A model generated the notes under the pieces. It had not been told where the DNA came from, did not search any database, and worked only from the letters and a program-made list of their open reading frames with translations. A program made the translations under genes and the position numbers. 64,000 bases of DNA, from NCBI RefSeq assembly GCF_041053055.1, contig NZ_CP163443.1, positions 3,534,001 through 3,598,000 on the forward strand, in the 5' to 3' direction. This document shows, piece by piece, positions 1-64,000 of this stretch. Numbering within the stretch: position 1 is the first letter of the stretch; every line of letters starts with the position of its first letter. The DNA is from Streptomyces sp. R41 (GTDB lineage Bacteria > Actinomycetota > Actinomycetes > Streptomycetales > Streptomycetaceae).

Positions 1-1523
1 CCACCGCGTACGCCGATTGGCTGCTCAAGATCTTCGACCGGTGGGACCGGCAGGGGCGCACCGTCTCGGTGCGGACCTTCGAGTCGGTCCTCAGCACCCT
101 GCGGGGCGGGCCGAGCCTGACGGAGGCGATGGGGCTCGCGCCGAGCGATCTCGCGGTGGTGGAGACCGACGGCAGTTTCGAGCAGGCGGACTCGCTGAAG
201 ACGGCGTACGACGGGGCACCGGCGACCGGTTACGACGTCTTCCAGCATCGCTTCGCGGAGTTCGCGCGGCATCCCGGCGTCCGCGCCCGCCAGCTGGGCC
301 TCGCCGGTGTCAGCGCGACCTGCCGCCGCTGCCCGGTGATCGAATCGTGCGGCGGAGGCCTCTACGCCCACCGGTACAGCAGCGGCCGCGGCTTCGACAA
401 TCCGTCCGTTTTCTGTTCCGACCTGCGCGCTTTCGTCGACGGCGTGGCCGAGCGCATCACCGACCACACCCTCAGCCCGGCCGTCCGCGACCGGGACGAA
501 CTCCGTTTTGCTCAGGGTGAGTTGAATCGGCACTCGCTCTCCCACGCGGTGGCCCGGCACTCCGGAGAGCCGGACTGGGACGAAATGTGGCGGGCCTTCC
601 TGTACTTGGACGGCACGCCGGACGCGACGCCCGAGGTCGACGAGATCCTCGCCCACCCCTATCTGCACACCGCGCTGAAGCACTGTCTGCACGACCGGGT
701 CACCACCCCGGCGCCGCTCGCCTCAGCGATCGTCGCGGTCGCCGTCCGCGCACGGGCCGACCTCAAGCTCACCTGGGACCAGACCGCCCCCGAGCTGCAC
801 CTCCCCACCCTGGGGACCCTCGCGCTCCCGGAAGGGGGCCGCCTCGAAGTCACCGTGACCGCCGGCCGGCTCCGGGTGCGTACCACCACGGGCGAGGAGT
901 GCGGCCCCGAGGACACCCCCGCTCCATGGCGCCCCCTGCACCCCATGACCCTCACGGACGGCACCCCGCTGCTCCTCGACGACGCCGACCCCCTGCGCGA
1001 CTGCTACCCCGCCCGCGTCACCCCGCCCCTCGACCCCGACGAGCTCGCCAGGTTCACCGAACGGCTGTGCACGGCCTACGAGTTGATGGAGGAGCGCGAG
1101 CCCGGCTGGCGTGACGACGTCAACGCGCTGCTCGCCACCACGGTCACCCCGCTCGTGGCGGGCGCCGGAGTGCGGCTCGGCGCGCACGGGCTCGGCGCGG
1201 TGGGCGTGGCCGTCGACTTCGAGCCGGAGGAGTTCGTGCGTGAACTGCCGCGCACCGGACGTCTGGCGCGGCTCGCGGCGCTGCGGGAGACGGCGGATCT
1301 GAACGTGCCGGGCAGCAGGGCCGGACGGCTGCTCGACGAGGCGAGCCGGGAGCTCGGCAACGCCGCCTTCTGGAAGGGCGACGACGACGCGCGCGCCGCC
1401 GCGCTGGAGCGGACGGGCCGCGCCCTGGAGCAGCTGGCCACCCGATCTCAGGGCGAACTCACCGAGACGGGCGCGGTGTTGGCCGAGGAACTGCGGGCCG
1501 AGTGGGCGGGCCACCGTGACTGA
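1..1523 (+). CDS. fxsB: FxsB-type radical SAM/SPASM peptide maturase with degenerate hydroxylase extension (5' partial)
   Basis: The gene starts before the window; the reading frame is open from base 3, so only the C-terminal part is present and the radical SAM CxxxCxxC motif is missing. What remains begins with a typical SPASM approach region and then a SPASM cluster: Cys85, Cys88, Cys94 and Cys116 (numbered from the ATG at 69). FxsB enzymes install cyclophane cross-links in FxSxx-COOH precursor peptides. About 370 further residues follow. Their end resembles the HExxH peptide beta-hydroxylase family (a stretch with VTPL, then a conserved helix), but where that family has HExxH this protein reads RTGRL (residues 395-399), and no HExxH occurs anywhere else. 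I therefore read it as a fused, inactive hydroxylase domain. The stop overlaps the next gene by 8 bp. The FxsB assignment rests heavily on the neighbouring FxsC and TPR genes. Confidence 0.82.
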   Translation, partial: TAYADWLLKIFDRWDRQGRTVSVRTFESVLSTLRGGPSLTEAMGLAPSDLAVVETDGSFEQADSLKTAYDGAPATGYDVFQHRFAEFARHPGVRARQLGLAGVSATCRRCPVIESCGGGLYAHRYSSGRGFDNPSVFCSDLRAFVDGVAERITDHTLSPAVRDRDELRFAQGELNRHSLSHAVARHSGEPDWDEMWRAFLYLDGTPDATPEVDEILAHPYLHTALKHCLHDRVTTPAPLASAIVAVAVRARADLKLTWDQTAPELHLPTLGTLALPEGGRLEVTVTAGRLRVRTTTGEECGPEDTPAPWRPLHPMTLTDGTPLLLDDADPLRDCYPARVTPPLDPDELARFTERLCTAYELMEEREPGWRDDVNALLATTVTPLVAGAGVRLGAHGLGAVGVAVDFEPEEFVRELPRTGRLARLAALRETADLNVPGSRAGRLLDEASRELGNAAFWKGDDDARAAALERTGRALEQLATRSQGELTETGAVLAEELRAEWAGHRD

Positions 1524-2289
1524 TCGCACCCAACTGGCTCATTTATTCGCCGAGTTGGGGGTGCGCCCCGGCGGCATCCTCATGGTCCACGCCTCCCTCG
1601 GCGGTGCGGGGCTGCGCGACACCCACGTACGGGACGCGCTGCTCGACGCGCTCGGCCCCGACGGCACGCTCGTCGTGCCCGCCTTCTCGCCGGAGAACTC
1701 CTTCACCTCCCGGGCGTACAAGGCGCTCACCGACGGCATGTCCGAGGACGAGGAGGCGGTGTTCCGGGCGTCGGCGCCCCCGTTCGATCCCGATACGACG
1801 CCCTGCCCGACGATGGGCGTGCTCGCCGAGTGCGTACGGACCACCCCGGGCGCCGTGCGCAGCGGGCATCCGCACACCTCGCTGGCCGGGCTCGGCCCCC
1901 GGGCCGGGGAGCTGCTGGGCCAGCACGATCCGCACTGCCATCTCGGTGAGCGCTCCCCGCTGGCGCGGCTGTACGCCGCCGACGCCCAAGTCCTGCTGTT
2001 CCGCGTGGGGTTCGAGGTGTGCAGCGCGTTCCATCTCGCCGAGTACCGGATGCGGCCCGCGCCCGCGCGACGGGCGTACCACTGTGTGACGGTCGAGAAG
2101 GGCCACTGGACCGCGTACGAGGACATCGTGCTGTACGACGGGGACTTCGGGGCGATCGGGGCGCGGCTGCCGCGTGATCTCGTGACGGAACGGGAAATGG
2201 CGGGGAAAGCGGTACTGCTCCTCGGGATGCGGGAAGCGGTCGACCAGGCCGGTGTCCAGATGTCTGAATATCGCCATGGATTGACGTGA
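1516..2289 (+). CDS. AAC(3)-family N-acetyltransferase of the fxs locus
   Basis: This 257-residue protein has the layout of aminoglycoside 3-N-acetyltransferases: an N-terminal MVHASLGG segment, DGTLVVPAFS, a HPHTSLAGLG motif near residue 118 and a following HCHLGERSPLARL region that carries the acetyl-CoA/substrate-binding residues of the family. Length is normal for the family. The GTG start lies inside the end of fxsB (8-bp overlap), which implies translational coupling. AAC(3) relatives recur in FxSxx-COOH loci, so its substrate may be a peptide or metabolite rather than an antibiotic; that is inference. Codon 10 (1543-1545) is TTA, which in Streptomyces needs the bldA tRNA, so translation may be tied to development. 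Confidence 0.85.
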   Translation: MTDRTQLAHLFAELGVRPGGILMVHASLGGAGLRDTHVRDALLDALGPDGTLVVPAFSPENSFTSRAYKALTDGMSEDEEAVFRASAPPFDPDTTPCPTMGVLAECVRTTPGAVRSGHPHTSLAGLGPRAGELLGQHDPHCHLGERSPLARLYAADAQVLLFRVGFEVCSAFHLAEYRMRPAPARRAYHCVTVEKGHWTAYEDIVLYDGDFGAIGARLPRDLVTEREMAGKAVLLLGMREAVDQAGVQMSEYRHGLT

Positions 2290-2387
2290 AAGAGGCGACC
2301 CGTGCGGGCGCTCGGTCGGGAAGATTGTGGGTTCCGGCCAGGTGAACCGAACATCCCGTAGGGGCTCATCCACAGGCAGGGGGGCGC

Positions 2388-3713
2388 GTGGACATACCTG
2401 AACGGGCTTCGGACAACCGGCCATATTTCTTCCTGAGTTACGCCCACACGCCGGCCTGGGGGCCCGGCGGCGGCGATCCGGATCACTGGGTGCACGTCCT
2501 CTTCACGGACCTGTGCGACCACATCATGGCGCTCACGGATCTTCCGGCGGGCGCGCCCGCCGGATTCATGGACCGGGAGATGCGCTCGGGGGACGGATGG
2601 CCGGAAAAGCTCAGTGAGAATCTCGCGACGTGCCGGGTGTTCGTGCCGCTGTTCTCGCCGCGGTACTTCACGAGTGAGAGTTGCGGTCGGGAATGGTTCG
2701 CTTTCAATGAACGTATTCTGCGGGCGCGGGCGACCGGTTCCGGTGCCGTGCCGGCCATCGTCCCCGCACTGTGGACGCATATCGATTACGCCCAACTCCC
2801 CGACTCCGTACGGCATATACACGTGGATCACGGGGCTTTCGGCGACCGGTACGCGGCCAACGGGATCTACGGTCTGATCAAGCTCAACCGGCTGCACGAC
2901 GAGTACGAGGAGACCGTCCTCGGGCTCGCCCAGCGGATCGTGCGGGTCGCCCACGAGTCGCCGCTGCCGTCCAGCAGGCCCCGCCCGTACGAGAGCACGC
3001 CGAGCGCGTTCAAGCCGCGCGGCGAGGGCCCCCGGAGCATCCATCTGACGGTGGCGGCGCCCACCCGGCACAGCATCCCCGAGCACCGCGACGCCCGCCC
3101 GTACGGCGAGGACGCGCAGGACTGGAATCCGTACCACTCGGAGTCGACCCGCCCGCTGCCCTCGCTCGCCGAGGAGCTGATCCGTTCCCTCGACTACCGG
3201 ATCACGGTGTCGTCCTTCGACGACGAGGACACCGGCGAGAGCCTGGTGACGGACGACTCCGACAAGGCGGCGCCGAGCCACCCCGGCATCCTGCTCATCG
3301 ACCGGTGGGCGCTGACCGACGAGGAACGCACGCGCAGACTCAAGGCCTTCGACGCGAACGCCCGCCCCTGGGTCAGCGCGATCGTCCCCTGGAACCGGGC
3401 CGACATCCAGTGCCACGGCGAGGAGGGCCGCAAGCTCGCGGCGGACCTGGAGCGGACGCTGCCGCTGATCCTGGACCGGGGGCGGCGCACCGACTGCCGG
3501 GTCGCCGTCAACGGCGTACCCACTCTGAAGGCCTTCACCGACGTCCTGCCGGCCGTCGTCGCGCACGCGACCCGGCAGTACCTCAAGCACGCCGAGGCGC
3601 ATCCGCCCCCGGGCCCGCCGATCCGCAGGCCCCGTCTGATGGGCCCCACCACGGGCCCCACCCACCCGCCGCTGCCCGAAGGCGGATCCGACCACGGAGG
3701 AGAAGAAGCATGA
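2388..3713 (+). CDS. fxsC: TIR-like protein FxsC
   Basis: A 441-residue protein starting at GTG after a purine-rich AGGGGGG ribosome site. The N-terminus (residues 12-20, PYFFLSYAH) begins a TIR-like fold. It continues through a conserved FMDREM segment near residue 60 and the CRVFVPLFSPRYF and SESCGREWFAF segments typical of TIR/SEFIR-like domains; this first domain fills roughly residues 10-190. A second, less familiar region (about 250-400) is conserved-looking (ILLIDRWALTD, RPWVSAIVPWNR). FxsC is the named TIR-like partner in FxSxx-COOH peptide systems; its biochemical role is unknown. A 98-bp gap precedes it, with a short inverted repeat (GGTTC at 2330-2334, GAACC at 2344-2348). It overlaps the next gene by ATGA, so the two are probably coupled. 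Confidence 0.85.
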   Translation: MDIPERASDNRPYFFLSYAHTPAWGPGGGDPDHWVHVLFTDLCDHIMALTDLPAGAPAGFMDREMRSGDGWPEKLSENLATCRVFVPLFSPRYFTSESCGREWFAFNERILRARATGSGAVPAIVPALWTHIDYAQLPDSVRHIHVDHGAFGDRYAANGIYGLIKLNRLHDEYEETVLGLAQRIVRVAHESPLPSSRPRPYESTPSAFKPRGEGPRSIHLTVAAPTRHSIPEHRDARPYGEDAQDWNPYHSESTRPLPSLAEELIRSLDYRITVSSFDDEDTGESLVTDDSDKAAPSHPGILLIDRWALTDEERTRRLKAFDANARPWVSAIVPWNRADIQCHGEEGRKLAADLERTLPLILDRGRRTDCRVAVNGVPTLKAFTDVLPAVVAHATRQYLKHAEAHPPPGPPIRRPRLMGPTTGPTHPPLPEGGSDHGGEEA

Positions 3714-6700
3714 CGGCCGCGCAGGACGGACGCATCATCACCTTCTACTCGTACAAAGGGGGCACCGGCCGGACGATGGCCCTGGCCAACACCGCGTGGA
3801 TCCTCGCCGCCAACGGCAAACGCGTCCTGGCCGTCGACTGGGACCTGGAGGCTCCGGGTCTGCACCGCTTCTTCCACCCCTTCCTCGACCCCAACGCGCT
3901 CGCGGCCACCACCGGTGTCATCGACATCATCAACGAGTACGCCTGGGCCGCGACCACCGGAACCCAGCGCTCCGGCGCCTGGCACCTGGACTACGCGCGG
4001 GTGGAGCAGCACGCCATCTCACTGACCCCCGAGCGGCTCGGGCTGCGCTTCGTGGACGGCGGTTCGCTCGACTTCCTCTCCGCCGGGCGCCAGGACCGCT
4101 CGTACTCCGCGACCGTGTCCTCCTTCGAGTGGGACAACTTCTACGAGCGGCTGGGCGGCGGGCTGTTCCTCGACGCGCTGCGCGACGACATGAAGGCCTC
4201 GTACGACTACGTCCTGATCGACAGCCGGACCGGGCTCTCGGACAACGCCGACATCTGCACCATGCAGATGCCCGACGTACTCGTGGACTGCTTCACGCTC
4301 AGCGACCAGTCCCTCGACGGCGCGGCGGCCGTCGCCCGCAGCGTCGAGGACGGCTACCGCAAGCGCAAGATCCGCGTGCTGCCGGTGCCGATGCGGATCG
4401 ACGAGGGCGAGAAGGAGAAGGTCGACGCGGGACGGGCGCTGGCCCGGCTGAAGTTCGACGGGCTGCCCAAGGGGCTCGGGGGCGAGGAGCTCGGCGGCGA
4501 GGAGCTGACCGCGTACTGGGGTGCCGTCGAGATCCCGTACCGCCCGTACTACGCCTACGAGGAGACGCTCGCCACCGTCGGCGACGAGAGCGGCATCGCC
4601 AACTCGCTGCTGTCCGCCTTCGAACGGCTCACCGCGGTCATCTCGGACGGCGAGGTCACCACGCTGCCCCCGGTGCCGGAGCCGGTGCGGCTGCGCTGCC
4701 GCGACGCGTTCCTGCGGCGGCGGCCGATGACCACCGCGGCGGACGTCGTCATCACGTACGCGGCCGAGAACCGCATGTGGGCCGACTGGACCGAGGGCCT
4801 CCTCAAGCGCGCCGGCTGCAATGTCATCCCGCACGACATCGCCACCGGACCCGTCGAGCACCAGGACCCGGCCACGCACAACCTCGTCCTGCTGTCGAAC
4901 GCCTTCCGCAAGTCCCGCTACGCCGACGCCGTGTGGCGCGCCCTCATCGAGTCCGGCACGGACGCCCCGGGTGCCGCGCTGATCCCGCTGCGGGTCGACG
5001 AGGTCCGGCTGCCGGAGTCGTATCTCGACCACAACCCGGTCGATCTGCACCGGCTCGACGAGTCCCAGTGCGTCACCGCGCTGCTCGGCGTCCTCGAGCT
5101 GCCGGGCCGGCCCCTCGACGGCGGGCCCTCGGGTCCCCGCTTCCCCGGCAGCACCCCGGCGATCTGGAACGCGCCCCAGCGCAACAACACCTTCACCGGC
5201 CGCAACGTCATCCTGGACCGGGTCCGCGACCAGCTCGGCGGCGGCATCTCCGTCGTCCTGCCGCAGCCGCAGGCGCTGTTCGGACTCGGCGGCGTCGGCA
5301 AGACGCAGGTGGCGCTGGAGTACGTGCACCGGTTCATGGCGGACTACGACCTCGTGTGGTGGATCTCCGCCGAGGACCCCGGAAACGTCGTCTCCTCACT
5401 CGCCGAGCTCGCCGCCCGCATCGGGGCGCCCGGCGGCGAGGACATCAACCTGGCCAGCCAGGAAGCCGTGCAGATGCTGGGGCGCGGCGCGCCGACCAAA
5501 CGCTGGATCCTGGTCTTCGACAACGCCGACGACCCCGCACGGCTCACCCGTTACTTCCCGACCGGAGGCGGCGGGCACATCCTCGTCACCTCCCGCAACC
5601 AGGCCTGGGCGCAGCAGGGCGCCTCCCTGCCCATCGACGTGTTCCTGCGCGAGGAGAGCGTGGAACACCTCACCCGGCGCGCCTCGGGGCTCACCGCCGA
5701 GGAGGCCGACCAGGTGGCGATCGCGGTGGGCGACCTGCCGCTGGCCGTGGAACAGGCGGCGGCCTGGCTCGCCGAGACGGCCACCCCGATCGAGGAGTAC
5801 CTGCGGCAGCTGGCCGAGCAGACGACGGAGGTGCTGGACCTCAACCAGCCCGCCGACTACCCCAAGACGGTGGCGGCGACCTGGAACATCTCCATAGCGA
5901 GGCTCCGGGAACGCTCCCCGGCCTCCGTACGACTGCTGCAGCTCTGCGCGTTCCTGGCCGCCGAACCGATCTCCTCGCACCTGCTCTACAGCAAGGAGAT
6001 GATCGACGCCCTCAAGCCGTACGACCCCGCCCTCCAGGAGAGTCTGCTGCTCGGCCGGGTGATCCGGGAGATCGGCCGGTTCGCGCTCGCCAAGGTCGAC
6101 CAGGTCAGCAACAGCATCCAGGTGCACCGGCTGGTCCAGGCGGTGATCCGCTCGCAGCTGACCGAGGAGGAGCAGCGGCACGCCCGGCATGTCGTGCACA
6201 CGGTGCTCGCGGGCTGCCGGCCCGACGGCGACGAGCCGATCGACGACCCCGAGACCTGGCCGCGGTTCGCGGTCATCTGGCCGCACCTGAGCGCCTCCGA
6301 CGCCCGCAACTGCACCGAGGCGGAGACCCGGAGGCTGCTCATCGACCGCGTCCGCTATCTGTGGAAGCGCGGTGAGTTCCCCGGCGCCCAGGCACTCGCC
6401 GAGGAGCTCCTCGACCACTGGAAGCCGATACTCGGCGAGGACGACGTGCAGTACCTGTATCTGCGCTGCCAGCTGGGCAACGTGCTGCGCTCGCAGGGCC
6501 GTTACGTGGAGGCCCGGGAGATCAACACCGAACTCCTCGAACGCCAGAAGCGGGTACTCGGCCCCTCGCACCCGCACACCTACGTGACCATGTCCGGCCT
6601 CGCCAGTGACCTCGCGGCGCTCGGTGTGTACGGGTCTGCGGTGGAGTTCGCGCGCGAGGCGCACGAAGGCTTCAGCCAGATCTTCCACGAGTCGCACCGC

Positions 6701-7645
6701 CGCACCCTCAGCGCCGCCAACAATCTCGCGCTCGCGCTGCGCATGGTCGGCCGCTACGGCGAGGCCCGCGTCCTCGACCAGGACACCTACGACCGCCGCA
6801 TCGAGGTGCTGGGCCCCGACCACCCGTACACGCTGGCGTCGGCCGCGCGCCTGGGCCGCGACCTACGGGAGGTCGGCCGCTACACGGAATCGGTCTCCCT
6901 CCTCTCCCGCGCCTACGACGCGCACAAGCGCATCCTCGGCAAGGAGTTCCCCGGCACGCTGAGCTGCGCCAAGTCACTGGCCGTGTCGCTGCGCAGGGCG
7001 GGACAGTTCGAGGACGCGCGCCGGCTGACGACGGCGACGCGCGCGCAGTACCGGGCGCAGTACCCGACGTCGACCCCCGACTCGCTCGCCTGCGATCTGA
7101 ACATGGCGGCCGATCTGTTCGCCGCGGATGAGCGGGAGGCCGCGCGCGAGGTCGCCCGGGAGGCGCTGGCCGAGTACATGAAGGTCCCGGGTGAGGCCCA
7201 CCCCTACACCCAGGCCGCGCTGAACAACCTCGGCATCTTCCACTGGGGCTGCGGCGACACCGAGGAAGCGGAAACCGTCTTCCGCCAAGTCCTGCGCCGC
7301 ATGGGCGAGGTACTCGGCGAACAGCACCCGCACACCCTCTTCACCGGCATCAATTACGCCAACGTCCTCGCCGACCAGGGCCGCCTCGCCGAGGCCCGCA
7401 AGCTGGAGGAGAACGCGGTCGTCAAACTCCGTGCGGTCCTCGGAGCCCACCACCCGGAAACCCTCGCCATCGTCACCAACTCCGCGCTCACGCTCGCCGC
7501 GCTGGGCCACAAGGACGAGGCCCGCCGCCTCCGTGACGAAGCCCTCGGCGAACTGCGCACGCTGCTGGGCGACGACAACGGGATGACCCGGGTGGCGGCG
7601 GACGAGCGCCGCATTTACCGGGACTTGGAGCCGCTGGCGGTGTGA
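3710..7645 (+). CDS. fxsT: FxSxx-COOH system ParA-like/TIR/NB-ARC/TPR protein
   Basis: A 1311-residue multidomain protein. I chose the ATG at 3710 because it overlaps the fxsC stop (ATGA) and follows GGAGG at 3696-3700; an in-frame opening upstream lies within fxsC and is rejected. Domains in order: a MinD/ParA-like ATPase with deviant Walker A KGGTGRT at residues 16-22; a second TIR-like domain at about 340-480; an NB-ARC/STAND NTPase with P-loop GLGGVGKT at 525-532, Walker B-like WILVFDNAD and HILVTSRN; and about ten TPR/TPR_10 repeats from about 875 to the end, with recurring LGPxHPxT signatures. NB-ARC plus TPR with an effector-like TIR resembles signal-sensing STAND proteins. Being last in the fxs operon, it may sense or act with the modified peptide; that is inference. 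Confidence 0.9.
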   Translation: MTAAQDGRIITFYSYKGGTGRTMALANTAWILAANGKRVLAVDWDLEAPGLHRFFHPFLDPNALAATTGVIDIINEYAWAATTGTQRSGAWHLDYARVEQHAISLTPERLGLRFVDGGSLDFLSAGRQDRSYSATVSSFEWDNFYERLGGGLFLDALRDDMKASYDYVLIDSRTGLSDNADICTMQMPDVLVDCFTLSDQSLDGAAAVARSVEDGYRKRKIRVLPVPMRIDEGEKEKVDAGRALARLKFDGLPKGLGGEELGGEELTAYWGAVEIPYRPYYAYEETLATVGDESGIANSLLSAFERLTAVISDGEVTTLPPVPEPVRLRCRDAFLRRRPMTTAADVVITYAAENRMWADWTEGLLKRAGCNVIPHDIATGPVEHQDPATHNLVLLSNAFRKSRYADAVWRALIESGTDAPGAALIPLRVDEVRLPESYLDHNPVDLHRLDESQCVTALLGVLELPGRPLDGGPSGPRFPGSTPAIWNAPQRNNTFTGRNVILDRVRDQLGGGISVVLPQPQALFGLGGVGKTQVALEYVHRFMADYDLVWWISAEDPGNVVSSLAELAARIGAPGGEDINLASQEAVQMLGRGAPTKRWILVFDNADDPARLTRYFPTGGGGHILVTSRNQAWAQQGASLPIDVFLREESVEHLTRRASGLTAEEADQVAIAVGDLPLAVEQAAAWLAETATPIEEYLRQLAEQTTEVLDLNQPADYPKTVAATWNISIARLRERSPASVRLLQLCAFLAAEPISSHLLYSKEMIDALKPYDPALQESLLLGRVIREIGRFALAKVDQVSNSIQVHRLVQAVIRSQLTEEEQRHARHVVHTVLAGCRPDGDEPIDDPETWPRFAVIWPHLSASDARNCTEAETRRLLIDRVRYLWKRGEFPGAQALAEELLDHWKPILGEDDVQYLYLRCQLGNVLRSQGRYVEAREINTELLERQKRVLGPSHPHTYVTMSGLASDLAALGVYGSAVEFAREAHEGFSQIFHESHRRTLSAANNLALALRMVGRYGEARVLDQDTYDRRIEVLGPDHPYTLASAARLGRDLREVGRYTESVSLLSRAYDAHKRILGKEFPGTLSCAKSLAVSLRRAGQFEDARRLTTATRAQYRAQYPTSTPDSLACDLNMAADLFAADEREAAREVAREALAEYMKVPGEAHPYTQAALNNLGIFHWGCGDTEEAETVFRQVLRRMGEVLGEQHPHTLFTGINYANVLADQGRLAEARKLEENAVVKLRAVLGAHHPETLAIVTNSALTLAALGHKDEARRLRDEALGELRTLLGDDNGMTRVAADERRIYRDLEPLAV

Positions 7646-7667
7646 GGGGCTGGGGGTCGGGTTTTTC

Positions 7668-7711
7668 GCGCAGTTCCCCGCGCCCCTGAAAAGGGGCGCG
7701 GGGAACTGCGC
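7668..7711. terminator. Perfect 19-bp hairpin downstream of fxsT
   Basis: The arms 7668-7686 and 7693-7711 are perfectly complementary around a TGAAAA loop. It lies 22 bp after the fxsT stop and faces the end of the leftward hydrolase gene, so it may work in both directions. A close copy lies at 19075-19112. Confidence 0.8.
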
Positions 7712-7717
7712 AATCTT

Positions 7718-8689
7718 TTAAGCGGGGGTCTGGGGGCGGCAGCCCCCAGGTACGATGGGGGTCCCCCCGCTCGAGCGAAGCCGAGAGTGGGGGAGGGCAG
7801 GGGCGGAGGGGGCGAGAACCCGAGTGTCCGCCAGCAGCCACGTCAGTACCTTCGGCAGGGCCCGCAACGCCGCGAAGTGCGCCGCGGTCGGTTCGAGGAC
7901 GGCCGTGGCCCGCGGAATCCGGGCGGCGAGCCAGGACGAGTGCGACGCCGGCGAGAAGACATCCTTCACGCCGTGCCACAACAGCACCGGCACCTGGATC
8001 TGCGCCGGATCGAACCCCCAGTGCCCGGTCAGCGCCAGCGCGTCGTCGATCCACCCGTACGGCGAAGTCCGCAACGCCTCACGGTAGTTGCGGAGCAGCA
8101 TCGACCGAATGGTGTTGTCCGAGACGATCTGCCGGTCGTCGTCGGTGAGTTCGTGCCGCAGCTCCTGCAGGAGCCGCACCGGGTCGCGCCGAATCGCGGC
8201 CGACCGCGGAATCAGCCGCGCGACGAACCGCTCGGGATCGTTGAACGCGGTCCGGAACTCGTTGACGTTCGACGGCGCCATCCCCGCGAACCAGTCGAGC
8301 CCCTCCGCGTTCCGCGGCGCCAGCCCGACCAGCGCGGCGGCCCGCGTCACCCGCTCCGGCATCAGCGCGGCACACGCCAGCGCGTGCGGCGCGCCTCCGG
8401 ACCGCCCGGCCACCGCGAACCGCTCCACCCCCAGGGCGTCGGCGACCTCCGCCACGTCCCGCACCACGTCGACGACACGGCGGCCCGGCATACGGTCGGA
8501 ACCCCCGTACCCCGGGCGGTCGTAGCTGATGAGCCGCGTGCCGCGCTGGTACAGGAACATGGATCGCGGCCGGGGTCCCACCCGGCTGCCGGGCATCCCG
8601 TGCAGCAGGAACACCGGGCGACCACGCGGATCCCCCGAGACCTCGACGCGCAGCACCCGCCCGTCCGCCGTCCGTACATGGTCACGCAC
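7718..8689 (-). CDS. Alpha/beta hydrolase
   Basis: A 323-residue alpha/beta-hydrolase-fold protein. The oxyanion region is HGMPGSR (residues 30-36), the nucleophile elbow is GRSGG with Ser97, and the likely acid and base are Asp243 (GVKDVF) and His271 (AAHFAAL), so the triad is complete. The substrate is not predictable. I chose the GTG at 8689, which follows a GGGGGAG ribosome site; an in-frame ATG 102 bp upstream adds a basic low-complexity leader and overlaps the putative divergent promoter. The fold ends near residue 290. The remaining 30 or so residues are read from the dispersed repeat at 7730-7820 and are unlikely to be conserved. It is transcribed divergently from the SDR gene at 8899. 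Confidence 0.85.
   Translation of the reverse strand: MRDHVRTADGRVLRVEVSGDPRGRPVFLLHGMPGSRVGPRPRSMFLYQRGTRLISYDRPGYGGSDRMPGRRVVDVVRDVAEVADALGVERFAVAGRSGGAPHALACAALMPERVTRAAALVGLAPRNAEGLDWFAGMAPSNVNEFRTAFNDPERFVARLIPRSAAIRRDPVRLLQELRHELTDDDRQIVSDNTIRSMLLRNYREALRTSPYGWIDDALALTGHWGFDPAQIQVPVLLWHGVKDVFSPASHSSWLAARIPRATAVLEPTAAHFAALRALPKVLTWLLADTRVLAPSAPALPHSRLRSSGGTPIVPGGCRPQTPA
7730..7820. repeat. Copy of dispersed intergenic repeat (CTGGGGGC hairpin plus GC-rich tail)
   Basis: An 8-bp stem CTGGGGGC/GCCCCCAG (7730-7749) is followed by a second GC-rich dyad and a tail reading GGGCAGGGGCGGAGGGGGCG (about 7795-7814). The same modules recur at 19115-19167, 27291-27343 (reverse order) and 35477-35512. 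Here the element is not purely intergenic: it encodes the last residues of the leftward hydrolase gene. Confidence 0.7.
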
Positions 8690-8812
8690 AGCGCTCCCCC
8701 TCCCCCGGTCTCCCCCGGCCCGGTGGACCGGGACAAACGCTGCACGATCCTTGCCCACCCGCCTGCGCGACGAAACGAATCCGCAGGTCAACCACGCTTC
8801 ATATCAAGCCAC

Positions 8813-8841
8813 TTGACGCCACCCGGCGGCCTCCGTAGCGT
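8813..8841 (+). promoter_or_regulatory. Candidate housekeeping promoter of the SDR gene
   Basis: TTGACG (8813-8818) and TAGCGT (8836-8841) are separated by 17 bp, a good match to the vegetative sigma consensus. The gene starts 58 bp downstream of the -10 box. Confidence 0.55.
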
Positions 8842-8898
8842 CGCACCCCGTACGCACATGTGACCAGCATTCACACTCAAGGACGAGGGCGGAGCGGC

Positions 8899-9657
8899 AT
8901 GACCCAGCGAGCGCGACGACGTGTGGTGGTGTCCGGCGGCGGAACCGGAATCGGCCTGGCGACGGCGGAGGCGTTCGCCGCGGACGGAGACCGGGTGGTG
9001 CTCCTGGGCCGCCGTGAAGACGTCCTGCGCAAGGCTGCCGACGGACTGGACGAGCGGTACGGGGGCGGGACCGCGTCCTGGTACGCGGCGGACCTGGCCG
9101 ACCCCGAACAGGTCGGCGCGGCACGGGAGTTCATCACCGCGGACGACACCCCCATCGACGTGCTGGTCGCCAACGCGGGTGGAAACGTGGCCCCTTCGCA
9201 CGACGGCTCGCTCGCGTCCGTCGCCGACAGCTACCGCCGCAACTTCGACGCCAACGTCCTGACCGCGGTCCTGCTCACCGAGGCCCTGCTCCCGCACGTA
9301 CGGCGCCCCGGCGGCCGTATCGTGCAGCTCTCCTCGATCGCCTCGCTGCGCGGCCCAGGCTCCTACGGCGGCTCCAAGGGCTGGATCAACACCTACACGT
9401 ACGACCTCGCCCAGCGCGTCGGTTCCGAAGGCATCACCGTGAACGCGGTCGCCCCCGGCTTCGTCGGCGACACGGAGTTCTTCGGCGACCGCGCGACTGC
9501 GGAGTTCGTCGCGTCCCGGGTGGCCCAGTCCCTCACGGGCCGGCCGGGCCACCCGTCGGAGATCGCGGCGGCCATCCGGTATGTGGCCTCTCCCGAGGCG
9601 GCGTACATGACGGGCCAGCTCCTCCACATCAACGGCGGTGCGGCGCTGGGGCGTTAG
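8899..9657 (+). CDS. SDR family oxidoreductase
   Basis: A 252-residue classical short-chain dehydrogenase. The nucleotide-binding motif SGGGTGIG lies near the N-terminus, followed by NAGG, the catalytic serine in QLSSIAS and the YxxxK pair in GSYGGSKGW; the C-terminus has the usual MTGQLLHINGG ending. I use the ATG at 8899 because it follows GGGCGGAG and leaves a normal-length N-terminus; an in-frame ATG at 8860 would add 13 atypical residues. The substrate is unknown. Classical SDRs of this size reduce or oxidise small carbonyl or alcohol substrates with NAD(P)(H). A LysR regulator follows on the same strand after 230 bp. Confidence 0.88.
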   Translation: MTQRARRRVVVSGGGTGIGLATAEAFAADGDRVVLLGRREDVLRKAADGLDERYGGGTASWYAADLADPEQVGAAREFITADDTPIDVLVANAGGNVAPSHDGSLASVADSYRRNFDANVLTAVLLTEALLPHVRRPGGRIVQLSSIASLRGPGSYGGSKGWINTYTYDLAQRVGSEGITVNAVAPGFVGDTEFFGDRATAEFVASRVAQSLTGRPGHPSEIAAAIRYVASPEAAYMTGQLLHINGGAALGR

Positions 9658-9888
9658 GACCTGGCAACCCCGGCCGGCCGGCCGGTGCCGCGGCGGCGCA
9701 GCACCGTGCTCGAAGGGCGGCCCCTCGGCGCAGGACTTCCTCGACCAGGTCCGCGATGGCGTGGGTGCCGGGGCTCGCCTCCTGCGCCGCGTCGACCGGC
9801 TTGGCCCGAAGGGCCGACTCACGGCGGCGAGCGCCCTCGACCAGGTCCTCCATGGCGCAGCCCGCCGCGCCCGTGATGCGATGAGCCC
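9658..9888. other. 231-bp gap with an imperfect internal duplication; possible small leftward reading frame
   Basis: No convincing gene. On the minus strand a 74-codon frame (9853 down to 9629) contains two related stretches, DLVEGARRRESALRA and DLVEEVLRRGAALRA. This could be a tiny coiled protein or just a duplicated scrap. It overlaps the end of the SDR gene and has no clear ribosome site. Confidence 0.25.
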
Positions 9889-10788
9889 ATGGAGCTGCGG
9901 GAAATGCGCGCGTTCGTCGCGGTCGTCGAGGAGGGCGGCCTGTCCGCGGCGGCACGCAGGCTGCACATCAGCCAGCCGGCCCTGTCCCAGACAGTGGTCG
10001 GGCTGGAGCGCCAATTCGGTGTGCGGTTGCTGGTGCGCAGCAGTACCGGAGTCCGGCCCACCGACGCCGGGCTCATCCTGCTCGCCGAGGCGCGCGCGGT
10101 GCTGGCCCGCCACGACCAGGCACTGGCCGCCATGGCCGCCCACACCGCGTCCGGCGGCACCGTCCTGCGCATCGGCATCCCGCTGGAACTGCCCACCGAT
10201 CTGCTCTCCCGTGCCCTCGCCGAGCTCGCCGACGCCCATCCCGCCACCCGGGTCCAGGCCCGCCATCTGTCGACAGCCGAACAGCTCACCGCCCTGCGCG
10301 CCGGCGAACTCGACCTCGGCCTGCTGCGCGAACGCCCCACGGGGCAGGACCTCGACGCCATTCTGGTCGTGGAGGAGCGCCTCGGGGTGCTGCTGGCCAC
10401 GGAGCTCGCCGAGCAGCTCGCCGGCCCCGACGGGATCCGCCTGGACGCCCTGGCCGGACTGGACTGGATCGGCTTCCCCCGCTCGGGCAGCCCCGCCTGG
10501 TACGACGCCCTCACCGCGATCCTGCGCAGTCACGGCATCGACCTCGGCCCCGAACCCCCCGCGGGCCAGGCGCTGATCGCCGAGGTCAAACTCGCCTCCG
10601 TCGCGGCCGGCGGCGCCTTCACCCTCGCGCCCCCCGACTGGTCCCAGCCGCTGCCGGAGTCCGTCACCTGGTCCCCGCTCGTCGGCCACCCCCTCGTGCG
10701 CCGCACCTGGGCGGTCTGGCCCGCGAGCTCCCACCGCCGCGACCTCGGCCACCTGGTCGCCGCCCTGGACCAGCCGCCGTCGGCCTGA
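9889..10788 (+). CDS. LysR family transcriptional regulator
   Basis: A 299-residue LysR-type regulator. The N-terminal winged helix-turn-helix is classical: MELREMRAFVAVVEEGG, then SAAARRLHISQPALSQTV, with the recognition helix around residues 28-45. The C-terminal two thirds form the effector-binding domain. Length is normal for the family. It sits between two SDR oxidoreductase genes (8899 and 10990) on the same strand, so either could be its target; LysR proteins usually regulate neighbours and need a small inducer. The ATG at 9889 is the only reasonable start and gives the canonical N-terminus. Confidence 0.88.
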   Translation: MELREMRAFVAVVEEGGLSAAARRLHISQPALSQTVVGLERQFGVRLLVRSSTGVRPTDAGLILLAEARAVLARHDQALAAMAAHTASGGTVLRIGIPLELPTDLLSRALAELADAHPATRVQARHLSTAEQLTALRAGELDLGLLRERPTGQDLDAILVVEERLGVLLATELAEQLAGPDGIRLDALAGLDWIGFPRSGSPAWYDALTAILRSHGIDLGPEPPAGQALIAEVKLASVAAGGAFTLAPPDWSQPLPESVTWSPLVGHPLVRRTWAVWPASSHRRDLGHLVAALDQPPSA

Positions 10789-10911
10789 GCCGAAGGACTG
10801 GGCGAAACACCAGGTCAGAGGCCTCTAGGGGCCACTTATAGGGGCCATCGGCCCCGCGTATGACCTCCCGGGAAGTGTGCGGAACGTCCGCTGCTTACAC
10901 CACGTGCATCG

Positions 10912-10933
10912 AGTCGCCGAAGACCCGGCGACT
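10912..10933. promoter_or_regulatory. 8-bp inverted repeat between the LysR gene and the next SDR gene
   Basis: AGTCGCCG (10912-10919) and CGGCGACT (10926-10933) form a perfect stem around a 6-base loop. It may be a weak terminator for the LysR gene or an operator for the SDR gene 57 bp downstream. The rest of 10789-10989 shows only a short repeated AGGGGCCA. Confidence 0.35.
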
Positions 10934-10989
10934 GGATCACCAGGCCCCTTCGGGGAGCACACACATCCGAGAGCGAGCAGTGAGCACCC

Positions 10990-11778
10990 ATGTCGGAAGC
11001 ATCCATGTCTGAAGCATCCGCGTCCGCCGCGGCCACGTCCGAACTGTCCGGGACTTCGGTACTGGTGACAGGCGGGACCAGCGGAATCGGCCGGGCGACC
11101 GCCCTCGCGCTGGCCGGACTCGGCGCGCGGGTCGTGCTGTCGGGCCGTGACGCCGAGCGCGGCAAGAAGGTCGTACGGGAGATCGAGGCGGCCGGCGGCG
11201 AGGGCCACTTCGTGGCGGCCGATCTGCGGGACGAGGCCTCGGCACGGGCGCTGGCCAGGCAGGCCGGAGCGCTCGCCGGCGGGATCGACGTGCTGGTCAA
11301 CAACGCGGGCGTCTTCCCCTTCGGCCCGACCGGGGAGACCACGGAGGCCGACTTCGACTCGGTCTACGGGCTGAATGTGAAGGCGCCGTACTTCCTGGTC
11401 GCCGAGCTCGCCCCCGCCATGGCCGAGCGCGGTCGCGGCGCGATCGTCAACGTCACGACGATGGTCGCGGAGTACGGCGTGGACGGTATGAGCCTGTACG
11501 GGTCGAGCAAGGCCGCCCTGGTCCTGCTGACGAAGGCGTGGGCGGCGGAGTTCGGGCCGCGCGGCGTGCGCGTGAACGCGGTCAGCCCCGGCCCGACGCT
11601 CACCGAGGGAACCTCGGGAATGACCGAGGCGCTCGACGTGCTGGCCTCCCAGGCACCGGCCGGGCGACCGGGAACCGCCCAGGAGGTGGCCGACGCCATC
11701 GCCTACCTGGTCACCGACCGGTCCAGCTTCGTCCACGGCGCCGTACTGCCGGTGGACGGCGGCCGTATCGCCGTCTGA
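10990..11778 (+). CDS. SDR family oxidoreductase
   Basis: A 262-residue classical SDR: TGGTSGIG cofactor motif, NNAGVF, and a catalytic tetrad with the YGSSK motif near the middle. The C-terminus ends with the usual HGAVLPVDGG. Substrate unknown. The start is uncertain because the first 15 bases are duplicated (MSEASMSEAS), giving two in-frame ATGs at 10990 and 11005; both have weak ribosome sites, and I report the first. It may be a target of the upstream LysR regulator. Downstream lies a decayed region rather than an operon partner. Confidence 0.86.
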   Translation: MSEASMSEASASAAATSELSGTSVLVTGGTSGIGRATALALAGLGARVVLSGRDAERGKKVVREIEAAGGEGHFVAADLRDEASARALARQAGALAGGIDVLVNNAGVFPFGPTGETTEADFDSVYGLNVKAPYFLVAELAPAMAERGRGAIVNVTTMVAEYGVDGMSLYGSSKAALVLLTKAWAAEFGPRGVRVNAVSPGPTLTEGTSGMTEALDVLASQAPAGRPGTAQEVADAIAYLVTDRSSFVHGAVLPVDGGRIAV

Positions 11779-11814
11779 CGCACCGTCGCCTCAGGATCCT
11801 CGGTAACGGCGACT

Positions 11815-12117
11815 GCCGCCCCTCGGCGTGGCGGCGCAGGCGCTTGGTGTCCGCCTCCGTCCAGCCCCCGGGCGGGACGGTCGCGGCCCAGCCGTCCACG
11901 GGATCGGCCCGTACCGGTGTCCGTGCGGGGCCGCCACACCGTACGAGACCGTCATGTCGGCCGCGGTCTGCCAGAAGGGGACTAGCGGGAACCAGCGGAT
12001 GGCCGAGGTGATGTCCTGGCCCAGTGGCTTGTCGACCCGCTGCGGCTTGTGCAGCAGCGGGTCGGACGACCACCACACGACCGCGTCGGAGCCGTTCTGC
12101 AGGAAGACGACCAGGCA
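11815..12117 (-). pseudogene. C-terminal remnant of a DUF2319-type alpha/beta-hydrolase family protein
   Basis: On the minus strand one frame reads FLQNGSDAVVWWSS, then IRWFPLVPFWQTAADM and HGHRYG. Near 11905-11912 the recognisable sequence jumps to another frame: DPVDGWAATVPPGGWTEAD. Together these match the C-terminal domain of the large membrane-bound alpha/beta-hydrolase family (DUF2319/Abhydrolase_9), from memory of that family. At least one frameshift is needed, and nothing upstream of this last ~100 residues remains. It is a relic, not a gene. Confidence 0.6.
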
Positions 12118-12151
12118 GGCACCTCGGCGCGCATGATCTGTACGCCAGCCA

Positions 12152-12208
12152 TCCGTACGCCAACCGCCCCCTGACTCCGTCCGTACGCCAACCGCCCCCC
12201 TGACTCCG
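12152..12208. repeat. 28/29-bp tandem duplication
   Basis: Unit 1 at 12152-12179 and unit 2 at 12180-12208 are identical except for one extra C. They sit immediately beside the hydrolase relic in non-coding DNA. Confidence 0.85.
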
Positions 12209-12387
12209 TCCGTGCGCTCACACGTCGCACGACGGAGTGACCGTCCGGGGCCAGGTGGCCGCGTTTGGGTGGGCCACCGCACGAGGGGATCACCACACAG
12301 TCGGCCGCGCCCCCTGCCGGAGGGCTCATCCCCTTGTCCCACGCCCCGCTCCCGCGCGTTCGACGCTTCTCCCCGCGGCGGTCCGTC

Positions 12388-12602
12388 ACAACGGCGAAGG
12401 CCCTCGTCACCACCGTCGTGGTGCTGGTGTTCACCCGTCCTGGGTGTGGTCCTGGTCGACGCCGGAGCCGTGCCGTTCACGGCCGCGGCGGGCTGCCTGT
12501 TCTGCGAACCGCGGCGCCGCGGCGGCAGCCTGCTCGCCCCCATGGGGCTGCACTGGGCCACCAACCGCCCTCGGCTACCTCTTCGCCTTCCCCCTGCGCC
12601 GA
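12388..12602 (+). pseudogene. Remnant of a CPBP family intramembrane metalloprotease
   Basis: The plus strand shows GGSLLAPMGLHWATN (12521-12565), the third conserved motif of CPBP (Rce1/CAAX-type) proteases with its HWxxN core. After one extra C at 12566, another frame continues with ALGYLFAFPLRR, the expected end of such proteins. Upstream pieces (ALVTTVVVLVF) are in a third frame. The N-terminal catalytic EExxxR motif is missing. The gene is therefore broken by several frameshifts and truncated. Confidence 0.55.
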
Positions 12603-12800
12603 CGGGGACCGCCCGCACCGGGGGAACCGACGACCCGCACGCCCGTCCCGGGGGCCCGTCGGGCGGCTTCGGCGTGTCGGGTTCCCTCCGGCGCCACATC
12701 TCGCGTACACAGGCCCGAACAGCACTCCGCCCCGACGGGTGATTCTCCGTCAGGGCGGTGACCACGCAGGTCAGATCGTTTCTTCACGCGTAGCGCGGAG

Positions 12801-12874
12801 TGGGGCGGGTGGGACTCGAACCCACGGCCGACGGATTATGAGTCCGCTGCTCTAACCGGCTGAGCTACCGCCCC
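12801..12874 (-). tRNA. tRNA with CAU anticodon (elongator Met or Ile2)
   Basis: A 74-nt cloverleaf on the minus strand. The acceptor stem GGGGCGG/CCGCCCC, D-arm, anticodon loop CTCATAA, and T-arm with GGTTCGAGTCC are all complete; the discriminator is A and CCA is not encoded. CAU may mean elongator methionine or lysidine-modified isoleucine; sequence alone did not let me decide. Confidence 0.93.
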
Positions 12875-13007
12875 ATACGGCGTGTCGCGCACATTTGTGC
12901 GCGCCGTCTGCCGCAGCATAGCCGCTCATACGATCTCCTGCTTCGGATGGTCGGCATCGCACGACCATGAGGACTTCGGCGCGGCCTGCGCGGTTCCCGC
13001 GGACATG

Positions 13008-13030
13008 AAAAAGGACCCCAGAGGGGTCCT
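13008..13030 (-). terminator. Rho-independent terminator after the tRNA-Asn pair
   Basis: Read leftward, an 8-bp stem AGGACCCC/GGGGTCCT with a 3-base loop is followed at once by TTTTT. It lies just downstream of tRNA-Asn at 13040, a textbook intrinsic terminator that is rare in such GC-rich DNA. Confidence 0.85.
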
Positions 13031-13039
13031 CTTCCGCTG

Positions 13040-13112
13040 CTCTCCCGACTGGACTCGAACCAGTAACCTGCCGGTTAACAGCCGGCTGCTCTGCCAATTG
13101 AGCTACAGGAGA
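13040..13112 (-). tRNA. tRNA-Asn (GUU), copy 2
   Basis: A 73-nt cloverleaf with anticodon loop CTGTTAA, acceptor stem TCTCCTG/CGGGAGA (one T-G wobble) and G73. The body from the D-arm through the T-arm is identical to the copy 5 bp upstream; only the acceptor stems differ. No CCA is encoded. Confidence 0.95.
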
Positions 13113-13117
13113 TCGAG

Positions 13118-13190
13118 CTCCCCCGACTGGACTCGAACCAGTAACCTGCCGGTTAACAGCCGGCTGCTCTGCCAATTGAGCTACGGAGGA
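13118..13190 (-). tRNA. tRNA-Asn (GUU), copy 1
   Basis: A 73-nt cloverleaf with anticodon GTT, acceptor stem TCCTCCG/CGGGGGA and G73. It is separated by only 5 bp from the next copy, so both are probably processed from one transcript that ends at the terminator at 13008-13030. Confidence 0.95.
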
Positions 13191-13335
13191 TTGCCTCGTT
13201 GCATCGAACGTACCTACCTGGGTATTCGCCAGGGGGCGTGCGCTCGCTGCGACACATACATTAGCGCAAGCAGGGGGGTGCTCCGCCAATCGGTTCCCTC
13301 CGCACCGATGCCGACGCAAGGGAAGGGTGGCCGTC

Positions 13336-13641
13336 ATGCGCTACCGGCTCACATTCGTCGCCGGACTGGTCCTGGGTTACGTGCTCGGCACGCGCGCCGG
13401 GCGCGAGCGCTACGAGCAGCTGAAGAAGTCCGCGCGCCAGGTCGCGGAGAACCCCGCGGTGCGCAACACCGCGGAGACCGCCGCCCAGCAGGGCCGCGAG
13501 TTCGCGGGCAAGGCGTACCACGCGGTGAGCGAGAAGGTGGGCGACCACGTCCCCGACTCGGTGACCGCGCGCGTCCGCTCCCTGCGCGAGCGCAACACCA
13601 ACGGCACCCGCGAGGACGACTGGGGCACCAGCAACACCTAG
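13336..13641 (+). CDS. YtxH-like small membrane-associated protein
   Basis: A 101-residue protein. The N-terminus RLTFVAGLVLGYVLGTRAGRE is a short membrane segment followed by the GTRAGRERYEQLKK motif typical of YtxH-like proteins. The remainder is charged and helical, with Q/A/E-rich repeats. Function is unknown; family members are linked to stress and the envelope. I chose the ATG at 13336, 8 bases after an AAGGGAAGGG ribosome site; a GTG at 13327 would add three residues. It stands alone between the tRNA cluster and the kinase gene. Confidence 0.8.
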   Translation: MRYRLTFVAGLVLGYVLGTRAGRERYEQLKKSARQVAENPAVRNTAETAAQQGREFAGKAYHAVSEKVGDHVPDSVTARVRSLRERNTNGTREDDWGTSNT

Positions 13642-13736
13642 GGCACTGCCTTTCGGACCATGCCTGGGCCGCGCGCTCTGACCCCACGGCGCCCGCGCGG
13701 CGCGGTCATGCCCCTGCGTACGGCAGAATTTCCGCC

Positions 13737-15191
13737 ATGGGGATAGTCGCCGGGTTGGACAGTTCGCCCGATTTCACTCGTATCGTCGTCTGCGACACGG
13801 ACACGGGTGCCGTGCTCAGGCAGGGGTATGCGCCGCATCCGGTGGAAGCCACCGAGGGCGGCGGGCGTCCTTCCGACGTCGATCCGCAGGCCTGGCTGCT
13901 GTCCCTGGGCGAGGCCGCGGGCGGCGGGCTGCTCGAGGGCGTGCAGGCCATCGGGGTCTCCGCGCAGCAGAACGCCCTGGTCCCGCTGGATGTGCAGGGC
14001 AATACGGTGCGTCCGGCGCTGGTGGGCGGTGACAAGCGGGCGCAGGTCGCCGCCGCCGATCTCATCGACGCGCTCGGCGGGCGCGAGGCGTGGGCGCAGG
14101 CCGTGGGCTGCGTACCGCAGGCCGCGCAGCCGGTGACCAAGCTGCGCTGGCTGAACAAGACCGAGCCGGAGGCCGCGCTGCGGACCACCGTGCTCATGCA
14201 GGCGCACGACTGGCTGGTCTGGCAGCTGCTGGGGCGGCCGGTGCGCAGGACCACCGACCGGGGCGGGGCCTCCGGTACCGGGTACTGGTCGGCGGCGACC
14301 GGCGCGTACCGGCCGGATCTCGTCGAGCTGGCACTCGGGCACCAGGCCTCGCTGCCGGAGGTGCTCGGCCCGTCCGACGCGGCCGGTACGACGCCGGAGG
14401 GGCTGCTGATCTCCGCCGGGACCGGCGAGACGATGGCGGCGGCGTTCGGACTCGGCATCGGGCTCGGGGACGCGGTGGTGTCCCTGGGCGCCTCCGGGTC
14501 CGTGATGGCCGTACACCCCGAGGCACTGGTGGACGCCACCGGCATGATCACCTCCCTCGCGGACGCGACCGGCATGCATCTGCCCGTCGTCACCACGCTC
14601 AATGCCGTACGGGCGCTGCGCGGCGCCGTCGAACTCCTCGGCGTGCCCGACCTGGAGGGCCTGTCCGACCTGGCGATGAAGTCGACGCCCGGCGCCCACG
14701 GACTCGTACTGCTGCCCTATCTGGAGGGCGAGCGGACGCCGAATCTGCCGCACACCGCGGGGACGCTGTCCGGGTTGCGGCGTGAGTCGATGCGGCCCGA
14801 GCATCTGGCGCGGGCCGCCTTCGAGGGGATGCTGTGCGGGCTCGCGGACGCGCTGGACGTGCTGCGCGGGCGCGGTGTCGACGTACGGCGGATCTTCCTC
14901 CTCGGACCGGCCGCCGAGCTGCCCGCCGTGCAGGCCGTGGCGCCCGCGCTGTTCGGCGCGCAGGTCGTCGTACCGCAGCCCGCGGACTACGCGGCGCTCG
15001 GCGCGGCCCGGCAGGCGGCCTGGGCTCTCGGGGTCTCGCAGGGCACGCTCGACCCGCGACTGCCTCCCGTCTGGCAGGGTGCGGTCGCCCAAGTGCTGGA
15101 GCCCGGTGAGGAACTCGCCGTGGGGCAGGCCGTACGACAGCAGTACGTCTCCGTACGCGAACAGACGCATCCGGGGGCGTTCCGGGCGTAA
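13737..15191 (+). CDS. FGGY family carbohydrate kinase (xylulokinase-like)
   Basis: A 484-residue sugar kinase of the FGGY fold. The N-terminal domain starts with GIVAGLDSSPDFTRIVVCD, the phosphate-1-type motif of the actin-like ATPase superfamily. SAQQNALVPLD and KLRWLNKTEPE match the substrate domain of xylulokinases. The C-terminal domain has SLGASGSVMAV and a late conserved AALGAARQAAWAL motif. FGGY kinases phosphorylate pentoses or related sugars with ATP; xylulose is the best guess but not shown. No isomerase or transporter is next to it. Start: the ATG gives the family N-terminus, but no strong ribosome site is visible. Confidence 0.85.
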   Translation: MGIVAGLDSSPDFTRIVVCDTDTGAVLRQGYAPHPVEATEGGGRPSDVDPQAWLLSLGEAAGGGLLEGVQAIGVSAQQNALVPLDVQGNTVRPALVGGDKRAQVAAADLIDALGGREAWAQAVGCVPQAAQPVTKLRWLNKTEPEAALRTTVLMQAHDWLVWQLLGRPVRRTTDRGGASGTGYWSAATGAYRPDLVELALGHQASLPEVLGPSDAAGTTPEGLLISAGTGETMAAAFGLGIGLGDAVVSLGASGSVMAVHPEALVDATGMITSLADATGMHLPVVTTLNAVRALRGAVELLGVPDLEGLSDLAMKSTPGAHGLVLLPYLEGERTPNLPHTAGTLSGLRRESMRPEHLARAAFEGMLCGLADALDVLRGRGVDVRRIFLLGPAAELPAVQAVAPALFGAQVVVPQPADYAALGAARQAAWALGVSQGTLDPRLPPVWQGAVAQVLEPGEELAVGQAVRQQYVSVREQTHPGAFRA

Positions 15192-15296
15192 CGCGCCCCC
15201 ACGGGCGTACGTCCGAGGTCGGAGGTCTTGTCCTTCCTTGGCCCGCAGTTGGGTTAATCGGTTGAGGTAACACGGGTGGAGTGTTCGACGATAGGG

Positions 15297-15349
15297 GGTG
15301 GTGCACCACCGATCGCCCACCGATCGACCACTGATCGTCCATCGATCGC
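15297..15349 (+). promoter_or_regulatory. 14-bp palindrome and 4 x 11-bp tandem array upstream of the ABC operon
   Basis: GGTGGTGCACCACC (15297-15310) is a perfect palindrome. It overlaps the first of four consecutive 11-bp units at 15306, 15317, 15328 and 15339, each CCAYYGATCGN. The array ends 30 bp before the GTG start. An 11-bp period puts the sites on one face of the helix, so a repressor or activator array is likely. A shorter inverted repeat AACAC/GTGTT (15269-15273, 15281-15285) lies just upstream. Confidence 0.65.
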
Positions 15350-15379
15350 CCTGCCGTCGTCGACTCCGAGAGACCCCGC

Positions 15380-17113
15380 GTGCTCATACGACTCCTTCGG
15401 ACCTACCTCAGTCCGTACAAGAAGCCCATCTCCCTGCTGGTGCTGCTGCAGTTCCTGCAGACCTGCGCCACTCTCTACTTGCCCACTCTGAACGCGCACA
15501 TCATTGACAACGGTGTCGTGAAGGGGGACACGGGCTACATCCTGTCCTTCGGCGCCGTGATGATCGGAATTTCGCTGGCGCAGGTGGTCTGCAACACCGG
15601 GGCCGTCTACTACGGCGCCCGTACGGCGTCCGCGGTCGGCCGGGACATCCGGGCCGCCGTCTTCGACCGCGTCCAGTCCTTCTCGGCGCGTGAGGTCGGC
15701 CACTTCGGGGCGCCCTCGCTGATCACCCGCACCACCAATGACGTCCAGCAGGTGCAGATGCTCGCCCTGATGACGTTCACCCTGCTGGTGTCGGCGCCGA
15801 TCATGTGCGTGGGCGGCATCATCCTGGCCCTCGGCCTGGACGTGCCGCTGTCCGGGGTGCTCGTCGCCGTGGTGCCGGTCCTCGGCATCTCCGTGACCCT
15901 CATCGTGCGCAGGCTGCGCCCGCTGTTCCGCACCATGCAGGTCCGCCTGGACACCGTGAACCGGGTGCTGCGCGAGCAGATCACCGGCAACCGCGTGATC
16001 CGTGCCTTCGTGCGCGACGACTACGAGAAGGACCGCTTCCGGGGCGCGAACACCGAGCTGACCGAGGTGTCCCTCGGTACCGGGCGGATGCTGGCGCTGA
16101 TGTTCCCGATCGTCATGACCGTGGTGAACCTGTCGTCCATCGCGGTGGTCTGGTTCGGCGCCCACCGCATCGACAGCGGCGGCATGCAGATCGGCGATCT
16201 GACCGCGTTCCTCGCCTACCTCATGCAGATCGTGATGTCCGTGATGATGGCCACCTTCATGTTCATGATGGTGCCGCGCGCCGAGGTCTGCGCCGAGCGC
16301 ATCCAGGAGGTCCTGGCCACGGACAGCAGCGTGGTGCCTCCCACCGCGCCCGTCCTGGAGCTGCGGCGCCACGGCCACCTGGAGATCCGCGGGGGCGGGT
16401 TCCGCTACCCGGGTGCCGAGGAGCCGGTGCTCAAGGCCATCGACCTGGTGGCGCGGCCCGGCGAGGTGACCGCCGTGATCGGGTCCACCGGCAGCGGCAA
16501 GTCGACGCTGCTCGGGCTGGTCCCCCGGCTGTTCGACGCCACCGACGGCGAGGTGCTCGTCGACGGCGTGGACGTCGCGACCATCGAGCCCAAGCTGCTG
16601 GCCAGGACGGTCGGCCTCGTCCCGCAGAAGCCCTACCTCTTCGCGGGCACGGTGGCCACGAACCTGCGGTACGGCAACCCGGACGCGACCGACGAGGAGC
16701 TGTGGCACGCGCTGGAGGTGGCGCAGGCCAAGGGCTTCGTGAAGGCTCTCGAAAACGGCCTGGACTCGCCGATCTCCCAGGGCGGTACGAATGTGTCGGG
16801 CGGTCAGCGCCAGCGCCTGGCCATCGCCCGCACCCTCGTACAGCGCCCGGAGATCTACCTCTTCGACGACTCCTTCTCCGCGCTCGACTACGCGACCGAC
16901 GCGGCACTGCGGGCGGCGCTCGCCGAGGAGACCGCCGAGGCGACCGTGGTGATCGTCGCCCAGCGGGTGTCGACCATCCGGGACGCCGACCGGATCGTGG
17001 TCCTCGACGAGGGCCGGGTCGTCGGCACCGGGCGCCACCACGAGCTGATGGCGGACAACGAGACCTATCGGGAGATCGTGCTCTCCCAGCTGACGGAAGC
17101 GGAGGCTGCCTGA
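15380..17113 (+). CDS. ABC exporter subunit 1 (TMD-NBD, degenerate catalytic site)
   Basis: A 577-residue half-transporter: about six membrane segments in residues 1-310, then an ATPase domain with Walker A GSTGSGKST (368-376), signature VSGGQRQR and a Walker B region reading FDDSFSALD. The catalytic glutamate position is Asp497, a substitution typical of the non-catalytic half of heterodimeric exporters such as TM287/TM288. The signature motif is intact, so it should complete the good site of its partner. The GTG start follows GAGAGACC. The gene overlaps the next by one base (TGATG). The substrate is unknown; candidates are lipids, peptides or drugs. An array of repeats upstream suggests dedicated control. 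Confidence 0.92.
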   Translation: MLIRLLRTYLSPYKKPISLLVLLQFLQTCATLYLPTLNAHIIDNGVVKGDTGYILSFGAVMIGISLAQVVCNTGAVYYGARTASAVGRDIRAAVFDRVQSFSAREVGHFGAPSLITRTTNDVQQVQMLALMTFTLLVSAPIMCVGGIILALGLDVPLSGVLVAVVPVLGISVTLIVRRLRPLFRTMQVRLDTVNRVLREQITGNRVIRAFVRDDYEKDRFRGANTELTEVSLGTGRMLALMFPIVMTVVNLSSIAVVWFGAHRIDSGGMQIGDLTAFLAYLMQIVMSVMMATFMFMMVPRAEVCAERIQEVLATDSSVVPPTAPVLELRRHGHLEIRGGGFRYPGAEEPVLKAIDLVARPGEVTAVIGSTGSGKSTLLGLVPRLFDATDGEVLVDGVDVATIEPKLLARTVGLVPQKPYLFAGTVATNLRYGNPDATDEELWHALEVAQAKGFVKALENGLDSPISQGGTNVSGGQRQRLAIARTLVQRPEIYLFDDSFSALDYATDAALRAALAEETAEATVVIVAQRVSTIRDADRIVVLDEGRVVGTGRHHELMADNETYREIVLSQLTEAEAA

Positions 17114-19041
17114 TGGCGGGGCCGATGGGGCGGATGATGGCCGGGGGCGGTCCCGATCAGCGCTCGATGGATTTCAAGGGGTCCGGCAAACGGCTCCTCG
17201 CACAGTTCAAGCCTGAGCGCGCCACGATGTACGTGATGCTGCTCGCCGTCGTGCTGAGCGTGGGGCTCTCGGTGGTCGGACCGAAGATCCTCGGCAAGGC
17301 CACCGACCTGGTCTTCGCGGGCATCATCGGGCGGCAGATGCCGTCCGGCGCCACCAAGGCCGAAGTGCTCGAGTCCATGCGGGAGCGTGGCGAGGGCGGC
17401 ATGGCCGACATGCTCTCGGGGACGGACTTCACACCGGGCAAGGGCATCGACTTCAACGCGGTCGGCGAGGTGCTCGGGCTCGCGGTCGTGGTCTTCGTGC
17501 TGGCCGGACTGCTGATGGCGGTGGCGACCCGGCTGGTGAACCGGGCGGTCAACAAGACCGTGTACCGGCTGCGCGAGGACATCCAGGCGAAGCTGTCGCG
17601 GCTTCCGCTGTCGTACTTCGACAAGCGGCAGCGCGGTGAGGTGCTCAGCCGGGCGACGAACGACATCGACAACATCGGGCAGACGCTCCAGCAGTCGATG
17701 GGCCAGCTCATCAACTCCCTGCTGACCATCGTGGGCGTGCTCGCGATGATGTTCTGGGTCTCCCCGCTGCTCGCGCTCGTGGCGCTGGTGACGGTCCCGC
17801 TCTCCTTCTACGTCGCCACGCGCGTCGGCAAGCGGTCGCAGCCGCACTTCGTGCAGCAGTGGCGCACCACCGGCAAGCTCAACGCGCACATCGAGGAGAT
17901 GTACACCGGGCACACCCTGGTGAAGGTCTTCGGGCGGCAGGAGGAGTCGGCGGCGCAGTTCGCCGAGCAGAACGAGAAGTTGTACGAGGCCGGGTTCAAG
18001 GCGCAGTTCAACAGCGGGGTCATGCAGCCGCTGATGATGTTCGTGTCGAACCTCAACTATGTGCTGGTTGCGGTGGTCGGCGGACTGCGCGTCGCGTCCG
18101 GCTCGCTGTCGATCGGTGACGTCCAGGCCTTCATCCAGTACTCCCGCCAGTTCTCGATGCCGCTGACGCAGGTCGCGTCGATGGCGAACCTGGTGCAGTC
18201 GGGCGTCGCCTCGGCCGAGCGCATCTTCGAACTCCTCGACGCGGACGAGCAGGAGGCCGACCCGCTGCCGAGCGCCCGTCCCGACGAAATGCGCGGGCGG
18301 GTGGCGCTGGAGAACGTGTCCTTCCGGTACGACCCCGAGAAGCCGCTGATCGAGGATCTGTCGCTGAAGGTGGAGCCCGGGCACACCGTGGCGATCGTCG
18401 GCCCCACGGGCGCCGGCAAGACGACACTGGTGAACCTCCTGATGCGGTTCTACGAGGTCACCGGCGGGCGCATCGCACTCGACGGGGTCGACATCGCGAC
18501 CATGTCCCGGGACGAGCTCCGGGCCGGGATCGGGATGGTGCTCCAGGACACCTGGCTGTTCGGTGGCACGATCGCCGAGAACATCGCGTACGGGGCCTCG
18601 CGGGACGTCACGCGCGGGGAGGTCGAGGAGGCGGCGCGGGCCGCTCACGCGGACCGGTTCATCCGCACGCTTCCCGACGGGTACGACACCGTGATCGACG
18701 ACGAGGGGACCGGGGTCAGCGCGGGTGAGAAGCAGCTGATCACGATCGCTCGGGCGTTCCTGTCCGATCCGGTGATCCTCGTTCTCGACGAGGCGACGAG
18801 TTCGGTGGACACGCGTACGGAGGTGCTGATCCAGAAGGCGATGGCGAAGCTCGCGCATGGGCGGACGTCGTTCGTCATCGCGCACCGTCTGTCGACGATT
18901 CGCGACGCCGACACCATCCTCGTGATGGAGAACGGTTCGATCGTGGAGCAGGGCGCACACACCGACCTGCTCGCGGCGAACGGAGCCTACGCCCGCCTGT
19001 ACCAGGCCCAGTTCGCCCAGGCGGTCGCCGAGGTGGACTGA
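17113..19041 (+). CDS. ABC exporter subunit 2 (TMD-NBD, canonical catalytic glutamate)
   Basis: A 642-residue half-transporter with a longer N-terminus (about 130 residues holding an insertion before the second membrane helix), membrane domain to about 370, then NBD: Walker A GPTGAGKTT starting at Gly430, signature changed to VSAGEKQL (Ser536-Glu539), and Walker B LDEATSSVD with catalytic Glu560. The altered signature faces the degenerate Walker B of subunit 1 in the dimer, so both defects fall in the same ATP site. This fits an asymmetric heterodimer with one active site. ATG start overlaps the previous stop; a long opening upstream of it lies inside subunit 1. Confidence 0.93.
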   Translation: MAGPMGRMMAGGGPDQRSMDFKGSGKRLLAQFKPERATMYVMLLAVVLSVGLSVVGPKILGKATDLVFAGIIGRQMPSGATKAEVLESMRERGEGGMADMLSGTDFTPGKGIDFNAVGEVLGLAVVVFVLAGLLMAVATRLVNRAVNKTVYRLREDIQAKLSRLPLSYFDKRQRGEVLSRATNDIDNIGQTLQQSMGQLINSLLTIVGVLAMMFWVSPLLALVALVTVPLSFYVATRVGKRSQPHFVQQWRTTGKLNAHIEEMYTGHTLVKVFGRQEESAAQFAEQNEKLYEAGFKAQFNSGVMQPLMMFVSNLNYVLVAVVGGLRVASGSLSIGDVQAFIQYSRQFSMPLTQVASMANLVQSGVASAERIFELLDADEQEADPLPSARPDEMRGRVALENVSFRYDPEKPLIEDLSLKVEPGHTVAIVGPTGAGKTTLVNLLMRFYEVTGGRIALDGVDIATMSRDELRAGIGMVLQDTWLFGGTIAENIAYGASRDVTRGEVEEAARAAHADRFIRTLPDGYDTVIDDEGTGVSAGEKQLITIARAFLSDPVILVLDEATSSVDTRTEVLIQKAMAKLAHGRTSFVIAHRLSTIRDADTILVMENGSIVEQGAHTDLLAANGAYARLYQAQFAQAVAEVD

Positions 19042-19080
19042 GGTTTCTCGCCTCCTCCGCCCCAGACCCCGTTCGCGCAG

Positions 19081-19133
19081 TTCCCCGCGCCCCTGAAAAG
19101 GGGCGCGGGGAAGTCTGGGGGCGCAGCCCCCAG
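19081..19133. terminator. Double hairpin between convergent ABC operon and hrdA
   Basis: The first stem is TTCCCCGCGCCCC/GGGGCGCGGGGAA (19081-19093 with 19100-19112) with the same TGAAAA loop as the 7668-7711 hairpin. The second stem is CTGGGGGC/GCCCCCAG (19115-19133). The position between convergent genes suggests a bidirectional terminator. Confidence 0.8.
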
Positions 19134-19136
19134 AGA

Positions 19137-19167
19137 CGGGACGGGCAGGGGCGGAGGGGGCGAAAAA
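19137..19167. repeat. Copy of dispersed GC-rich intergenic tail
   Basis: GGGACGGGCAGGGGCGGAGG and the following GGGCGAAAAA match the tail at 35477-35512 and, inverted, 27291-27324. Confidence 0.7.
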
Positions 19168-19174
19168 GCCCGCC

Positions 19175-20401
19175 TCAGTCCAAGTAGCCCCGCAGCTGGT
19201 CCGCGAAGGCGTGGTCCCTGAGCTTGTTCAGGGTCTTGGACTCGATCTGGCGGATGCGTTCGCGGGTGACGCCGAAGATGCGGCCGATCTCCTCCAGGGT
19301 GCGCGGGCGGCCGTCCGCGAGGCCGTACCGGAGTTGGACGACCTTGCGTTCACGCTCGCCGAGCGTGGAGAGGACCGCCTCCAGGTGCTCCCGCAGCAGC
19401 AGGAAGGCCGCGGACTCGACCGGGCTCGTCGCGTCACCGTCCTCGATCAGGTCACCGAGGGCAACGTCGTCCTCCTCCCCCACGGGCGCGTGGAGCGACA
19501 CCGGCTCCTGGGCCAGCCGCAGGACTTCGCTGACACGCTCGCTGGGAAGGTCGAGGTGCGCGGCGACCTCCTCGGGAGTCGGCTCGTACCCGCGCTCCTG
19601 CAGCATGCGCCGCTGAACGCGCACGACCCGGTTGATCAGCTCGACCACGTGCACCGGGACGCGAATCGTCCGGGCCTGGTCGGCGAGCGCACGCGACATG
19701 GCCTGCCGGATCCACCAGGTCGCGTACGTGGAGAACTTGTACCCACGGGCGTAGTCGAACTTCTCGACCGCCCTGATGAGCCCGAGGTTCCCCTCCTGGA
19801 CCAGGTCGAGCATGGTCAGCCCCCGCCCCACGTACCGCTTGGCGACGGAGACGACGAGCCGCAGGTTCGCCTCGATGAGCCGGCGCTTGGCCATGCGGCC
19901 CATGACGACCAGCTTGTCCAGGTCGAGGGCGAGCTGACTGTCCAGGTCGGGGGTGAGGCGGAGCTTCTCCTCGGCGAAGAGTCCGGCCTCGACACGGCGG
20001 GCGAGCTCGACCTCCTCGGCCGCGGTGAGCAGCGGAATGCGGCCGATCTCCCGCAGGTACTGGCGGAACAGGTCGGACGAGGGACCACCGGTGTCGGCCG
20101 TACGGCCGCGGGGCAGTTCGACGGGCTCGGGGGCCTCGGCCTCGACCTCGGGGGCCTCGACGGCGCCGACGGGCGGCTCGTCCGGCCCGGGCGGGCCCTC
20201 CGGCTCCGTCTCGGGGTGGTGCGCGGCACGGCTCTGCGGGGGTACCGCCGTGACGACGTCGGTATCCGCGTCCGTGTCCGTGGTGTTGTCGGTCTGGGTC
20301 AGGGTCTGGGTCTGCACGGGGGCGACCTCCAGGAATGTCGCTGCTGAGGCGTGCGGCAGCGGTACGTCGGGGATGGGGTCGACGGCCTCGCCGCTGTCCA
20401 T
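19175..20401 (-). CDS. hrdA: RNA polymerase sigma factor of the RpoD/Hrd family (HrdA-like)
   Basis: A group 1/2 sigma-70 factor. After a variable acidic, proline-rich N-terminus come region 1.2 ([16 protein letters not shown]), region 2 ([19 protein letters not shown], then [20 protein letters not shown] for -10 recognition and melting), region 3 and region 4.2 helix-turn-helix ([18 protein letters not shown]). It is one of the several Hrd proteins of Streptomyces; HrdB is the essential one. The position beside dnaG is where I recall hrdA in streptomycetes, hence the symbol. The ATG at 20401 gives 408 residues, close to known HrdA length. An upstream GTG at 20515 would add 38 residues; neither has a strong ribosome site. 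Confidence 0.85.
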
Positions 20402-20495
20402 CCCGTAGTCGTTTAGCGGAACCGCGGGGATCGGGGACCCGTCGCGTACGGGTCGGCCGCGCTCCGAGGACTCAGGCACCGGAACCCAGTGTGGA

Positions 20496-20574
20496 GTACG
20501 ACACATCGCCGCCACGAGGGGCGTGCGGTGACTTTTTGCGTCCGGTCCGTGACCGCGCGGTTACCGTGTCGTAC
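20496..20574. promoter_or_regulatory. 9-bp inverted repeat pair upstream of hrdA
   Basis: GTACGACAC (20496-20504) and GTGTCGTAC (20566-20574) are perfect inverted copies 61 bp apart, spanning the hrdA 5' region and the end of the hrdA-dnaG spacer. They could be operator sites; nothing else recognisable lies in 20516-20667. Confidence 0.35.
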
Positions 20575-20667
20575 GAGTGCGCAGCTCACCGGGCGCGAAA
20601 CAGATTGAAGGGCGTACTGGATTTGGCATGTGCGTCCTGCGACGTGCAGCGGGGCTGCCCCACGGCC

Positions 20668-22569
20668 TCAGAGCGCCTCCGCGCCCCGCTCGCGCAACGC
20701 CTGCCCGTACTGCTGCAGCACCCACAGCTCGTTCTGCACGGCGGCCAGCTGTGCCGGGTCGCCGTGGGCGCTCTGCCGGGCCAGGGAGCCCTGGACGTCC
20801 CGGATACGGCGGTCGACGGCGCGGCGGCGGACCATGACGAGCTGGTCGCCCGCGTAGCCCTCGTCGACGGTCTTGCGCATGATCGCCTCGACGGCCAGCT
20901 CCGTGACCATCGCGCGCACCACGTCGTCCGGGGCGGTCTCGCGGATCCGGACCAGATACTCCTGAGGGTCCTGGACGCCGTACTCGGCGCCGCCCGCCTC
21001 CATGATCGCCTGGCGCACGGCCGCGTACGGCGGGGCGGTGAACTCGTCGATCCCGTACGCGTCGAACGCCGGAGAGACCAATTCGGGCCGCTGGAGGGCG
21101 AGTTTGAGCAGCTCGCGCTCGGTGGCGAAGACGGGGTTGCGGAGGTTGAGCGCCGGGCCGCCGCTGGGTGCCCGCACGGCGGCGTACGTCTGCTGGGGGC
21201 GCTGCCCGGCCGGCGCCGGGCCCTTGCCGCCGCGGTCGCGGGCCCAACGGGCCAGCTGGGCCACCCGCTTGACCACGAACTGGGTGTCGAGGATGCCGAG
21301 CATGCCGGCGAGCTGGACGGCCACCTCGTGCTGTGCGCCGCTGTTCTTGATGCGGGCGACGATGGGTGCCGCCTCGTCGAGGGCGGCTGCGCGCCCCGCC
21401 GGCGTCTCCAGGTCGTAGCGCAGGACGATCTGGCGCAGCGCGAACTCGAAGAGCGGCGTGCGGGGTTCGACCAGGTCGGCGACCGCCTCGTCGCCCTTGG
21501 CGAGGCGCAGCTCGCAGGGGTCCATGCCGTCCGGGGCGATGGCGATGTACGTCTCCGCGGCGAACTTCTGGTCGTCCTCGAAGGCGCGCAGGGCCGCCTT
21601 CTGGCCGGCCGCGTCGCCGTCGAAGGTGAAGATCACGCGCGCCGAGCCGTTGTCCATCAGCAGCCGGCGGAGGATCTTGATGTGGTCGCCGCCGAACGCC
21701 GTACCGCAGGTCGCGATGGCGGTGGTGATCCCGGCCAGATGGCAGGCCATCACGTCCGTGTAGCCCTCGACCACGACCGCCCGGCTGCTCTTGGCGATCT
21801 CCTTCTTGGCGAGGTCGATGCCGTACAGGACCTGGGACTTTCTGTAGATCGCCGTGTCGGGCGTGTTCAGGTACTTCGGCCCGTTGTCCGAGTCGTACAG
21901 CTTCCTCGCTCCGAAGCCGACGACCTCGCCGCCGATGTCGCGGATCGGCCACATCAGACGGCCGCGGAAGCGGTCGATGGGGCCGCGGCGGCCCTCCTGG
22001 GAGAGGCCGGAGAGGAGCAGCTCCTTGTCGGTGAAGCCCTTGCCGCGGAGATAGCGGGTGAGGTGGTCCCAGCCCTGGGGGCTGTAGCCGACGCCGAAGT
22101 GGGCGGCCGCCGCCTGGTCGAAGCCGCGCTCGGCGAGGAATTTGCGGCCCGCGTCGGCCTCGGCGCTGGTGTCGAGCTGCTCGATGTAGAACTGCGCGGC
22201 CGCCTTGTGCGCCTCGACCAGGCGGATGCGCTCGCCGCGCTGGTGGGAGGGGTTGTACCCGCCCTCCTCGTACCGCAGCGTGATGCCCGCCTGGCCTGCG
22301 AGGCGCTCGACGGCCTCCGAGAAGGAGAGGTGGTCGACCTTCATCACGAACGTGATGGTGTCGCCGCCCTCCTGGCAGCCGAAGCAGTGGAAGAGTCCCT
22401 TGCTCGGGCTGACCTGGAAGGACGGTGACTTCTCGTCGTGGAACGGGCACAGGCCCTTGAGGTTGCCGCCGCCCGCGTTGCGAAGCTGGAGGTACTCGGA
22501 CACCACGGCGTCGATCGGGACCGCGTCCCGAACAGCCTTCACGTCCTCGTCGTTGATCCTTCCAGCCAC
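20668..22569 (-). CDS. dnaG: DNA primase
   Basis: A 633-residue primase that makes RNA primers for replication. The N-terminal zinc ribbon has Cys41, His44, Cys62 and Cys65 (CPFH and CFGC). The TOPRIM catalytic core shows VVVEGYTDVMA and, further on, FTFDGDAAGQKA with the metal-binding DxD-like residues. The C-terminal part is the helicase-binding region. Length fits actinobacterial DnaG. The GTG start has no visible ribosome site, so the message may be leaderless. dnaG lies upstream of hrdA on the same strand, an echo of the classical macromolecular-synthesis operon. Confidence 0.96.
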   Translation of the reverse strand: MAGRINDEDVKAVRDAVPIDAVVSEYLQLRNAGGGNLKGLCPFHDEKSPSFQVSPSKGLFHCFGCQEGGDTITFVMKVDHLSFSEAVERLAGQAGITLRYEEGGYNPSHQRGERIRLVEAHKAAAQFYIEQLDTSAEADAGRKFLAERGFDQAAAAHFGVGYSPQGWDHLTRYLRGKGFTDKELLLSGLSQEGRRGPIDRFRGRLMWPIRDIGGEVVGFGARKLYDSDNGPKYLNTPDTAIYRKSQVLYGIDLAKKEIAKSSRAVVVEGYTDVMACHLAGITTAIATCGTAFGGDHIKILRRLLMDNGSARVIFTFDGDAAGQKAALRAFEDDQKFAAETYIAIAPDGMDPCELRLAKGDEAVADLVEPRTPLFEFALRQIVLRYDLETPAGRAAALDEAAPIVARIKNSGAQHEVAVQLAGMLGILDTQFVVKRVAQLARWARDRGGKGPAPAGQRPQQTYAAVRAPSGGPALNLRNPVFATERELLKLALQRPELVSPAFDAYGIDEFTAPPYAAVRQAIMEAGGAEYGVQDPQEYLVRIRETAPDDVVRAMVTELAVEAIMRKTVDEGYAGDQLVMVRRRAVDRRIRDVQGSLARQSAHGDPAQLAAVQNELWVLQQYGQALRERGAEAL

Positions 22570-22615
22570 GCGTGAATTCTACGGTGAGGGTGTGACAGTC
22601 GAGCGCCGCCGTCGG

Positions 22616-23881
22616 TCACGGGGCCAGGCTGTCCAGCGGAACGTGCGGGTCGGCCAGTGCCTCGGTGTCCACCTGGGCCCGGGATCGGATCAGCTGCTGG
22701 ATCGGCTCCGTGACGTCCCACACATTCACGTTCATCCCGGCCAGCACGCGCCCTTCCTTCACCCAGAAGGCGATGAACTGCCGCTTGCCCGCGTCTCCCC
22801 GGATCACCACCTGGTCGTACGACCCCGGGGGCGCCCACCCCGAATACTCCATCCCCACGTCGTACTGGTCGGAGAAGAAGTACGGCACCCGGTCGTAGGT
22901 CACCTCGCGCCCCAGCATCGAGCGCGCCGCCGCCGGTCCGCCGTTCAGGGCGTTGGCCCAGTGCTCGACGCGCAGCCGGGTGCCGAAGAGGGTGTGGTGG
23001 AAGGCGGCTACGTCCCCGGCCGCGTAGATGTCGGGGTCGGAGGTGCGCAGCCGCTCGTCGACCGCGACGCCGCCGCCGTGCGCGCGGTCGGCGAGGGTGA
23101 GGCCCGCGGCCTCGGCGAGGGCGGTGCGCGGGGCGGCACCGATCGCGGCGAGCACGTCGTGGGCGGGGTGCTCCTCGCCGTCGTCCGTACGCGCGGCGAG
23201 CACCATGCCGTCCTGGCCGACGATCTCGGTGAGCCGGCGGCCGAAGTGGAATCGGACGCCGTGCTCGCGGTGCAGTTCGGCGAAGACCTGGCCGAGCTCG
23301 GGGCCGAGGACCGCGTGCAGCGGGGTCGGCTCGGGCTCGACGACGGTGACCTCGGCGCCGTACTCCCGGGCGGCCGCCGCGACCTCCAGGCCGATCCAGC
23401 CGGCGCCCGCGATCACGATGTGCCCGTTGTCACGGCCGAGGGCGGCGAGGACGCCCTTCAGCCGCTCCGCGTGGGCGAGGCGGCGCAGGTGGTGGACGCC
23501 CGCGAGGTCGGTGCCCGGGATGTCGAGTCGGCGCGGCTCCGCGCCCGTCGCCAGGAGCAGCTTGTCGTAGTGGACGAGGGTGCCGTCGTCGCCGAAGCGG
23601 ACGGTCTTCGCGATGCGGTCGATGGCGTCGACGGTCTGGCCGAGGTGCAGCTCGATGTCGTTCTGCGCGTACCAGGCGGGTTCGTGCACGAAAACGCTGT
23701 CGCGCTCCTCCTTGCCGAGGAGATAGCCCTTGGACAGCGGCGGGCGTTCGTACGGGTGGTCGCGTTCGTCGCAGATCAGTATCACGCGGCCGGTGAAGCC
23801 CTCCGCTCGGAGCGTCTCGGCCGCCTTCGCGCCGGCGAGACCTCCCCCGACGATGACGAATGTCTGATCCGCGTCGACCAC
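22616..23881 (-). CDS. FAD/NAD(P)H-dependent ferredoxin reductase-like protein
   Basis: A 421-residue flavoprotein. The FAD-binding motif VIVGGGLAGAKAAETL is at the N-terminus, and the NAD(P)H motif IVIAGAGWIGLEVAAAA is in the middle. The conserved YERPPLSK and DIYAAGDVA segments, together with the C-terminal reductase domain, match the rubredoxin/ferredoxin reductase family that feeds P450 or dioxygenase systems. No partner ferredoxin or oxygenase is adjacent. The GTG start follows GAGGAGG at a good distance. It is separated from dnaG by 46 bp on the same strand, so the two may be cotranscribed. Confidence 0.88.
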   Translation of the reverse strand: MVDADQTFVIVGGGLAGAKAAETLRAEGFTGRVILICDERDHPYERPPLSKGYLLGKEERDSVFVHEPAWYAQNDIELHLGQTVDAIDRIAKTVRFGDDGTLVHYDKLLLATGAEPRRLDIPGTDLAGVHHLRRLAHAERLKGVLAALGRDNGHIVIAGAGWIGLEVAAAAREYGAEVTVVEPEPTPLHAVLGPELGQVFAELHREHGVRFHFGRRLTEIVGQDGMVLAARTDDGEEHPAHDVLAAIGAAPRTALAEAAGLTLADRAHGGGVAVDERLRTSDPDIYAAGDVAAFHHTLFGTRLRVEHWANALNGGPAAARSMLGREVTYDRVPYFFSDQYDVGMEYSGWAPPGSYDQVVIRGDAGKRQFIAFWVKEGRVLAGMNVNVWDVTEPIQQLIRSRAQVDTEALADPHVPLDSLAP

Positions 23882-23974
23882 TTGATGCCTCCTCGTAAGG
23901 ATGTCGCCACATGCGAGCGTCCCGCACGGAGCGTGATGCGGGAAGAGGGAGTGCCCCGATCAGGCCACGCAGGG

Positions 23975-25351
23975 TCACACTCCTCCGCTCCCATAGGAAC
24001 GCGTGGTGAGCCCGAGGTGCAGGGAACGCGCCGAGGCGTCGGTGAGAGAAGCGATCTGGTCGACGATCACGCGCTTGCGGGCGCGGTCGTCGATCGCGTT
24101 GTCGAACAGCGCCCGGAACTGCGGATCCAGGCCGTCGGGCGCGCGGGCCGTGAGCGCCTTGGCCAGTTCGGCGACGACGATCCGCTGGTCGGCGCGGAGC
24201 CGCTCCTGCTCGGCGCGCTGCATGACGTACCGGTCGGCGACGGCTTTGAGAACGGCGCACTCGTGCCGGGCACCTCGAGGGACGACCAGCTCTGCCGCGT
24301 ACCGCGTGAGCCGTCCGCTGCCGTACGTCGCGCGCGTGGCGCCCTCCGCCGCCAGGCAGAAACGGCCGATGAGCTGGCTGGTGGCGTCCTTCAACCGGGC
24401 CTGCGCGACGGCCGATCCGTCGTACCCGTGCGGCCACCACTCCTGGTCCAGGAGTCGGTCGAGGGCCTCGGACAGCTCGGCGGGATCCGTGTCCGCGGGC
24501 ACGTACCGCCCGATGGCCACCGCGAAGATCTCCTGCCGTTCGGGCTCCGCGTGCAGGCAGTTGGGGTCGATGTGGCCCGCGTGCAGACCGTCCTCGACGT
24601 CGTGCACCGAATACGCCACGTCGTCCGACCAGTCCATGACCTGGGCCTCGAAGCACGTACGGGTGCCCGGGGCGTCCTTGCGGACCCAGTCGAAGACCGG
24701 CCGGTCGTCTTCGTAGACCCCGAACTTGGGCGACTTGTGGTCGGTGGGGTGGGCGCCGCGCGGCCAGGGGTACTTGGTGGCGGCGTCGAGGGCGGCGCGG
24801 GTGAGATTGAGCCCGACGCTGACGAGGTCGTCCCCGGCCGCGCCGGCGGCTGATGTCAAAGCCTCCGAGTGGACGAAGCGCTTGGGTTCGATACGGGTGA
24901 GCAGCCGCAGCGACTGCGCGTTGCCCTCGAAGCCTCCGCAGTCCTCCGCGAACTCGTTCAGCGCTTGTTCGCCGTTGTGCCCGAAGGGCGGGTGACCCAG
25001 GTCGTGCGAGAGGCAGGCCGCCTCGACCAGGTCGGGGTCGCAGCCGAGGGCGGCGCCGAGCTCGCGGCCGACCTGGGCGCACTCCAGGGAGTGGGTCAGC
25101 CGCGTACGGGGGCTGGCGTCCCAGACCTGGCTCCGGGTGCCCGGGGTCACGACCTGGGTCTTGCCCGCGAGGCGTCGCAGGGCGGAGGAGTGCAGGACGC
25201 GCGCACGGTCGCGCTGGAAGGCGGTGCGACCGGGGCGTTTGTCGGGCTCGACGGCGAAGCGCTCGACGGCGGACTCGTCGTACGCCTGCCGTCCGTCGTG
25301 CGCCGTGTGGTTCTCGTATGCCTTGGGTGCCTTCGGTGCGATGCCTTCCAT
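23975..25351 (-). CDS. dgt: Deoxyguanosinetriphosphate triphosphohydrolase-like HD-domain protein
   Basis: A 458-residue HD-domain enzyme that hydrolyses dNTPs to nucleosides and triphosphate. The HD fold is recognisable from RTRLTHSLE, the metal-binding [14 protein letters not shown] and the later [12 protein letters not shown]. Its position next to dnaG is the usual arrangement in actinobacteria, where Dgt is thought to balance dNTP pools during replication. I chose the ATG at 25351, the first codon before the conserved N-terminus; the open frame continues far upstream only because the DNA is GC-rich and overlaps the chelatase gene. Confidence 0.93.
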
Positions 25352-25425
25352 GCCACCGACAGTAAACGCAGGCAGTGACAATCGGGACGTAATCGGCGGC
25401 GACGAACGGGGTGGAGCCGTCCGGT

Positions 25426-26346
25426 TCAGGCCGAGGCCAGTGCGCGCTCCGGGGCGGGCTCGGGGGTCGCGACGGCCTGGTCGTAGCGGTGCAGGACGAG
25501 GCGGGCCATCGCCGGGTGGTCGCCCAGCGGATCGGCGGCGATCCAGGGGGCGGCCTCGGCGCACTGGGTGGCGAAGCGCCCGGGGGCGGTGAAGTACGAG
25601 GCGACGGCGACCCGGTGGCGGCCGCGGGCGGCGAGGGCGCGCAGGGCCGCGGGGACGGTGGGCGCGGCGGCGGACGCGTACGCCGGGACGACGGGAACAC
25701 CGAGGCGTTCGGCGAGCAGCTGGGCGGTGCGGCGGGTGTCGACCGCCGCGTCGGGGTCTCGGGAACCGGCGGCGGCGAGCACGACTCCGCTCGCGCGGCG
25801 GGCGCTGTCGCTCATTCTGGTGCGCCATCCGGCCTCGACGAGCCGCGCGTACAGCGTCTCCACGAGCAGCGGGTGCGGGCCGAGCGGGGCGGTGACACGG
25901 GTGCGTACGTCGGGCGCGGCGGCCGCGGCCTCGGGGATGTCGTGCTTGACGTGGTAGCCGCGGCTGAGCAGCAGCGGCACGAGGACGGCGTCCTCCTTGC
26001 CGCCGAGGGAGGCGAGCGTGTCGGTCAGCAGCGGCTCGTTCAGCTCGATGTGGCCCAGGTGCACGGACAGGTGCGGGCGCAGCTCGCGGATCCGCTCGAT
26101 CAGGGTGCGTATCGTGCTCAGCGCACGCGGATCGCGGCTGCCGTGCCCCACGAGGACGAGCGCGGGCGGCGCCGGACGGCGCGTGCCGTTGAGCGCGACG
26201 AGGCTGAGCTGACTGCCGAGCTGGCTGGTGATCCGGTTCATGAGTTGCGCCGTACTGTCGAGGTGACTGTCTGGGTGGGCACCACGCGGCGGCCGGCCGC
26301 CGGGGCGGTACAGGGACTCGTCGCGAGGAGGGTTCGACGCCGTCAT
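25426..26346 (-). CDS. Sirohydrochlorin chelatase (CbiX/SirB family)
   Basis: A 306-residue protein with two chelatase-like repeats. The first half has the metal-binding LVGHGSRD (His68) and [13 protein letters not shown]. The second half has the matching AAGSRD but without the histidine, so only one metal site is complete. Family members insert Fe or Co into sirohydrochlorin to make siroheme or cobalamin. Given the siroheme-dependent nitrite reductase at 44-47 kb, siroheme is the more likely product here, but other porphyrin genes are absent. The ATG at 26346 gives a proline-rich N-terminal extension of about 60 residues before the fold. Confidence 0.85.
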
Positions 26347-26559
26347 GGAGCGATCCTGGCGGCAGGAGGTTGCCGGGCCGTTGCGCGGGCATGACGGGTG
26401 TTTTCCGGGGGTTCACCATGGGATGCACGGGGTGTGTGAGCCTTCGTGACCTGCGGGGATACTTCCGCGAGTGAATCTGGTCACTCTGCTGGCCGCGAAC
26501 CGGAGCACCGCGCGCCGCGTCCTCCATGGGCGAGGCCACCTGGGGAGGGGACCGTACCG

Positions 26560-27273
26560 ATGCGCCGTCCGAAGCTGCGTACGTTGCTGAAACCGCGCAG
26601 GCCACGCATGCCACGGCTGCCGCGCACCCGTACCGGACAGCGGCGGGCCGTGCAGGGGATCATGCTGCTGTGCGTCCTGGCACTGCTGCCCTCGACCTGG
26701 ATGTACGTGGTGACGGGCGACCGGCTGCGCACGACGGCGGACGCGCCGCGCACCGAGGTCGCGGTGGTCTTCGGCGCCGGACTGTGGGACGGCGAGCCGT
26801 CGCCGTACCTCGCCCACCGCCTCGACGCGGCGGCGAAGCTGTACCGGGCAGGCCGCATCGAGGTCGTCCTCGTCACCGGCGACAACAGCCGGGAGGACTA
26901 CGACGAGCCGGACGCGATGCGGGCGTATCTGACGAAGCGGGGTGTTCCGGACGGGCGGATCGTCAGCGACTACGCCGGTTTCGACACGTGGGACTCGTGC
27001 GTCCGCGCGAAGAAGATCTTCGGCGTCGACCGGGCCGTGCTGATCAGCCAGGGCTTCCACATCCGCCGCGCCGTCGCGTTGTGCCAGGCGGCGGGTGTCT
27101 CGTCGTACGGCATCGGTGTCGACGCGAAGCATGACGTCACCTGGTATTACGGGGGTGCTCGGGAGGTGTTCGCGGCCGGGAAGGCCGCGCTGGACGCGGT
27201 GTTCAAACCGGATCCGCGGTTCCTGGGGCCCAAGGAGTCGGGGGTTGCTCGGGCGTTGAGTGCGGGGCGGTAG
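26560..27273 (+). CDS. SanA/YdcF-like (DUF218) membrane protein
   Basis: A 237-residue protein: a very basic N-terminus, one membrane segment (about residues 28-48, [18 protein letters not shown]), then a DUF218 domain with [31 protein letters not shown] and SQGFHIRRA motifs. SanA-like proteins are linked to envelope barrier function and vancomycin sensitivity; the reaction is unknown. The ATG at 26560 follows GGGGAGGGG by nine bases; an in-frame start at 26446 lacks this and would add an unlikely 38 residues. Confidence 0.86.
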
Positions 27274-27290
27274 GGGGGTGCTGGGGATGG

Positions 27291-27343
27291 TTTTTCGCCC
27301 CCTCCGCCCCTACCCGTCCCGTACCTGGGGGCTCCGCCCCCAG
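27291..27343. repeat. Copy of dispersed intergenic repeat (inverted)
   Basis: It starts TTTTTCGCCCCCTCCGCCCC (the reverse complement of the tails at 19137 and 35477) and ends with the CTGGGGGC/GCCCCCAG hairpin (27325-27343). It lies 18 bp after the SanA-like gene and may act as its terminator. Confidence 0.75.
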
Positions 27344-27424
27344 ACCCCCGTATCGCGCTTCGCGCTCGTCCTCAAACGCCGGACGGGCTGAAAGCCCTCA
27401 CCGCGGGCCATGCCCGGCCGGGAG

Positions 27425-27468
27425 GTCACCGTCCCGGGCGTGTAACGCTCGCCTCCCCGGCGCGTAAC
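27425..27468 (+). promoter_or_regulatory. Candidate GlnR-type half-sites before the nitrate reductase gene
   Basis: GTCAC at 27425 and GTAAC at 27442 and 27464. The last two are exactly 22 bp apart, the spacing of equivalent half-sites in GlnR boxes (GTnAC-n6-GAAAC-n6 repeated). The b-half-sites are poor. GlnR control of nitrate reductase is established in S. coelicolor. Confidence 0.4.
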
Positions 27469-27491
27469 ACGGCCGACGCACGCTGAGCGGT

Positions 27492-29687
27492 ATGAACACC
27501 ACCGCGACGCCCACCCACTGCCCGTACTGCGCCCTGCAGTGCGGGATGAATCTGACGCCCGCGCCCGGCGGGGGCGTCGAGGTGAGCGAGCGCGCGGACT
27601 TTCCGGTGAACCGGGGAGCGCTGTGCGGCAAGGGCCGTACGGCGCCCGAGCTGCTCTCGTCCCGGGTGCGGCTGACCTCCCCACTGGTCCGCAACGCGGG
27701 CGTTCTGGAGCCCGCGACCTGGGACGAGGCGCTCGACCGGATCGCCGAGGGGCTGTCCCGCACGCGTACGGAGCATGGCCCGGACGCGTGCGGGGTGTTC
27801 GGCGGGGGCGGACTGACGAACGAGAAGGCGTACGCGCTCGGGAAGTTCGCCCGCGTCGTCCTCGGCACCTCGCAGATCGACTACAACGGCCGCTTCTGCA
27901 TGTCGTCCGCGGCGGCGGCCGGCATCAGGGCCTTCGGTCTCGACCGGGGGCTGCCCTTCCCGCTTGAGGACATCCCGAGGACCGGCTGTGTGATCCTCGT
28001 CGGCTCCAACCTCGCCGAGACGATGCCGCCCGCACTGCGCTATCTCACCGAGCTGAAGGAGAACGGCGGCACGCTGATCGTCATCGACCCACGCCGCACC
28101 CGTACGGCCGAGCAGGCGGACCTGCATCTGGCGCCGCGCCCGGGCACGGACCTGGCGCTCGCGCTGGGGCTGCTCCATCTGATCGTCGCCGAGGGGCGTA
28201 CGGACGAGGAGTACATCCGGGCCCGTACGAGCGGCTGGGAGGAGGCGCGGGCGGCCGCCATGGCGCACTGGCCCGAGTACGTGGAGCGGATCACGGGGGT
28301 ATCCGTTCCTCAACTGCGGGAAGCCGTACGGCTGTTCTGCGAGCCGGAGGCCGCCATGGTGCTCACCGCGCGCGGGCCCGAGCAGCAGTCGAAGGGCACG
28401 GACACGGTGGGCGCGTGGATCAACCTCTGCCTGGCGACGGGCCGTGCGGGGCGTCCGCTGTCCGGGTACGGCTGCCTCACCGGGCAGGGCAATGGACAGG
28501 GCGGACGCGAACACGGCCAGAAGGCCGACCAGTTGCCCGGCTACCGCAAGCTGACGGACCCGGCGGCGCGCCGCCATGTGGCCGAGGTGTGGGGAGTCGA
28601 CCCGGACTCGCTGCCGGGGCCCGGGCGGAGCGCGTACGAGCTCCTCGACGCGATGGGGACGGACATCCGTTCGTTGCTGTTGATGGGATCGAACCCGGTG
28701 GTGTCCGCACCGCGCGCCGCGCACATCGAGGAGCGCCTGAAGTCCCTGGACTTCCTGGCGGTCGCGGACGTCGTCCTCTCCGAGACGGCCGCCCTCGCGG
28801 ACGTCGTCCTGCCGGTGACGCAATGGGCCGAGGAGACGGGCACGACGACGAACCTGGAGGGGCGGGTGCTGTTGCGCCGCCAGGCGATCACCCCGCCGGA
28901 AGGGATACGCAGCGACCTGTACGTCCTGCACGAAATCGCCGCCCGGCTGGGCGTGGAGAAGGGCTTCCCGACGGATCCGGAGGAGGTCTTCGAGGAGCTG
29001 CGCAGGGCGAGCGCGGGCGGGGCGGCGGACTACTCGGGGATCACCTACCGGCGGCTCGTGGAGGAGAGCGGGGTGTTCTGGCCGTGCCCGGCGCCGGCCG
29101 GCGCGGAGGGCCCCGGCGACTGCGAGGACGCCTCGCTGGACGTGCTCCCGGACGACCCGGCCGAGGACGTCTCGTCGGCCGTGCTCCCGGACGACCCGGC
29201 CGAGGATGACATCCCGGGCGGCGTCCACCCGGGCACCCCCCGCCTCTTCCTCGATCGTTTCGCCACCGAGGACGGCCGGGCGTGCTTCGTCCCGGTGTCC
29301 CATCGGGCGGCGGCCGAGGAGCCGGACGACGAGTACCCGGTCCTGCTGACCACCGGCCGTGTGGTCGCGCAGTACCAGTCGGGGGCGCAGACGCGGCGGG
29401 TCGACGAGCTGAACGCCGCGGCGCCCGGGCCGTTCGTGGAGATGCATCCGCGGCTGGCCGAGCGGCTCGGGGCGGCGGACGGGGACTCCGTAGCCGTCGT
29501 GTCACGGCGCGGGCGGGCCGTCGCACCGGCCCGCATCACGACCACCATCCGCCCCGACACCGTGTTCATGCCCTTCCACTGGCCGGGCGAGGGCCGGGCC
29601 AACACCCTGACCAACCCGGCCCTCGACCCGATCTCGCGGATGCCGGAGTTCAAGACGTGCGCGGTGCGGGTGGAGTCGGTGAAGTAG
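27492..29687 (+). CDS. nasA: Assimilatory nitrate reductase catalytic subunit (molybdopterin oxidoreductase)
   Basis: A 731-residue Mo-bis-MGD enzyme that reduces nitrate to nitrite in the cytoplasm. The N-terminal [4Fe-4S] ligands are Cys10, Cys13, Cys17 and Cys45 (CPYCALQC, then GALCGKG). Cys136 in NGRFCMSS is the expected Mo ligand of Nas/Nap-type enzymes. Further MGD-binding motifs (LVGSNLAETMPP, GSNPVVS) and the C-terminal molydopterin-dinucleotide domain (LLTTGRVVAQYQSGAQTRR) are present. No signal peptide, consistent with assimilation. A linker near residues 550-575 carries a duplicated LPDDPAED. Product nitrite would go to NirBD encoded at 44-47 kb. Confidence 0.9.
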   Translation: MNTTATPTHCPYCALQCGMNLTPAPGGGVEVSERADFPVNRGALCGKGRTAPELLSSRVRLTSPLVRNAGVLEPATWDEALDRIAEGLSRTRTEHGPDACGVFGGGGLTNEKAYALGKFARVVLGTSQIDYNGRFCMSSAAAAGIRAFGLDRGLPFPLEDIPRTGCVILVGSNLAETMPPALRYLTELKENGGTLIVIDPRRTRTAEQADLHLAPRPGTDLALALGLLHLIVAEGRTDEEYIRARTSGWEEARAAAMAHWPEYVERITGVSVPQLREAVRLFCEPEAAMVLTARGPEQQSKGTDTVGAWINLCLATGRAGRPLSGYGCLTGQGNGQGGREHGQKADQLPGYRKLTDPAARRHVAEVWGVDPDSLPGPGRSAYELLDAMGTDIRSLLLMGSNPVVSAPRAAHIEERLKSLDFLAVADVVLSETAALADVVLPVTQWAEETGTTTNLEGRVLLRRQAITPPEGIRSDLYVLHEIAARLGVEKGFPTDPEEVFEELRRASAGGAADYSGITYRRLVEESGVFWPCPAPAGAEGPGDCEDASLDVLPDDPAEDVSSAVLPDDPAEDDIPGGVHPGTPRLFLDRFATEDGRACFVPVSHRAAAEEPDDEYPVLLTTGRVVAQYQSGAQTRRVDELNAAAPGPFVEMHPRLAERLGAADGDSVAVVSRRGRAVAPARITTTIRPDTVFMPFHWPGEGRANTLTNPALDPISRMPEFKTCAVRVESVK

Positions 29688-29763
29688 GGGTATCGGTCGG
29701 GGTGTCGGCATCCCGGGCACGCGGCGCCGCCGTGGGGCGGGAGGCGCGGGCCGGGGGGATCGC

Positions 29764-31848
29764 ATGGCTCAGGAGTCCGGCTACCGCTGGGGGCATTCGG
29801 GGCTCACCGCCGACTTCGACCTCGACGGTGACACGCCCCGGCTGGTCCGGCTGGCACGCCCCGGTGACGGTGACGTCAAGGACGCCGCCGAGGCCGCGTT
29901 GCCGCTCGTCGACGTGACACTGTTCGGCGTCGGCACCGGCTGGTCCGGGCCGCGCTTCACGGGTACGGCGCTGGGGCCGCGCCTGAGGCACCGCGCCCAC
30001 TACGCCACATACGGCGACTCCTGGCACCACCTGACGGTCGAGCTCCTCGATCCCGCGAGCCGGTTGGCGGTGTTCGTCGAGTACTCCTCGCCGGACGGTG
30101 TGCCGGTGCTGCGCTCCCGCGTCCGGCTGCGCAACGACTCGGACGTGCCGGTCACCGTGCGCTCGGTGAGCAGCCTGCTGCTGGGCGCGCTGCCCTCACC
30201 GGACGTGCTCGACGTGCACCGGGCGCGCAACGACTGGCTCGCCGAATGCCGTTGGTACGGGGAGGAGTTGCGGGAGTCCGTGCCCGACGTCGGGCGGGAG
30301 TTCCACGGGCACGACGGGCGGGCCGGGATACGGCTCGCCGGGCGTGGCAGCTGGCCGACCGACGGTCATCTTCCGATGGGCGCGTTCACCGACCGTACGG
30401 ACGGGCGCTGTCTGCTGTGGCAGGTCGAGTCCGCCGCGAGCTGGCTGTGGGAGACGGGCGAGGCGGACCACCACACGTATCTCTCCCTGAGCGGCCCGAC
30501 GGCGGACGACCACCAGTGGCGCCAAGTCCTGGGTCCTGGTGAGGAGTTCGCGTCGGAGTACGCGGCCCTCGCCCTCGGTGACGGCTTCGACGGAGCGCTG
30601 GCCGCGCTGACCTCGTACCGCCGTCTCCTGCGCCGCCCGCACCCGGACCACGAGCGCCTCCCCGTCGTCTTCAACGACTACATGAACACGCTGATGGGCG
30701 ACCCGACGACGGAGAAACTTCTGCCGCTGATCGACGCGGCGGCCGAGGCGGGTGCGGAGTACTTCTGCGTCGACGCGGGATGGTACGACGACGAGGCCGG
30801 TGCCGGGAGCGGGACCGCGGCCGGGGGCTGGTGGGACGGCGTCGGCGCCTGGCTGCCGTCGGCCCGGCGCTTTCCCGGTGGCTTCGGGGCCGTGCTCGAC
30901 CGGATCCGGGAGCGCGGGATGGTGCCGGGGCTGTGGCTGGAGCCGGAGGTGGTCGGGGTGCGCAGTCCGATCGCGCGCGAACTGCCCGACGAGGCGTTCC
31001 TTCGGCACGAGGGCGGGGTGCGGGTCACCGAACAGGGCCGCCACCAGCTGGACTTGACCCATCCCGCGGCCCGCGCCCACCTCGACGGGACGGTCGACCG
31101 GCTCGTCGGCGAGCTGGGCGTGGGCTACCTCAAGCTCGACTACAACATCACCACGTCGGCACCCGGACACCTCGCCCACTCCCGCGCCTGGCTCGGCTGG
31201 CTCTCGTCCGTCCTGGACCGCCACCCCGGTCTGGTCCTGGAGAACTGCGCCTCGGGCGGCCTGCGCATGGACGGCGCGTCCCTCGCCGTCACCCAGCTCC
31301 AGTCCACCTCGGACCAGCAGGACCCTCTGCGCTACCCGCCGATCGCCGCCGCCGCGCCCACGGCGGTGCCGCCGGAGCAGGGCGCCGTGTGGGCGTACCC
31401 GCAACCGGACTGCACCGACGCCGAGATCGCCTTCACCCTCGGCTCCGCCCTGCTCGGCCGCGTCCACCTCTCCGGCCACCTCGACCGCATGACGTCCGGT
31501 CAGCTCGCCCTGGTACGGGAGGCGATGACCACGTACAAGTCGATACGGGCCGATCTGCGCACCGCGCTGCCCTTCTGGCCACTGGGCCTGCCGGGCTGGA
31601 CGGACGACTGGGTCGCGCTGGGGTTGCGGACGCCGGTCGCGGGGCCGACGTATGTGTTGGTGTGGCGGAGGGGCGGGGACACCGCCGACCGGCTCCTGCC
31701 CGTAGCCCACTTGACGGGCCTGGACGAGGTACGCGTCGAGGTGCTGCACCCTTCGACGCCCAGGGGTTCGGCGGAGTGGGACGGGGCGGGGGTGCGGGTG
31801 CGGTTGGGCGAGGTTCCGGCGGTGATGCTGATACGGGTGACGTCGTAG
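29764..31848 (+). CDS. Alpha-galactosidase (GH36)
   Basis: A 694-residue glycoside hydrolase of family GH36/GH-D. A beta-sandwich N-terminal domain is followed by a TIM barrel with FNDYMNTLMGDP, the FCVDAGWYDD motif, WLEPEVVG, nucleophile Asp459 in YLKLDYN and acid/base Asp517 in STSDQQDPLRY. It would release terminal alpha-galactose from oligosaccharides such as raffinose or melibiose. No signal peptide is visible, so it probably acts inside the cell on imported sugars, though no sugar transporter is adjacent. The ATG follows a GGGGGGAT ribosome site. Confidence 0.92.
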   Translation: MAQESGYRWGHSGLTADFDLDGDTPRLVRLARPGDGDVKDAAEAALPLVDVTLFGVGTGWSGPRFTGTALGPRLRHRAHYATYGDSWHHLTVELLDPASRLAVFVEYSSPDGVPVLRSRVRLRNDSDVPVTVRSVSSLLLGALPSPDVLDVHRARNDWLAECRWYGEELRESVPDVGREFHGHDGRAGIRLAGRGSWPTDGHLPMGAFTDRTDGRCLLWQVESAASWLWETGEADHHTYLSLSGPTADDHQWRQVLGPGEEFASEYAALALGDGFDGALAALTSYRRLLRRPHPDHERLPVVFNDYMNTLMGDPTTEKLLPLIDAAAEAGAEYFCVDAGWYDDEAGAGSGTAAGGWWDGVGAWLPSARRFPGGFGAVLDRIRERGMVPGLWLEPEVVGVRSPIARELPDEAFLRHEGGVRVTEQGRHQLDLTHPAARAHLDGTVDRLVGELGVGYLKLDYNITTSAPGHLAHSRAWLGWLSSVLDRHPGLVLENCASGGLRMDGASLAVTQLQSTSDQQDPLRYPPIAAAAPTAVPPEQGAVWAYPQPDCTDAEIAFTLGSALLGRVHLSGHLDRMTSGQLALVREAMTTYKSIRADLRTALPFWPLGLPGWTDDWVALGLRTPVAGPTYVLVWRRGGDTADRLLPVAHLTGLDEVRVEVLHPSTPRGSAEWDGAGVRVRLGEVPAVMLIRVTS

Positions 31849-31864
31849 CCGCCGTAGCCGTCTC

Positions 31865-31894
31865 AGCTGGCTTAGCTGGCTTAGCTGGCTTAGC
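31865..31894. repeat. 9-bp tandem repeat (AGCTGGCTT x 3.3)
   Basis: Three perfect copies and a partial fourth, 17 bp after the alpha-galactosidase stop. It is non-coding. The rest of 31849-32015 has no gene I can support. Confidence 0.85.
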
Positions 31895-32015
31895 CGTGGG
31901 CAATCGTGCCGCCAGGCGCGGCGCCCGTCCCAAAGAGAGCGGCACCCCGTACAGCGCCGGGCCGCGCGACCCACCCCCGACGGCGACCCAGACCCCCGCT
32001 GCCCACACCCCCGCC

Positions 32016-32435
32016 TCAGCCCCCCGAGCGCCACTCCCCACCCTCAATGAGCTTGCCCCGCCTCCGCAACCGCGCGGCGACGCCAGGCGCGGCCACGTAC
32101 ACCCAGGCCCGCACGACCGACCCGTCCGCGCGGGTCACATCCCGCACCACGCGCTCGTACAGGTTCCGCGGGTCACCCACCACGTACTCCTCCAACCGAT
32201 CGAGCGCGGCGAGCAACTCCCCGTACGCCTCGGGCAACGCGGTGACCACCTCCCCGCACACGACACCCCCGGGCTCCTCCACGGCGTACGGATACCCGGG
32301 CCCGTCGTACAGCACGGCCCCCCGCATGCGTCCCGGTTCCTCGGACTCCGTACGCCCGCGCAGAAACAGGTCGTGGTTGTGCTCGCCGGGACGCAGGGTG
32401 CCGTAGACGAAGAAGGGCAGTTCCACCTCGTTCAA
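32016..32435 (-). CDS. Gamma-glutamylcyclotransferase-like (GGCT) family protein
   Basis: A 139-residue protein with the GGCT-fold signature FVYGTLRPGEHNH at the N-terminus and a conserved glutamate-rich middle (LDRLEEYV). Family members cyclise gamma-glutamyl amines or peptides, but many bacterial ones have no known substrate. The start is probably TTG at 32435: it overlaps the cutA stop and is preceded at the right distance by GGAGGAGGAGA. A GTG at 32426 is the alternative. Coupling to cutA is thus likely. Confidence 0.8.
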   Translation of the reverse strand: MNEVELPFFVYGTLRPGEHNHDLFLRGRTESEEPGRMRGAVLYDGPGYPYAVEEPGGVVCGEVVTALPEAYGELLAALDRLEEYVVGDPRNLYERVVRDVTRADGSVVRAWVYVAAPGVAARLRRRGKLIEGGEWRSGG

Positions 32436-32758
32436 GAAGCGGTCTCCTCCTCCAGCCAGCGCAGATAGTCCGCGCTCCCCCGGACGACCGGCGTCGCGAC
32501 GATCTCAGGGGTGTCGTAGTCGTGCGCCTCGCGCAGATACGCCTCCAGCGCGTCGTACCGGGCGCCCGTCGTCTTGAACAGCACCTGCCACTCGGCTGCG
32601 GTCTCGACGGCCCCCTTCCAGCGGTAGACCGACGTCACCGGCCCGGAGATCTGCGCACAGGCCGCGACCCGCGCCTCCACTGCGCCGCGGGCGAGGGTCT
32701 CCGCCTTCGCGACGGCGTCGGTCGTGGTCAGGACGGTGAGCCAGTTCGCCGTGGCCAT
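32432..32758 (-). CDS. cutA: Divalent-cation tolerance protein CutA
   Basis: A 108-residue CutA1-like protein: VLTTTDAVAKAETLARGAVEAR at the N-terminus, the conserved CAQI and SVYRWKG segments, and the terminal YDTPEIV motif. CutA1 forms trimers related to PII proteins; links to copper tolerance exist but the molecular role is unclear. The ATG at 32758 follows AAGGGAGG; an in-frame opening upstream adds 28 unlikely residues. It forms a two-gene unit with the GGCT-like gene and is divergent from the M4 protease. Confidence 0.93.
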   Translation of the reverse strand: MATANWLTVLTTTDAVAKAETLARGAVEARVAACAQISGPVTSVYRWKGAVETAAEWQVLFKTTGARYDALEAYLREAHDYDTPEIVATPVVRGSADYLRWLEEETAS

Positions 32759-32961
32759 GATCGCCTCCCTTTCGGTCCGTTCCGGAGGCCTCCGGCACAG
32801 GCCTTTGCAGAAACGATTCTCACCCCTCACACACCCACACACATCCGCCAGTAGACGCTATGGACATGCCATGTCATGGACCTTTAAATCTGAGTCAACT
32901 TCAGCGCCGCCCCCACGCGCGCCCCCCCCACGCGCCCCGAGGCGCCTTCCCTAGGAGACCG

Positions 32962-34605
32962 ATGAGTCGGATACGACACATCCGAGGTTCCCGTTTCGCC
33001 ACCGCCGGCATAGCCGCGACCACCGCCACGCTGATGGCCGCCGCCCTCGCCCCCACCGCGAACGCGGACGCCAGGCCGAGCCGGACCACCGCGCTCAGCA
33101 ACGCCGCGTCGGTGCTGACCGCCCAGGCCGCGCGCCTGGGCCTCACCTCGGCCCAGGGCACCAGCGTCCGCGACGTGGTCGTCGACGCGGACGGCAGCCA
33201 GCATGTGCGCTACGACCGGACGTACCATCAACTCCCCGTCCTGGGCGGCGACTTCGTTCTCCATCTGGCGCCGAACGGCTCGTACCGCAGCGCGAACCGG
33301 GCCACGAAGCGCGACATCTCCGTACCGACGATCACCCCTGCCGTGCGGGCCCCGCAGGCCGCCGACCTGGCCACGAGCGCGCTGCGCGCGGTGAACGCCG
33401 GCGAGCTGCTCCGCCAGGTGACGGCCAAGCCCCAGCTCGTCGTCGACGCCCTGCACGGCGCGCCCAAGCTGGCCTGGCGCACCGACGTGGCGGGACAGGA
33501 CTCGCTGGGCAACCCGGTCGCCCGCACGGTGTTGACCGACGCCCGCACCGGCCGCCAGATCGACGCGTGGGACAGCATCGAGACCGCGAGCGGCGACGGA
33601 AAGTCGCTGTACAGCGGAACGGTCCCGCTGGAGACGACGCTCTCCGGGTCGACGTACCAGCTCAAGGACCCGACGCGCGGGAACACGTACACGGGCGACG
33701 CCGCGAACAAGACGGACCTCTGCGTCCTGGGGATCTGCGTCAGCCGCGCCCCCGCGACCGTCTTCACCGACGCGGACAACCACTGGGGCACCGGCGCGAC
33801 GGCCGACCGTTCCTCGGCCGCCGTCGACGCGCAGTACGGCACCAACGAGACCTGGGACTACTACAAGAACGTCCACGGCCGCAACGGCATCGCGGGCGAC
33901 GGCAAGGGCTCGTACAACCGCGTGCACTACGGCACCAACTACAACAACGCCTTCTGGGACGACAATTGCTTCTGCATGACGTACGGGGACGGTGACGGGA
34001 CGACGCTCGGCCCGCTCGTCGCGCTGGACGTGGCGGGGCACGAGATGTCGCACGGCGTCACGTCGAAGACGGCGGCGCTGACGTACTCGGGCGAGTCCGG
34101 CGGCCTCAACGAGGCGACCTCGGACATCTTCGGCACGATGGTGGAGTGGTACGCGAACAACTCCTCCGACCTCGGTGACTACCTCATCGGCGAGAAGATC
34201 GTCCGCTCGGGCTTCGGCAAGACGGCCCTGCGCTACATGGACAAGCCGTCCAAGGACGGCAACTCGGCGGACTGCTGGAGCAGTTCGGTGGGGAACCTGG
34301 ACGTGCACTACTCGTCTGGCGTGGCCAACCACTTCGCGTACCTGCTGTCGGAAGGCAGCGGCGCGAAGACCATCAACGGCGTCAGCTACAACTCCCCCAC
34401 GTGCAACGGCTCGACGGTGACGGGCATCGGCCGGGACAAGGTCGGCAAGATCTGGTATCGCGCGCTGACGGTCTACATGACGTCCTCGACGAACTACGCG
34501 GGCGCCCGAACGGCCACCCTGAACGCGGCGAAGGACCTGTACGGGGCGGGCAGTACGGAGTACAACGCCGTGGCTGCGGCCTGGTCGGCGGTGGCGGTGA
34601 GCTGA
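32962..34605 (+). CDS. Secreted M4 family (thermolysin-like) neutral metalloprotease
   Basis: A 547-residue prepro-enzyme. Residues 1 to about 37 are a signal peptide (basic start, hydrophobic stretch, cleavage near ANA-DA). An FTP/PepSY-type propeptide follows to about residue 210, then the catalytic domain with zinc ligands His360 and His364 in GHEMSH, catalytic Glu361 and third ligand Glu384 in GLNEATSD. The NGVSYNSPTCNG region and C-terminal helices complete the M4 fold. The ATG follows TAGGAGACC. It is exported and degrades extracellular protein. The 203-bp upstream region contains an AT-richer stretch with overlapping CATG-type dyads near 32865-32880. Confidence 0.94.
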   Translation: MSRIRHIRGSRFATAGIAATTATLMAAALAPTANADARPSRTTALSNAASVLTAQAARLGLTSAQGTSVRDVVVDADGSQHVRYDRTYHQLPVLGGDFVLHLAPNGSYRSANRATKRDISVPTITPAVRAPQAADLATSALRAVNAGELLRQVTAKPQLVVDALHGAPKLAWRTDVAGQDSLGNPVARTVLTDARTGRQIDAWDSIETASGDGKSLYSGTVPLETTLSGSTYQLKDPTRGNTYTGDAANKTDLCVLGICVSRAPATVFTDADNHWGTGATADRSSAAVDAQYGTNETWDYYKNVHGRNGIAGDGKGSYNRVHYGTNYNNAFWDDNCFCMTYGDGDGTTLGPLVALDVAGHEMSHGVTSKTAALTYSGESGGLNEATSDIFGTMVEWYANNSSDLGDYLIGEKIVRSGFGKTALRYMDKPSKDGNSADCWSSSVGNLDVHYSSGVANHFAYLLSEGSGAKTINGVSYNSPTCNGSTVTGIGRDKVGKIWYRALTVYMTSSTNYAGARTATLNAAKDLYGAGSTEYNAVAAAWSAVAVS

Positions 34606-34664
34606 TCCGCCCGCCCGGCGGTGGGCGGTCACCCATGGGCAGGCGCCGATAGGATCGCCTGCCC

Positions 34665-35399
34665 ATGGGGGCCAACACAGGAAACGAACCGACAGCCATC
34701 CCGCCGGGGCGGGTGACGATGATCGCCGTCCCGCCGGGCCGGGTGACGCTGTCCGACCGGCGGACGCGGCGGAGTTGGCCGGTCGAGGTCGCGCCCTACG
34801 AGCTGGCGGCGTACGCGGTCACGCAGGAGCTGTACGCGGAGATCACGGGTCTGTGGCCGAGTGCCGCCCGTGGGGACCGGCTGCCCGTCGAGAGCGTGTC
34901 CTGGTGGGACGCGGTCCGGTTCTGCAACGCGCTGTCCGAGCGCGACGGGCTCGCGCCCGCCTACCACGTCCACGGTGATGGCGAGCGCGTCGAGTGGACG
35001 GCGTCTGCCGACGGGTACCGGCTGCCGACCGAGGCCGAGTGGGAACACGCCTGCCGTGCCGGCACCACCGGACCGCGGTACGGGCCGCTCGACGAGATCG
35101 CCTGGTACCGCGGCAACTCGCACGAGCGGATCCACGACGTGGGCACCAAGCGGCCCAATCCGTGGGGCCTCCACGACATGATCGGCAGCGTCTGGGACTG
35201 GTGCTGGGACCTCTACGACCCCGAGGTCTACGGCAGCTACCGCGTGCTGCGCGGCGGCGGATGGTTCGACGAACACTGGAGCTGCCGCGCCTCGGCACGC
35301 CGCCGCAGCCACCCGACCTTCCGGGTCGACGACGTGGGATTCCGGGTGGCGCGCACCACGTTCCGTGGCCCCGGCGACACTCAGGCGCCTGGCGCATGA
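34665..35399 (+). CDS. Formylglycine-generating enzyme-like (SUMF1 fold) protein
   Basis: A 244-residue FGE-sulfatase-domain protein with GYRLPTEAEWEHACRAG, NPWGLHDMIGSVWDWCWD and RVLRGGGWFDEHWSCRASAR. True FGE enzymes need two cysteines near the C-terminus. Here only the second remains (HWSC); the position of the first reads as Asp or Glu. It is therefore unlikely to form formylglycine and more likely belongs to the non-catalytic or differently active members (EgtB-/PvdO-like). No sulfatase gene is nearby. The ATG has no strong ribosome site. Confidence 0.82.
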   Translation: MGANTGNEPTAIPPGRVTMIAVPPGRVTLSDRRTRRSWPVEVAPYELAAYAVTQELYAEITGLWPSAARGDRLPVESVSWWDAVRFCNALSERDGLAPAYHVHGDGERVEWTASADGYRLPTEAEWEHACRAGTTGPRYGPLDEIAWYRGNSHERIHDVGTKRPNPWGLHDMIGSVWDWCWDLYDPEVYGSYRVLRGGGWFDEHWSCRASARRRSHPTFRVDDVGFRVARTTFRGPGDTQAPGA

Positions 35400-35476
35400 C
35401 ATGGGTGCGGGGCCGCCCCCTCCGGGACGGCCCCGCACCCGACGGGTCAGTCGATCGCGATCAGATCCCCCCACTG

Positions 35477-35512
35477 GTACGGGACGGGTAGGGGCGGAGG
35501 GAGCGAAAAAAC
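35477..35512. repeat. Copy of dispersed GC-rich intergenic tail
   Basis: GTACGGGACGGGTAGGGGCG and the following GAGGGAGCGAAAAAA match the copies near 7800, 19137 and 27291 (inverted). It lies between convergent genes, six bases past the FMN-reductase stop. Confidence 0.75.
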
Positions 35513-35517
35513 CACCC

Positions 35518-36141
35518 CTAACCCCCGTACGGCCTCCTCCTCTTCGCCTCGCTCAACGCCCGTGCCCACCACCCCAGCTGATCCAGCATCACCTTCGCGG
35601 CAGCCGCCGGAGCCGCGGGATCGCGCGGCTGTCCCTCCGCGTCGAACGCGGCACCCGCGCCATGGAAGGACACCGTGTCCCGCACGGTCACGGCGTGAAG
35701 TTCCGCGAAGACCTGGCGAAGGTGTTCGACGGCGCGGAGGCCTCCGGAGAGGCCGCCGTACGAGACGAGGGCGACGGGCTTGGCGCGCCACTCGGCGTAG
35801 TGCCAGTCGATGAGGTTCTTCAGGCCGGCGGGGAAGGAGTGGTTGTACTCGGGGGTGAGGACGACGAAGGCGTCGGCGGCGGCGAGAGCGGGCGTGACCT
35901 TCGCGAGCTCGGCGGCCACCGAGGGGGACGGGGAGTGCGAGAGGGCCGTCGGGAGCTGGACGGAGGCGACGTCGACGACCTCGGGGGCGAAGTCGTCGCG
36001 TTCGCGGATCCGGGCCAGCAGCCAGTCGGCGACGACGGGCCCGAAGCGGCCGTCCCGGTTGCTGCCGATGACTACGGCGACCCGCACGGGGGTCTCCGAC
36101 GTCTGGACGGGGACGGTGGAATCAGCTGTGGCTGTCTTCAT
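35518..36141 (-). CDS. NADPH-dependent FMN reductase family protein
   Basis: A 207-residue flavodoxin-fold reductase. VVIGSNRDGRFGPVVADWL binds the FMN phosphate; LTPEYNHSFPAGLKNLIDW and ALVSYGGLSGGLRAVEHL are the other family signatures. Such enzymes reduce FMN, quinones or chromate with NADPH. The ATG at 36141 follows GAGG by about eight bases. Upstream is a repeat-rich stretch. The gene stands alone. Confidence 0.88.
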   Translation of the reverse strand: MKTATADSTVPVQTSETPVRVAVVIGSNRDGRFGPVVADWLLARIRERDDFAPEVVDVASVQLPTALSHSPSPSVAAELAKVTPALAAADAFVVLTPEYNHSFPAGLKNLIDWHYAEWRAKPVALVSYGGLSGGLRAVEHLRQVFAELHAVTVRDTVSFHGAGAAFDAEGQPRDPAAPAAAAKVMLDQLGWWARALSEAKRRRPYGG

Positions 36142-36198
36142 GAGCACAGCCTCATACCTCAAGTTTCGTTGAGGTCAAGCCGCGCGGGAGCACACGGG

Positions 36199-36364
36199 CT
36201 TCAAGCCGTACGAACTTCGAGCCGTACGAACTTCGAGCCGCACAGGCATCCACTCGGCATCCACCCCGACACCCGACATCCACTCGACATCCCCCAGCAC
36301 CTGGCACAGACCCGGCATCGACTCCGGCACCCGGCGTCGACTCGGGCACCCGGCGTCGACTCGG
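36199..36364. repeat. Two short tandem arrays in a 513-bp non-coding stretch
   Basis: A 16-bp unit (CTTCRAGCCGTACGAA) is repeated 2.7 times at 36199-36240. A 19-bp unit (GCACCCGGCGTCGACTCGG) is perfectly doubled at 36327-36364. The wider region 36142-36654 is C-rich, low-complexity sequence. Small minus-strand frames across it look like composition artefacts. I see no gene in it. Confidence 0.8.
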
Positions 36365-36654
36365 CAGCATCCCCCGACGCCCCCCGACACCCGCCCCAGT
36401 CACCCGTTCACACCCCCACCCCCCACCCTTCGGTTCTCTTCCTCCACGCACCCTCCACACGTCGGCGACCTGCTGAAATGCCACCGCGCCTGCCCCCTCC
36501 GACCTCCCGCCTGACACCCATTCACATCAATTCTGACGCCCCCTCAGGAAGCGCACGCGGCCATGTGCCACTTACCTCGGTAGGGCAGGGGCACGACCGA
36601 CGCAGCGGCACTTGGGGGTGTCGCGGGCCGCGCCCCCTCGGAGGAGCAAGCACG

Positions 36655-37167
36655 ATGCGACGTACCGCCCGTCTGCTGACCGGTACCGCACTCGCCGTCG
36701 CCGCCGCGGGCCTCGCCACCGCGCCCGCGTACGGCGGGGACGCGGGCCGCCTGGAGGTGTTCCCCTCCACCGTCATCCCGGGCTCGGCAGTCACCGTCAA
36801 CACGGCGGCGTGCGGCGCGGACACGGCGACGGGCGACGCCAGCGCGGTGGGCGCGGGCGTCTTCGCCCTCGCCCCGAGCTCGCACGAGCACGACGTGATC
36901 GGGCAGTTCCGGGTGCCGCCGAGCGCGCAGCCGGGGACGTACGAGATCGTCGCGACGTGCGGCGGCCGGAAGGTGACGGGGGACCTGATGGTGACCCTGA
37001 CGTCCACGCGCGAACAGATCCAACCGCGTGGACATGTGAATACGGGGGTCGGCGGCGCACTGGGCCCCGATCCCGTGCAGACCGCGGCGGGAGTGGCGGC
37101 CTTGGCCGTCGCCGCCGCGGGCGGTACCTGGCTCCTGCATCGCCGGGCGAGAGGCGACGGGATCTGA
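36655..37167 (+). CDS. Exported protein with C-terminal membrane anchor, function unknown
   Basis: A 170-residue protein with a signal peptide (residues 1 to about 28), an Ig-like-looking beta-rich middle (LEVFPSTVIPGSAVTV and PSAQPGTYEIVATCGG) containing two cysteines, and a C-terminal membrane segment followed by HRRARGD. This is the layout of a wall-anchored protein, but no LPxTG-like motif precedes the membrane segment. The ATG follows GGAGGAG. A class F sortase gene starts 120 bp downstream on the same strand, so the two are probably functionally linked. The protein may be membrane-held, or use a non-standard sorting signal. Confidence 0.78.
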   Translation: MRRTARLLTGTALAVAAAGLATAPAYGGDAGRLEVFPSTVIPGSAVTVNTAACGADTATGDASAVGAGVFALAPSSHEHDVIGQFRVPPSAQPGTYEIVATCGGRKVTGDLMVTLTSTREQIQPRGHVNTGVGGALGPDPVQTAAGVAALAVAAAGGTWLLHRRARGDGI

Positions 37168-37287
37168 CGGACACCCTCCGCTGTCCGTCCACCGGTACCG
37201 CCGTCCCCTCCCCCTCCGTGGCCCGACGCCCCTCGCGGCCCGGAGGGGGAACGGGGCTGAGAGAGGAGTAGCAGAGAGGAGGCTCAC

Positions 37288-38022
37288 GTGCGGCGTTTCG
37301 GCAAGCCCGGCAAGATCTGCGAGATCGGCAGGATCCGCAAGGTTCGCAGGATTCGCAGGGTCCGCAAGATCGGCGGGATCCGGAAGACCGGTCAGGCCGG
37401 CAACATCGCCATAGCATCCGTCACCGCGGTCGCACTCTGCTCCGGCGCCTGGCTGCTGCGCAGTGGCGCCGAGACCCACGCGCCGCCCCAGCCGTCCGCC
37501 GCGCAGGCCGCGTCGCCCGACACCCATGGCCGGCCGTCCGCGGCGCCCGCGCTGCCGCACTCCCCGCCCGAACGCATCCGCATCCCCTCGATCCGGGTGG
37601 ATGCCCCATTGATGGGCCTCGGCCTCACCCCGCAGGGCAGTCTGGACGTCCCGCCCCCCGAGAAGAAGAACCTGGCCGGCTGGTACGAGGCCGGCACCTC
37701 CCCCGGCGAGCGGGGCACCGCCATCGTCGCCGGACACGTCGACAACGCCGAGGGCCCCGCCGTCTTCTACGACCTCGGCGCCGTCAAGAAGGGCAGCGTC
37801 ATCGAGGTGGCGCGGCGCGACGGCGGCACGGCCGTCTTCACCGTCGACGCCGTCGAGGTGTACGAGGCCCGCGACTTCCCCGACGACAAGGTGTACGGCG
37901 CCGCCCCGCGCCCCGAACTCCGCGTCATCACCTGCGGCGGCGGCTACTCGAAGACGACGGGATACCAGGGCAACGTCGTCGTCTTCGCCCATCTGACGGG
38001 GAGCCGCCCCGGAGCCGCCTGA
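37288..38022 (+). CDS. Class F sortase
   Basis: A 244-residue sortase. After a strikingly basic N-terminus and a membrane segment (about residues 38-57) comes a P/A-rich linker, then the sortase fold: RIRIPSIRVDAPLM, catalytic His150 in VAGHVD and catalytic Cys216 in VITCGGG. Class F sortases are the actinobacterial housekeeping-like class that cleave LPxTG-type signals. The N-terminus is built from eight 9-bp units (37309-37380) encoding R/K-rich tripeptides. The GTG follows AGAGGAGG. Confidence 0.88.
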   Translation: MRRFGKPGKICEIGRIRKVRRIRRVRKIGGIRKTGQAGNIAIASVTAVALCSGAWLLRSGAETHAPPQPSAAQAASPDTHGRPSAAPALPHSPPERIRIPSIRVDAPLMGLGLTPQGSLDVPPPEKKNLAGWYEAGTSPGERGTAIVAGHVDNAEGPAVFYDLGAVKKGSVIEVARRDGGTAVFTVDAVEVYEARDFPDDKVYGAAPRPELRVITCGGGYSKTTGYQGNVVVFAHLTGSRPGAA

Positions 38023-38148
38023 TGGGCCGGATGACCAGCGGTGATCCCTCACCGCGACAGGAGTTTTCCAGGGCATTAGTCTGAAAAGGGCAGTTCTTCT
38101 CCCCGGCTTGAGTGTTGGGGCCTCCGGCCGGGAGCTGGGAGGGCCCAT

Positions 38149-39222
38149 ATGCGGCCGATAGCGAGAATGGTCGTCACCGCCGTGTCCGCCATGGCATTGA
38201 GCGGCGGTCTCACCGCGACCGAGGCGCGAGCGGACGACTTGTCACCGAAAGAGATCTTCGAAAAGGTGGCGCCCGCGACCGTGCAGGTACTGGCCGACAA
38301 TCAGGCCGACGGTACGGGAATCATCTACGACGCCGAACAAGGTCTCATCCTGACCAACGACCATGTGGTGGCCGGTCAGACCTCCCTCCAGGTCCGTATC
38401 AAGGACGGCACGCCCGTGCCGGTCCGGGTGATGGCCAGCGACCCCTGCGAGGACCTGGCGGTCATCAAACTCGCCACGCCCCAGGACGACCTCAAGCAGG
38501 TGGAGTTCGGCGACAGCGGCGATCTCCAGCAGGGGGACGAAGTGACCGCGATCGGCTACCCGATCGCGGCCGGCGACATCAGCCATGAAAAGCCCGTACT
38601 GACCAGCGGCGTGGTCCAGTCGCCCGACGTCGCTCTGACGGACCAGGTCAGTTCGCCCAACCTGCCGTCCGCCGTGCAGCATTCGGCAACGCTCAACCAG
38701 GGCAATTCCGGAGGCCCACTGCTCAACAGCGATGCGAAGCTTGTCGGAATCAACACCTACAGCCTCTCGGGCACCGAGGGTCAGTACTACTCCATCAGCA
38801 GCGATCACGCCGAGCCCCTTCTCAAAGGGCTGGCCGACGGAAAGAGCAAGAACAATCCCGGGTGGCAGGGACTGGTCGCGCTCAACGACCCGGATTTCGC
38901 CGCCAACTTCACCGCTGAGGACCAGGCCGCGGCACAGGCGCTCCAGAAGCGGCTCGCCGCCAAGAACATCGACGGTCTTTACGTGTCGACCGTGGACAGC
39001 AACTCCCCGGCCGCCGAGGCCGGCATTTACGACGGTGTCGTCATCACCCACCTCAAGAACACGCCGGTCACTACGGTCCCGCAGATGTGCGACATCCTTC
39101 GGTCGTCCACACCGGGTGAGAAGCTCAGCGTCGACGGAGCGTTCACGGACAGCGGGAAGTACGACGACGGGACGTCCTACTCGTTCGGCGACGCCTGGAA
39201 CGCTAACGTCAAGCTGGAGTAG
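38149..39222 (+). CDS. Secreted HtrA-like serine protease with PDZ-like C-terminus
   Basis: A 357-residue exported trypsin-fold protease. A signal peptide ends near ARA-DD (residues 27-29). The catalytic triad is His72 (TNDHVV), Asp102 (EDLAVIKL) and Ser187 (NQGNSGGPLL). The C-terminal 100 residues (GLYVSTVDSNSPAAEAGI and DGVVITHL) resemble a PDZ domain. HtrA-type enzymes clear misfolded exported proteins. The third-position GC is slightly lower than in its neighbours. The ATG follows GGGAGGG. It lies downstream of the sortase gene after 126 bp, possibly with its own promoter. Confidence 0.87.
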   Translation: MRPIARMVVTAVSAMALSGGLTATEARADDLSPKEIFEKVAPATVQVLADNQADGTGIIYDAEQGLILTNDHVVAGQTSLQVRIKDGTPVPVRVMASDPCEDLAVIKLATPQDDLKQVEFGDSGDLQQGDEVTAIGYPIAAGDISHEKPVLTSGVVQSPDVALTDQVSSPNLPSAVQHSATLNQGNSGGPLLNSDAKLVGINTYSLSGTEGQYYSISSDHAEPLLKGLADGKSKNNPGWQGLVALNDPDFAANFTAEDQAAAQALQKRLAAKNIDGLYVSTVDSNSPAAEAGIYDGVVITHLKNTPVTTVPQMCDILRSSTPGEKLSVDGAFTDSGKYDDGTSYSFGDAWNANVKLE

Positions 39223-39240
39223 TGACGCCCCGCCACCGCA

Positions 39241-40023
39241 CTACGCGACCCACTGCTGATACGCCAGATTCGCCACCAGCGCGAACACCACCGTCAGCAG
39301 CACCACCCGTACGAACCCGCTGCCCTTCTTGAGCGCGGTGCGTGCCCCCACCGTACCGCCCACCAGATTGAAGACGGCCATCAGGGCGGCCAACTGCCAG
39401 TGCACCGTGCCCTTCCAGGCGAAGGTCGCGAGGGCGCCGGCGTTGGTGCAGCAGTTGACGATCTTGGCGGTGGCGGAGGCGGTCACCAGGTCGAGGTGGA
39501 GGAGCGCGGTGAGGGCGAGCACGAGGAACGTACCCGTGCCGGGGCCGATCAGCCCGTCGTAGAAGCCGATGCCGAGGCCCGCGAGCCCGATCGCGGCGAG
39601 GACGCGGCGCGGGGAGACCGGGGTGGTCGAGGGCGCCGTACCGAAGGCGGGCTTGAGGATAACAAAGGTGCCGACGCCGACGAGGACCACCATGACGACC
39701 GGCTTCAGGACGTCGGTGCTCAGCCCGGCCGCGACGAACGCTCCCGCCGTCGAACCGGCGAGCGCCGCGAGCCCGATCCGTACGGCGAGACGCACATCGA
39801 CGGGCGCCTTGCGCGCGTACGTCACCGCCGCACCGGTCGTGCCGACGATCGCCACCGCCTTGTTGGTGCCGAGCGCGTACGCCGCCGGGGTGCCGCCGGG
39901 CAGGCCGAGCAGCAGCACTGGGAGCAGAAGCAGCCCGCCGCCGCCCACGACCGCGTCGATCCAGCCCGCCGCCAGGGAGGCGAGGCACAGGACGGCGACC
40001 ATGGTCAGCGATATGTCGGGCAT
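39241..40023 (-). CDS. TauE/SafE family membrane permease
   Basis: A 260-residue hydrophobic protein with about eight membrane segments. The N-terminal LAAGWIDAVVGGGGLLLLPVL and the internal GFYDGLIGPGTGTFL motif are hallmarks of the TauE/SafE (DUF81) family, which moves sulfite, sulfoacetate or other organosulfur anions. The substrate is unknown. It converges with the HtrA-like gene; only 18 bp separate the stops. The spacer to the response-regulator gene (40024-40119) shows no obvious motif. Confidence 0.9.
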   Translation of the reverse strand: MPDISLTMVAVLCLASLAAGWIDAVVGGGGLLLLPVLLLGLPGGTPAAYALGTNKAVAIVGTTGAAVTYARKAPVDVRLAVRIGLAALAGSTAGAFVAAGLSTDVLKPVVMVVLVGVGTFVILKPAFGTAPSTTPVSPRRVLAAIGLAGLGIGFYDGLIGPGTGTFLVLALTALLHLDLVTASATAKIVNCCTNAGALATFAWKGTVHWQLAALMAVFNLVGGTVGARTALKKGSGFVRVVLLTVVFALVANLAYQQWVA

Positions 40024-40119
40024 GATCGCGACCCTATGGACGGGGTAGATGTGCCGTCCATGAATCTTGATGAAGCTTGAGGGTCTTCTGAGGTTGAGCC
40101 CCGTTTCGCCTGTGCGCTC

Positions 40120-40776
40120 TCAGTTCACCGTGTCCAGGTAGCGCAGGACCGCCAGCACCCGACGGTGCCCGGTGTCGGACGGGGGCAGGTCGAGCTTGGC
40201 GAAGATGTTGGCGATGTGCTTCTCGACGGCCCGTTCGGAGACGGTGAAGGCGGCCGCGATCGCGTGGTTCGTGCGGCCCTCCGCCATCAGGGCGAGGACC
40301 TCGCGCTCACGGGGCGTGAGCGTGTCGAGGGCGGTGGCGCGACGGCTCGCCCCGAAGAGCTGGGCGACGACCTCGGGGTCGAGGGCCGTGCCGCCGCCGG
40401 CGACCCGTTCCATGGCATCCACGAACTCGCCGATGTCGACGACGCGTTCCTTGAGGAGGTAACCGAACCCGGCCGGGTCACCGAGGAGTTGGGTCGCGTA
40501 CTTCGTCTCCACGTACTGCGAGAAGATCAGCACGCCGGTGCCGGAGTGGTCCTTGCGCAGTCGTACGGCCGCCCGGATCCCCTCGTCGGTCTGGGTCGGC
40601 GGCAGCCGGATGTCGACGACCGCGACGTCCGGACGGTGCTCGGCCACGGCGGCCAGCAGAGCGTCGGCGTCCCCCACGGCCGCCACGACCTCCACGCCCC
40701 GCAACTGGAGGAGCTGCACCAGCCCGTCCCGCAGCAGGGCGGAGTCCTCGGCGATGACGACGCGCATGCGACCCAT
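40120..40776 (-). CDS. LuxR-type response regulator
   Basis: A 218-residue two-component regulator: receiver domain with phosphorylation site Asp55 (VVDIRLPP), preceded by acidic EDS at residues 10-12, and a C-terminal LuxR helix-turn-helix (LTPREREVLALMAEGRTNHAIA, then SERAVEKHIANIFAKL). It is encoded 13 bp downstream of its kinase on the same strand, so it is almost certainly the partner. Targets are unknown; the upstream sensor-domain protein is a likely member of the same pathway. ATG at 40776 follows GAGGG; ATG at 40767 is an alternative. Confidence 0.92.
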   Translation of the reverse strand: MGRMRVVIAEDSALLRDGLVQLLQLRGVEVVAAVGDADALLAAVAEHRPDVAVVDIRLPPTQTDEGIRAAVRLRKDHSGTGVLIFSQYVETKYATQLLGDPAGFGYLLKERVVDIGEFVDAMERVAGGGTALDPEVVAQLFGASRRATALDTLTPREREVLALMAEGRTNHAIAAAFTVSERAVEKHIANIFAKLDLPPSDTGHRRVLAVLRYLDTVN

Positions 40777-40789
40777 GTGACCCTCGTGA

Positions 40790-42067
40790 TCAGTACGGCA
40801 GCTCGACCGTGACCACCGTAGGCCCTCCCGGCGGGCTGTCGCAGGTGAGCGTGCCGTCGACGGTCCGGGCCCGGGTGAGCAGCCCGGTCAGGCCCGAGCC
40901 CGCGCCGATCACCGCTCCCCCGCGTCCGTCGTCGCGCACGCCCAGCCGCAGCAGCCCGTCCCGCGCGGTCACCGTCACGGTGGCTCCGCTCGCCCCGCTG
41001 TGCTTGGTCGCGTTCGCGAGGAGTTCGGCGGCGCAGAAATACGCGATCGACTCGACCGCCGGGCTCGGGCGGGCCGCGATGTCGGTGCGGACGTCGACGG
41101 GCAGGGCGCTGTCGGCGGCGAGCGTGGCCAGGGCGGTGTCCAGGCCCTGGTCCAGTACGGGCGGGTGGATGCCCTTGACGAGATTACGCAGATCGGCGAT
41201 GGCCTGCGTGGCGTTGCCCCGCGCGGTGTCGACGACGGCGAGCAGCTGGTCCGGGGAAGCGCCCGCGCCGATCAGCTCGCGGATCATCGTGAGGTGCATC
41301 GCGAGGCCGACGAGCCGGGCCTGTGTGCCGTCGTGCAGGTCGCGTTCGATACGCCGCAGGGTCGCCGCCGCGTCGTCCACGGCCTGGGCACGGGTCTCCT
41401 CCAGGGCGCGGATGCGGCGCTCGGCGGCATCGGGACCGAGCAGCACCGTGAGCAGCGCGCGGTGCGGGCCGAGTCCGTACCGCAGCAGCCAGGTGGCGGT
41501 GGCGAGGAGCAGCAGTCCGAGCGCCACGGGGATCAACCACCGCGGCCAGGAGTCGACTTGGAACCCGAAGAACTCCAGCGACACACGGTGCTCCGTGCCG
41601 TCGCTCGCCCGCTCGGTGTTGTAGTTCCACTGCTTGAGAAGGGGGTGGAGGGTGAGCAGGACGCCGTACACGTAGCCGATGACGATGGCGGCGTACGCGA
41701 AGACGGCGGTGAAGGGCGTCGCCAGCGCGCAGCCGACGGCGCGCCATCCGCTCCGGTCGCCAAGCAGCGCCCGCCGCCAGCCCAGGATCCCGGCGCCCTC
41801 GCGGCGCGCGGAGTCCTCGATCTCCAGCCCCAGCAGACGCCGGGCCAGCGCGCGCTGGAGCCTGCCCAGGGCGAGCGCTCCCCGTACGGTGACGGCGATC
41901 AGCCACAGTCCCAGCGTGGTCACGGACAACACGCCGCCGACCAGCAGCCCCACGAGGGTGAGGACGAACCCGACCAGGGCGAGCGGGAAGGCGATCAGCC
42001 CGTAGAGGAGGGCCGCGAGGGCCTGCCGCCCGAAGGGGAAGCTCAGCGTGGCGCGGAGGCGGTTCAT
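40790..42067 (-). CDS. Membrane sensor histidine kinase (NarL/DesK-like group)
   Basis: A 425-residue kinase. The N-terminal 200 residues contain about five membrane helices in two groups, resembling the 'Sensor' domain of actinobacterial kinases. A HisKA_3 dimerisation domain follows with phospho-acceptor His245 in RIERDLHDGTQARLV, then an HATPase domain with the N-box (AELLANATKHSGA) and G-boxes (DDGRGG, GSGLTGL). Partner is the LuxR-type regulator immediately downstream. Signals unknown; membrane-perturbing antibiotics are typical for this group (inference). Confidence 0.92.
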   Translation of the reverse strand: MNRLRATLSFPFGRQALAALLYGLIAFPLALVGFVLTLVGLLVGGVLSVTTLGLWLIAVTVRGALALGRLQRALARRLLGLEIEDSARREGAGILGWRRALLGDRSGWRAVGCALATPFTAVFAYAAIVIGYVYGVLLTLHPLLKQWNYNTERASDGTEHRVSLEFFGFQVDSWPRWLIPVALGLLLLATATWLLRYGLGPHRALLTVLLGPDAAERRIRALEETRAQAVDDAAATLRRIERDLHDGTQARLVGLAMHLTMIRELIGAGASPDQLLAVVDTARGNATQAIADLRNLVKGIHPPVLDQGLDTALATLAADSALPVDVRTDIAARPSPAVESIAYFCAAELLANATKHSGASGATVTVTARDGLLRLGVRDDGRGGAVIGAGSGLTGLLTRARTVDGTLTCDSPPGGPTVVTVELPY

Positions 42068-42076
42068 GGGATCAAC

Positions 42077-42622
42077 CTAGGAGAGGAGCGCCGCCGCGAG
42101 GCGGAGCTGTACGGATGCCATGACCCGGCCGAGGCACGGCATGAGGAGCAGGAAGCCGACCCCGCCGACGATCGCGTGGAAGGTCCAGGCGCCGGCGAAG
42201 GTGGGCCCGCCCCAGGCGTCCGCGTAGTCGGATCCGGCGGCGCGCAGGGGCCAGCCCAGGTTCATCGGCACCAGGGACCAGCCGTAGCCCGTGACCGCCA
42301 GGACCACGAGGTTGAGGGGCGTCGCGAGGACCGCGTGGGCCAGAGCGCGCGAGGACCCGGGCGGCTCCCTGCCCGGGACGCCCAGGCCGCCCGGGCCGCC
42401 CGGGACGTCCAGGAAACGGCGTACGAGCGCTCGCTGCCAGCGCCCCGTCGGAGCACCGAGCAGCGTCAGTGGGATGCAGATCACCCCCACCGGGAAGGCC
42501 AGCAGCGCGTAGGCGACCCGGCGCCAGGTGTCCGCCGTGAACGGTTCCCGGACGAGCCGCCAGACGCGTACGGCGGAGTCGTCGCGGACGGGCGGCGGCT
42601 GGAGTTTCCGGGCGATGGCCAT
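42077..42622 (-). CDS. Sensor-domain membrane protein of the two-component operon
   Basis: A 181-residue protein with about four membrane segments in a layout similar to the N-terminus of the neighbouring kinase (FTADTWRRVAYALLAFPVGV resembles the first helix of the Sensor domain). It has no kinase motifs. It ends 9 bp before the kinase start, so the order is sensor protein, kinase, regulator in one operon. It may modulate or share the kinase input. The ATG at 42622 follows GGGGGAC; an earlier frame start adds 37 residues and lacks a ribosome site. Confidence 0.82.
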   Translation of the reverse strand: MAIARKLQPPPVRDDSAVRVWRLVREPFTADTWRRVAYALLAFPVGVICIPLTLLGAPTGRWQRALVRRFLDVPGGPGGLGVPGREPPGSSRALAHAVLATPLNLVVLAVTGYGWSLVPMNLGWPLRAAGSDYADAWGGPTFAGAWTFHAIVGGVGFLLLMPCLGRVMASVQLRLAAALLS

Positions 42623-42810
42623 GATGTGTCCCCCTGGGTGTGAGCTGGTGGAACCCGACACCCCAAGGCTTCCGCGCCGGGCCGCCGTGATCGATCGTGC
42701 CTGCACGGAAACCGCAGGTTCGGTTAACCCCACCTCACACCGTGCCCGGGCGGGTGCGCCGAACCCTCACATCCGGACCCCGCCCCCGCTGAGGGCAGCG
42801 TTCCTCCCGG

Positions 42811-42837
42811 GAAACAGCCGTGATGCGGCCGGGTAAC
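42811..42837 (+). promoter_or_regulatory. Candidate GlnR-type half-sites before the nitrite reductase operon
   Basis: GAAAC (42811-42815) and GTAAC (42833-42837) are 22 bp apart, the GlnR box period. They end 22 bp before the first gene, quite close to the start. Only two half-sites match well. Confidence 0.3.
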
Positions 42838-42859
42838 ACCGGCACCGCACGGTGTGGTC

Positions 42860-44110
42860 ATGACCTCGAATACGCGTGTGGTGGTGATCGGCGCCGGGCT
42901 CGCGGGCGCCCGGCTCGCCCGACGGCTCGGTGAGCTCGGCGCGTCCGGCGGCACGGCGGGCGCCCCCGCCCTGTCCGTCGAGCTCGTCGGCGAGGAGGAG
43001 CACCGCCCGTACAACCGCGTCCTGCTCGCCGAGGTCCTGGCCGGCCGGTACGCCCCCGAGGTGATCGCCCTCCCGGTGCCGGGCCGGCTGACCCGCGCCC
43101 GGGTCACCGGCATCGACCGGGCCGCGCGCACACTGCGCTGCGCGGACGGCTCGGTGATCGCATACGACACGCTGGTCCTCGCGACCGGCTCGAACCCCGT
43201 ACTCCCGCCGCTGCGCGGCCTGTTCGGCCACGGCGGGCACGAACTCCCCGAAGGCGTCCACGCGTTCCGCACGATGGACGACTGCCTGGGTCTGTCGAAG
43301 GCCGTGCGGCCCGGCGCCCGCGCCGTGGTGATCGGCGGCGGCCTCCTCGGCGTCTCCGCCGCCCGCGCGCTCGCCGTGCGCGGCGCCCAGGTGGTGCTGG
43401 CCCAGCAGGCCGAACGGCTCATGGAGCGCCAGCTCGACCCGTCCGCGTCCCGGCTGGTCCACCGGCACCTGACGGAACTGGGCGTCGAGGTGCACACCGA
43501 GTGCCGGGTGCGCGACGTGCGCTGTGTCGGCGGCGCGGTCCGCTCGGTGGAGATGGCCGACGGGTACGCCCTCGACGCCGACCTCGTCGTCCTGGCCTGC
43601 GGTGTCCACCCGCGTGTGGGCCTCGCCCAGGACGCGGGACTCGCCGTCCACAAGGGCATCCTCGTCGACGACGAACTGCGTACGTCCGACCCGCACATCC
43701 GGGCGATCGGCGACTGCGCCCAGCACGAGGGCACTCTCTACGGCTTGGCCACACCGGCGCTCGAACAGGCCGACATCCTCGCCGAGTTGATCGCGGGAGA
43801 CACGACTTCCCGTTACACCGGCACCCGTTCCCTGACCCGTCTCACTCTCACCGGCGGCGACACCCCCTTCGACCTCGCCGCGTTCGGCGAGCCCGAACCC
43901 CGCCCCGGCGACGACGTCATCCAGCTCGCCGACGCCACCCGCGGCACCTACCGCAAGGTCGTCGTCCGCGACGACCGCGTGGTCGGCGGCGTACTCGTCG
44001 GCGAACTCGGCACCGTCGGCGCGCTCGCCCGCGCCTGGGAGGGAGCAGAGCCGCTCCCCTCGGACGGCGCACCACTGCTCCACCTGCTCACCAACGATGG
44101 AGGCTCCTGA
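42860..44110 (+). CDS. NAD(P)/FAD-dependent oxidoreductase of the nitrite reductase operon
   Basis: A 416-residue flavoprotein homologous to the N-terminal half of NirB. It has VVVIGAGLAGARLARRLGE for FAD, a second dinucleotide motif AVVIGGGLLGVSAARAL, and the RAIGDCAQHEG segment. It lacks the [2Fe-2S] and siroheme domains. In Streptomyces nitrite reductase loci an extra flavoprotein of this type precedes nirB; it may pass electrons from NAD(P)H to NirB. Its stop (TGA 44108-44110) abuts the nirB ATG. The start could also be the GTG at 42854; no strong ribosome site precedes either. Confidence 0.85.
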   Translation: MTSNTRVVVIGAGLAGARLARRLGELGASGGTAGAPALSVELVGEEEHRPYNRVLLAEVLAGRYAPEVIALPVPGRLTRARVTGIDRAARTLRCADGSVIAYDTLVLATGSNPVLPPLRGLFGHGGHELPEGVHAFRTMDDCLGLSKAVRPGARAVVIGGGLLGVSAARALAVRGAQVVLAQQAERLMERQLDPSASRLVHRHLTELGVEVHTECRVRDVRCVGGAVRSVEMADGYALDADLVVLACGVHPRVGLAQDAGLAVHKGILVDDELRTSDPHIRAIGDCAQHEGTLYGLATPALEQADILAELIAGDTTSRYTGTRSLTRLTLTGGDTPFDLAAFGEPEPRPGDDVIQLADATRGTYRKVVVRDDRVVGGVLVGELGTVGALARAWEGAEPLPSDGAPLLHLLTNDGGS

Positions 44111-46729
44111 ATGTCCACGGACGCGACGAAGGCGGCGAACGCCACCGACGGGACCGCGCACACGATCGTGCTCGTCGGACACGGCATGGTCGGCCAGCGC
44201 TTCCTCGAAGCGCTCGCCGAGCGCGGCCTGACCGCCACGCACCGCGTGGTCGTGCTGTGCGAGGAGCCCCGCCCGGCGTACGACCGGGTCCAGCTCACCT
44301 CGTACTTCTCGGGCCGCACCCCGGACGAACTCTCGCTCACCGACGAGGAGTTCATCAAGGAGCACGGCATCGAGCTGCACCTGGGCGACCCGGCCGAGTC
44401 GATCGACCGCGAGGGGCGGACCGTGACGGCCCGCTCCGGCCTGGTGATCTCGTACGACACCCTCGTCCTCGCCACCGGCTCGTACCCCTTCGTCCCGCCG
44501 GTCCCCGGCAAGGACGCCGAGGGCTGCTTCGTCTACCGCACGATCGAGGACCTCCTCGCGATCGAGGAGTACGCGAAGGCACGGGCGACGACCGGTGCGG
44601 TGGTCGGCGGCGGACTGCTCGGACTCGAAGCGGCGGGCGCGCTCAAGGGGCTCGGACTGACCACGCACATCGTGGAGTTCGCGCCGCGTCTGATGCCGGT
44701 GCAGGTGGACGACGGCGGTGGCGCCGCCCTTCTGCGCACCATCGAGGACATGGGCCTGACGGTCCACACCGGCACGGGCACACAGGAGATCGTCACCGGC
44801 GACGACGACGCCGTGACCGGCATGAAGCTTTCCGACGGCTCCGAACTCCCCACGGATCTGGTGGTGTTCTCGGCGGGTGTACGCCCCCGGGACCAGCTCG
44901 CCCGCGACACCGGGCTCGATGTCGGCGAGCGCGGCGGCATCACGGTCGACGAGCAGTGCCGCACCTCGGACCCGCACGTGTTCGCGATCGGCGAGTGCGC
45001 ACTGGCGTCCGACGGCCGCGTATACGGTCTGGTCGCGCCGGGTTACGAGATGGCCGAGACCGCCGCCGCCACGATCGCGGCCGACGAGGCGAGCTTCACC
45101 GGCGCCGACCTCTCCACCAAGCTCAAGCTCCTCGGCGTCGACGTCGCGTCCTTCGGCGACGCGCACGGCGCCACCGCGGACTGCCTCGACGTCGTCTACG
45201 CCGACTCCCGCTCGGGCACGTACAAGAAGCTGGTCATAGGCCGCGACGGCGAACTGCTCGGCGGCATCCTGGTCGGCGACGCGGATGCGTACGGCACCCT
45301 GCGCGCCCTGACGGGCTCCGTGCCGCCGATCGCCCCCGAGCAGCTGGTCCTGCCGGCGGGCGCGGGTGCCCCGGTGGCCCTCGGCCCTTCCGCGCTCCCG
45401 GACTCCGCCGTCATCTGCTCCTGCCACAACGTCACCAAGGGCACGATCCGCGGCGCGGTCACCGAGCACTCCTGCACGACGGTCCCGGAAGTCAAGAAGT
45501 GCACCAAGGCCGGTACGGGCTGCGGCAGTTGCGTCAAGGTCCTCGGCCAGCTGGTCACCGCCGAGCTGGAGGCGAGCGGCGTCGAGGTCGACAAGGGCCT
45601 GTGCGGCTGCTTCTCGCAGACGCGCGAGGAGCTGTACGAGATCGTCCTGGCCCTGCGTATCACCTCGTACCAGCAACTCCTCGACCGCTACGGCCGTGAG
45701 GGCGCCCGGGGCGGCGACGGCTGCGAGACCTGCAAGCCCGCCGTCGCCTCGATCATCGCCTCGCTCGCCCCGACGGTCGGCGCGGACGGCTATGTCCTGG
45801 GCGGCGAACAGGCCGCGCTCCAGGACACCAACGACCACTTCCTCGCCAACCTCCAGAAGAACGGCTCGTACTCCATCGTGCCGCGCATCCCCGGCGGCGA
45901 GATCACCCCCGAGAAACTCATCGTGATCGGCGAGGTGGCCAGGGACTTCGGCCTCTACACGAAGATCACGGGCGGCCAGCGCATCGACATGTTCGGGGCG
46001 CGGGTGGAGCAACTCCCGCTGATCTGGGCGAGGTTGGTGGACGCCGGCTTCGAGTCGGGTCACGCGTACGGGAAGGCGCTGCGCACGGTCAAGTCGTGCG
46101 TGGGCCAGACCTGGTGCCGCTACGGCGTCCAGGACTCGGTCCGCATGGCCATCGACCTGGAGCTGCGCTACCGGGGGCTCAGGTCCCCGCACAAACTGAA
46201 GTCGGCGGTCTCCGGGTGCGCCCGCGAGTGCGCCGAGGCCCAGTCCAAGGACTTCGGCGTGATCGCCACCGCGAGCGGCTGGAACCTGTACGTCGGCGGC
46301 AACGGCGGCGCGACTCCGCGCCACGCGGACCTGCTGGCCCAGGACCTGTCCGACGCCGAACTGGTCCGCCTCATCGACCGGTTCCTGATGTTCTACATCC
46401 GTACGGCCGACCGCCTGGAACGCACATCGACCTGGCTGGAGCGGATCGAGGGCGGCCTGGACCACGTACGCGATGTGGTGGTCCACGACTCGCTGGGCAT
46501 CTGCGAGGAGCTCGAGTCGCTGATGTCGGCGCACGTGGCGAACTACCGCGACGAGTGGGCCGAGACCATCAACGACCCCGAGAAACTGGCCCGGTTCGTG
46601 TCCTTCGTGAACGCCCCGGACACCCCCGACCCGGTCGTCGGCTTCGTCCCCGAGCGCGACCAGATCAAGCCCGACCTGCCGCTGCTGACCATCGGCACGC
46701 GCCCCCTGGAAGGAAGCGCCCAGCGATGA
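44111..46729 (+). CDS. nirB: Nitrite reductase [NAD(P)H] large subunit
   Basis: An 872-residue multidomain enzyme that reduces nitrite to ammonium with six electrons. In order: FAD and NAD(P)H domains (LVGHGMVGQRFLEAL; VVGGGLLGLEAAGAL), a BFD-like [2Fe-2S] domain (Cys436, Cys438, Cys471, Cys474) and a second cysteine pair (GCETCKP), then the sulfite/nitrite reductase domain with [4Fe-4S]-siroheme ligands Cys663, Cys669, Cys703 and Cys707 (CX5C and CX3C). All key ligands are present. It overlaps nirD by ATGA. Siroheme could come from the chelatase at 25.4 kb. Confidence 0.95.
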   Translation: MSTDATKAANATDGTAHTIVLVGHGMVGQRFLEALAERGLTATHRVVVLCEEPRPAYDRVQLTSYFSGRTPDELSLTDEEFIKEHGIELHLGDPAESIDREGRTVTARSGLVISYDTLVLATGSYPFVPPVPGKDAEGCFVYRTIEDLLAIEEYAKARATTGAVVGGGLLGLEAAGALKGLGLTTHIVEFAPRLMPVQVDDGGGAALLRTIEDMGLTVHTGTGTQEIVTGDDDAVTGMKLSDGSELPTDLVVFSAGVRPRDQLARDTGLDVGERGGITVDEQCRTSDPHVFAIGECALASDGRVYGLVAPGYEMAETAAATIAADEASFTGADLSTKLKLLGVDVASFGDAHGATADCLDVVYADSRSGTYKKLVIGRDGELLGGILVGDADAYGTLRALTGSVPPIAPEQLVLPAGAGAPVALGPSALPDSAVICSCHNVTKGTIRGAVTEHSCTTVPEVKKCTKAGTGCGSCVKVLGQLVTAELEASGVEVDKGLCGCFSQTREELYEIVLALRITSYQQLLDRYGREGARGGDGCETCKPAVASIIASLAPTVGADGYVLGGEQAALQDTNDHFLANLQKNGSYSIVPRIPGGEITPEKLIVIGEVARDFGLYTKITGGQRIDMFGARVEQLPLIWARLVDAGFESGHAYGKALRTVKSCVGQTWCRYGVQDSVRMAIDLELRYRGLRSPHKLKSAVSGCARECAEAQSKDFGVIATASGWNLYVGGNGGATPRHADLLAQDLSDAELVRLIDRFLMFYIRTADRLERTSTWLERIEGGLDHVRDVVVHDSLGICEELESLMSAHVANYRDEWAETINDPEKLARFVSFVNAPDTPDPVVGFVPERDQIKPDLPLLTIGTRPLEGSAQR

Positions 46730-47076
46730 CCCTGGCACCCGAGACGACCGGCCTGAAGATCCAACTGCGGCTGGAGGACAGCTGGCTGACGGTCTGTGAA
46801 CTGGCCCAGCTGGTCCCCGGCCGCGGAGTCGCCGCACTCCTCCCCGACGGCCGCCAGGTCGCGGTGTTCCTGGACCGCGCGGGCCGGACGTACGCCATCG
46901 ACAACCGCGACCCGTTCAGCGGAGCGGCGGTGCTCTCCCGCGGCCTGACGGGCACCCACCAGGGCCGCCCGTTCGTCGCCTCCCCTCTCCTCAAGCAGCG
47001 CTTCGACCTGGAGTCGGGGCAGTGCCTGGACGACGAGACGATGCGGGTGGCGACGTACGAGGTGCGGAGCGCCTGA
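46726..47076 (+). CDS. nirD: Nitrite reductase small subunit
   Basis: A 116-residue NirD: a Rieske-like fold (VCELAQLVPGRGVAALL, VAVFLDRAGRTYAIDNRDPF, and a C-terminal SGQCLDD) but without the CxH pairs, as in other NirD proteins that carry no cluster. It forms the NADH-dependent nitrite reductase with NirB. The ATG overlaps the nirB stop by 4 bp. Its stop codon lies inside a 19-bp direct repeat also found at the end of the SDR gene at 47872-48636. Confidence 0.93.
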   Translation: MTLAPETTGLKIQLRLEDSWLTVCELAQLVPGRGVAALLPDGRQVAVFLDRAGRTYAIDNRDPFSGAAVLSRGLTGTHQGRPFVASPLLKQRFDLESGQCLDDETMRVATYEVRSA

Positions 47077-47091
47077 GAGGCGAGAGCGACG
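47073..47091. repeat. Left copy of direct repeat bracketing the TetR-SDR cassette
   Basis: CTGAGAGGCGAGAGCGACG, including the nirD stop codon. An identical 19-mer is at 48633-48651. Similarity extends another 12 bases in imperfect form, ending in GCTCCT in both copies. Confidence 0.9.
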
Positions 47092-47096
47092 GCGCC

Positions 47097-47160
47097 GGCT
47101 CCTGACCGATCGCGCTCCTGACCGATCGCGCTCCTGACTGATCACGCTCTTGACTGATCG
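47097..47160 (+). promoter_or_regulatory. 4 x 16-bp tandem array (probable TetR operator cluster)
   Basis: Four adjacent 16-bp units start at 47097, 47113, 47129 and 47145. Each has the form SGCTCYTGACYGATCR. The final unit overlaps the -35 box of the TetR promoter. The core ACYGATCG also occurs as a full palindrome at 47832-47841 before the SDR gene. Confidence 0.8.
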
Positions 47161-47179
47161 TTCCAGAAAAACCTAGGCT
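47150..47179 (+). promoter_or_regulatory. TetR-gene promoter, probably leaderless transcript
   Basis: TTGACT (47150-47155) and TAGGCT (47174-47179) with 18-bp spacing. The GTG start is only seven bases after the -10 box, so transcription should begin at or next to the start codon. Confidence 0.65.
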
Positions 47180-47186
47180 ACTTCAC

Positions 47187-47771
47187 GTGGCCAGGACCAA
47201 GGAGTTCGATCCCGACGCCGCGCTGCAGGCAGCCCTGGAGCTGTTCTGGCAGCGCGGCTACGAGGCGACGTCGATGTCCGATCTCGTCGAGCGTCTCGGT
47301 GTCGGGCGGGCCAGCATCTACGCGACCTTCGGCAACAAGCACGAGCTGTACCTGAAGGCGCTGGACCGCTATCAGCAGGCGCGCGACCCGCGGCTGCTGC
47401 GCGAACTGTCCCAGCCGGGCCCCGCGCTGCCCGCCGTGCGCACGGTGGTGCGCCGCTTCGCGACCGAGGCGGCGACCGAAGGCAAGCGCCTGAGCGGCTG
47501 TTTCGTCACCAACACGGCCGCCGAGCTCGCCGCGCACGACGCGACCGCGGCCCGCCGGGTCGAGCACAGCTGGGACCACATCGAGACCGTGCTGCACTCG
47601 GCGCTCGTCCGCGCGCAGGCACAGGGAGAGCTGCCCGAGGACCGCGACCCGCGGGCGCTGGCCCGCATGCTCCTCGTCCTGATGCAGGGCCTGCGCGTGG
47701 TGGGCAAGGCCTCCACGGACCCGGCCCGCGTCCAGGACGCGGCGGAACAGGCCCTGGTACTGCTCGACTGA
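47187..47771 (+). CDS. TetR/AcrR family transcriptional regulator
   Basis: A 194-residue repressor. The N-terminal helix-turn-helix is canonical (ALQAALELFWQRGYEATSMS, then RLGVGRASIYATFGNKHEL). The C-terminal ligand domain resembles the TetR_C group with SGCFVTNTAAELAAHD. Predicted target is its own promoter and the SDR gene downstream: both carry ACYGATCG sites. Such TetR-SDR pairs usually respond to the SDR substrate. No ribosome site precedes the GTG, consistent with a leaderless mRNA. Confidence 0.93.
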   Translation: MARTKEFDPDAALQAALELFWQRGYEATSMSDLVERLGVGRASIYATFGNKHELYLKALDRYQQARDPRLLRELSQPGPALPAVRTVVRRFATEAATEGKRLSGCFVTNTAAELAAHDATAARRVEHSWDHIETVLHSALVRAQAQGELPEDRDPRALARMLLVLMQGLRVVGKASTDPARVQDAAEQALVLLD

Positions 47772-47831
47772 ACCGCCCTCGCCTCGGGGGCGCTTTCGCA
47801 TGCCTCCGTCCTTCACATGCCTCCATAATGA

Positions 47832-47841
47832 ACCGATCGGT
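47832..47841. promoter_or_regulatory. Palindromic operator before the SDR gene
   Basis: ACCGATCGGT, a perfect 10-bp palindrome inside TGAACCGATCGGTCA, 30 bp before the SDR start. Its half-site matches the repeated units upstream of the TetR gene. Confidence 0.6.
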
Positions 47842-47871
47842 CAAGAAAAGCCGGTCGAGAAAAGAGACCTC

Positions 47872-48636
47872 ATGTCTACGCGTTTCCTTGGCCGGACGGC
47901 CCTCGTCACCGGCGCCGGCTCCGGCATAGGCCGCGCCACCGCCCTCGCGCTCGCCACGGAAGGCGCGCAGGTCGTCGTCGCCGGGCGCACCGCGACCCCG
48001 CTCGACGAAACCGTCGCGCTGATCGAGGAGCGGGGTGGCAAGGCCCTTGCGGTGACCGCCGACGTGTCGCGCGCCGCCGACTGGCAGACCCTCGTCGCGG
48101 CGACCGTGGACCGCTTCGGCTCCCTCGACGTGGCAGTGAACAACGCGGGCGTCTTCCGCGGCGGCCAACCGCTCGCCGACCTCCCCGAGACGGACTGGCA
48201 CGCACAGCTCGACACCAACGTCACCGGCGTATTCCTCGCCCTGCGGGCGGAGATCGCCCACATGCGCACGCAGCCCACCGGCGGCGCGATCGTGAACATC
48301 GCCTCCACCATCGGCCGACACACCCGCCGCCCGGGCGTCGCCGCCTACGCCGCCTCCAAGGCCGCCGTCACCGCGCTGACCCGCGCCGCCGCCCTCGACC
48401 ACATCGCCGACGGCGTCCGTATCAACGCCGTCAGCCCCGGCGCCTCCGCCACCACCATGTCACTGCGCCCCGGCGAGACGGAGTCCGAGCGCGTGGAGCG
48501 CGTACGCCACGAACTGCCGCTCGGCCGCGTGTCGGCGACCGAGGAGGTGGCCGCGGCCGTCCTCTACCTGGCCTCCGACGACGCGGCGTCGGTCGTCGGC
48601 ACGGACCTGGTGGTCGACAGTGGAGGTTCCCTCTGA
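47872..48636 (+). CDS. SDR family oxidoreductase, partner of the TetR regulator
   Basis: A 254-residue classical SDR: TGAGSGIG, NNAGVF, catalytic serine in NIASTIGRH, and YAASK (YxxxK). The C-terminus VVGTDLVVDSGGSL is standard. It is encoded 100 bp after the TetR gene and preceded by a palindromic operator. Start: ATG at 47872; an in-frame ATG at 47800 would place the operator inside the coding region and is rejected. Substrate unknown. The stop codon lies in the right copy of the bracketing direct repeat. Confidence 0.92.
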   Translation: MSTRFLGRTALVTGAGSGIGRATALALATEGAQVVVAGRTATPLDETVALIEERGGKALAVTADVSRAADWQTLVAATVDRFGSLDVAVNNAGVFRGGQPLADLPETDWHAQLDTNVTGVFLALRAEIAHMRTQPTGGAIVNIASTIGRHTRRPGVAAYAASKAAVTALTRAAALDHIADGVRINAVSPGASATTMSLRPGETESERVERVRHELPLGRVSATEEVAAAVLYLASDDAASVVGTDLVVDSGGSL

Positions 48637-48651
48637 GAGGCGAGAGCGACG
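48633..48651. repeat. Right copy of direct repeat bracketing the TetR-SDR cassette
   Basis: The same 19-mer as 47073-47091, again overlapping a stop codon (48634-48636), 1560 bp away. Confidence 0.9.
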
Positions 48652-48670
48652 AAGCGCGCTCCTCCCGGCG

Positions 48671-49600
48671 TCACACCGTGAGCGCGTCGTACGTCACTCC
48701 GGTCAGCCGCTCCGATGCGGCCCAAAGCCGTTCCGCCGCCGTGTCGTTCAGCGTCCATCCGGTACGCCAGGACTTTCCGGGCGAGCCGCGCCACATCGCG
48801 AACGACGGTCCGATGAACGCGTCGGGCCGCACGTCGGGGGCGGTGGCCGCGTACAGCGAGGGCAGCGCCCCGGCCTCGGCGCTCTGGGCGAAGACCCGGT
48901 TGCCGATCTCCATGAACCGCTCGGCGCCCCTGCGTCCCTCCAGCTTCGGCCCGGCGGTCTGCAGGTTGGTGGAGGCGTACCCGGGGTGCGCGGCGGCCGC
49001 GACGACATCGGAACCGCCGGCGGCGAGCCGCCGCGCCAGCTCATGGGTGAACAGGAGATTGGCGGTCTTGGACCGCGCGTAAGCGATCCACTTCCTGTAC
49101 GGCCCGCGCTCGCTGTTGAGGTCGTCGATGTCGATGTTGGCCAGCGCGTGCACCATGCTGGAGACGGTCACGACCCGGGCGCCCGGGGTCCCGAGCAGCG
49201 CGGGCAGCAACAGCCCGGTGAGCGCGAAGTGCCCGAGGTGGTTGACCCCGAACTGGGTCTCGAACCCGTCGGCGGTGCGGCCGAGGGGCAGGGCCATGAC
49301 GCCCGCGTTGTTGACGAGGAGATCGAGGCGGTCGTACGGGTAGGCATCCGCGAACTCCCGCACGGAGTTCAGGTCCCCGAGATCGAGCCGTACGAACTCC
49401 ACGTCCGCGCCCGGCGCCTCGGCCACGAGCCGATCCCCCGCCGCATGCCCACGCGCCTCACCCCGACAGGCGAGCACGACCCGAGCGCCCTTCCGCGCCA
49501 GCTCCCGCGCCGTGACGTATCCGAGGCCGCTGTTGGCCCCGGTGACGACCGCGGTACGCCCGCTCTGATCGGGGATGTCGCTCACGTTCCAGCCTGCCAT
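48671..49600 (-). CDS. SDR family oxidoreductase (retinol dehydrogenase-like)
   Basis: A 309-residue SDR of the longer retinol-dehydrogenase/WW-oxidoreductase-like type: TGANSGLGYVTARELA, NNAGVMALP, VNHLGHFALT, VSSMVH and YARSKTANLLF, followed by AAAHPGYASTNL. These enzymes act on alcohols, aldehydes or lipids. It converges with the preceding SDR gene and is not obviously part of the TetR unit. The ATG follows GGAAAGGG. Confidence 0.9.
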   Translation of the reverse strand: MAGWNVSDIPDQSGRTAVVTGANSGLGYVTARELARKGARVVLACRGEARGHAAGDRLVAEAPGADVEFVRLDLGDLNSVREFADAYPYDRLDLLVNNAGVMALPLGRTADGFETQFGVNHLGHFALTGLLLPALLGTPGARVVTVSSMVHALANIDIDDLNSERGPYRKWIAYARSKTANLLFTHELARRLAAGGSDVVAAAAHPGYASTNLQTAGPKLEGRRGAERFMEIGNRVFAQSAEAGALPSLYAATAPDVRPDAFIGPSFAMWRGSPGKSWRTGWTLNDTAAERLWAASERLTGVTYDALTV

Positions 49601-49767
49601 GACGGATTCCCTTTCCGGCGGTGTCCGGCACCCACGGTACGCCGCACCCGCCTCTCTCCCCCCGTCGGTCCCGCCGGATCAATTCGGGTTCGATCCGCCG
49701 CCCGACCAGCGGCAACGCTGCCCGGTTCCCCGGTCGCCGGGGCCGCGACGGTAAGCCGGAAGCCCCA

Positions 49768-49804
49768 AGAGGGCGGCACCCCCCGCACAGGGGTGCCGCC
49801 CTCT
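49768..49804 (-). terminator. Terminator hairpin downstream of ppdK
   Basis: A perfect 15-bp stem (49768-49782 with 49790-49804) and 7-base loop between the ppdK stop and the upstream end of the leftward SDR gene. It lacks a T-run, as is usual in streptomycetes. The rest of 49601-49876 shows nothing else. Confidence 0.85.
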
Positions 49805-49876
49805 CTCGGTGCGCCGGGACCGCTGTCTGTCGGTGAGGGTCAGGTGACCGACGGCAGTCCCGGGGGTCTCAGGGGA

Positions 49877-52618
49877 TCAGCGGTGGTCGCTGCCCTTCGC
49901 CGTCGACGCCGCGCGCCCCGCCTCCAGGCGGGCCACCGGGATCCGGAACGGCGAGCAGGAGACGTAGTCGAGTCCGACCTCGTGGAAGAAGTGGACCGAC
50001 TCCGGGTCACCGCCGTGCTCGCCGCAGACGCCCAGCTTCAGGTCGGGGCGCGTCTCGCGGCCGGCCTTCGCCGCGGACTTCACCAGCGAACCGACGCCGT
50101 CCTTGTCGATCGTCTCGAAGGGGGAGACACCGAAGATGCCCTTCTCCAGGTATGCCGTGAAGAAGGAGGCCTCCACGTCGTCCCGGGAGAAGCCCCACAC
50201 CGTCTGGGTGAGGTCGTTCGTGCCGAAGCTGAAGAACTCCGCCGCCTCCGCGATCTGACCTGCCGTCAGGGCGGCCCGCGGCAGCTCGATCATCGTGCCG
50301 ATCGCCAGCTTCAGCTCCGTACCCGTCGCCGCCTGCACCTCCGCGATGACCTGGTCGGCCTCGTCGCGGACGATCTCCAGCTCCTGGACGGTTCCGACGA
50401 GCGGGATCATGATCTCCGCGCGCGGGTCGCCCTTCGCGTTCTTGCGCTCGGCGGCCGCCTCCGCGATCGCACGGACCTGCATCGTGAAGAGGCCCGGGAT
50501 CACCAGGCCGAGGCGCACGCCGCGCAGGCCCAGCATCGGGTTCTGCTCGTGCAGACGGTGCACCGCCTGGAGCAGACGCAGGTCGTTCTCGTTGGAGTCC
50601 TTGCGGGACTCCGCGAGGGCCACACGGACCGACAGCTCCGTGATGTCCGGCAGGAACTCGTGCAGCGGCGGGTCCAGGAGACGGACCGTGACCGGGAGGC
50701 CGTCCATCGCCTCGAAGAGTTCGACGAAGTCCTGCTTCTGGAGCGGGAGCAGCTCCTTCAGCGAGTCCTCGCGCTCGGTGTCCGTGTCCGCCAGGATCAG
50801 GCGCTCGACCAGTTCGCGGCGGTCACCGAGGAACATGTGCTCCGTGCGGCACAGGCCGATGCCCTGGGCGCCGAAGCGACGGGCCCGCAGGGCGTCTTCC
50901 GCGTTGTCGGCGTTGGCGCGGACACGGAGGCGGCGCACCCGGTCCGCGTACGCCATGATCCGGTGCACCGCGGCGACCAGCTCATCCGCGTCGTCGGCAC
51001 CGGCGTGCATCCGGCCCTCGAAGTACTCGACGACCGGCGACGGGACGACCGGGACCTCGCCCAGGTACACCTTGCCGGTGGAGCCGTCGATGGAGATGAG
51101 GTCGCCCTCCTCCACGACGTGCCCGCCGGGCACCGTCATCCGGCGCCGCTTGGTGTCGACCTCCAGCTCCTCGGCGCCGCAGACACAGGTCTTGCCCATG
51201 CCGCGCGCCACGACGGCCGCGTGGGAGGTCTTGCCGCCGCGGGAGGTCAGGATGCCCTCCGCCGCGATCATGCCGTCGAGGTCGTCCGGGTTGGTCTCAC
51301 GGCGGACGAGGATGACCTTCTCGCCGGAGCGCGACCACTTCACCGCGGTGTACGAGTCGAAGACCGCCTTGCCGACCGCCGCGCCCGGCGAGGCAGCGAT
51401 GCCGCGGCCGACCTGCTCGACCTTGGCCTCGTCGTCGAAGCGCGGGAACATCAGCTGGGCGAGCTGCGCGCCCGTCACCCGCTGGAGCGCCTCCGCCTCG
51501 TCGATCAGGCCCTGGTCCACCAGCTGCGTGGCGATACGGAACGCCGCACCCGCCGTGCGCTTGCCGACGCGGGTCTGGAGCATCCACAGCTGGCCGCGCT
51601 CGATGGTGAACTCGATGTCGCAGAGATCCTTGTAGTGGTTCTCCAGGGTCTCCATGATCTGCATGAGCTGGTCGTACGACTTCTTGTCGATCTGCTCCAG
51701 CTCCGCGAGCGGAACCGTGTTGCGGATGCCCGCCACCACGTCCTCGCCCTGCGCGTTCTGCAGGTAGTCGCCGTACACGCCCTGGTGGCCGGAGGCCGGG
51801 TCGCGGGTGAAGGCGACGCCCGTGCCCGAGTCGGGGCCCAGGTTGCCGAAGACCATCGAGCAGATGTTGACCGCCGTACCGAGGTCGTGCGGGATGCGCT
51901 CCTGGCGGCGGTACAGCTTCGCGCGGTCGCCGTTCCACGAGTCGAAGACCGCCTTGATGGCGAGGTCCATCTGCTCGCGCGGGTCCTGCGGGAAGTCGCG
52001 ACCGGCCTCGGTCTTGACGATCTTCTTGAACTTGGTGACGAGCTTCTTCAGGTCGCCCGCTTCGAGGTCCGTGTCGACCGTGACCTTCTTGGCGTCCTTG
52101 GCCGCCTCCAGGGCGTCCTCGAAGAGCTCCCCGTCCACGCCGAGGACCGTCTTGCCGAACATCTGGATGAGGCGGCGGTACGAGTCCCACGCGAAGCGCT
52201 CGTCGCCGGCCTGCTTGGCCAGGCCCTGGACCGACTTGTCGGAGAGGCCGATGTTCAGGACCGTGTCCATCATGCCCGGCATGGAGAATTTCGCCCCGGA
52301 ACGGACGGATACGAGCAGAGGGTTGTCGGCCTGGCCGAGCTTCTTGCCCATCTTCGTTTCGAGAGCTTCGAGGTGCGCACTCACCTCGTCACGCAGTGCC
52401 GCCGGCTCCTCGCCACTGTCGAGGTACGTCTTGCACGCCTCGGTGGTGATGGTGAAGCCGGGAGGGACGGGAAGGCCCAGGTTGGTCATCTCGGCAAGGT
52501 TCGCACCCTTGCCGCCAAGGAGGTCCTTGAGGTCCTTGTTGCCCTCGGTGAAGTCATAAACGAACTTCACGCCCTCGACGCCGCTCTCAGCTACGTGGGG
52601 ATCTTTGTTTTCCGACAC
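49877..52618 (-). CDS. ppdK: Pyruvate, phosphate dikinase
   Basis: A 913-residue PPDK that interconverts pyruvate, ATP and Pi with PEP, AMP and PPi. The ATP-grasp N-terminus starts with VYDFTEGNKDLKDLLGGKGA. The phosphohistidine domain has His466 in GGKTSHAAVVARGMGKT. The C-terminal PEP-binding barrel shows QGIGLCRTEHMFL, GLVIPGLFTMQVRA, SFGTNDLTQTVWGFSRDD and GVCGEHGGD, ending in SCSPFRIPVARLEAGRA. The GTG at 52618 follows CGAGGAG; the open frame upstream to 52750 shows no homologous sequence. Its role here is probably gluconeogenesis or PEP balance. A terminator lies just downstream. Confidence 0.96.
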   Translation of the reverse strand: MSENKDPHVAESGVEGVKFVYDFTEGNKDLKDLLGGKGANLAEMTNLGLPVPPGFTITTEACKTYLDSGEEPAALRDEVSAHLEALETKMGKKLGQADNPLLVSVRSGAKFSMPGMMDTVLNIGLSDKSVQGLAKQAGDERFAWDSYRRLIQMFGKTVLGVDGELFEDALEAAKDAKKVTVDTDLEAGDLKKLVTKFKKIVKTEAGRDFPQDPREQMDLAIKAVFDSWNGDRAKLYRRQERIPHDLGTAVNICSMVFGNLGPDSGTGVAFTRDPASGHQGVYGDYLQNAQGEDVVAGIRNTVPLAELEQIDKKSYDQLMQIMETLENHYKDLCDIEFTIERGQLWMLQTRVGKRTAGAAFRIATQLVDQGLIDEAEALQRVTGAQLAQLMFPRFDDEAKVEQVGRGIAASPGAAVGKAVFDSYTAVKWSRSGEKVILVRRETNPDDLDGMIAAEGILTSRGGKTSHAAVVARGMGKTCVCGAEELEVDTKRRRMTVPGGHVVEEGDLISIDGSTGKVYLGEVPVVPSPVVEYFEGRMHAGADDADELVAAVHRIMAYADRVRRLRVRANADNAEDALRARRFGAQGIGLCRTEHMFLGDRRELVERLILADTDTEREDSLKELLPLQKQDFVELFEAMDGLPVTVRLLDPPLHEFLPDITELSVRVALAESRKDSNENDLRLLQAVHRLHEQNPMLGLRGVRLGLVIPGLFTMQVRAIAEAAAERKNAKGDPRAEIMIPLVGTVQELEIVRDEADQVIAEVQAATGTELKLAIGTMIELPRAALTAGQIAEAAEFFSFGTNDLTQTVWGFSRDDVEASFFTAYLEKGIFGVSPFETIDKDGVGSLVKSAAKAGRETRPDLKLGVCGEHGGDPESVHFFHEVGLDYVSCSPFRIPVARLEAGRAASTAKGSDHR

Positions 52619-52821
52619 GAGTCTCGACTCCTCGACGTCGCGGTGGCTGCCCTGACGACGGGGAACATACCCAGATCGAAGGCGCCTGGGTACGTCCACT
52701 TGCGCGTCATGCGCCTGTAACCACTCGTCCGCCAGCAGATCGAAAGTCAAAGCTTGGCAAGCGCTGACGAACAGATGTTTTCACTTCTTGAACGCATCAA
52801 CACCCGTAGACCCGGATTTTC

Positions 52822-52934
52822 GCTCAGATGAGCAGCTGTCGGCACGTCTGATTTCGATCGATGAACGATCAAGGGGTGGCACTGAGTGCCACCCCTTGGA
52901 GAAGTGCAGTCGCTCATGATCCGCTCATCTGAGC
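52822..52934. promoter_or_regulatory. Hairpin flanked by two near-palindromic 12-mers upstream of ppdK
   Basis: A 13-bp perfect stem with one central base (52871-52897) lies between GCTCAGATGAGC (52822-52833) and its inverted copy GCTCATCTGAGC (52923-52934). The hairpin is probably the terminator of the leftward ROK gene; the 12-mers may be operators. This occupies most of the 425-bp gap 52619-53043, which holds no gene I can support. Confidence 0.6.
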
Positions 52935-53043
52935 GTACCCCTTATCAAGGGTGGCGAGAATCACGCTGCCACAGGCGCCCAGATTTCACCATGCGGACGG
53001 GTATCCGGACGGAAACACAGCTGTCACAGAGACCTTCGGAGGC

Positions 53044-54267
53044 TCATACGCCGAGCGCCCGCAACCGCTCCTCGGCCCGCTCCGGCGCGTACAGGTACTC
53101 CACGACCAGTGCCCCGGCCCCGACCAGGCCGGCCCGCTCGCCCAGCCGCGAGGTCACTACGTCCAGATGAGCGGTGGAGCGGGGCAGCGCCCGCTGGTAC
53201 AGCAGCTCGCGCACCCCGGTGAGGAAGGGGGTTCCGGCCAAATCCCCGGCGATCATCAGCACGCCGGGGTTGAGCAGCGTGACCACGGTGGCCAGTACGT
53301 CACCGACCTGCCGCCCCGCCTCCCGGGCGAGTGCCATCGCCTCCGGGTGCCCGGCCGTCAGCAGGTCGCGCACATCTGAGCCGGAGGCGGCCGGAACCCC
53401 GGACTCGGCGAGCCGTCGCGCCACCGCGCCACCGCTGGCTACTGCGGCCAGGCAGCCGTGCGAGCCGCACCGGCACAGCGCGTCGGCACCCACCCGGATG
53501 TGCCCGATGTCCCCGGCGCCTCCGTCGATGCCCCGGTAGATGGCACCGCCCACGACCATGCCCGCGCCGATACCGGTGGAGACCTTGACCAGGGCGAACG
53601 CCGAACAGTCCGGGTATCCGGTGCGCTGTTCGCCGTACGCCATGAGGTTGGCGTCGTTGTCGACGAGTACCGGGATGTCCGCCCTGGCGCCCGAGCGCTC
53701 GGCGAAGGCGCGGCCCAGGCGTCCCCTTATGTCGTAGCCGTCCCAGCCCGGCATGATCGGCGGCTGTACGACGCGGCCGGTGTCGCTGTCGACGGGGCCC
53801 GGCACCGCGAGGCCGATGCCGCACACCGCGTCCGCCGGGTGCCCGGCCTTCTCCAGCAGTTCGGCGAACCAGCGCCCGAGTTCGCCGAGGACCGCCTCCG
53901 GGCCCTCGTCGATCACGAGGACGCCGGAGTGCTCGGCCAGGATCTCGCCGGTCAGGGTGAGGACGGCCGCCCGGCCGTGCCGAGTGTCCAGGTCGGCGGC
54001 GAGGACGACGGCGTGGGCGTCGTCGAACTCAAGGGTGATGGAGGGGCGGCCGCCCAGCGGCGAATCCACCGGACCCCCCGCGCCCTCGCGCAGCCAGCCC
54101 GCGCGGAAGAGCCGGTCGAGCCGCTGGCCGACCGTGGCCCGCGACAGGCCGGTGGCCTGTTGCAGCGCGCCGCGCGTCGTGGCGCGGCCACTGCGCACCA
54201 GTTCGAGCAGATCTCCGGCGCTTGCCTGATTCCCGGCCTTCACGGTTCTCCCTGCCCTTCCTGTCAT
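53044..54267 (-). CDS. ROK family transcriptional regulator
   Basis: A 407-residue NagC/XylR-type protein: an N-terminal helix-turn-helix (SGRATTRGALQQATGLSRAT) and a sugar-kinase-like ROK domain with ATP-like loops and the zinc motif GHIRVG...CRCGSHGCLAAVA. The residue after GCL is Ala instead of the usual Glu. It is divergent from a glycosidase pair and a natural candidate for their sugar-responsive repressor. The intergenic 54268-54386 is unusually AT-rich, with AACTC/GAGTT dyads at 54289-54311. Start could be ATG 54267 (after AAGGGGG), GTG 54273 or GTG 54243. Confidence 0.9.
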   Translation of the reverse strand: MTGRAGRTVKAGNQASAGDLLELVRSGRATTRGALQQATGLSRATVGQRLDRLFRAGWLREGAGGPVDSPLGGRPSITLEFDDAHAVVLAADLDTRHGRAAVLTLTGEILAEHSGVLVIDEGPEAVLGELGRWFAELLEKAGHPADAVCGIGLAVPGPVDSDTGRVVQPPIMPGWDGYDIRGRLGRAFAERSGARADIPVLVDNDANLMAYGEQRTGYPDCSAFALVKVSTGIGAGMVVGGAIYRGIDGGAGDIGHIRVGADALCRCGSHGCLAAVASGGAVARRLAESGVPAASGSDVRDLLTAGHPEAMALAREAGRQVGDVLATVVTLLNPGVLMIAGDLAGTPFLTGVRELLYQRALPRSTAHLDVVTSRLGERAGLVGAGALVVEYLYAPERAEERLRALGV

Positions 54268-54386
54268 GCGCACCCCCTTGCGTTCCTCAACTCTGCATTA
54301 CATATTGAGTTTTGCGTGTTAAATAGACGTAACCCTACGGTAGCTACTGCCGAACTGGTCGGCCGGACGTCTTCGGGGAGACCTGA

Positions 54387-56144
54387 GTGGACAGCACAAC
54401 CCAGCTCACCGCCCTGCGCATGGGCATCACCACCCCCGTGCGCACCTCCGGCACTCCCGTGCACACCTCCGGCCCGCCCTCTTCGCCCGGTCCGGGCGAG
54501 ATCAGCCATTCCGGATCGCTTGTATACGATCCCGCCGACCCGACGGGTTCCCTGCACCTCAGGGCCGCCCGGGTCCTGAACGGCAACTGGACGGGAACGT
54601 CCACGGTGCCCTCGCGCGGTCTGTATCCGCACCAGTGGTCGTGGGACTCCGCGTTCATCGCGATCGGACTACGCCATCTGTCGCCGCTGCGGGCACAGAC
54701 GGAGCTGGAGACCCTGCTCGGCGCGCAGTGGGCCGACGGGCGGATCCCGCACATCGTGTTCAACCCCTCCGTGCCGCTGGACGCGTACTTCCCGAGCCCC
54801 GACTTCTGGCGCTCCTCGACCGCGGGGCGCGCTGCGGGCGCCCCGCGCACCGTACAGACGTCGGGCATCGTGCAGCCACCGGTGCACGCGCTCGCCGTGT
54901 GGCTGGTGCACCGGGCCGACCCGGGGCTGTCCCGGGCCCGCTCCTTCCTCCACCGGATGTATCCCCGCCTGGCGGCCTGGCACCGCTATCTCCTGCACCG
55001 CCGGGACCTGGGCGGCGGGGGTCTCGCCTCCGTGGTCCACCCCTGGGAACAGGGCATGGACAACAGCCCGTGCTGGGACGCCCCGCTGAGCCGGATCACG
55101 CCGGCCCCGGCCCGCTCCTTCCGCCGTGCCGACCTCGACCACGGGGCCCCCGAGGACCGTCCGACCGACCTCGACTACGGGCGGTACGTGCGCCTCGCCG
55201 CCGACTACCGCGACCGCGGGTACGCCGATGGCGGCGGCGACTTCGCGGTCGAGGACCCGGCGTTCAACGCCCTGCTGATCGCGTCGGAGCACGCGCTGGC
55301 GCGCATCGCGCAGGAGCTGGGCGCGGCGGGGACGGCCCGGCACGCGCGGGCCGAACGCCTGACGGCGGCGCTGGTGGATCGGCTGTGGGATCCGGCGGAG
55401 GGGATGTTCTTCTGCCGGGATGTGTATGGCGGGGGCAGGGGCGAGAGCGGTGCTCTCGAATCGGAGCAGGGGTCACAGAGCGGTGCTCGCATTCCGGAGC
55501 GGCGCTCGCAGAGCGGTGCTCTCGGTTTGGAGCGGCGCTCGCAGAGCGGTGCTCACGCCGTGGAGCAGCGCTTCCAGAGCAGTGCTCACGCTTCGGAGCG
55601 GCGCTCTCCCAGTGGTGCCCTGATCCCCGAGCGCAGTGTCGCCGGGCTGCTCCCGCTCATCCTCCCCGCACTGCCCCGCGACATCGCCGCCACCCTCGTA
55701 CGCACCGCGAGCGGCCGACACTTCGGGCTCGGCGGAGCGACACGGCTCGTGCCGAGTTACGACCTGACCGGGCACGCGTTCGATCCGCACCGGTACTGGC
55801 GGGGGCCGGCCTGGTTCAACACCAACTGGCTGCTGGAGCGGGGGCTGCGGCTGCACGGGGAGCACGCGCGGGCGGACGGACTGCGGGCCGCGCTGCTCGA
55901 CACGGCCGGGGAGTCCGGGTTCGCGGAGTATGTGGACCCGTACACCGGCGAGGCCTGCGGAGCGCTCGGCTTCAGCTGGACGGCCGCGCTGACGCTGGAC
56001 CTGCTGCACGAGCCCTCGGGGGCGGACCAGGTCGTGTCCCACCCGGGGCACGACGCGTTCGACAAGACACACGGCTCCACGGGGCACAGCACAACACGAC
56101 ACAGCGCATTCGAGACGGGCGCCAAGGGAGGGGACCGGGGATGA
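54387..56144 (+). CDS. GH63/mannosylglycerate hydrolase-like glycosidase with internal 11-residue repeats
   Basis: A 585-residue (alpha/alpha)6-barrel glycosidase of the MGH1/GH63-trehalase-like type: YPHQWSWDSAFIAIGL, GRIPHIVFNP, HPWEQGMDNSPCWD, RSVAGLLPLI and WRGPAWFNTNWLLERGL are recognisable catalytic-barrel segments. Such enzymes cleave alpha-glycosides such as mannosylglycerate or glucosylglycerate. Between MFFCRDVYGGG and SVAGLLPLI sits a 66-residue insertion of six 11-residue repeats (RSQSGALxxER type). The GTG start follows CGGGGAGA. It overlaps the next gene by ATGA. The last 30 residues are low-complexity. The divergent ROK protein is the likely regulator. Confidence 0.85.
   Translation: MDSTTQLTALRMGITTPVRTSGTPVHTSGPPSSPGPGEISHSGSLVYDPADPTGSLHLRAARVLNGNWTGTSTVPSRGLYPHQWSWDSAFIAIGLRHLSPLRAQTELETLLGAQWADGRIPHIVFNPSVPLDAYFPSPDFWRSSTAGRAAGAPRTVQTSGIVQPPVHALAVWLVHRADPGLSRARSFLHRMYPRLAAWHRYLLHRRDLGGGGLASVVHPWEQGMDNSPCWDAPLSRITPAPARSFRRADLDHGAPEDRPTDLDYGRYVRLAADYRDRGYADGGGDFAVEDPAFNALLIASEHALARIAQELGAAGTARHARAERLTAALVDRLWDPAEGMFFCRDVYGGGRGESGALESEQGSQSGARIPERRSQSGALGLERRSQSGAHAVEQRFQSSAHASERRSPSGALIPERSVAGLLPLILPALPRDIAATLVRTASGRHFGLGGATRLVPSYDLTGHAFDPHRYWRGPAWFNTNWLLERGLRLHGEHARADGLRAALLDTAGESGFAEYVDPYTGEACGALGFSWTAALTLDLLHEPSGADQVVSHPGHDAFDKTHGSTGHSTTRHSAFETGAKGGDRG
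55437..55634 (+). repeat. Six in-frame 33-bp tandem repeats inside the glycosidase gene
   Basis: Units start at 55437, 55470, 55503, 55536, 55569 and 55602. All keep the reading frame and a core of AGAGCGGTGCTC or a variant. The last unit (SGALIPER) looks like the native sequence from which the others were copied. Confidence 0.92.
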
Positions 56145-58078
56145 CGGACCGGCATCATCTGCTCGTGCACGGTGGGACGTTCGCCGCCGTGGGCGACGGC
56201 GGGGACATCAGCGGCGTGCGGGGCGGCAGCTCCCCGGACGGGTTATTCGTACGGGACGCCCGGCACCTCAGCCGCTGGCAGCTCACCGTCGACGGCGCGG
56301 TGCCCGAGGCGCTCACACCGGTCGCGGACGGCGACACGGCACGCTGCGTGCTGGTGCCGCGCGGCGGCCGCACCGAGCCGCCCGCGTACACGCTCTTCCG
56401 TGAACAGGCCGTCGCCGACAGCGCGTTCGTGGAGGCGTTGCGCGTCACCAGCAATCGTCCGACGCCCACGACGGTCCGTATCGCGGTCACCGCGGACGCG
56501 GACTTCACGGACCAGTTCGAGCTGCGCTCCGACTACCGTACGTACGCCAAGACGGGCGTGGTCCGCCAGCGCCAAGTCCTCGACGACGGGGTGGAGTTCA
56601 GCTACCGGCGCGGTGAGTGGCGGTCCTGTACGACGGTCACCGCCGAGCCCGCCCCTGACGGCGTCGAGGAGACGGGCACGGGCGCGCGTCGGCTCGTATG
56701 GACCCTGGATCTCGAACCGCACGGTTCGGCGGAGCTGTCGCTGCGGGTCGCGGCGCGTCCGCACGGTGCCGCGCACGATCCGCGGGTACCACTCTCCCCC
56801 GCTGCCGCCAACGAGCAACTCCTCGCTCTGGAGGGCGAGTTCGCGGAGGGCGTGCCGTTCCCGACCGGCTGGCCGGAGCTGGCCGCGGCCTGCGCGCGGG
56901 GCCTGTCCGACCTGGCGGTGCTGCAGGTCCCGGCGACGGGCCCGGACGGTGAGGAGCTGCGCGTCCCGGCGGCCGGAGTGCCGTGGTTCCTCACCCTGTT
57001 GGGCCGCGACGCCCTCCTGACCTCCCTCTTCGCGCTCCCCTACCGCCCCCAGCTCGCCGCCGCCACCCTGCCCGCGCTGGCCGCGACCCAGGCGACGGAG
57101 ACGGGAGCCGAGGCGGTGGCCCAGCCCGGCAAGATCGTGCACGAGGTGCGGCACGGTGAGCTGGCGCACTTCGGGCAGGTGCCGTACGGGCGTTATTACG
57201 GTTCGGTCGACGCGACGCCGCTGTTCCTGGTGCTGCTCGGCGCGTACACCGAGCAGACCGGTGATGTCACCCTGGCCCGGCGCCTGGAGGCCAACGCCCG
57301 CGCAGCGATCGGCTGGATGCTGGACCACGGCGGGCTGACCTCGCGCGGCTATCTCGTCTACCGCGCGGACGGCGGCGGCCTCGCCAACCAGAACTGGAAG
57401 GACTCCCCGGGCGCCATCTGCTCGGCCGACGGCAGCCGCCCCACCGGCCCGGTGATGGCGGCGGGCGCGCAGGGATACGCGTACGACGCCCTGCGCCGCA
57501 CCGCGCACCTGGCCCGCACGGTCTGGGACGACGAGGTCTACGCGGCCCTGCTCGAACAGGCCGCCGGTGACCTGCGCGACCGCTTCCAGCGGGACTTCTG
57601 GATGGCCGAACACACCTTCCCGGCACTGGCGTTGGACGGCGACGGCCACCACGTCGACGCGCTCGCCTCCGACGCGGGCCACCTCCTGTGGTCCGGGCTC
57701 CTGGACAAGGAGTACGGCGAACTGGTCGGCCGCCGTCTGCTGGAGCCGGATTTCTTCTCCGGCTGGGGCGTGCGCACGCTGGCCGCCGATCAGCCGGCGT
57801 ACCACCCGCTCTCGTACCACCGCGGCTCGGTCTGGCCGCACGACAACGCGCTGATCACGCTGGGGTTGGCGCGGTACGGACTGCACGACGAGGCCCGTAC
57901 GGTCGCCCATGCCCTCGTCGACGCCGCGACCGCCGCAGGACACCGCCTTCCCGAGGTCCTCGCGGGCTACGGCCGCGACACCCACGGCGAGCCGGTGCCC
58001 TACCCGCACGCGTGCGTACGGGAGTCGAGGTCGGCGGCGGCACCACTGGCGCTGCTCACGGCGGTGGGAGGCGCTTGA
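56141..58078 (+). CDS. Glycogen-debranching-like protein (amylo-alpha-1,6-glucosidase type)
   Basis: A 645-residue protein. The N-terminal 250 residues match the GDE N-terminal domain (SSPDGLFVRDARHLSRWQL). The C-terminal part is an (alpha/alpha)6 barrel with VPWFLTLLGRDALLTSLFAL, GKIVHEVRHGELAHFGQVPY, LANQNWKDSPGAI and HRGSVWPHDNALI, all typical of amylo-alpha-1,6-glucosidase-like proteins. It would act on alpha-glucans or related oligosaccharides. Codon 35 (56243-56245) is TTA, suggesting bldA dependence. The ATG overlaps the upstream glycosidase stop and follows AAGGGAGGGG, so the two are cotranscribed. Confidence 0.88.
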   Translation: MTDRHHLLVHGGTFAAVGDGGDISGVRGGSSPDGLFVRDARHLSRWQLTVDGAVPEALTPVADGDTARCVLVPRGGRTEPPAYTLFREQAVADSAFVEALRVTSNRPTPTTVRIAVTADADFTDQFELRSDYRTYAKTGVVRQRQVLDDGVEFSYRRGEWRSCTTVTAEPAPDGVEETGTGARRLVWTLDLEPHGSAELSLRVAARPHGAAHDPRVPLSPAAANEQLLALEGEFAEGVPFPTGWPELAAACARGLSDLAVLQVPATGPDGEELRVPAAGVPWFLTLLGRDALLTSLFALPYRPQLAAATLPALAATQATETGAEAVAQPGKIVHEVRHGELAHFGQVPYGRYYGSVDATPLFLVLLGAYTEQTGDVTLARRLEANARAAIGWMLDHGGLTSRGYLVYRADGGGLANQNWKDSPGAICSADGSRPTGPVMAAGAQGYAYDALRRTAHLARTVWDDEVYAALLEQAAGDLRDRFQRDFWMAEHTFPALALDGDGHHVDALASDAGHLLWSGLLDKEYGELVGRRLLEPDFFSGWGVRTLAADQPAYHPLSYHRGSVWPHDNALITLGLARYGLHDEARTVAHALVDAATAAGHRLPEVLAGYGRDTHGEPVPYPHACVRESRSAAAPLALLTAVGGA

Positions 58079-58155
58079 TTCCCTCAGTTTTCCTTGCCCA
58101 TTGAGCGATGAGGAGTTGATCTTTCCGGGGAGCGCGGGCCCCGTGTGGACCGGCA

Positions 58156-59310
58156 TCAGCCCCCGGAGGTGTCCAGCTCCGCATCCTCGCTGATCCCCGC
58201 GCAGTCGTACGGGTCCTTCAGCCAACCGTCCGGCAGGACGACCCTGTTGTTGCCGGAGGTACGGCCGCGGGGTCCGTCCGCGCCGAGGGGCCAGGGCTGG
58301 TCGAGGTCCAACTCGGCCAGGCCCTCGGAGAGTTCGGCGAGCGACGAGGTGATCGCGAGGCGCTTGCGCATTTCGGAGCCGACCGCGAAGCCCTTCAGGT
58401 ACCAGGCGACGTGCTTGCGGAAGTCGATGACACCGCGCGCCTCGTCGCCGATCCACTCACCGAGCAGGGTGGCGTGGCGGACCATGACGGCCGCGACCTC
58501 GCGGAGCGTCGGGCGGGCGTAGCCGTCCGTACGGCCTTCGAAGGCGGCCACCAGGTCGCCGAACAGCCACGGCCGGCCCAGGCAGCCGCGCCCGACCACG
58601 ACACCGTCGCACCCGGTCTCCCGCACCATCCGTACCGCGTCCTCCGCGGACCAGATGTCGCCGTTGCCGAGCACCGGGATCTCCGGCACGTGCTCCTTGA
58701 GGCGCGCGATGGCGTCCCAGTCCGCCGTGCCGCCGTAGTGCTGCGCGGCGGTGCGTCCGTGCAGCGCGATCGCGGTCACGCCCTCTTCTACCGCGATCCG
58801 GCCGGCGTCGAGGAACGTGATGTGGTCGTCGTCGATGCCCTTGCGCATCTTCATCGTGACGGGCAGGTCTCCGGCGCCGCTGACGGCCTCGCGCAGGATC
58901 GCCCGCAGCAGGTTCCGCTTGTACGGGAGGGCCGAGCCGCCGCCCTTGCGGGTCACCTTCGGGACCGGGCAGCCGAAGTTCAGGTCGATGTGGTCGGCAA
59001 GACCCTCCTCCGCGATCATGCGGACGGCCTTGCCGACGGTCGCCGGGTCCACGCCGTACAGCTGGATCGAGCGCGGCTTCTCGCTCGCGTCGAAGTGGAT
59101 CAGCTGCATGGTCTTCTCGTTGCGCTCGACGAGCGCCCGCGTAGTGATCATCTCGCTCACGAACAGGCCCTTGCCGCCGCTGAACTCGCGGCACAGCGTG
59201 CGGAACGGCGCGTTCGTGATCCCCGCCATGGGCGCGAGGACGACGGGCGGCTGCACCGTGTGGGGGCCGATCGACAACGGGGTCGCGGGAGCGAGGGTCG
59301 GCGTGGACAT
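58156..59310 (-). CDS. dusB: tRNA-dihydrouridine synthase
   Basis: A 384-residue flavoenzyme that reduces uridines in the tRNA D-loop. VLAPMAGITNAPFRTLCREF, LNFGCPVPKVTRKGGG with catalytic Cys114, HGRTAAQHYGG, NGDIWSAEDA and GRGCLGRPWLF (FMN phosphate binding) are all present. Length is at the long end for DusB owing to a C-terminal extension common in actinobacteria. The ATG at 59310 gives the family N-terminus. It converges with the debranching gene; 77 bp separate the stops. Confidence 0.95.
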   Translation of the reverse strand: MSTPTLAPATPLSIGPHTVQPPVVLAPMAGITNAPFRTLCREFSGGKGLFVSEMITTRALVERNEKTMQLIHFDASEKPRSIQLYGVDPATVGKAVRMIAEEGLADHIDLNFGCPVPKVTRKGGGSALPYKRNLLRAILREAVSGAGDLPVTMKMRKGIDDDHITFLDAGRIAVEEGVTAIALHGRTAAQHYGGTADWDAIARLKEHVPEIPVLGNGDIWSAEDAVRMVRETGCDGVVVGRGCLGRPWLFGDLVAAFEGRTDGYARPTLREVAAVMVRHATLLGEWIGDEARGVIDFRKHVAWYLKGFAVGSEMRKRLAITSSLAELSEGLAELDLDQPWPLGADGPRGRTSGNNRVVLPDGWLKDPYDCAGISEDAELDTSGG

Positions 59311-59330
59311 TCCCCCATTGTCGCGTACGG

Positions 59331-59425
59331 CGACGTGTGCTCGTACGGCCCTATGTCACGTACCACGACGCGTGCCCGTACGGCCCTATGTCGCGCGCTG
59401 CGACGCGTGCTCGTACGGCCCTGGG
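59331..59425. repeat. 35-bp tandem repeat, 2.7 copies
   Basis: Units start at 59331, 59366 and 59401 (the third is partial). Each has the core CGACGYGTGCYCGTACGGCC. The array lies between dusB and the MFS gene, 86 bp before the MFS start. Confidence 0.88.
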
Positions 59426-59510
59426 GCGGGTGCCTGCCGAGATGCGAGACAGAAGATCATGTAGCGGTCATTAGTTAGACGCACTATTGAAAACGGCGTA
59501 CCCTGGTGGA

Positions 59511-60974
59511 ATGCCCGAGCTCAGCCCTCGTCACCGGATGCTGGTGCTCGCGATCTGCTGTATGAGCCTGCTGATCGTGAGCCTCGACAACACGGTTCTG
59601 AACGTCGCCCTGCCCTCGATGCAGAAGGAACTGCACGCGAGCGTGGCGGGCCTGCAGTGGACGATCGACGCGTACACCCTGGTGCTGGCCTCGCTGTTGA
59701 TGCTCGCGGGCTCGACCGCGGACCGCATCGGGCGGCGCAAGGTCTTCATGGCGGGCCTGATCATCTTCACGATCGGCTCGGTGCTCTGCTCCCTCGCCCC
59801 GAACCTCGACTCCCTCATCGCCTTCCGCATGGTGCAGGCGGTCGGCGGTTCGATGCTGAACCCGGTGGCGATGTCGATCATCACCAACACCTTCACGGAC
59901 CCGCGCGAGCGCGCCCGCGCGATCGGTGTGTGGGGCGGCGTGGTCGGCATCTCGATGGCTGCCGGGCCGCTGGTCGGCGGCCTGCTCGTGGACTCGGTCG
60001 GCTGGCGGTCGATCTTCTGGATCAACCTCCCGGTGGGCCTGGCCGCGCTCCTGCTCACCCTGCGCTACGTCCCCGAGTCCCGCGCGCCCAAGGCCCGCCG
60101 CCCCGACCCGGTCGGCCAGTTCCTCGTCATCGCCCTGCTCGGCTCGCTGACGTACGCGATCATCGAGGCGCCCAGCTCCGGCGCCCTGAAGACCCTCGCC
60201 TTCGGCGTGATCGCCGTCGCCGCGCTGCTCGGCCTGCTGCGTTACGAGCCCCGGCGCGCCGAACCCCTCATCGACCTGCGCTTCTTCCGCTCGGCGCCGT
60301 TCAGCGGGGCCACGGTCATCGCCATCAGCGCGTTCGCGGCGCTCAGCGGCTTCCTGTTCCTGTCGACGCTCTATCTGCAGAACGTCCGCGGCCTGGACGC
60401 GCTGCACGCGGGCCTGTGGATGCTGCCGATGGCGGCCATGTGCTTCGTGTGCGCGCCCGTGTCGGGCCGGCTGGTCGGCAGCCGCGGCCCGCGCTTCTCG
60501 CTCCTGGTCGCCGGGGTCGCGATGACCGCGAGCGGCATCCTCTTCGCCGCCTTCGAGGCCGAGACCTCGAACGCCACACTGGTCCTCGGTTACGTCCTCT
60601 TCGGCCTGGGCTTCGGCTTCGTGAACGCCCCCATCACCAACACCGCCGTCTCCGGCATGCCCCGCAGCCAGGCGGGCGTCGCCGCCGCCGTCGCCTCGAC
60701 CAGCCGCCAGATCGGCGGCACCCTCGGCGTCGCCGTGGTCGGCGCCGTGCTGGCCTCCGGAGTGGGGGCGTCGGCATACAAGGACACGTTCGTGTCGGCC
60801 GCCCGCCCCGGCTGGTGGATCATCGCCGGGTGCGGTCTGGCGGTCCTGGTCCTGGGCGCGCTGACCAGCGGACGCTGGGCACGCGGGACGGCCGTGCGGA
60901 CGGCGCAACAGCTGGAGTCCCCGGAGGTACGGGACCCGGTGGGCGTACGGGCCCAGGACGCACCCGCCGCCTAG
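59511..60974 (+). CDS. MFS transporter, DHA2 (14-TM) drug:H+ antiporter type
   Basis: A 487-residue membrane protein with about 14 hydrophobic segments. Motif D1-like LDNTVLNVALPSMQKEL in the first helix, motif A GSTADRIGRRKVF, and motif C-like GPLVGGLLVDSVGWRSIFWINLP identify the DHA2 antiporter family that exports drugs or dyes. Substrate unknown. ATG at 59511 follows GGTGGA. Upstream is an AT-richer stretch with TTAGTTAGACGCACTA that could be a MarR- or TetR-type site. The gene converges with the XRE regulator at 61034. Confidence 0.92.
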   Translation: MPELSPRHRMLVLAICCMSLLIVSLDNTVLNVALPSMQKELHASVAGLQWTIDAYTLVLASLLMLAGSTADRIGRRKVFMAGLIIFTIGSVLCSLAPNLDSLIAFRMVQAVGGSMLNPVAMSIITNTFTDPRERARAIGVWGGVVGISMAAGPLVGGLLVDSVGWRSIFWINLPVGLAALLLTLRYVPESRAPKARRPDPVGQFLVIALLGSLTYAIIEAPSSGALKTLAFGVIAVAALLGLLRYEPRRAEPLIDLRFFRSAPFSGATVIAISAFAALSGFLFLSTLYLQNVRGLDALHAGLWMLPMAAMCFVCAPVSGRLVGSRGPRFSLLVAGVAMTASGILFAAFEAETSNATLVLGYVLFGLGFGFVNAPITNTAVSGMPRSQAGVAAAVASTSRQIGGTLGVAVVGAVLASGVGASAYKDTFVSAARPGWWIIAGCGLAVLVLGALTSGRWARGTAVRTAQQLESPEVRDPVGVRAQDAPAA

Positions 60975-60986
60975 GCGATCACCACC

Positions 60987-61040
60987 GGCTCGACGGTCGC
61001 CGCCGGCTCGACGATCTGCGTCGGCTCGATGGTCTAGGCA
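60987..61040. repeat. 18-bp tandem repeat spanning the XRE stop codon
   Basis: Three units (60987, 61005, 61023) with the core GGCTCGAYG. Read leftward they continue the frame of the regulator beyond its stop as an xxVEPxx repeat and end at a second stop that overlaps the MFS stop. Confidence 0.85.
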
Positions 61041-61993
61041 GCCTCGGCCTCCGCCGTCAGCGCGCTCTCGTACAGCTGCTCCAAGCGCTCGCGGCTCTCC
61101 TCGTCCGTGGGGGCGTACGTCACCATCCGGGCGCCCATGTCGGGGGCCAGCCACAGGTCGGTGTGGTCGAGGGTGAGCAGCCCGACGTACGGGTTGAGGA
61201 ACTGCTTGGTCTTGCTGCGGGCGCCGCCGACCACCTCGTACCGCTCCCAGATCTCCCGGAATTCCGCCGACTCCGTCTTCAGCCGCTTGACCAGCATCTT
61301 CCAGGCAGGTTCACCGAGGTGTCCGGCCATCGAGGCGCGCAGCTTGGCGGCCATCATGCGCATGGTCTCGTCGAGGAGCACGATCGATTTGCGCCACTCC
61401 TCGTTCGTGTAGACGAGGATCATGCAGTTGCGGTCCTCGGGCGGTATGGCGTCGAGGTCGCTCATCATCAGGCGGGCGTACGTGCGGTTGTACGCGAGGA
61501 TGTCGTACCGGCTGTTCTGGATGCAGGCCGGGACCGGCTCCAGCTGGGTCAGCATCAGGCGCAGGGCCGGAGTGATGGTCGGGCACTGCGCGGCGGGCGA
61601 GGGGTCGATGGCGCCGGCCAGCTGGAAGAGGTGGGCGCGCTCGCTGGAGTCGAGGAGCAGGGTGCGGGCCAGGGCGTCGAGGACCTGCTCGGAGACCTGG
61701 ATGTCACGGGCCTGTTCGAGCCAGGTGTACCAGGTGACGCCGACGGCGGAGAGCTGCGCCACCTCCTCGCGGCGCAGGCCCGGGGTGCGTCGGCGGCGGC
61801 CACGGGGCAGTCCGACCTGCTCGGGCGTGATGCGTTCGCGGCGGTTGCGCAGGAAGGCGGCGAGCTCGTGCCGCCGGATCTCGCTGCCGCGGGGGGCAGC
61901 GGTGCCGTGCGGCTGCGGGGGCTCGGGGGTGCCCACCGGCGCCGACGTCGTGCCCGTCGGGGCAGGGCCGCTGGTCGTCGTCTCCTGCGCCAT
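61034..61993 (-). CDS. XRE-type regulator with MmyB-like ligand domain
   Basis: A 319-residue regulator. An N-terminal helix-turn-helix (RRHELAAFLRNRRERITPEQ, then TPGLRREEVAQLSAVGVTWY) is followed by an MmyB-like C-terminal domain with YDILAYNRTYARLM, RNCMILVYTNEEWRK and LLTLDHTDLWLAP. Members of this family often sit beside an SDR or MFS gene they control. Here the divergent MFS gene at 62104 is the likely target. I prefer ATG 61993 because GGAGG lies ten bases upstream; ATG 62002 is too close to it. Confidence 0.92.
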   Translation of the reverse strand: MAQETTTSGPAPTGTTSAPVGTPEPPQPHGTAAPRGSEIRRHELAAFLRNRRERITPEQVGLPRGRRRRTPGLRREEVAQLSAVGVTWYTWLEQARDIQVSEQVLDALARTLLLDSSERAHLFQLAGAIDPSPAAQCPTITPALRLMLTQLEPVPACIQNSRYDILAYNRTYARLMMSDLDAIPPEDRNCMILVYTNEEWRKSIVLLDETMRMMAAKLRASMAGHLGEPAWKMLVKRLKTESAEFREIWERYEVVGGARSKTKQFLNPYVGLLTLDHTDLWLAPDMGARMVTYAPTDEESRERLEQLYESALTAEAEAA

Positions 61994-62033
61994 GGTCGTC
62001 ATGCCTCCAGCCTGCCGCTCACCGGAACCTGTT

Positions 62034-62076
62034 TCCAGGTACTGCTTCTACCAGGATAAGAAGACTCTGGTACCAG
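62034..62076. promoter_or_regulatory. Candidate operator between divergent XRE and MFS genes
   Basis: CTGGTACCAG (62067-62076) is a perfect palindrome; ACCAG (62050-62054) and CCAGGTACTG (62035-62044) repeat parts of it. The sites fill the middle of the 110-bp divergent spacer. Confidence 0.5.
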
Positions 62077-62103
62077 CCTGAGGCCGGGAGAAGGCTGGAG
62101 CAC

Positions 62104-63534
62104 GTGACCGAAACCGGAACTATCACGACCCCAGTCCGTTCCCCTGTCGCACCACCCGTGCTCGGCGGCCTCGGACTCTTCACCGTGCTGCTCGGTGCGG
62201 CACTGCCGCTCATCGACTTCTTCATCGTCAACGTAGCCCTGCCGACCATCGGCCGTGACCTGAACGCGAGCGAGGCCGTCCTCGAACTCGTCGTCGCCGG
62301 CTACGGAGTCGCGTACGCCGTCCTGCTCGTCCTGGGCGGACGCCTCGGCGACCTCTTCGGGCGGCGTCAGTTCTTCCTCGGCGGCATGGCGGCCTTCGGC
62401 CTGACCTCGCTGGCGTGCGGGCTCGCGCCCACCGCCTGGACGCTGGTGGCGGCGCGTGTCGCGCAGGGCGCGGCATCCGCGGCGATGCTGCCGCAGGTGC
62501 TCGCCACCATCCAGTCGGCGACCGCGGGCCCGCGCCGTGCGAAGGCCATGGGTCTGTACGGGGCCACGGCCGGCCTGTCCATGGTGACCGGGCAGATCCT
62601 CGGCGGCGTCCTGGTCGCGGCGGACATCGCCGGTACCGGCTGGCGCGCGGTCTTCCTCGTCAACGTGCCCGTCGTGATCCTCGGCCTGATCCTGGCCGCG
62701 CGTGCCGTGCCCGAGACGCGCTCGCAGCGCCCGGAGCCGATCGACGCGCCGGGCACGGTACTGCTCGCGATCTCCCTGGTGACGCTCCTCGCCCCGCTGA
62801 CGGAGGGCAGGGCGGCGGGCTGGCCCCTGTGGACGTGGGTATCACTCGCTCTGTTCCCCGTCGCGGCGGCGGCGTTCTACTTCGTCGAACGCCGGGAGGA
62901 CCGCAGCGGCCGCACACCCCTGGTCCCGCCGAGCCTCTTCTCCCTGCTCTCCCTGCGCCGCGGCCTGGTGATGATCGTTCCGTTCTCGATCGGCTTCAGC
63001 GGGTTCATGTTCGTGATCGCGGTGGCGTTGCAGCGGGGTGCGGGCCTCGGTCCGGTGCCCGCGGGCCTGGCTCTCGCGCCCATGGCGGTCGTCTTCTTCG
63101 TCGTCTCCCTGTGCGGCCCCCGGCTGGTCGCCCGGTACGGCACCCGGATCGTCACCGTAGGCGGGCTGATCCAGGCGGTGGGCGTGGCCCTTCTGGTGGT
63201 GACCGCGTGGCGGTCCTGGCCGAACCTCGGAGTATGGGAGCTGGCGCCGGGCGCGGCGGTCGCGGGCGCGGGCCAGGCCCTCCAACTCCCCGTCATCTTC
63301 CGCATCATCCTCTCCGAGGTCCCGCCCGCCCGCGCCGGCGTCGGCAGCGGCGTCATGATCACCACCCAGCAGTCGGCCCTCGCCCTCGGCGTCGCCACCC
63401 TGGGCACCCTTTTCCTCTCCTTGGTACCGGGTCACGGCATGCAGGACGCCCTCGTGACAACCCTCCTGGTCCAGCTGGCGGGCGTGGCCCTGACGACGGC
63501 CTTGAGCCTGCGCCTGCCGCGCACGATCAGCTGA
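62104..63534 (+). CDS. MFS transporter, DHA2 type
   Basis: A 476-residue 14-TM transporter: LIDFFIVNVALPTIGRDL in the first helix, GGRLGDLFGRRQFF (motif A), and TGQILGGVLVAADIAGTGWR (motif C region). It resembles drug and metabolite exporters. It is divergent from the XRE regulator, with a shared operator-like spacer. The GTG start follows CTGGAG. It is only distantly similar to the MFS gene at 59511. Confidence 0.92.
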   Translation: MTETGTITTPVRSPVAPPVLGGLGLFTVLLGAALPLIDFFIVNVALPTIGRDLNASEAVLELVVAGYGVAYAVLLVLGGRLGDLFGRRQFFLGGMAAFGLTSLACGLAPTAWTLVAARVAQGAASAAMLPQVLATIQSATAGPRRAKAMGLYGATAGLSMVTGQILGGVLVAADIAGTGWRAVFLVNVPVVILGLILAARAVPETRSQRPEPIDAPGTVLLAISLVTLLAPLTEGRAAGWPLWTWVSLALFPVAAAAFYFVERREDRSGRTPLVPPSLFSLLSLRRGLVMIVPFSIGFSGFMFVIAVALQRGAGLGPVPAGLALAPMAVVFFVVSLCGPRLVARYGTRIVTVGGLIQAVGVALLVVTAWRSWPNLGVWELAPGAAVAGAGQALQLPVIFRIILSEVPPARAGVGSGVMITTQQSALALGVATLGTLFLSLVPGHGMQDALVTTLLVQLAGVALTTALSLRLPRTIS

Positions 63535-63596
63535 GCGCGCGGGCCGATCCCGGGCCGGGCGCAGGACGACCTCCCCGAGCGCGCCCCTCCCGCCGC

Positions 63597-64000
63597 CTAC
63601 GCGGGTGGAGCGACCAGCGTCTGCGACTGGTGCGCGCGGCGAAGGGCGTCCGTGACGAAGCCGTTCGTCTTCAGTTCCTCGACGAGGTCGCGGAGGAAGC
63701 GGACGGTCTCGGGGCGACGGGTCGTGGTCGTGCCGACCGCCTGGCGGATCTGCGTGAATCGGTCCTCGATCAGGCGGAGTTCGGGGTGCCGTGTGACGAA
63801 CTCGGTCATCGGCTGCCTGATGCCGGCGGCGACCTCCAGGCCCTCGGTGCGGAACACCTCGACTCCTTCCTCCCCGCGCACCACGCTCGCGTGCCGGAGG
63901 GTGCGGGAGAGGAAGAGGTCGTAGGCGGAACCGCGCTTCACACCGATCCGTACGCCGGGACGGTCCACGTCCGCGACGGTGGTGAGGTCCGAGTCACGGG
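63597..64000 (-). CDS. Solute-binding protein (SBP_bac_3) of an ABC transporter, 5' partial
   Basis: The C-terminal 134 residues of an extracellular solute-binding protein; the frame is open to the window edge. TTVADVDRPGVRIGVKRGSA is the hinge of amino-acid-type binding proteins, and the later HPELRLIEDRF, TTRRPETVRFLRDLVEEL and a terminal helix match family 3 (glutamate/cystine-like). The ligand cannot be named. Signal peptide and first lobe lie outside the window. The stop is 62 bp from the convergent MFS stop. Confidence 0.8.
   Translation of the reverse strand, partial: RDSDLTTVADVDRPGVRIGVKRGSAYDLFLSRTLRHASVVRGEEGVEVFRTEGLEVAAGIRQPMTEFVTRHPELRLIEDRFTQIRQAVGTTTTRRPETVRFLRDLVEELKTNGFVTDALRRAHQSQTLVAPPA

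Follow-up and report, generated by a model that had tools for sequence, protein, structure and literature searches.

The AAC(3)-like gene that follows the maturase gene fxsB in Streptomyces sp. R41 is strongly supported as a part of the FxSxx-COOH peptide system and, as far as searches of open-licence PMC papers show, this membership is new. We analysed a window of 64,000 nt (GCF_041053055.1, contig NZ_CP163443.1, positions 3,534,001 to 3,598,000, forward strand), whose first base falls within the fxsB gene of an FxSxx-COOH operon; the 5′ part outside it, comprising fxsA and the start of fxsB, was recovered from the genome of the same strain. We read the locus as a RiPP/STAND-TIR operon of the FxSxx-COOH kind and of the type that contains FxsC, to which a dedicated AAC(3)-fold acyltransferase belongs; this reading, taken jointly with the whole mechanism proposed below, has in our view an even chance of being correct. 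The gene row is fxsA, fxsB, the AAC(3)-like gene (AAC3), fxsC and a gene for a ParA-like/TIR/STAND/TPR protein. Its features, in window coordinates, are:

-972 to -790 (L006:11028-11210), + strand: fxsA, precursor of 60 aa, wholly outside the window (C-terminal motif, place, conservation)
-636 to 1523 (L006:11364-13523), + strand: fxsB, radical SAM/SPASM cyclophane maturase, 719 aa; 3 to 1523 is the open reading frame part within the window (TIGR04269)
471 to 1505, + strand: beta-hydroxylase extension of FxsB, inactivated and without HExxH (NF040587, 310 bits)
1516 to 2289, + strand: acyltransferase of 257 aa with the AAC(3) (Antibiotic_NAT) fold, starting at GTG (PF02522, 206 bits)
2023 to 2043, + strand: S170-A-F-H173-L-A-E176, Antibiotic_NAT catalytic motif, as in the accessible part of PMC8956665
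2388 to 3713, + strand: fxsC, N-terminal TIR and C-terminal domain, 441 aa
2691 to 2693, + strand: FxsC Glu102, presumed TIR NADase catalytic residue, in S-x-x-C-G-x-E-W (conservation, motif spacing)
3710 to 7645, + strand: FxSxx system TPR protein, ATG at 3710, with ParA/MinD-like, TIR, STAND (NB-ARC) and TPR parts (NF040586, Pfam)
3731 to 4345, + strand: ParA/MinD-like domain; its P-loop, KGGTGRT, is altered, with Arg replacing Lys
4745 to 5068, + strand: TIR domain (PF13676) of the STAND protein; where the catalytic Glu would stand it has Val407
5273 to 5827, + strand: NB-ARC/STAND ATPase with intact P-loop GLGGVGKT (PF00931)
6344 to 7297, + strand: TPR array, limits approximate (PF13424, PF13374)
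7668 to 7711, + strand: terminator-like hairpin, 20-pair stem, just past the last stop (pattern match only)

Searches with the FxsB, FxsC and FxSxx-TPR family models, proposed as a check in an earlier note on this DNA, gave scores far above the curated cut-offs: 597 bits for full-length FxsB against TIGR04269 (cut-off 370), 234 and 170 bits for FxsC against NF040588 (cut-off 130) and TIGR04276 (cut-off 55), and 1027 bits for the last protein against NF040586 (cut-off 300). The maturase had been named FxsB, and TIGR04269 is indeed its best model, rather than that of an unrelated SPASM family. The note had also described a row of four overlapping genes; all four are in place, with overlaps of 8 nt (fxsB/AAC3) and 4 nt (fxsC/TPR gene), whereas a gap of 98 nt lies between AAC3 and fxsC. 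Likewise, the last gene encodes the TIR, NB-ARC and TPR domains assigned to it, but also an N-terminal ParA/MinD-like domain that had gone unnamed. The precursor gene expected just upstream proved to be present in the same genome, about 0.8 kb from the window, as a 60-aa gene whose product ends ...KPITFDSAL-COOH. The order fxsA-fxsB-(AAC3)-fxsC-TPR gene is conserved among 81 Streptomyces loci, a set that includes the 80 top-ranking of 341 relatives of one FxsB. A promoter scan found none. The hairpin beyond the last stop likely marks the operon end, although the pattern search yields two hairpins in the stretch where shuffled sequence gives 3.0 on average.

An fxsA equivalent lies within 420 nt of fxsB in 78 of the 81 loci, compared with 0/81 when the other strand of that region is read, while fxsA matched no NCBIfam model at E 1e-3. 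All 78 FxsA sequences have the F and S of the end motif, which is true by construction as these were found by the motif; the flanking places are narrow (A, S, G or C, then L, V or I). Lysine is missing from the last 12 residues in 37/50 FxsA of loci with an operon copy of AAC3, and from the last 30 in 29/50. Action of AAC3 on a core lysine was rejected on these counts.

FxsB enzymes form a cyclophane on the C-terminus of FxSxx peptides. At this locus, FxsB would build it on the C-terminal F-x-S of FxsA, probably from Phe to Ser. The protein has Cys at residues 14, 18 and 21, and its nearest solved structure is 9gm3, the radical SAM domain of ChlB (272 bits). Its extension scores 310 bits against NF040587, the lost-HExxH model (cut-off 225). 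HExxH is found in 0/81 FxsB relatives: R-T-G-R-L occupies its place in Streptomyces sp. R41, and across the 81 proteins the first His is replaced by R, T, S, L or G and the second mostly by R. Judged from sequence, the hydroxylase extension is dead here, its HExxH metal site gone, so no hydroxylation is expected; the extension may only hold the substrate or a partner.

The AAC(3)-like gene had been named earlier with no role assigned. Its product matches PF02522 (Antibiotic_NAT) with 206 bits, yet all five NCBIfam AAC(3) models that it matched fall below their curated cut-offs, the best being NF033082 (115.5 bits, cut-off 270). Homologues carry the label AAC(3) in source records. The closest solved structure is FrbF (3sma, 162 bits), which the accessible part of PMC8956665 reports to be without aminoglycoside activity and which, by the title of a reference there, acts in phosphonate biosynthesis. 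The same source gives the catalytic motif of the family as Tx(hydrophobic)H(hydrophobic)AE with S or T first; H173 and E176 are kept in 52/52 operon copies, and position 170 is S in 27 and T in 25. A second AAC3 in the Streptomyces sp. R41 genome falls in a separate clade (support 0.999).

AAC3 lies directly after fxsB, or is fused to it, in 52 of the 81 loci, and fxsC comes next in 49 of these; loci at contig ends may hide genes. Across 61 genomes sampled from the genus, 15 of 26 FxsC loci had AAC3 no more than 10 kb away, where about 0.05 would be expected, and a chance neighbourhood was rejected. The linkage count used 45 AAC matches, leaving out four short partial PF02522 rows (G005, G048), and includes one genome (G014) whose AAC3 is outside the operon clade; all 30 unlinked matches were placed in the AAC3 tree. 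Of the 29 genomes lacking a local AAC3, 27 carry a distal one that belongs to a separate clade (full length in 26, split into two contig-end fragments in one), whereas 0/50 genomes with an operon copy have a match as strong as the distal-clade copy (one operon-copy locus, L029, is not among these 50). The distal-copy loci are not independent: in the FxsB tree, 24 of the 27 group in a single clade. Support for the node joining the distal and operon clades is unstable, at 0.99 and 0.78 in two trees; the AAC3 and FxsB trees were built with FastTree only. Counted in cis or in trans, an fxs-type AAC3 is present in 79/81 genomes.

Gene fusions provide a second line of evidence. In 22 multidomain proteins AAC3 is joined to FxsB with its extension (six, two of them N-terminally cut), to an HExxH hydroxylase alone (seven) or to FxsC (nine). 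The 19 database proteins scanned were picked by size and Pfam content from 18 and 98 listed matches, and the fused AAC3 domains in the tree are those of L020, L025 and L098 only. The remaining AAC3 fusions in the lists, among them GNAT and fungal ones, do not belong to fxs systems.

The association has exceptions. Three cases have FxsB of the same type and no fxs-type AAC3 (L015, L050 and G053), so AAC3 is dispensable. FxsC is present in the genomes of the first two (G255 and G259, respectively; for L050 it lies elsewhere in the genome, outside its 22-kb stretch). In G053, which alone among the sampled genomes combines this type of FxsB with absence of FxsC, AAC3 is lacking too. Conversely, G029 has a distal AAC3 and no FxsC. 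None of 38 fetched loci without FxsC carries AAC3. Most FxsC loci fetched from other families are without AAC3, as are four FxsC loci with no nearby FxsB (L203-L206); in a set of 20 FxsC stretches, one (L185) is below the FxsC cut-off. Finally, AAC3 accompanies an intact HExxH hydroxylase in L172, L175, L100 and L098 and in the fusions P0123, P0125 and P0126, and is thus not simply a replacement for the hydroxylase; L097-L100 were fetched for having AAC3 nearby.

The two TIR domains of the operon differ at one key place. In FxsC, Glu is found at position 102 in 73/76 sequences (two Q, one gap), and from the motif spacing we take it to be the catalytic Glu. FxsC is accordingly a predicted TIR NADase, with a TIR fold and the presumed catalytic residue kept. 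The STAND protein lacks the catalytic Glu expected of a TIR NADase: pairing its TIR domain with FxsC 90-103 by an ungapped match made by eye rather than by structure, residue 407 is V42, L19, A5, I4 and F2 of 75, hydrophobic in at least 72/75. It has the make-up of a STAND ATPase, an NB-ARC domain (PF00931) with an intact P-loop (G-L-G-G-V-G-K in 75/75) followed by C-terminal TPR repeats (PF13424, PF13374). A profile search of FxsC against the PDB at E 1e-3, and single-sequence searches with both TIR domains at E up to 10, found no TIR relative. Foldseek with the whole FxsC model gave no match at E 1e-3, but its top rows (E ~0.01) are TIR domains, as VIA-align confirmed for the model; the VIA structure list for the N-terminus of the TPR protein is filled by ParA/MinD-like chains. 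Against PADLOC-DB, a full match to a known defence protein was rejected: we found weak partial matches only, to pVip (35 bits, radical SAM domain) and, for the ParA-like domain, to PDC-M28B (78 and 38 bits). The STAND/TIR machinery may work in immunity or self-recognition, whose systems the earlier note saw it as resembling. The earlier suggestion that the peptide is coupled to the STAND/TIR protein is supported by the conserved gene order, and is not new since the accessible part of an eLife 2020 paper (PMC7159879) already proposes it.

We propose that the AAC(3)-fold enzyme moves an acetyl or other acyl group onto the FxsA peptide, more likely onto a hydroxyl or an alpha-amine freed by processing than onto a core lysine; the free alpha-amine is an assumption, because no recognised protease is encoded in the operon. 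The finished peptide would control the ParA-like/TIR/STAND/TPR protein. With one TIR keeping its Glu and the other having none, sensor and executor would sit on two proteins: the STAND protein would recruit FxsC to cleave NAD+ or a related nucleotide, in the manner of a split NLR, and the acylated cyclophane peptide would serve as signal or safety catch. The complete scheme, acylation together with split STAND/TIR control, is drawn from sequence comparison and we see it as equally poised between right and wrong. The nine AAC3-FxsC fusions would also allow an effector-side role rather than peptide maturation.

Other readings of AAC3 were weighed against peptide maturation. Acyltransferases can serve self-protection, and AAC3 could be an antidote that silences a cyclophane peptide which is toxic or activates the STAND protein; fusion to FxsC would put such an antidote at the effector. 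Fusion to maturases fits maturation better than neutralisation, and an obligate antidote does not allow for L015, L050 and G053, so that we hold this reading unlikely, even though the accessible part of PMC7159879 allows the peptide to be a toxin. Improbable too, to a similar degree, is a target other than the peptide, whether one of the system's own proteins (FxsC, FxsB, the TPR protein) or a small second messenger. The AAC3-FxsC fusions, the restriction of AAC3 to FxsC-bearing loci among those fetched and the joint absence in G053 point that way, but AAC3 occurs just as well in fusions with FxsB and with HExxH hydroxylases, both of which act on the peptide, and each of FxsC and AAC3 occurs without the other (G259, G255 and L203-L206; G029). 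A second tailoring step taking over from the lost beta-hydroxylase would suit the absence of HExxH from all 81 FxsB and the presence of fxs-type AAC3 in 79/81 genomes, yet the cases with an intact HExxH make it a poor candidate; as a strict hydroxylase substitute AAC3 was rejected, and at most AAC3 came first and the hydroxylase then became dispensable in one lineage. An aminoglycoside-resistance gene sitting in the operon by accident is very improbable, as the Pfam match and the AAC(3) labels of homologues are outweighed by the linkage, the fusions, the sub-threshold AAC(3) models, the kinship to FrbF and the separate clade of the other AAC3 in the genome.

Peptide acylation by AAC3 thus remains our preferred reading. 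More tentatively, at somewhat below even probability, we suggest that AAC(3)-fold enzymes include an unrecognised class of RiPP acyltransferases, and that acylation of FxSxx cyclophane peptides sets whether a split, immune-like STAND/TIR pair fires in multicellular actinobacteria. If so, many Streptomyces proteins labelled as AAC(3) aminoglycoside acetyltransferases would move to a peptide-signalling system, the AAC(3) fold would gain a place in RiPP biosynthesis, and the function of FxSxx peptides would become testable, through the mass the peptide carries and through which TIR protein is the enzyme.

The eLife 2020 study of actinobacterial AP-ATPase-coupled peptide systems is reportedly that of Kaur et al. 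That paper (PMC7159879, accessible part) already describes the FxSxx system and couples it to STAND/TIR conflict proteins, and our locus shares with those systems the FxSxx peptide, the radical SAM/SPASM enzyme, an "inactive MinD/ParA-like domain" and an AP-ATPase that carries TIR and TPR; the HExxH domain, described there as a peptidase, is dead at this locus. In that part of the paper, references aside, "acetyltransferase" and "aminoglycoside" denote only GCN5-like and APH kinase domains, and our searches of open-licence PMC papers found none that connects RiPP or FxSxx systems with an aminoglycoside acetyltransferase. The locus is thus like the FxSxx-COOH system in all models over cut-off (TIGR04269, NF040587, NF040588, TIGR04276, NF040586), in the FxsA end and in gene order, and differs by the dedicated AAC(3)-fold enzyme after fxsB, which the accessible part of PMC7159879 does not mention. 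Compared with the fused radical SAM and alphaKG-HExxH enzymes of ChlB/ChlH type (Morishita et al. 2024, via the accessible part of PMC12636437; PDB 9gm3), FxsB matches the ChlB radical SAM domain and its extension is homologous to their hydroxylase, but has lost HExxH. With FrbF and other Antibiotic_NAT acyltransferases the operon enzyme has in common the fold family and the catalytic His/Glu motif, FrbF being its best solved match; FrbF belongs to phosphonate biosynthesis (PMC8956665, accessible part), whereas the operon AAC3 clade is tied to a RiPP system. In contrast to the immunity TIR NADases (AbTir, SPARTA TIR-APAZ, plant TIR-NLRs), the catalytic and STAND-linked TIRs are here on two proteins, and the proposed ligand is a RiPP.

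The fxs operon at the start of the window runs in the order fxsA, fxsB, AAC(3)-like gene, fxsC, TPR protein gene and hairpin. It lies in a source genome of 10.46 Mb (window, G000:C1:3534001-3598000) and is contained whole in L006, a stretch reaching further upstream (window position = L006 position minus 12000).

fxsA: 60 aa, C-terminal end ...RRPVKPITFDSAL; 153 nt upstream of fxsB
fxsB: 719 aa; the window start falls inside the gene
AAC(3)-like gene: 257 aa; 8-nt overlap with fxsB, 98 nt before fxsC
fxsC: 441 aa; 4-nt overlap with the TPR protein gene
Hairpin, 20-pair: 3′ of the TPR protein gene

FxsB, FxsC and the FxSxx-TPR protein match NCBIfam models far over cut-off; these names and the gene positions bear out the row of fxs genes that the earlier note read here, and the precursor it predicted upstream of position 1 is indeed present in the source genome. 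Directly upstream of fxsA (L006:8128-10741) lie two genes, one MreB-like and one resembling a sensor histidine kinase; ORFs whose ending is similar to that of this kinase-like gene recur upstream of fxsB in several of the nearest relatives. Three tRNA genes (one Met, two tandem Asn) occupy window 12800-13190, minus strand; the ORF translations that repeat around 13039-13190 are artefacts of these tRNAs.

We compared 81 loci: L006 and 80 FxsB relatives (the best 80 of 341), all 80 from Streptomyces. Searching the 420 nt before fxsB gave an ORF ending in F-x-S-x-x in 78 of the 81; the same search on the other strand gave none. In L017 the ORF is present farther upstream; L020 and L038 had none within 420 nt. 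The C-terminal consensus of the 78 FxsA peptides is F-[NDTS]-S-[ASGC]-[LVI], where F and S are fixed by construction of the search.

TIGR04269 and the ChlB domain of known structure both match the radical SAM/SPASM part of FxsB. The C-terminal extension of FxsB is a homologue of the αKG-HExxH hydroxylase. The HExxH motif was found in this extension in 0/81 loci, both His places being taken by other residues, mostly Arg. The source genome has two further FxsB-type loci (G000:C1:2311669-2318436 and 7053070-7060205; 2.31 and 7.05 Mb). In both, the HExxH domain is intact and a TPR protein is encoded; the 18 to 20 kb analysed at each showed neither FxsC nor AAC3, the AAC(3)-like protein.

The AAC(3)-like enzyme belongs to the FxSxx system. 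In 52 of the 81 loci AAC3 either adjoins fxsB on its 3′ side or forms a fusion with it, and fxsC comes next in 49 of these 52; the stretches of L029, L037 (both contig ends) and L048 showed no FxsC. Across 61 Streptomyces genomes, 26 FxsC loci scored over cut-off and 15 had a PF02522 match within 10 kb, against a chance expectation of ~0.05 that assumes 8.5 Mb per genome. Counting linked copies or distal-clade members as fxs-type AAC3, 20 of the 61 genomes have both AAC3 and FxsC, 2 FxsC alone, 1 AAC3 alone and 38 neither.

Where AAC3 is missing from the locus, it is usually encoded elsewhere (27 of 29 genomes). The linkage and trans counts are not phylogenetically independent: a single FxsB clade takes in 24 of the 27 loci with a distal copy, and L038, L053 and L074 are three separate cases. 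G255 (L015) has only a housekeeping-type AAC3 and G259 (L050) has none in its genome. Among 50 operon-copy genomes, no AAC3 match reached the strength of the 26 full-length distal copies (≤266 versus ≥284 bits); one distal match, of 241 bits in G299, is ambiguous. The distal copies form their own clade adjoining the operon clade (support for the uniting node 0.99 in one tree, 0.78 in another), and the housekeeping clade, including the source genome's second AAC3, is separate (0.999). G231, from the class sample, fits this pattern: it lacks a local AAC3 and its distal copy falls inside the distal clade. In six Streptomyces genomes compared (L207-L212), the neighbourhood of the distal AAC3 is common to at least five.

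AAC3 is tied to FxsC-bearing systems, though not to all of these. It was found in 0/38 fetched loci without FxsC, near 5 of 20 FxsC stretches in the class sample, and close by in 0/4 FxsC loci without FxsB nearby (L203-L206). Sampled FxsC genomes of families f17 and f18 were without fxs-type AAC3: all six in f18 gave no match, and in f17 G209 gave none and G113 a 44% match only. FxsC occurs without fxs-type AAC3 in G255 (L015) and G259 (L050), G029 has the reverse, and G053 lacks both. L015, L050 and G053 are FxsB loci of the window type in genomes without fxs-type AAC3.

We identified 22 fusions of AAC3 with fxs domains, including all 19 hand-picked, domain-scanned database proteins.

L020, L025: FxsB, dead extension (HExxH lost) and AAC3, single ORFs
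P0122 (N-terminally cut): dead extension and AAC3
P0123, P0125, P0126 (P0126 N-terminally cut): FxsB, live (intact) HExxH and AAC3
L098 (8253-10157): HExxH and AAC3 in one protein
P0129, P0141, P0143, P0151, P0153, P0170: HExxH and AAC3
P0124, P0127, P0128, P0131, P0132, P0157, P0163, P0168, P0222: AAC3 and FxsC TIR domain

In the FxsB tree L020 and L025 do not group as sisters, and the L098 AAC3 falls outside the operon clade; thus fusion arose more than once. Five of the nine AAC3-FxsC fusions exceed the FxsC cut-off (130 bits) and four lie slightly below (125 to 129); only P0124 matches the FxsC C-terminal model. Eight are similar in length and may be one lineage. That AAC3 simply replaces the lost hydroxylase is ruled out, since it also stands beside live HExxH (L172, L175, L100, L098). 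L098, P0123, P0125 and P0126, which join live HExxH to AAC3 with or without FxsB, are ready-made test enzymes for the proposed peptide acylation.

His173 and Glu176, the Antibiotic_NAT catalytic motif described in PMC8956665, are kept in 52/52 operon copies. AAC3 scores under every curated AAC(3) cut-off among the NCBIfam models matched, and among solved structures it is closest to FrbF, which PMC8956665 gives as having no aminoglycoside activity. Since core lysines are mostly absent from FxsA, an α-amine or hydroxyl would be a likelier acyl target than a core lysine; a protein target is also possible, given the fusions to FxsC.

An eLife 2020 paper (PMC7159879) described FxSxx peptides alongside radical SAM, TIR-AP-ATPase-TPR and a ParA-like domain that is inactive, and proposed the peptide as a toxin or signal. 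The HExxH protein, interpreted there as a peptidase, is a hydroxylase according to later work cited in PMC12636437. The passages of PMC7159879 searched name no AAC(3)-type enzyme, and our searches of open-licence PMC papers turned up none for an FxSxx system. On these searches the AAC(3)-type enzyme is a new component of this known system, a strong and testable assignment.
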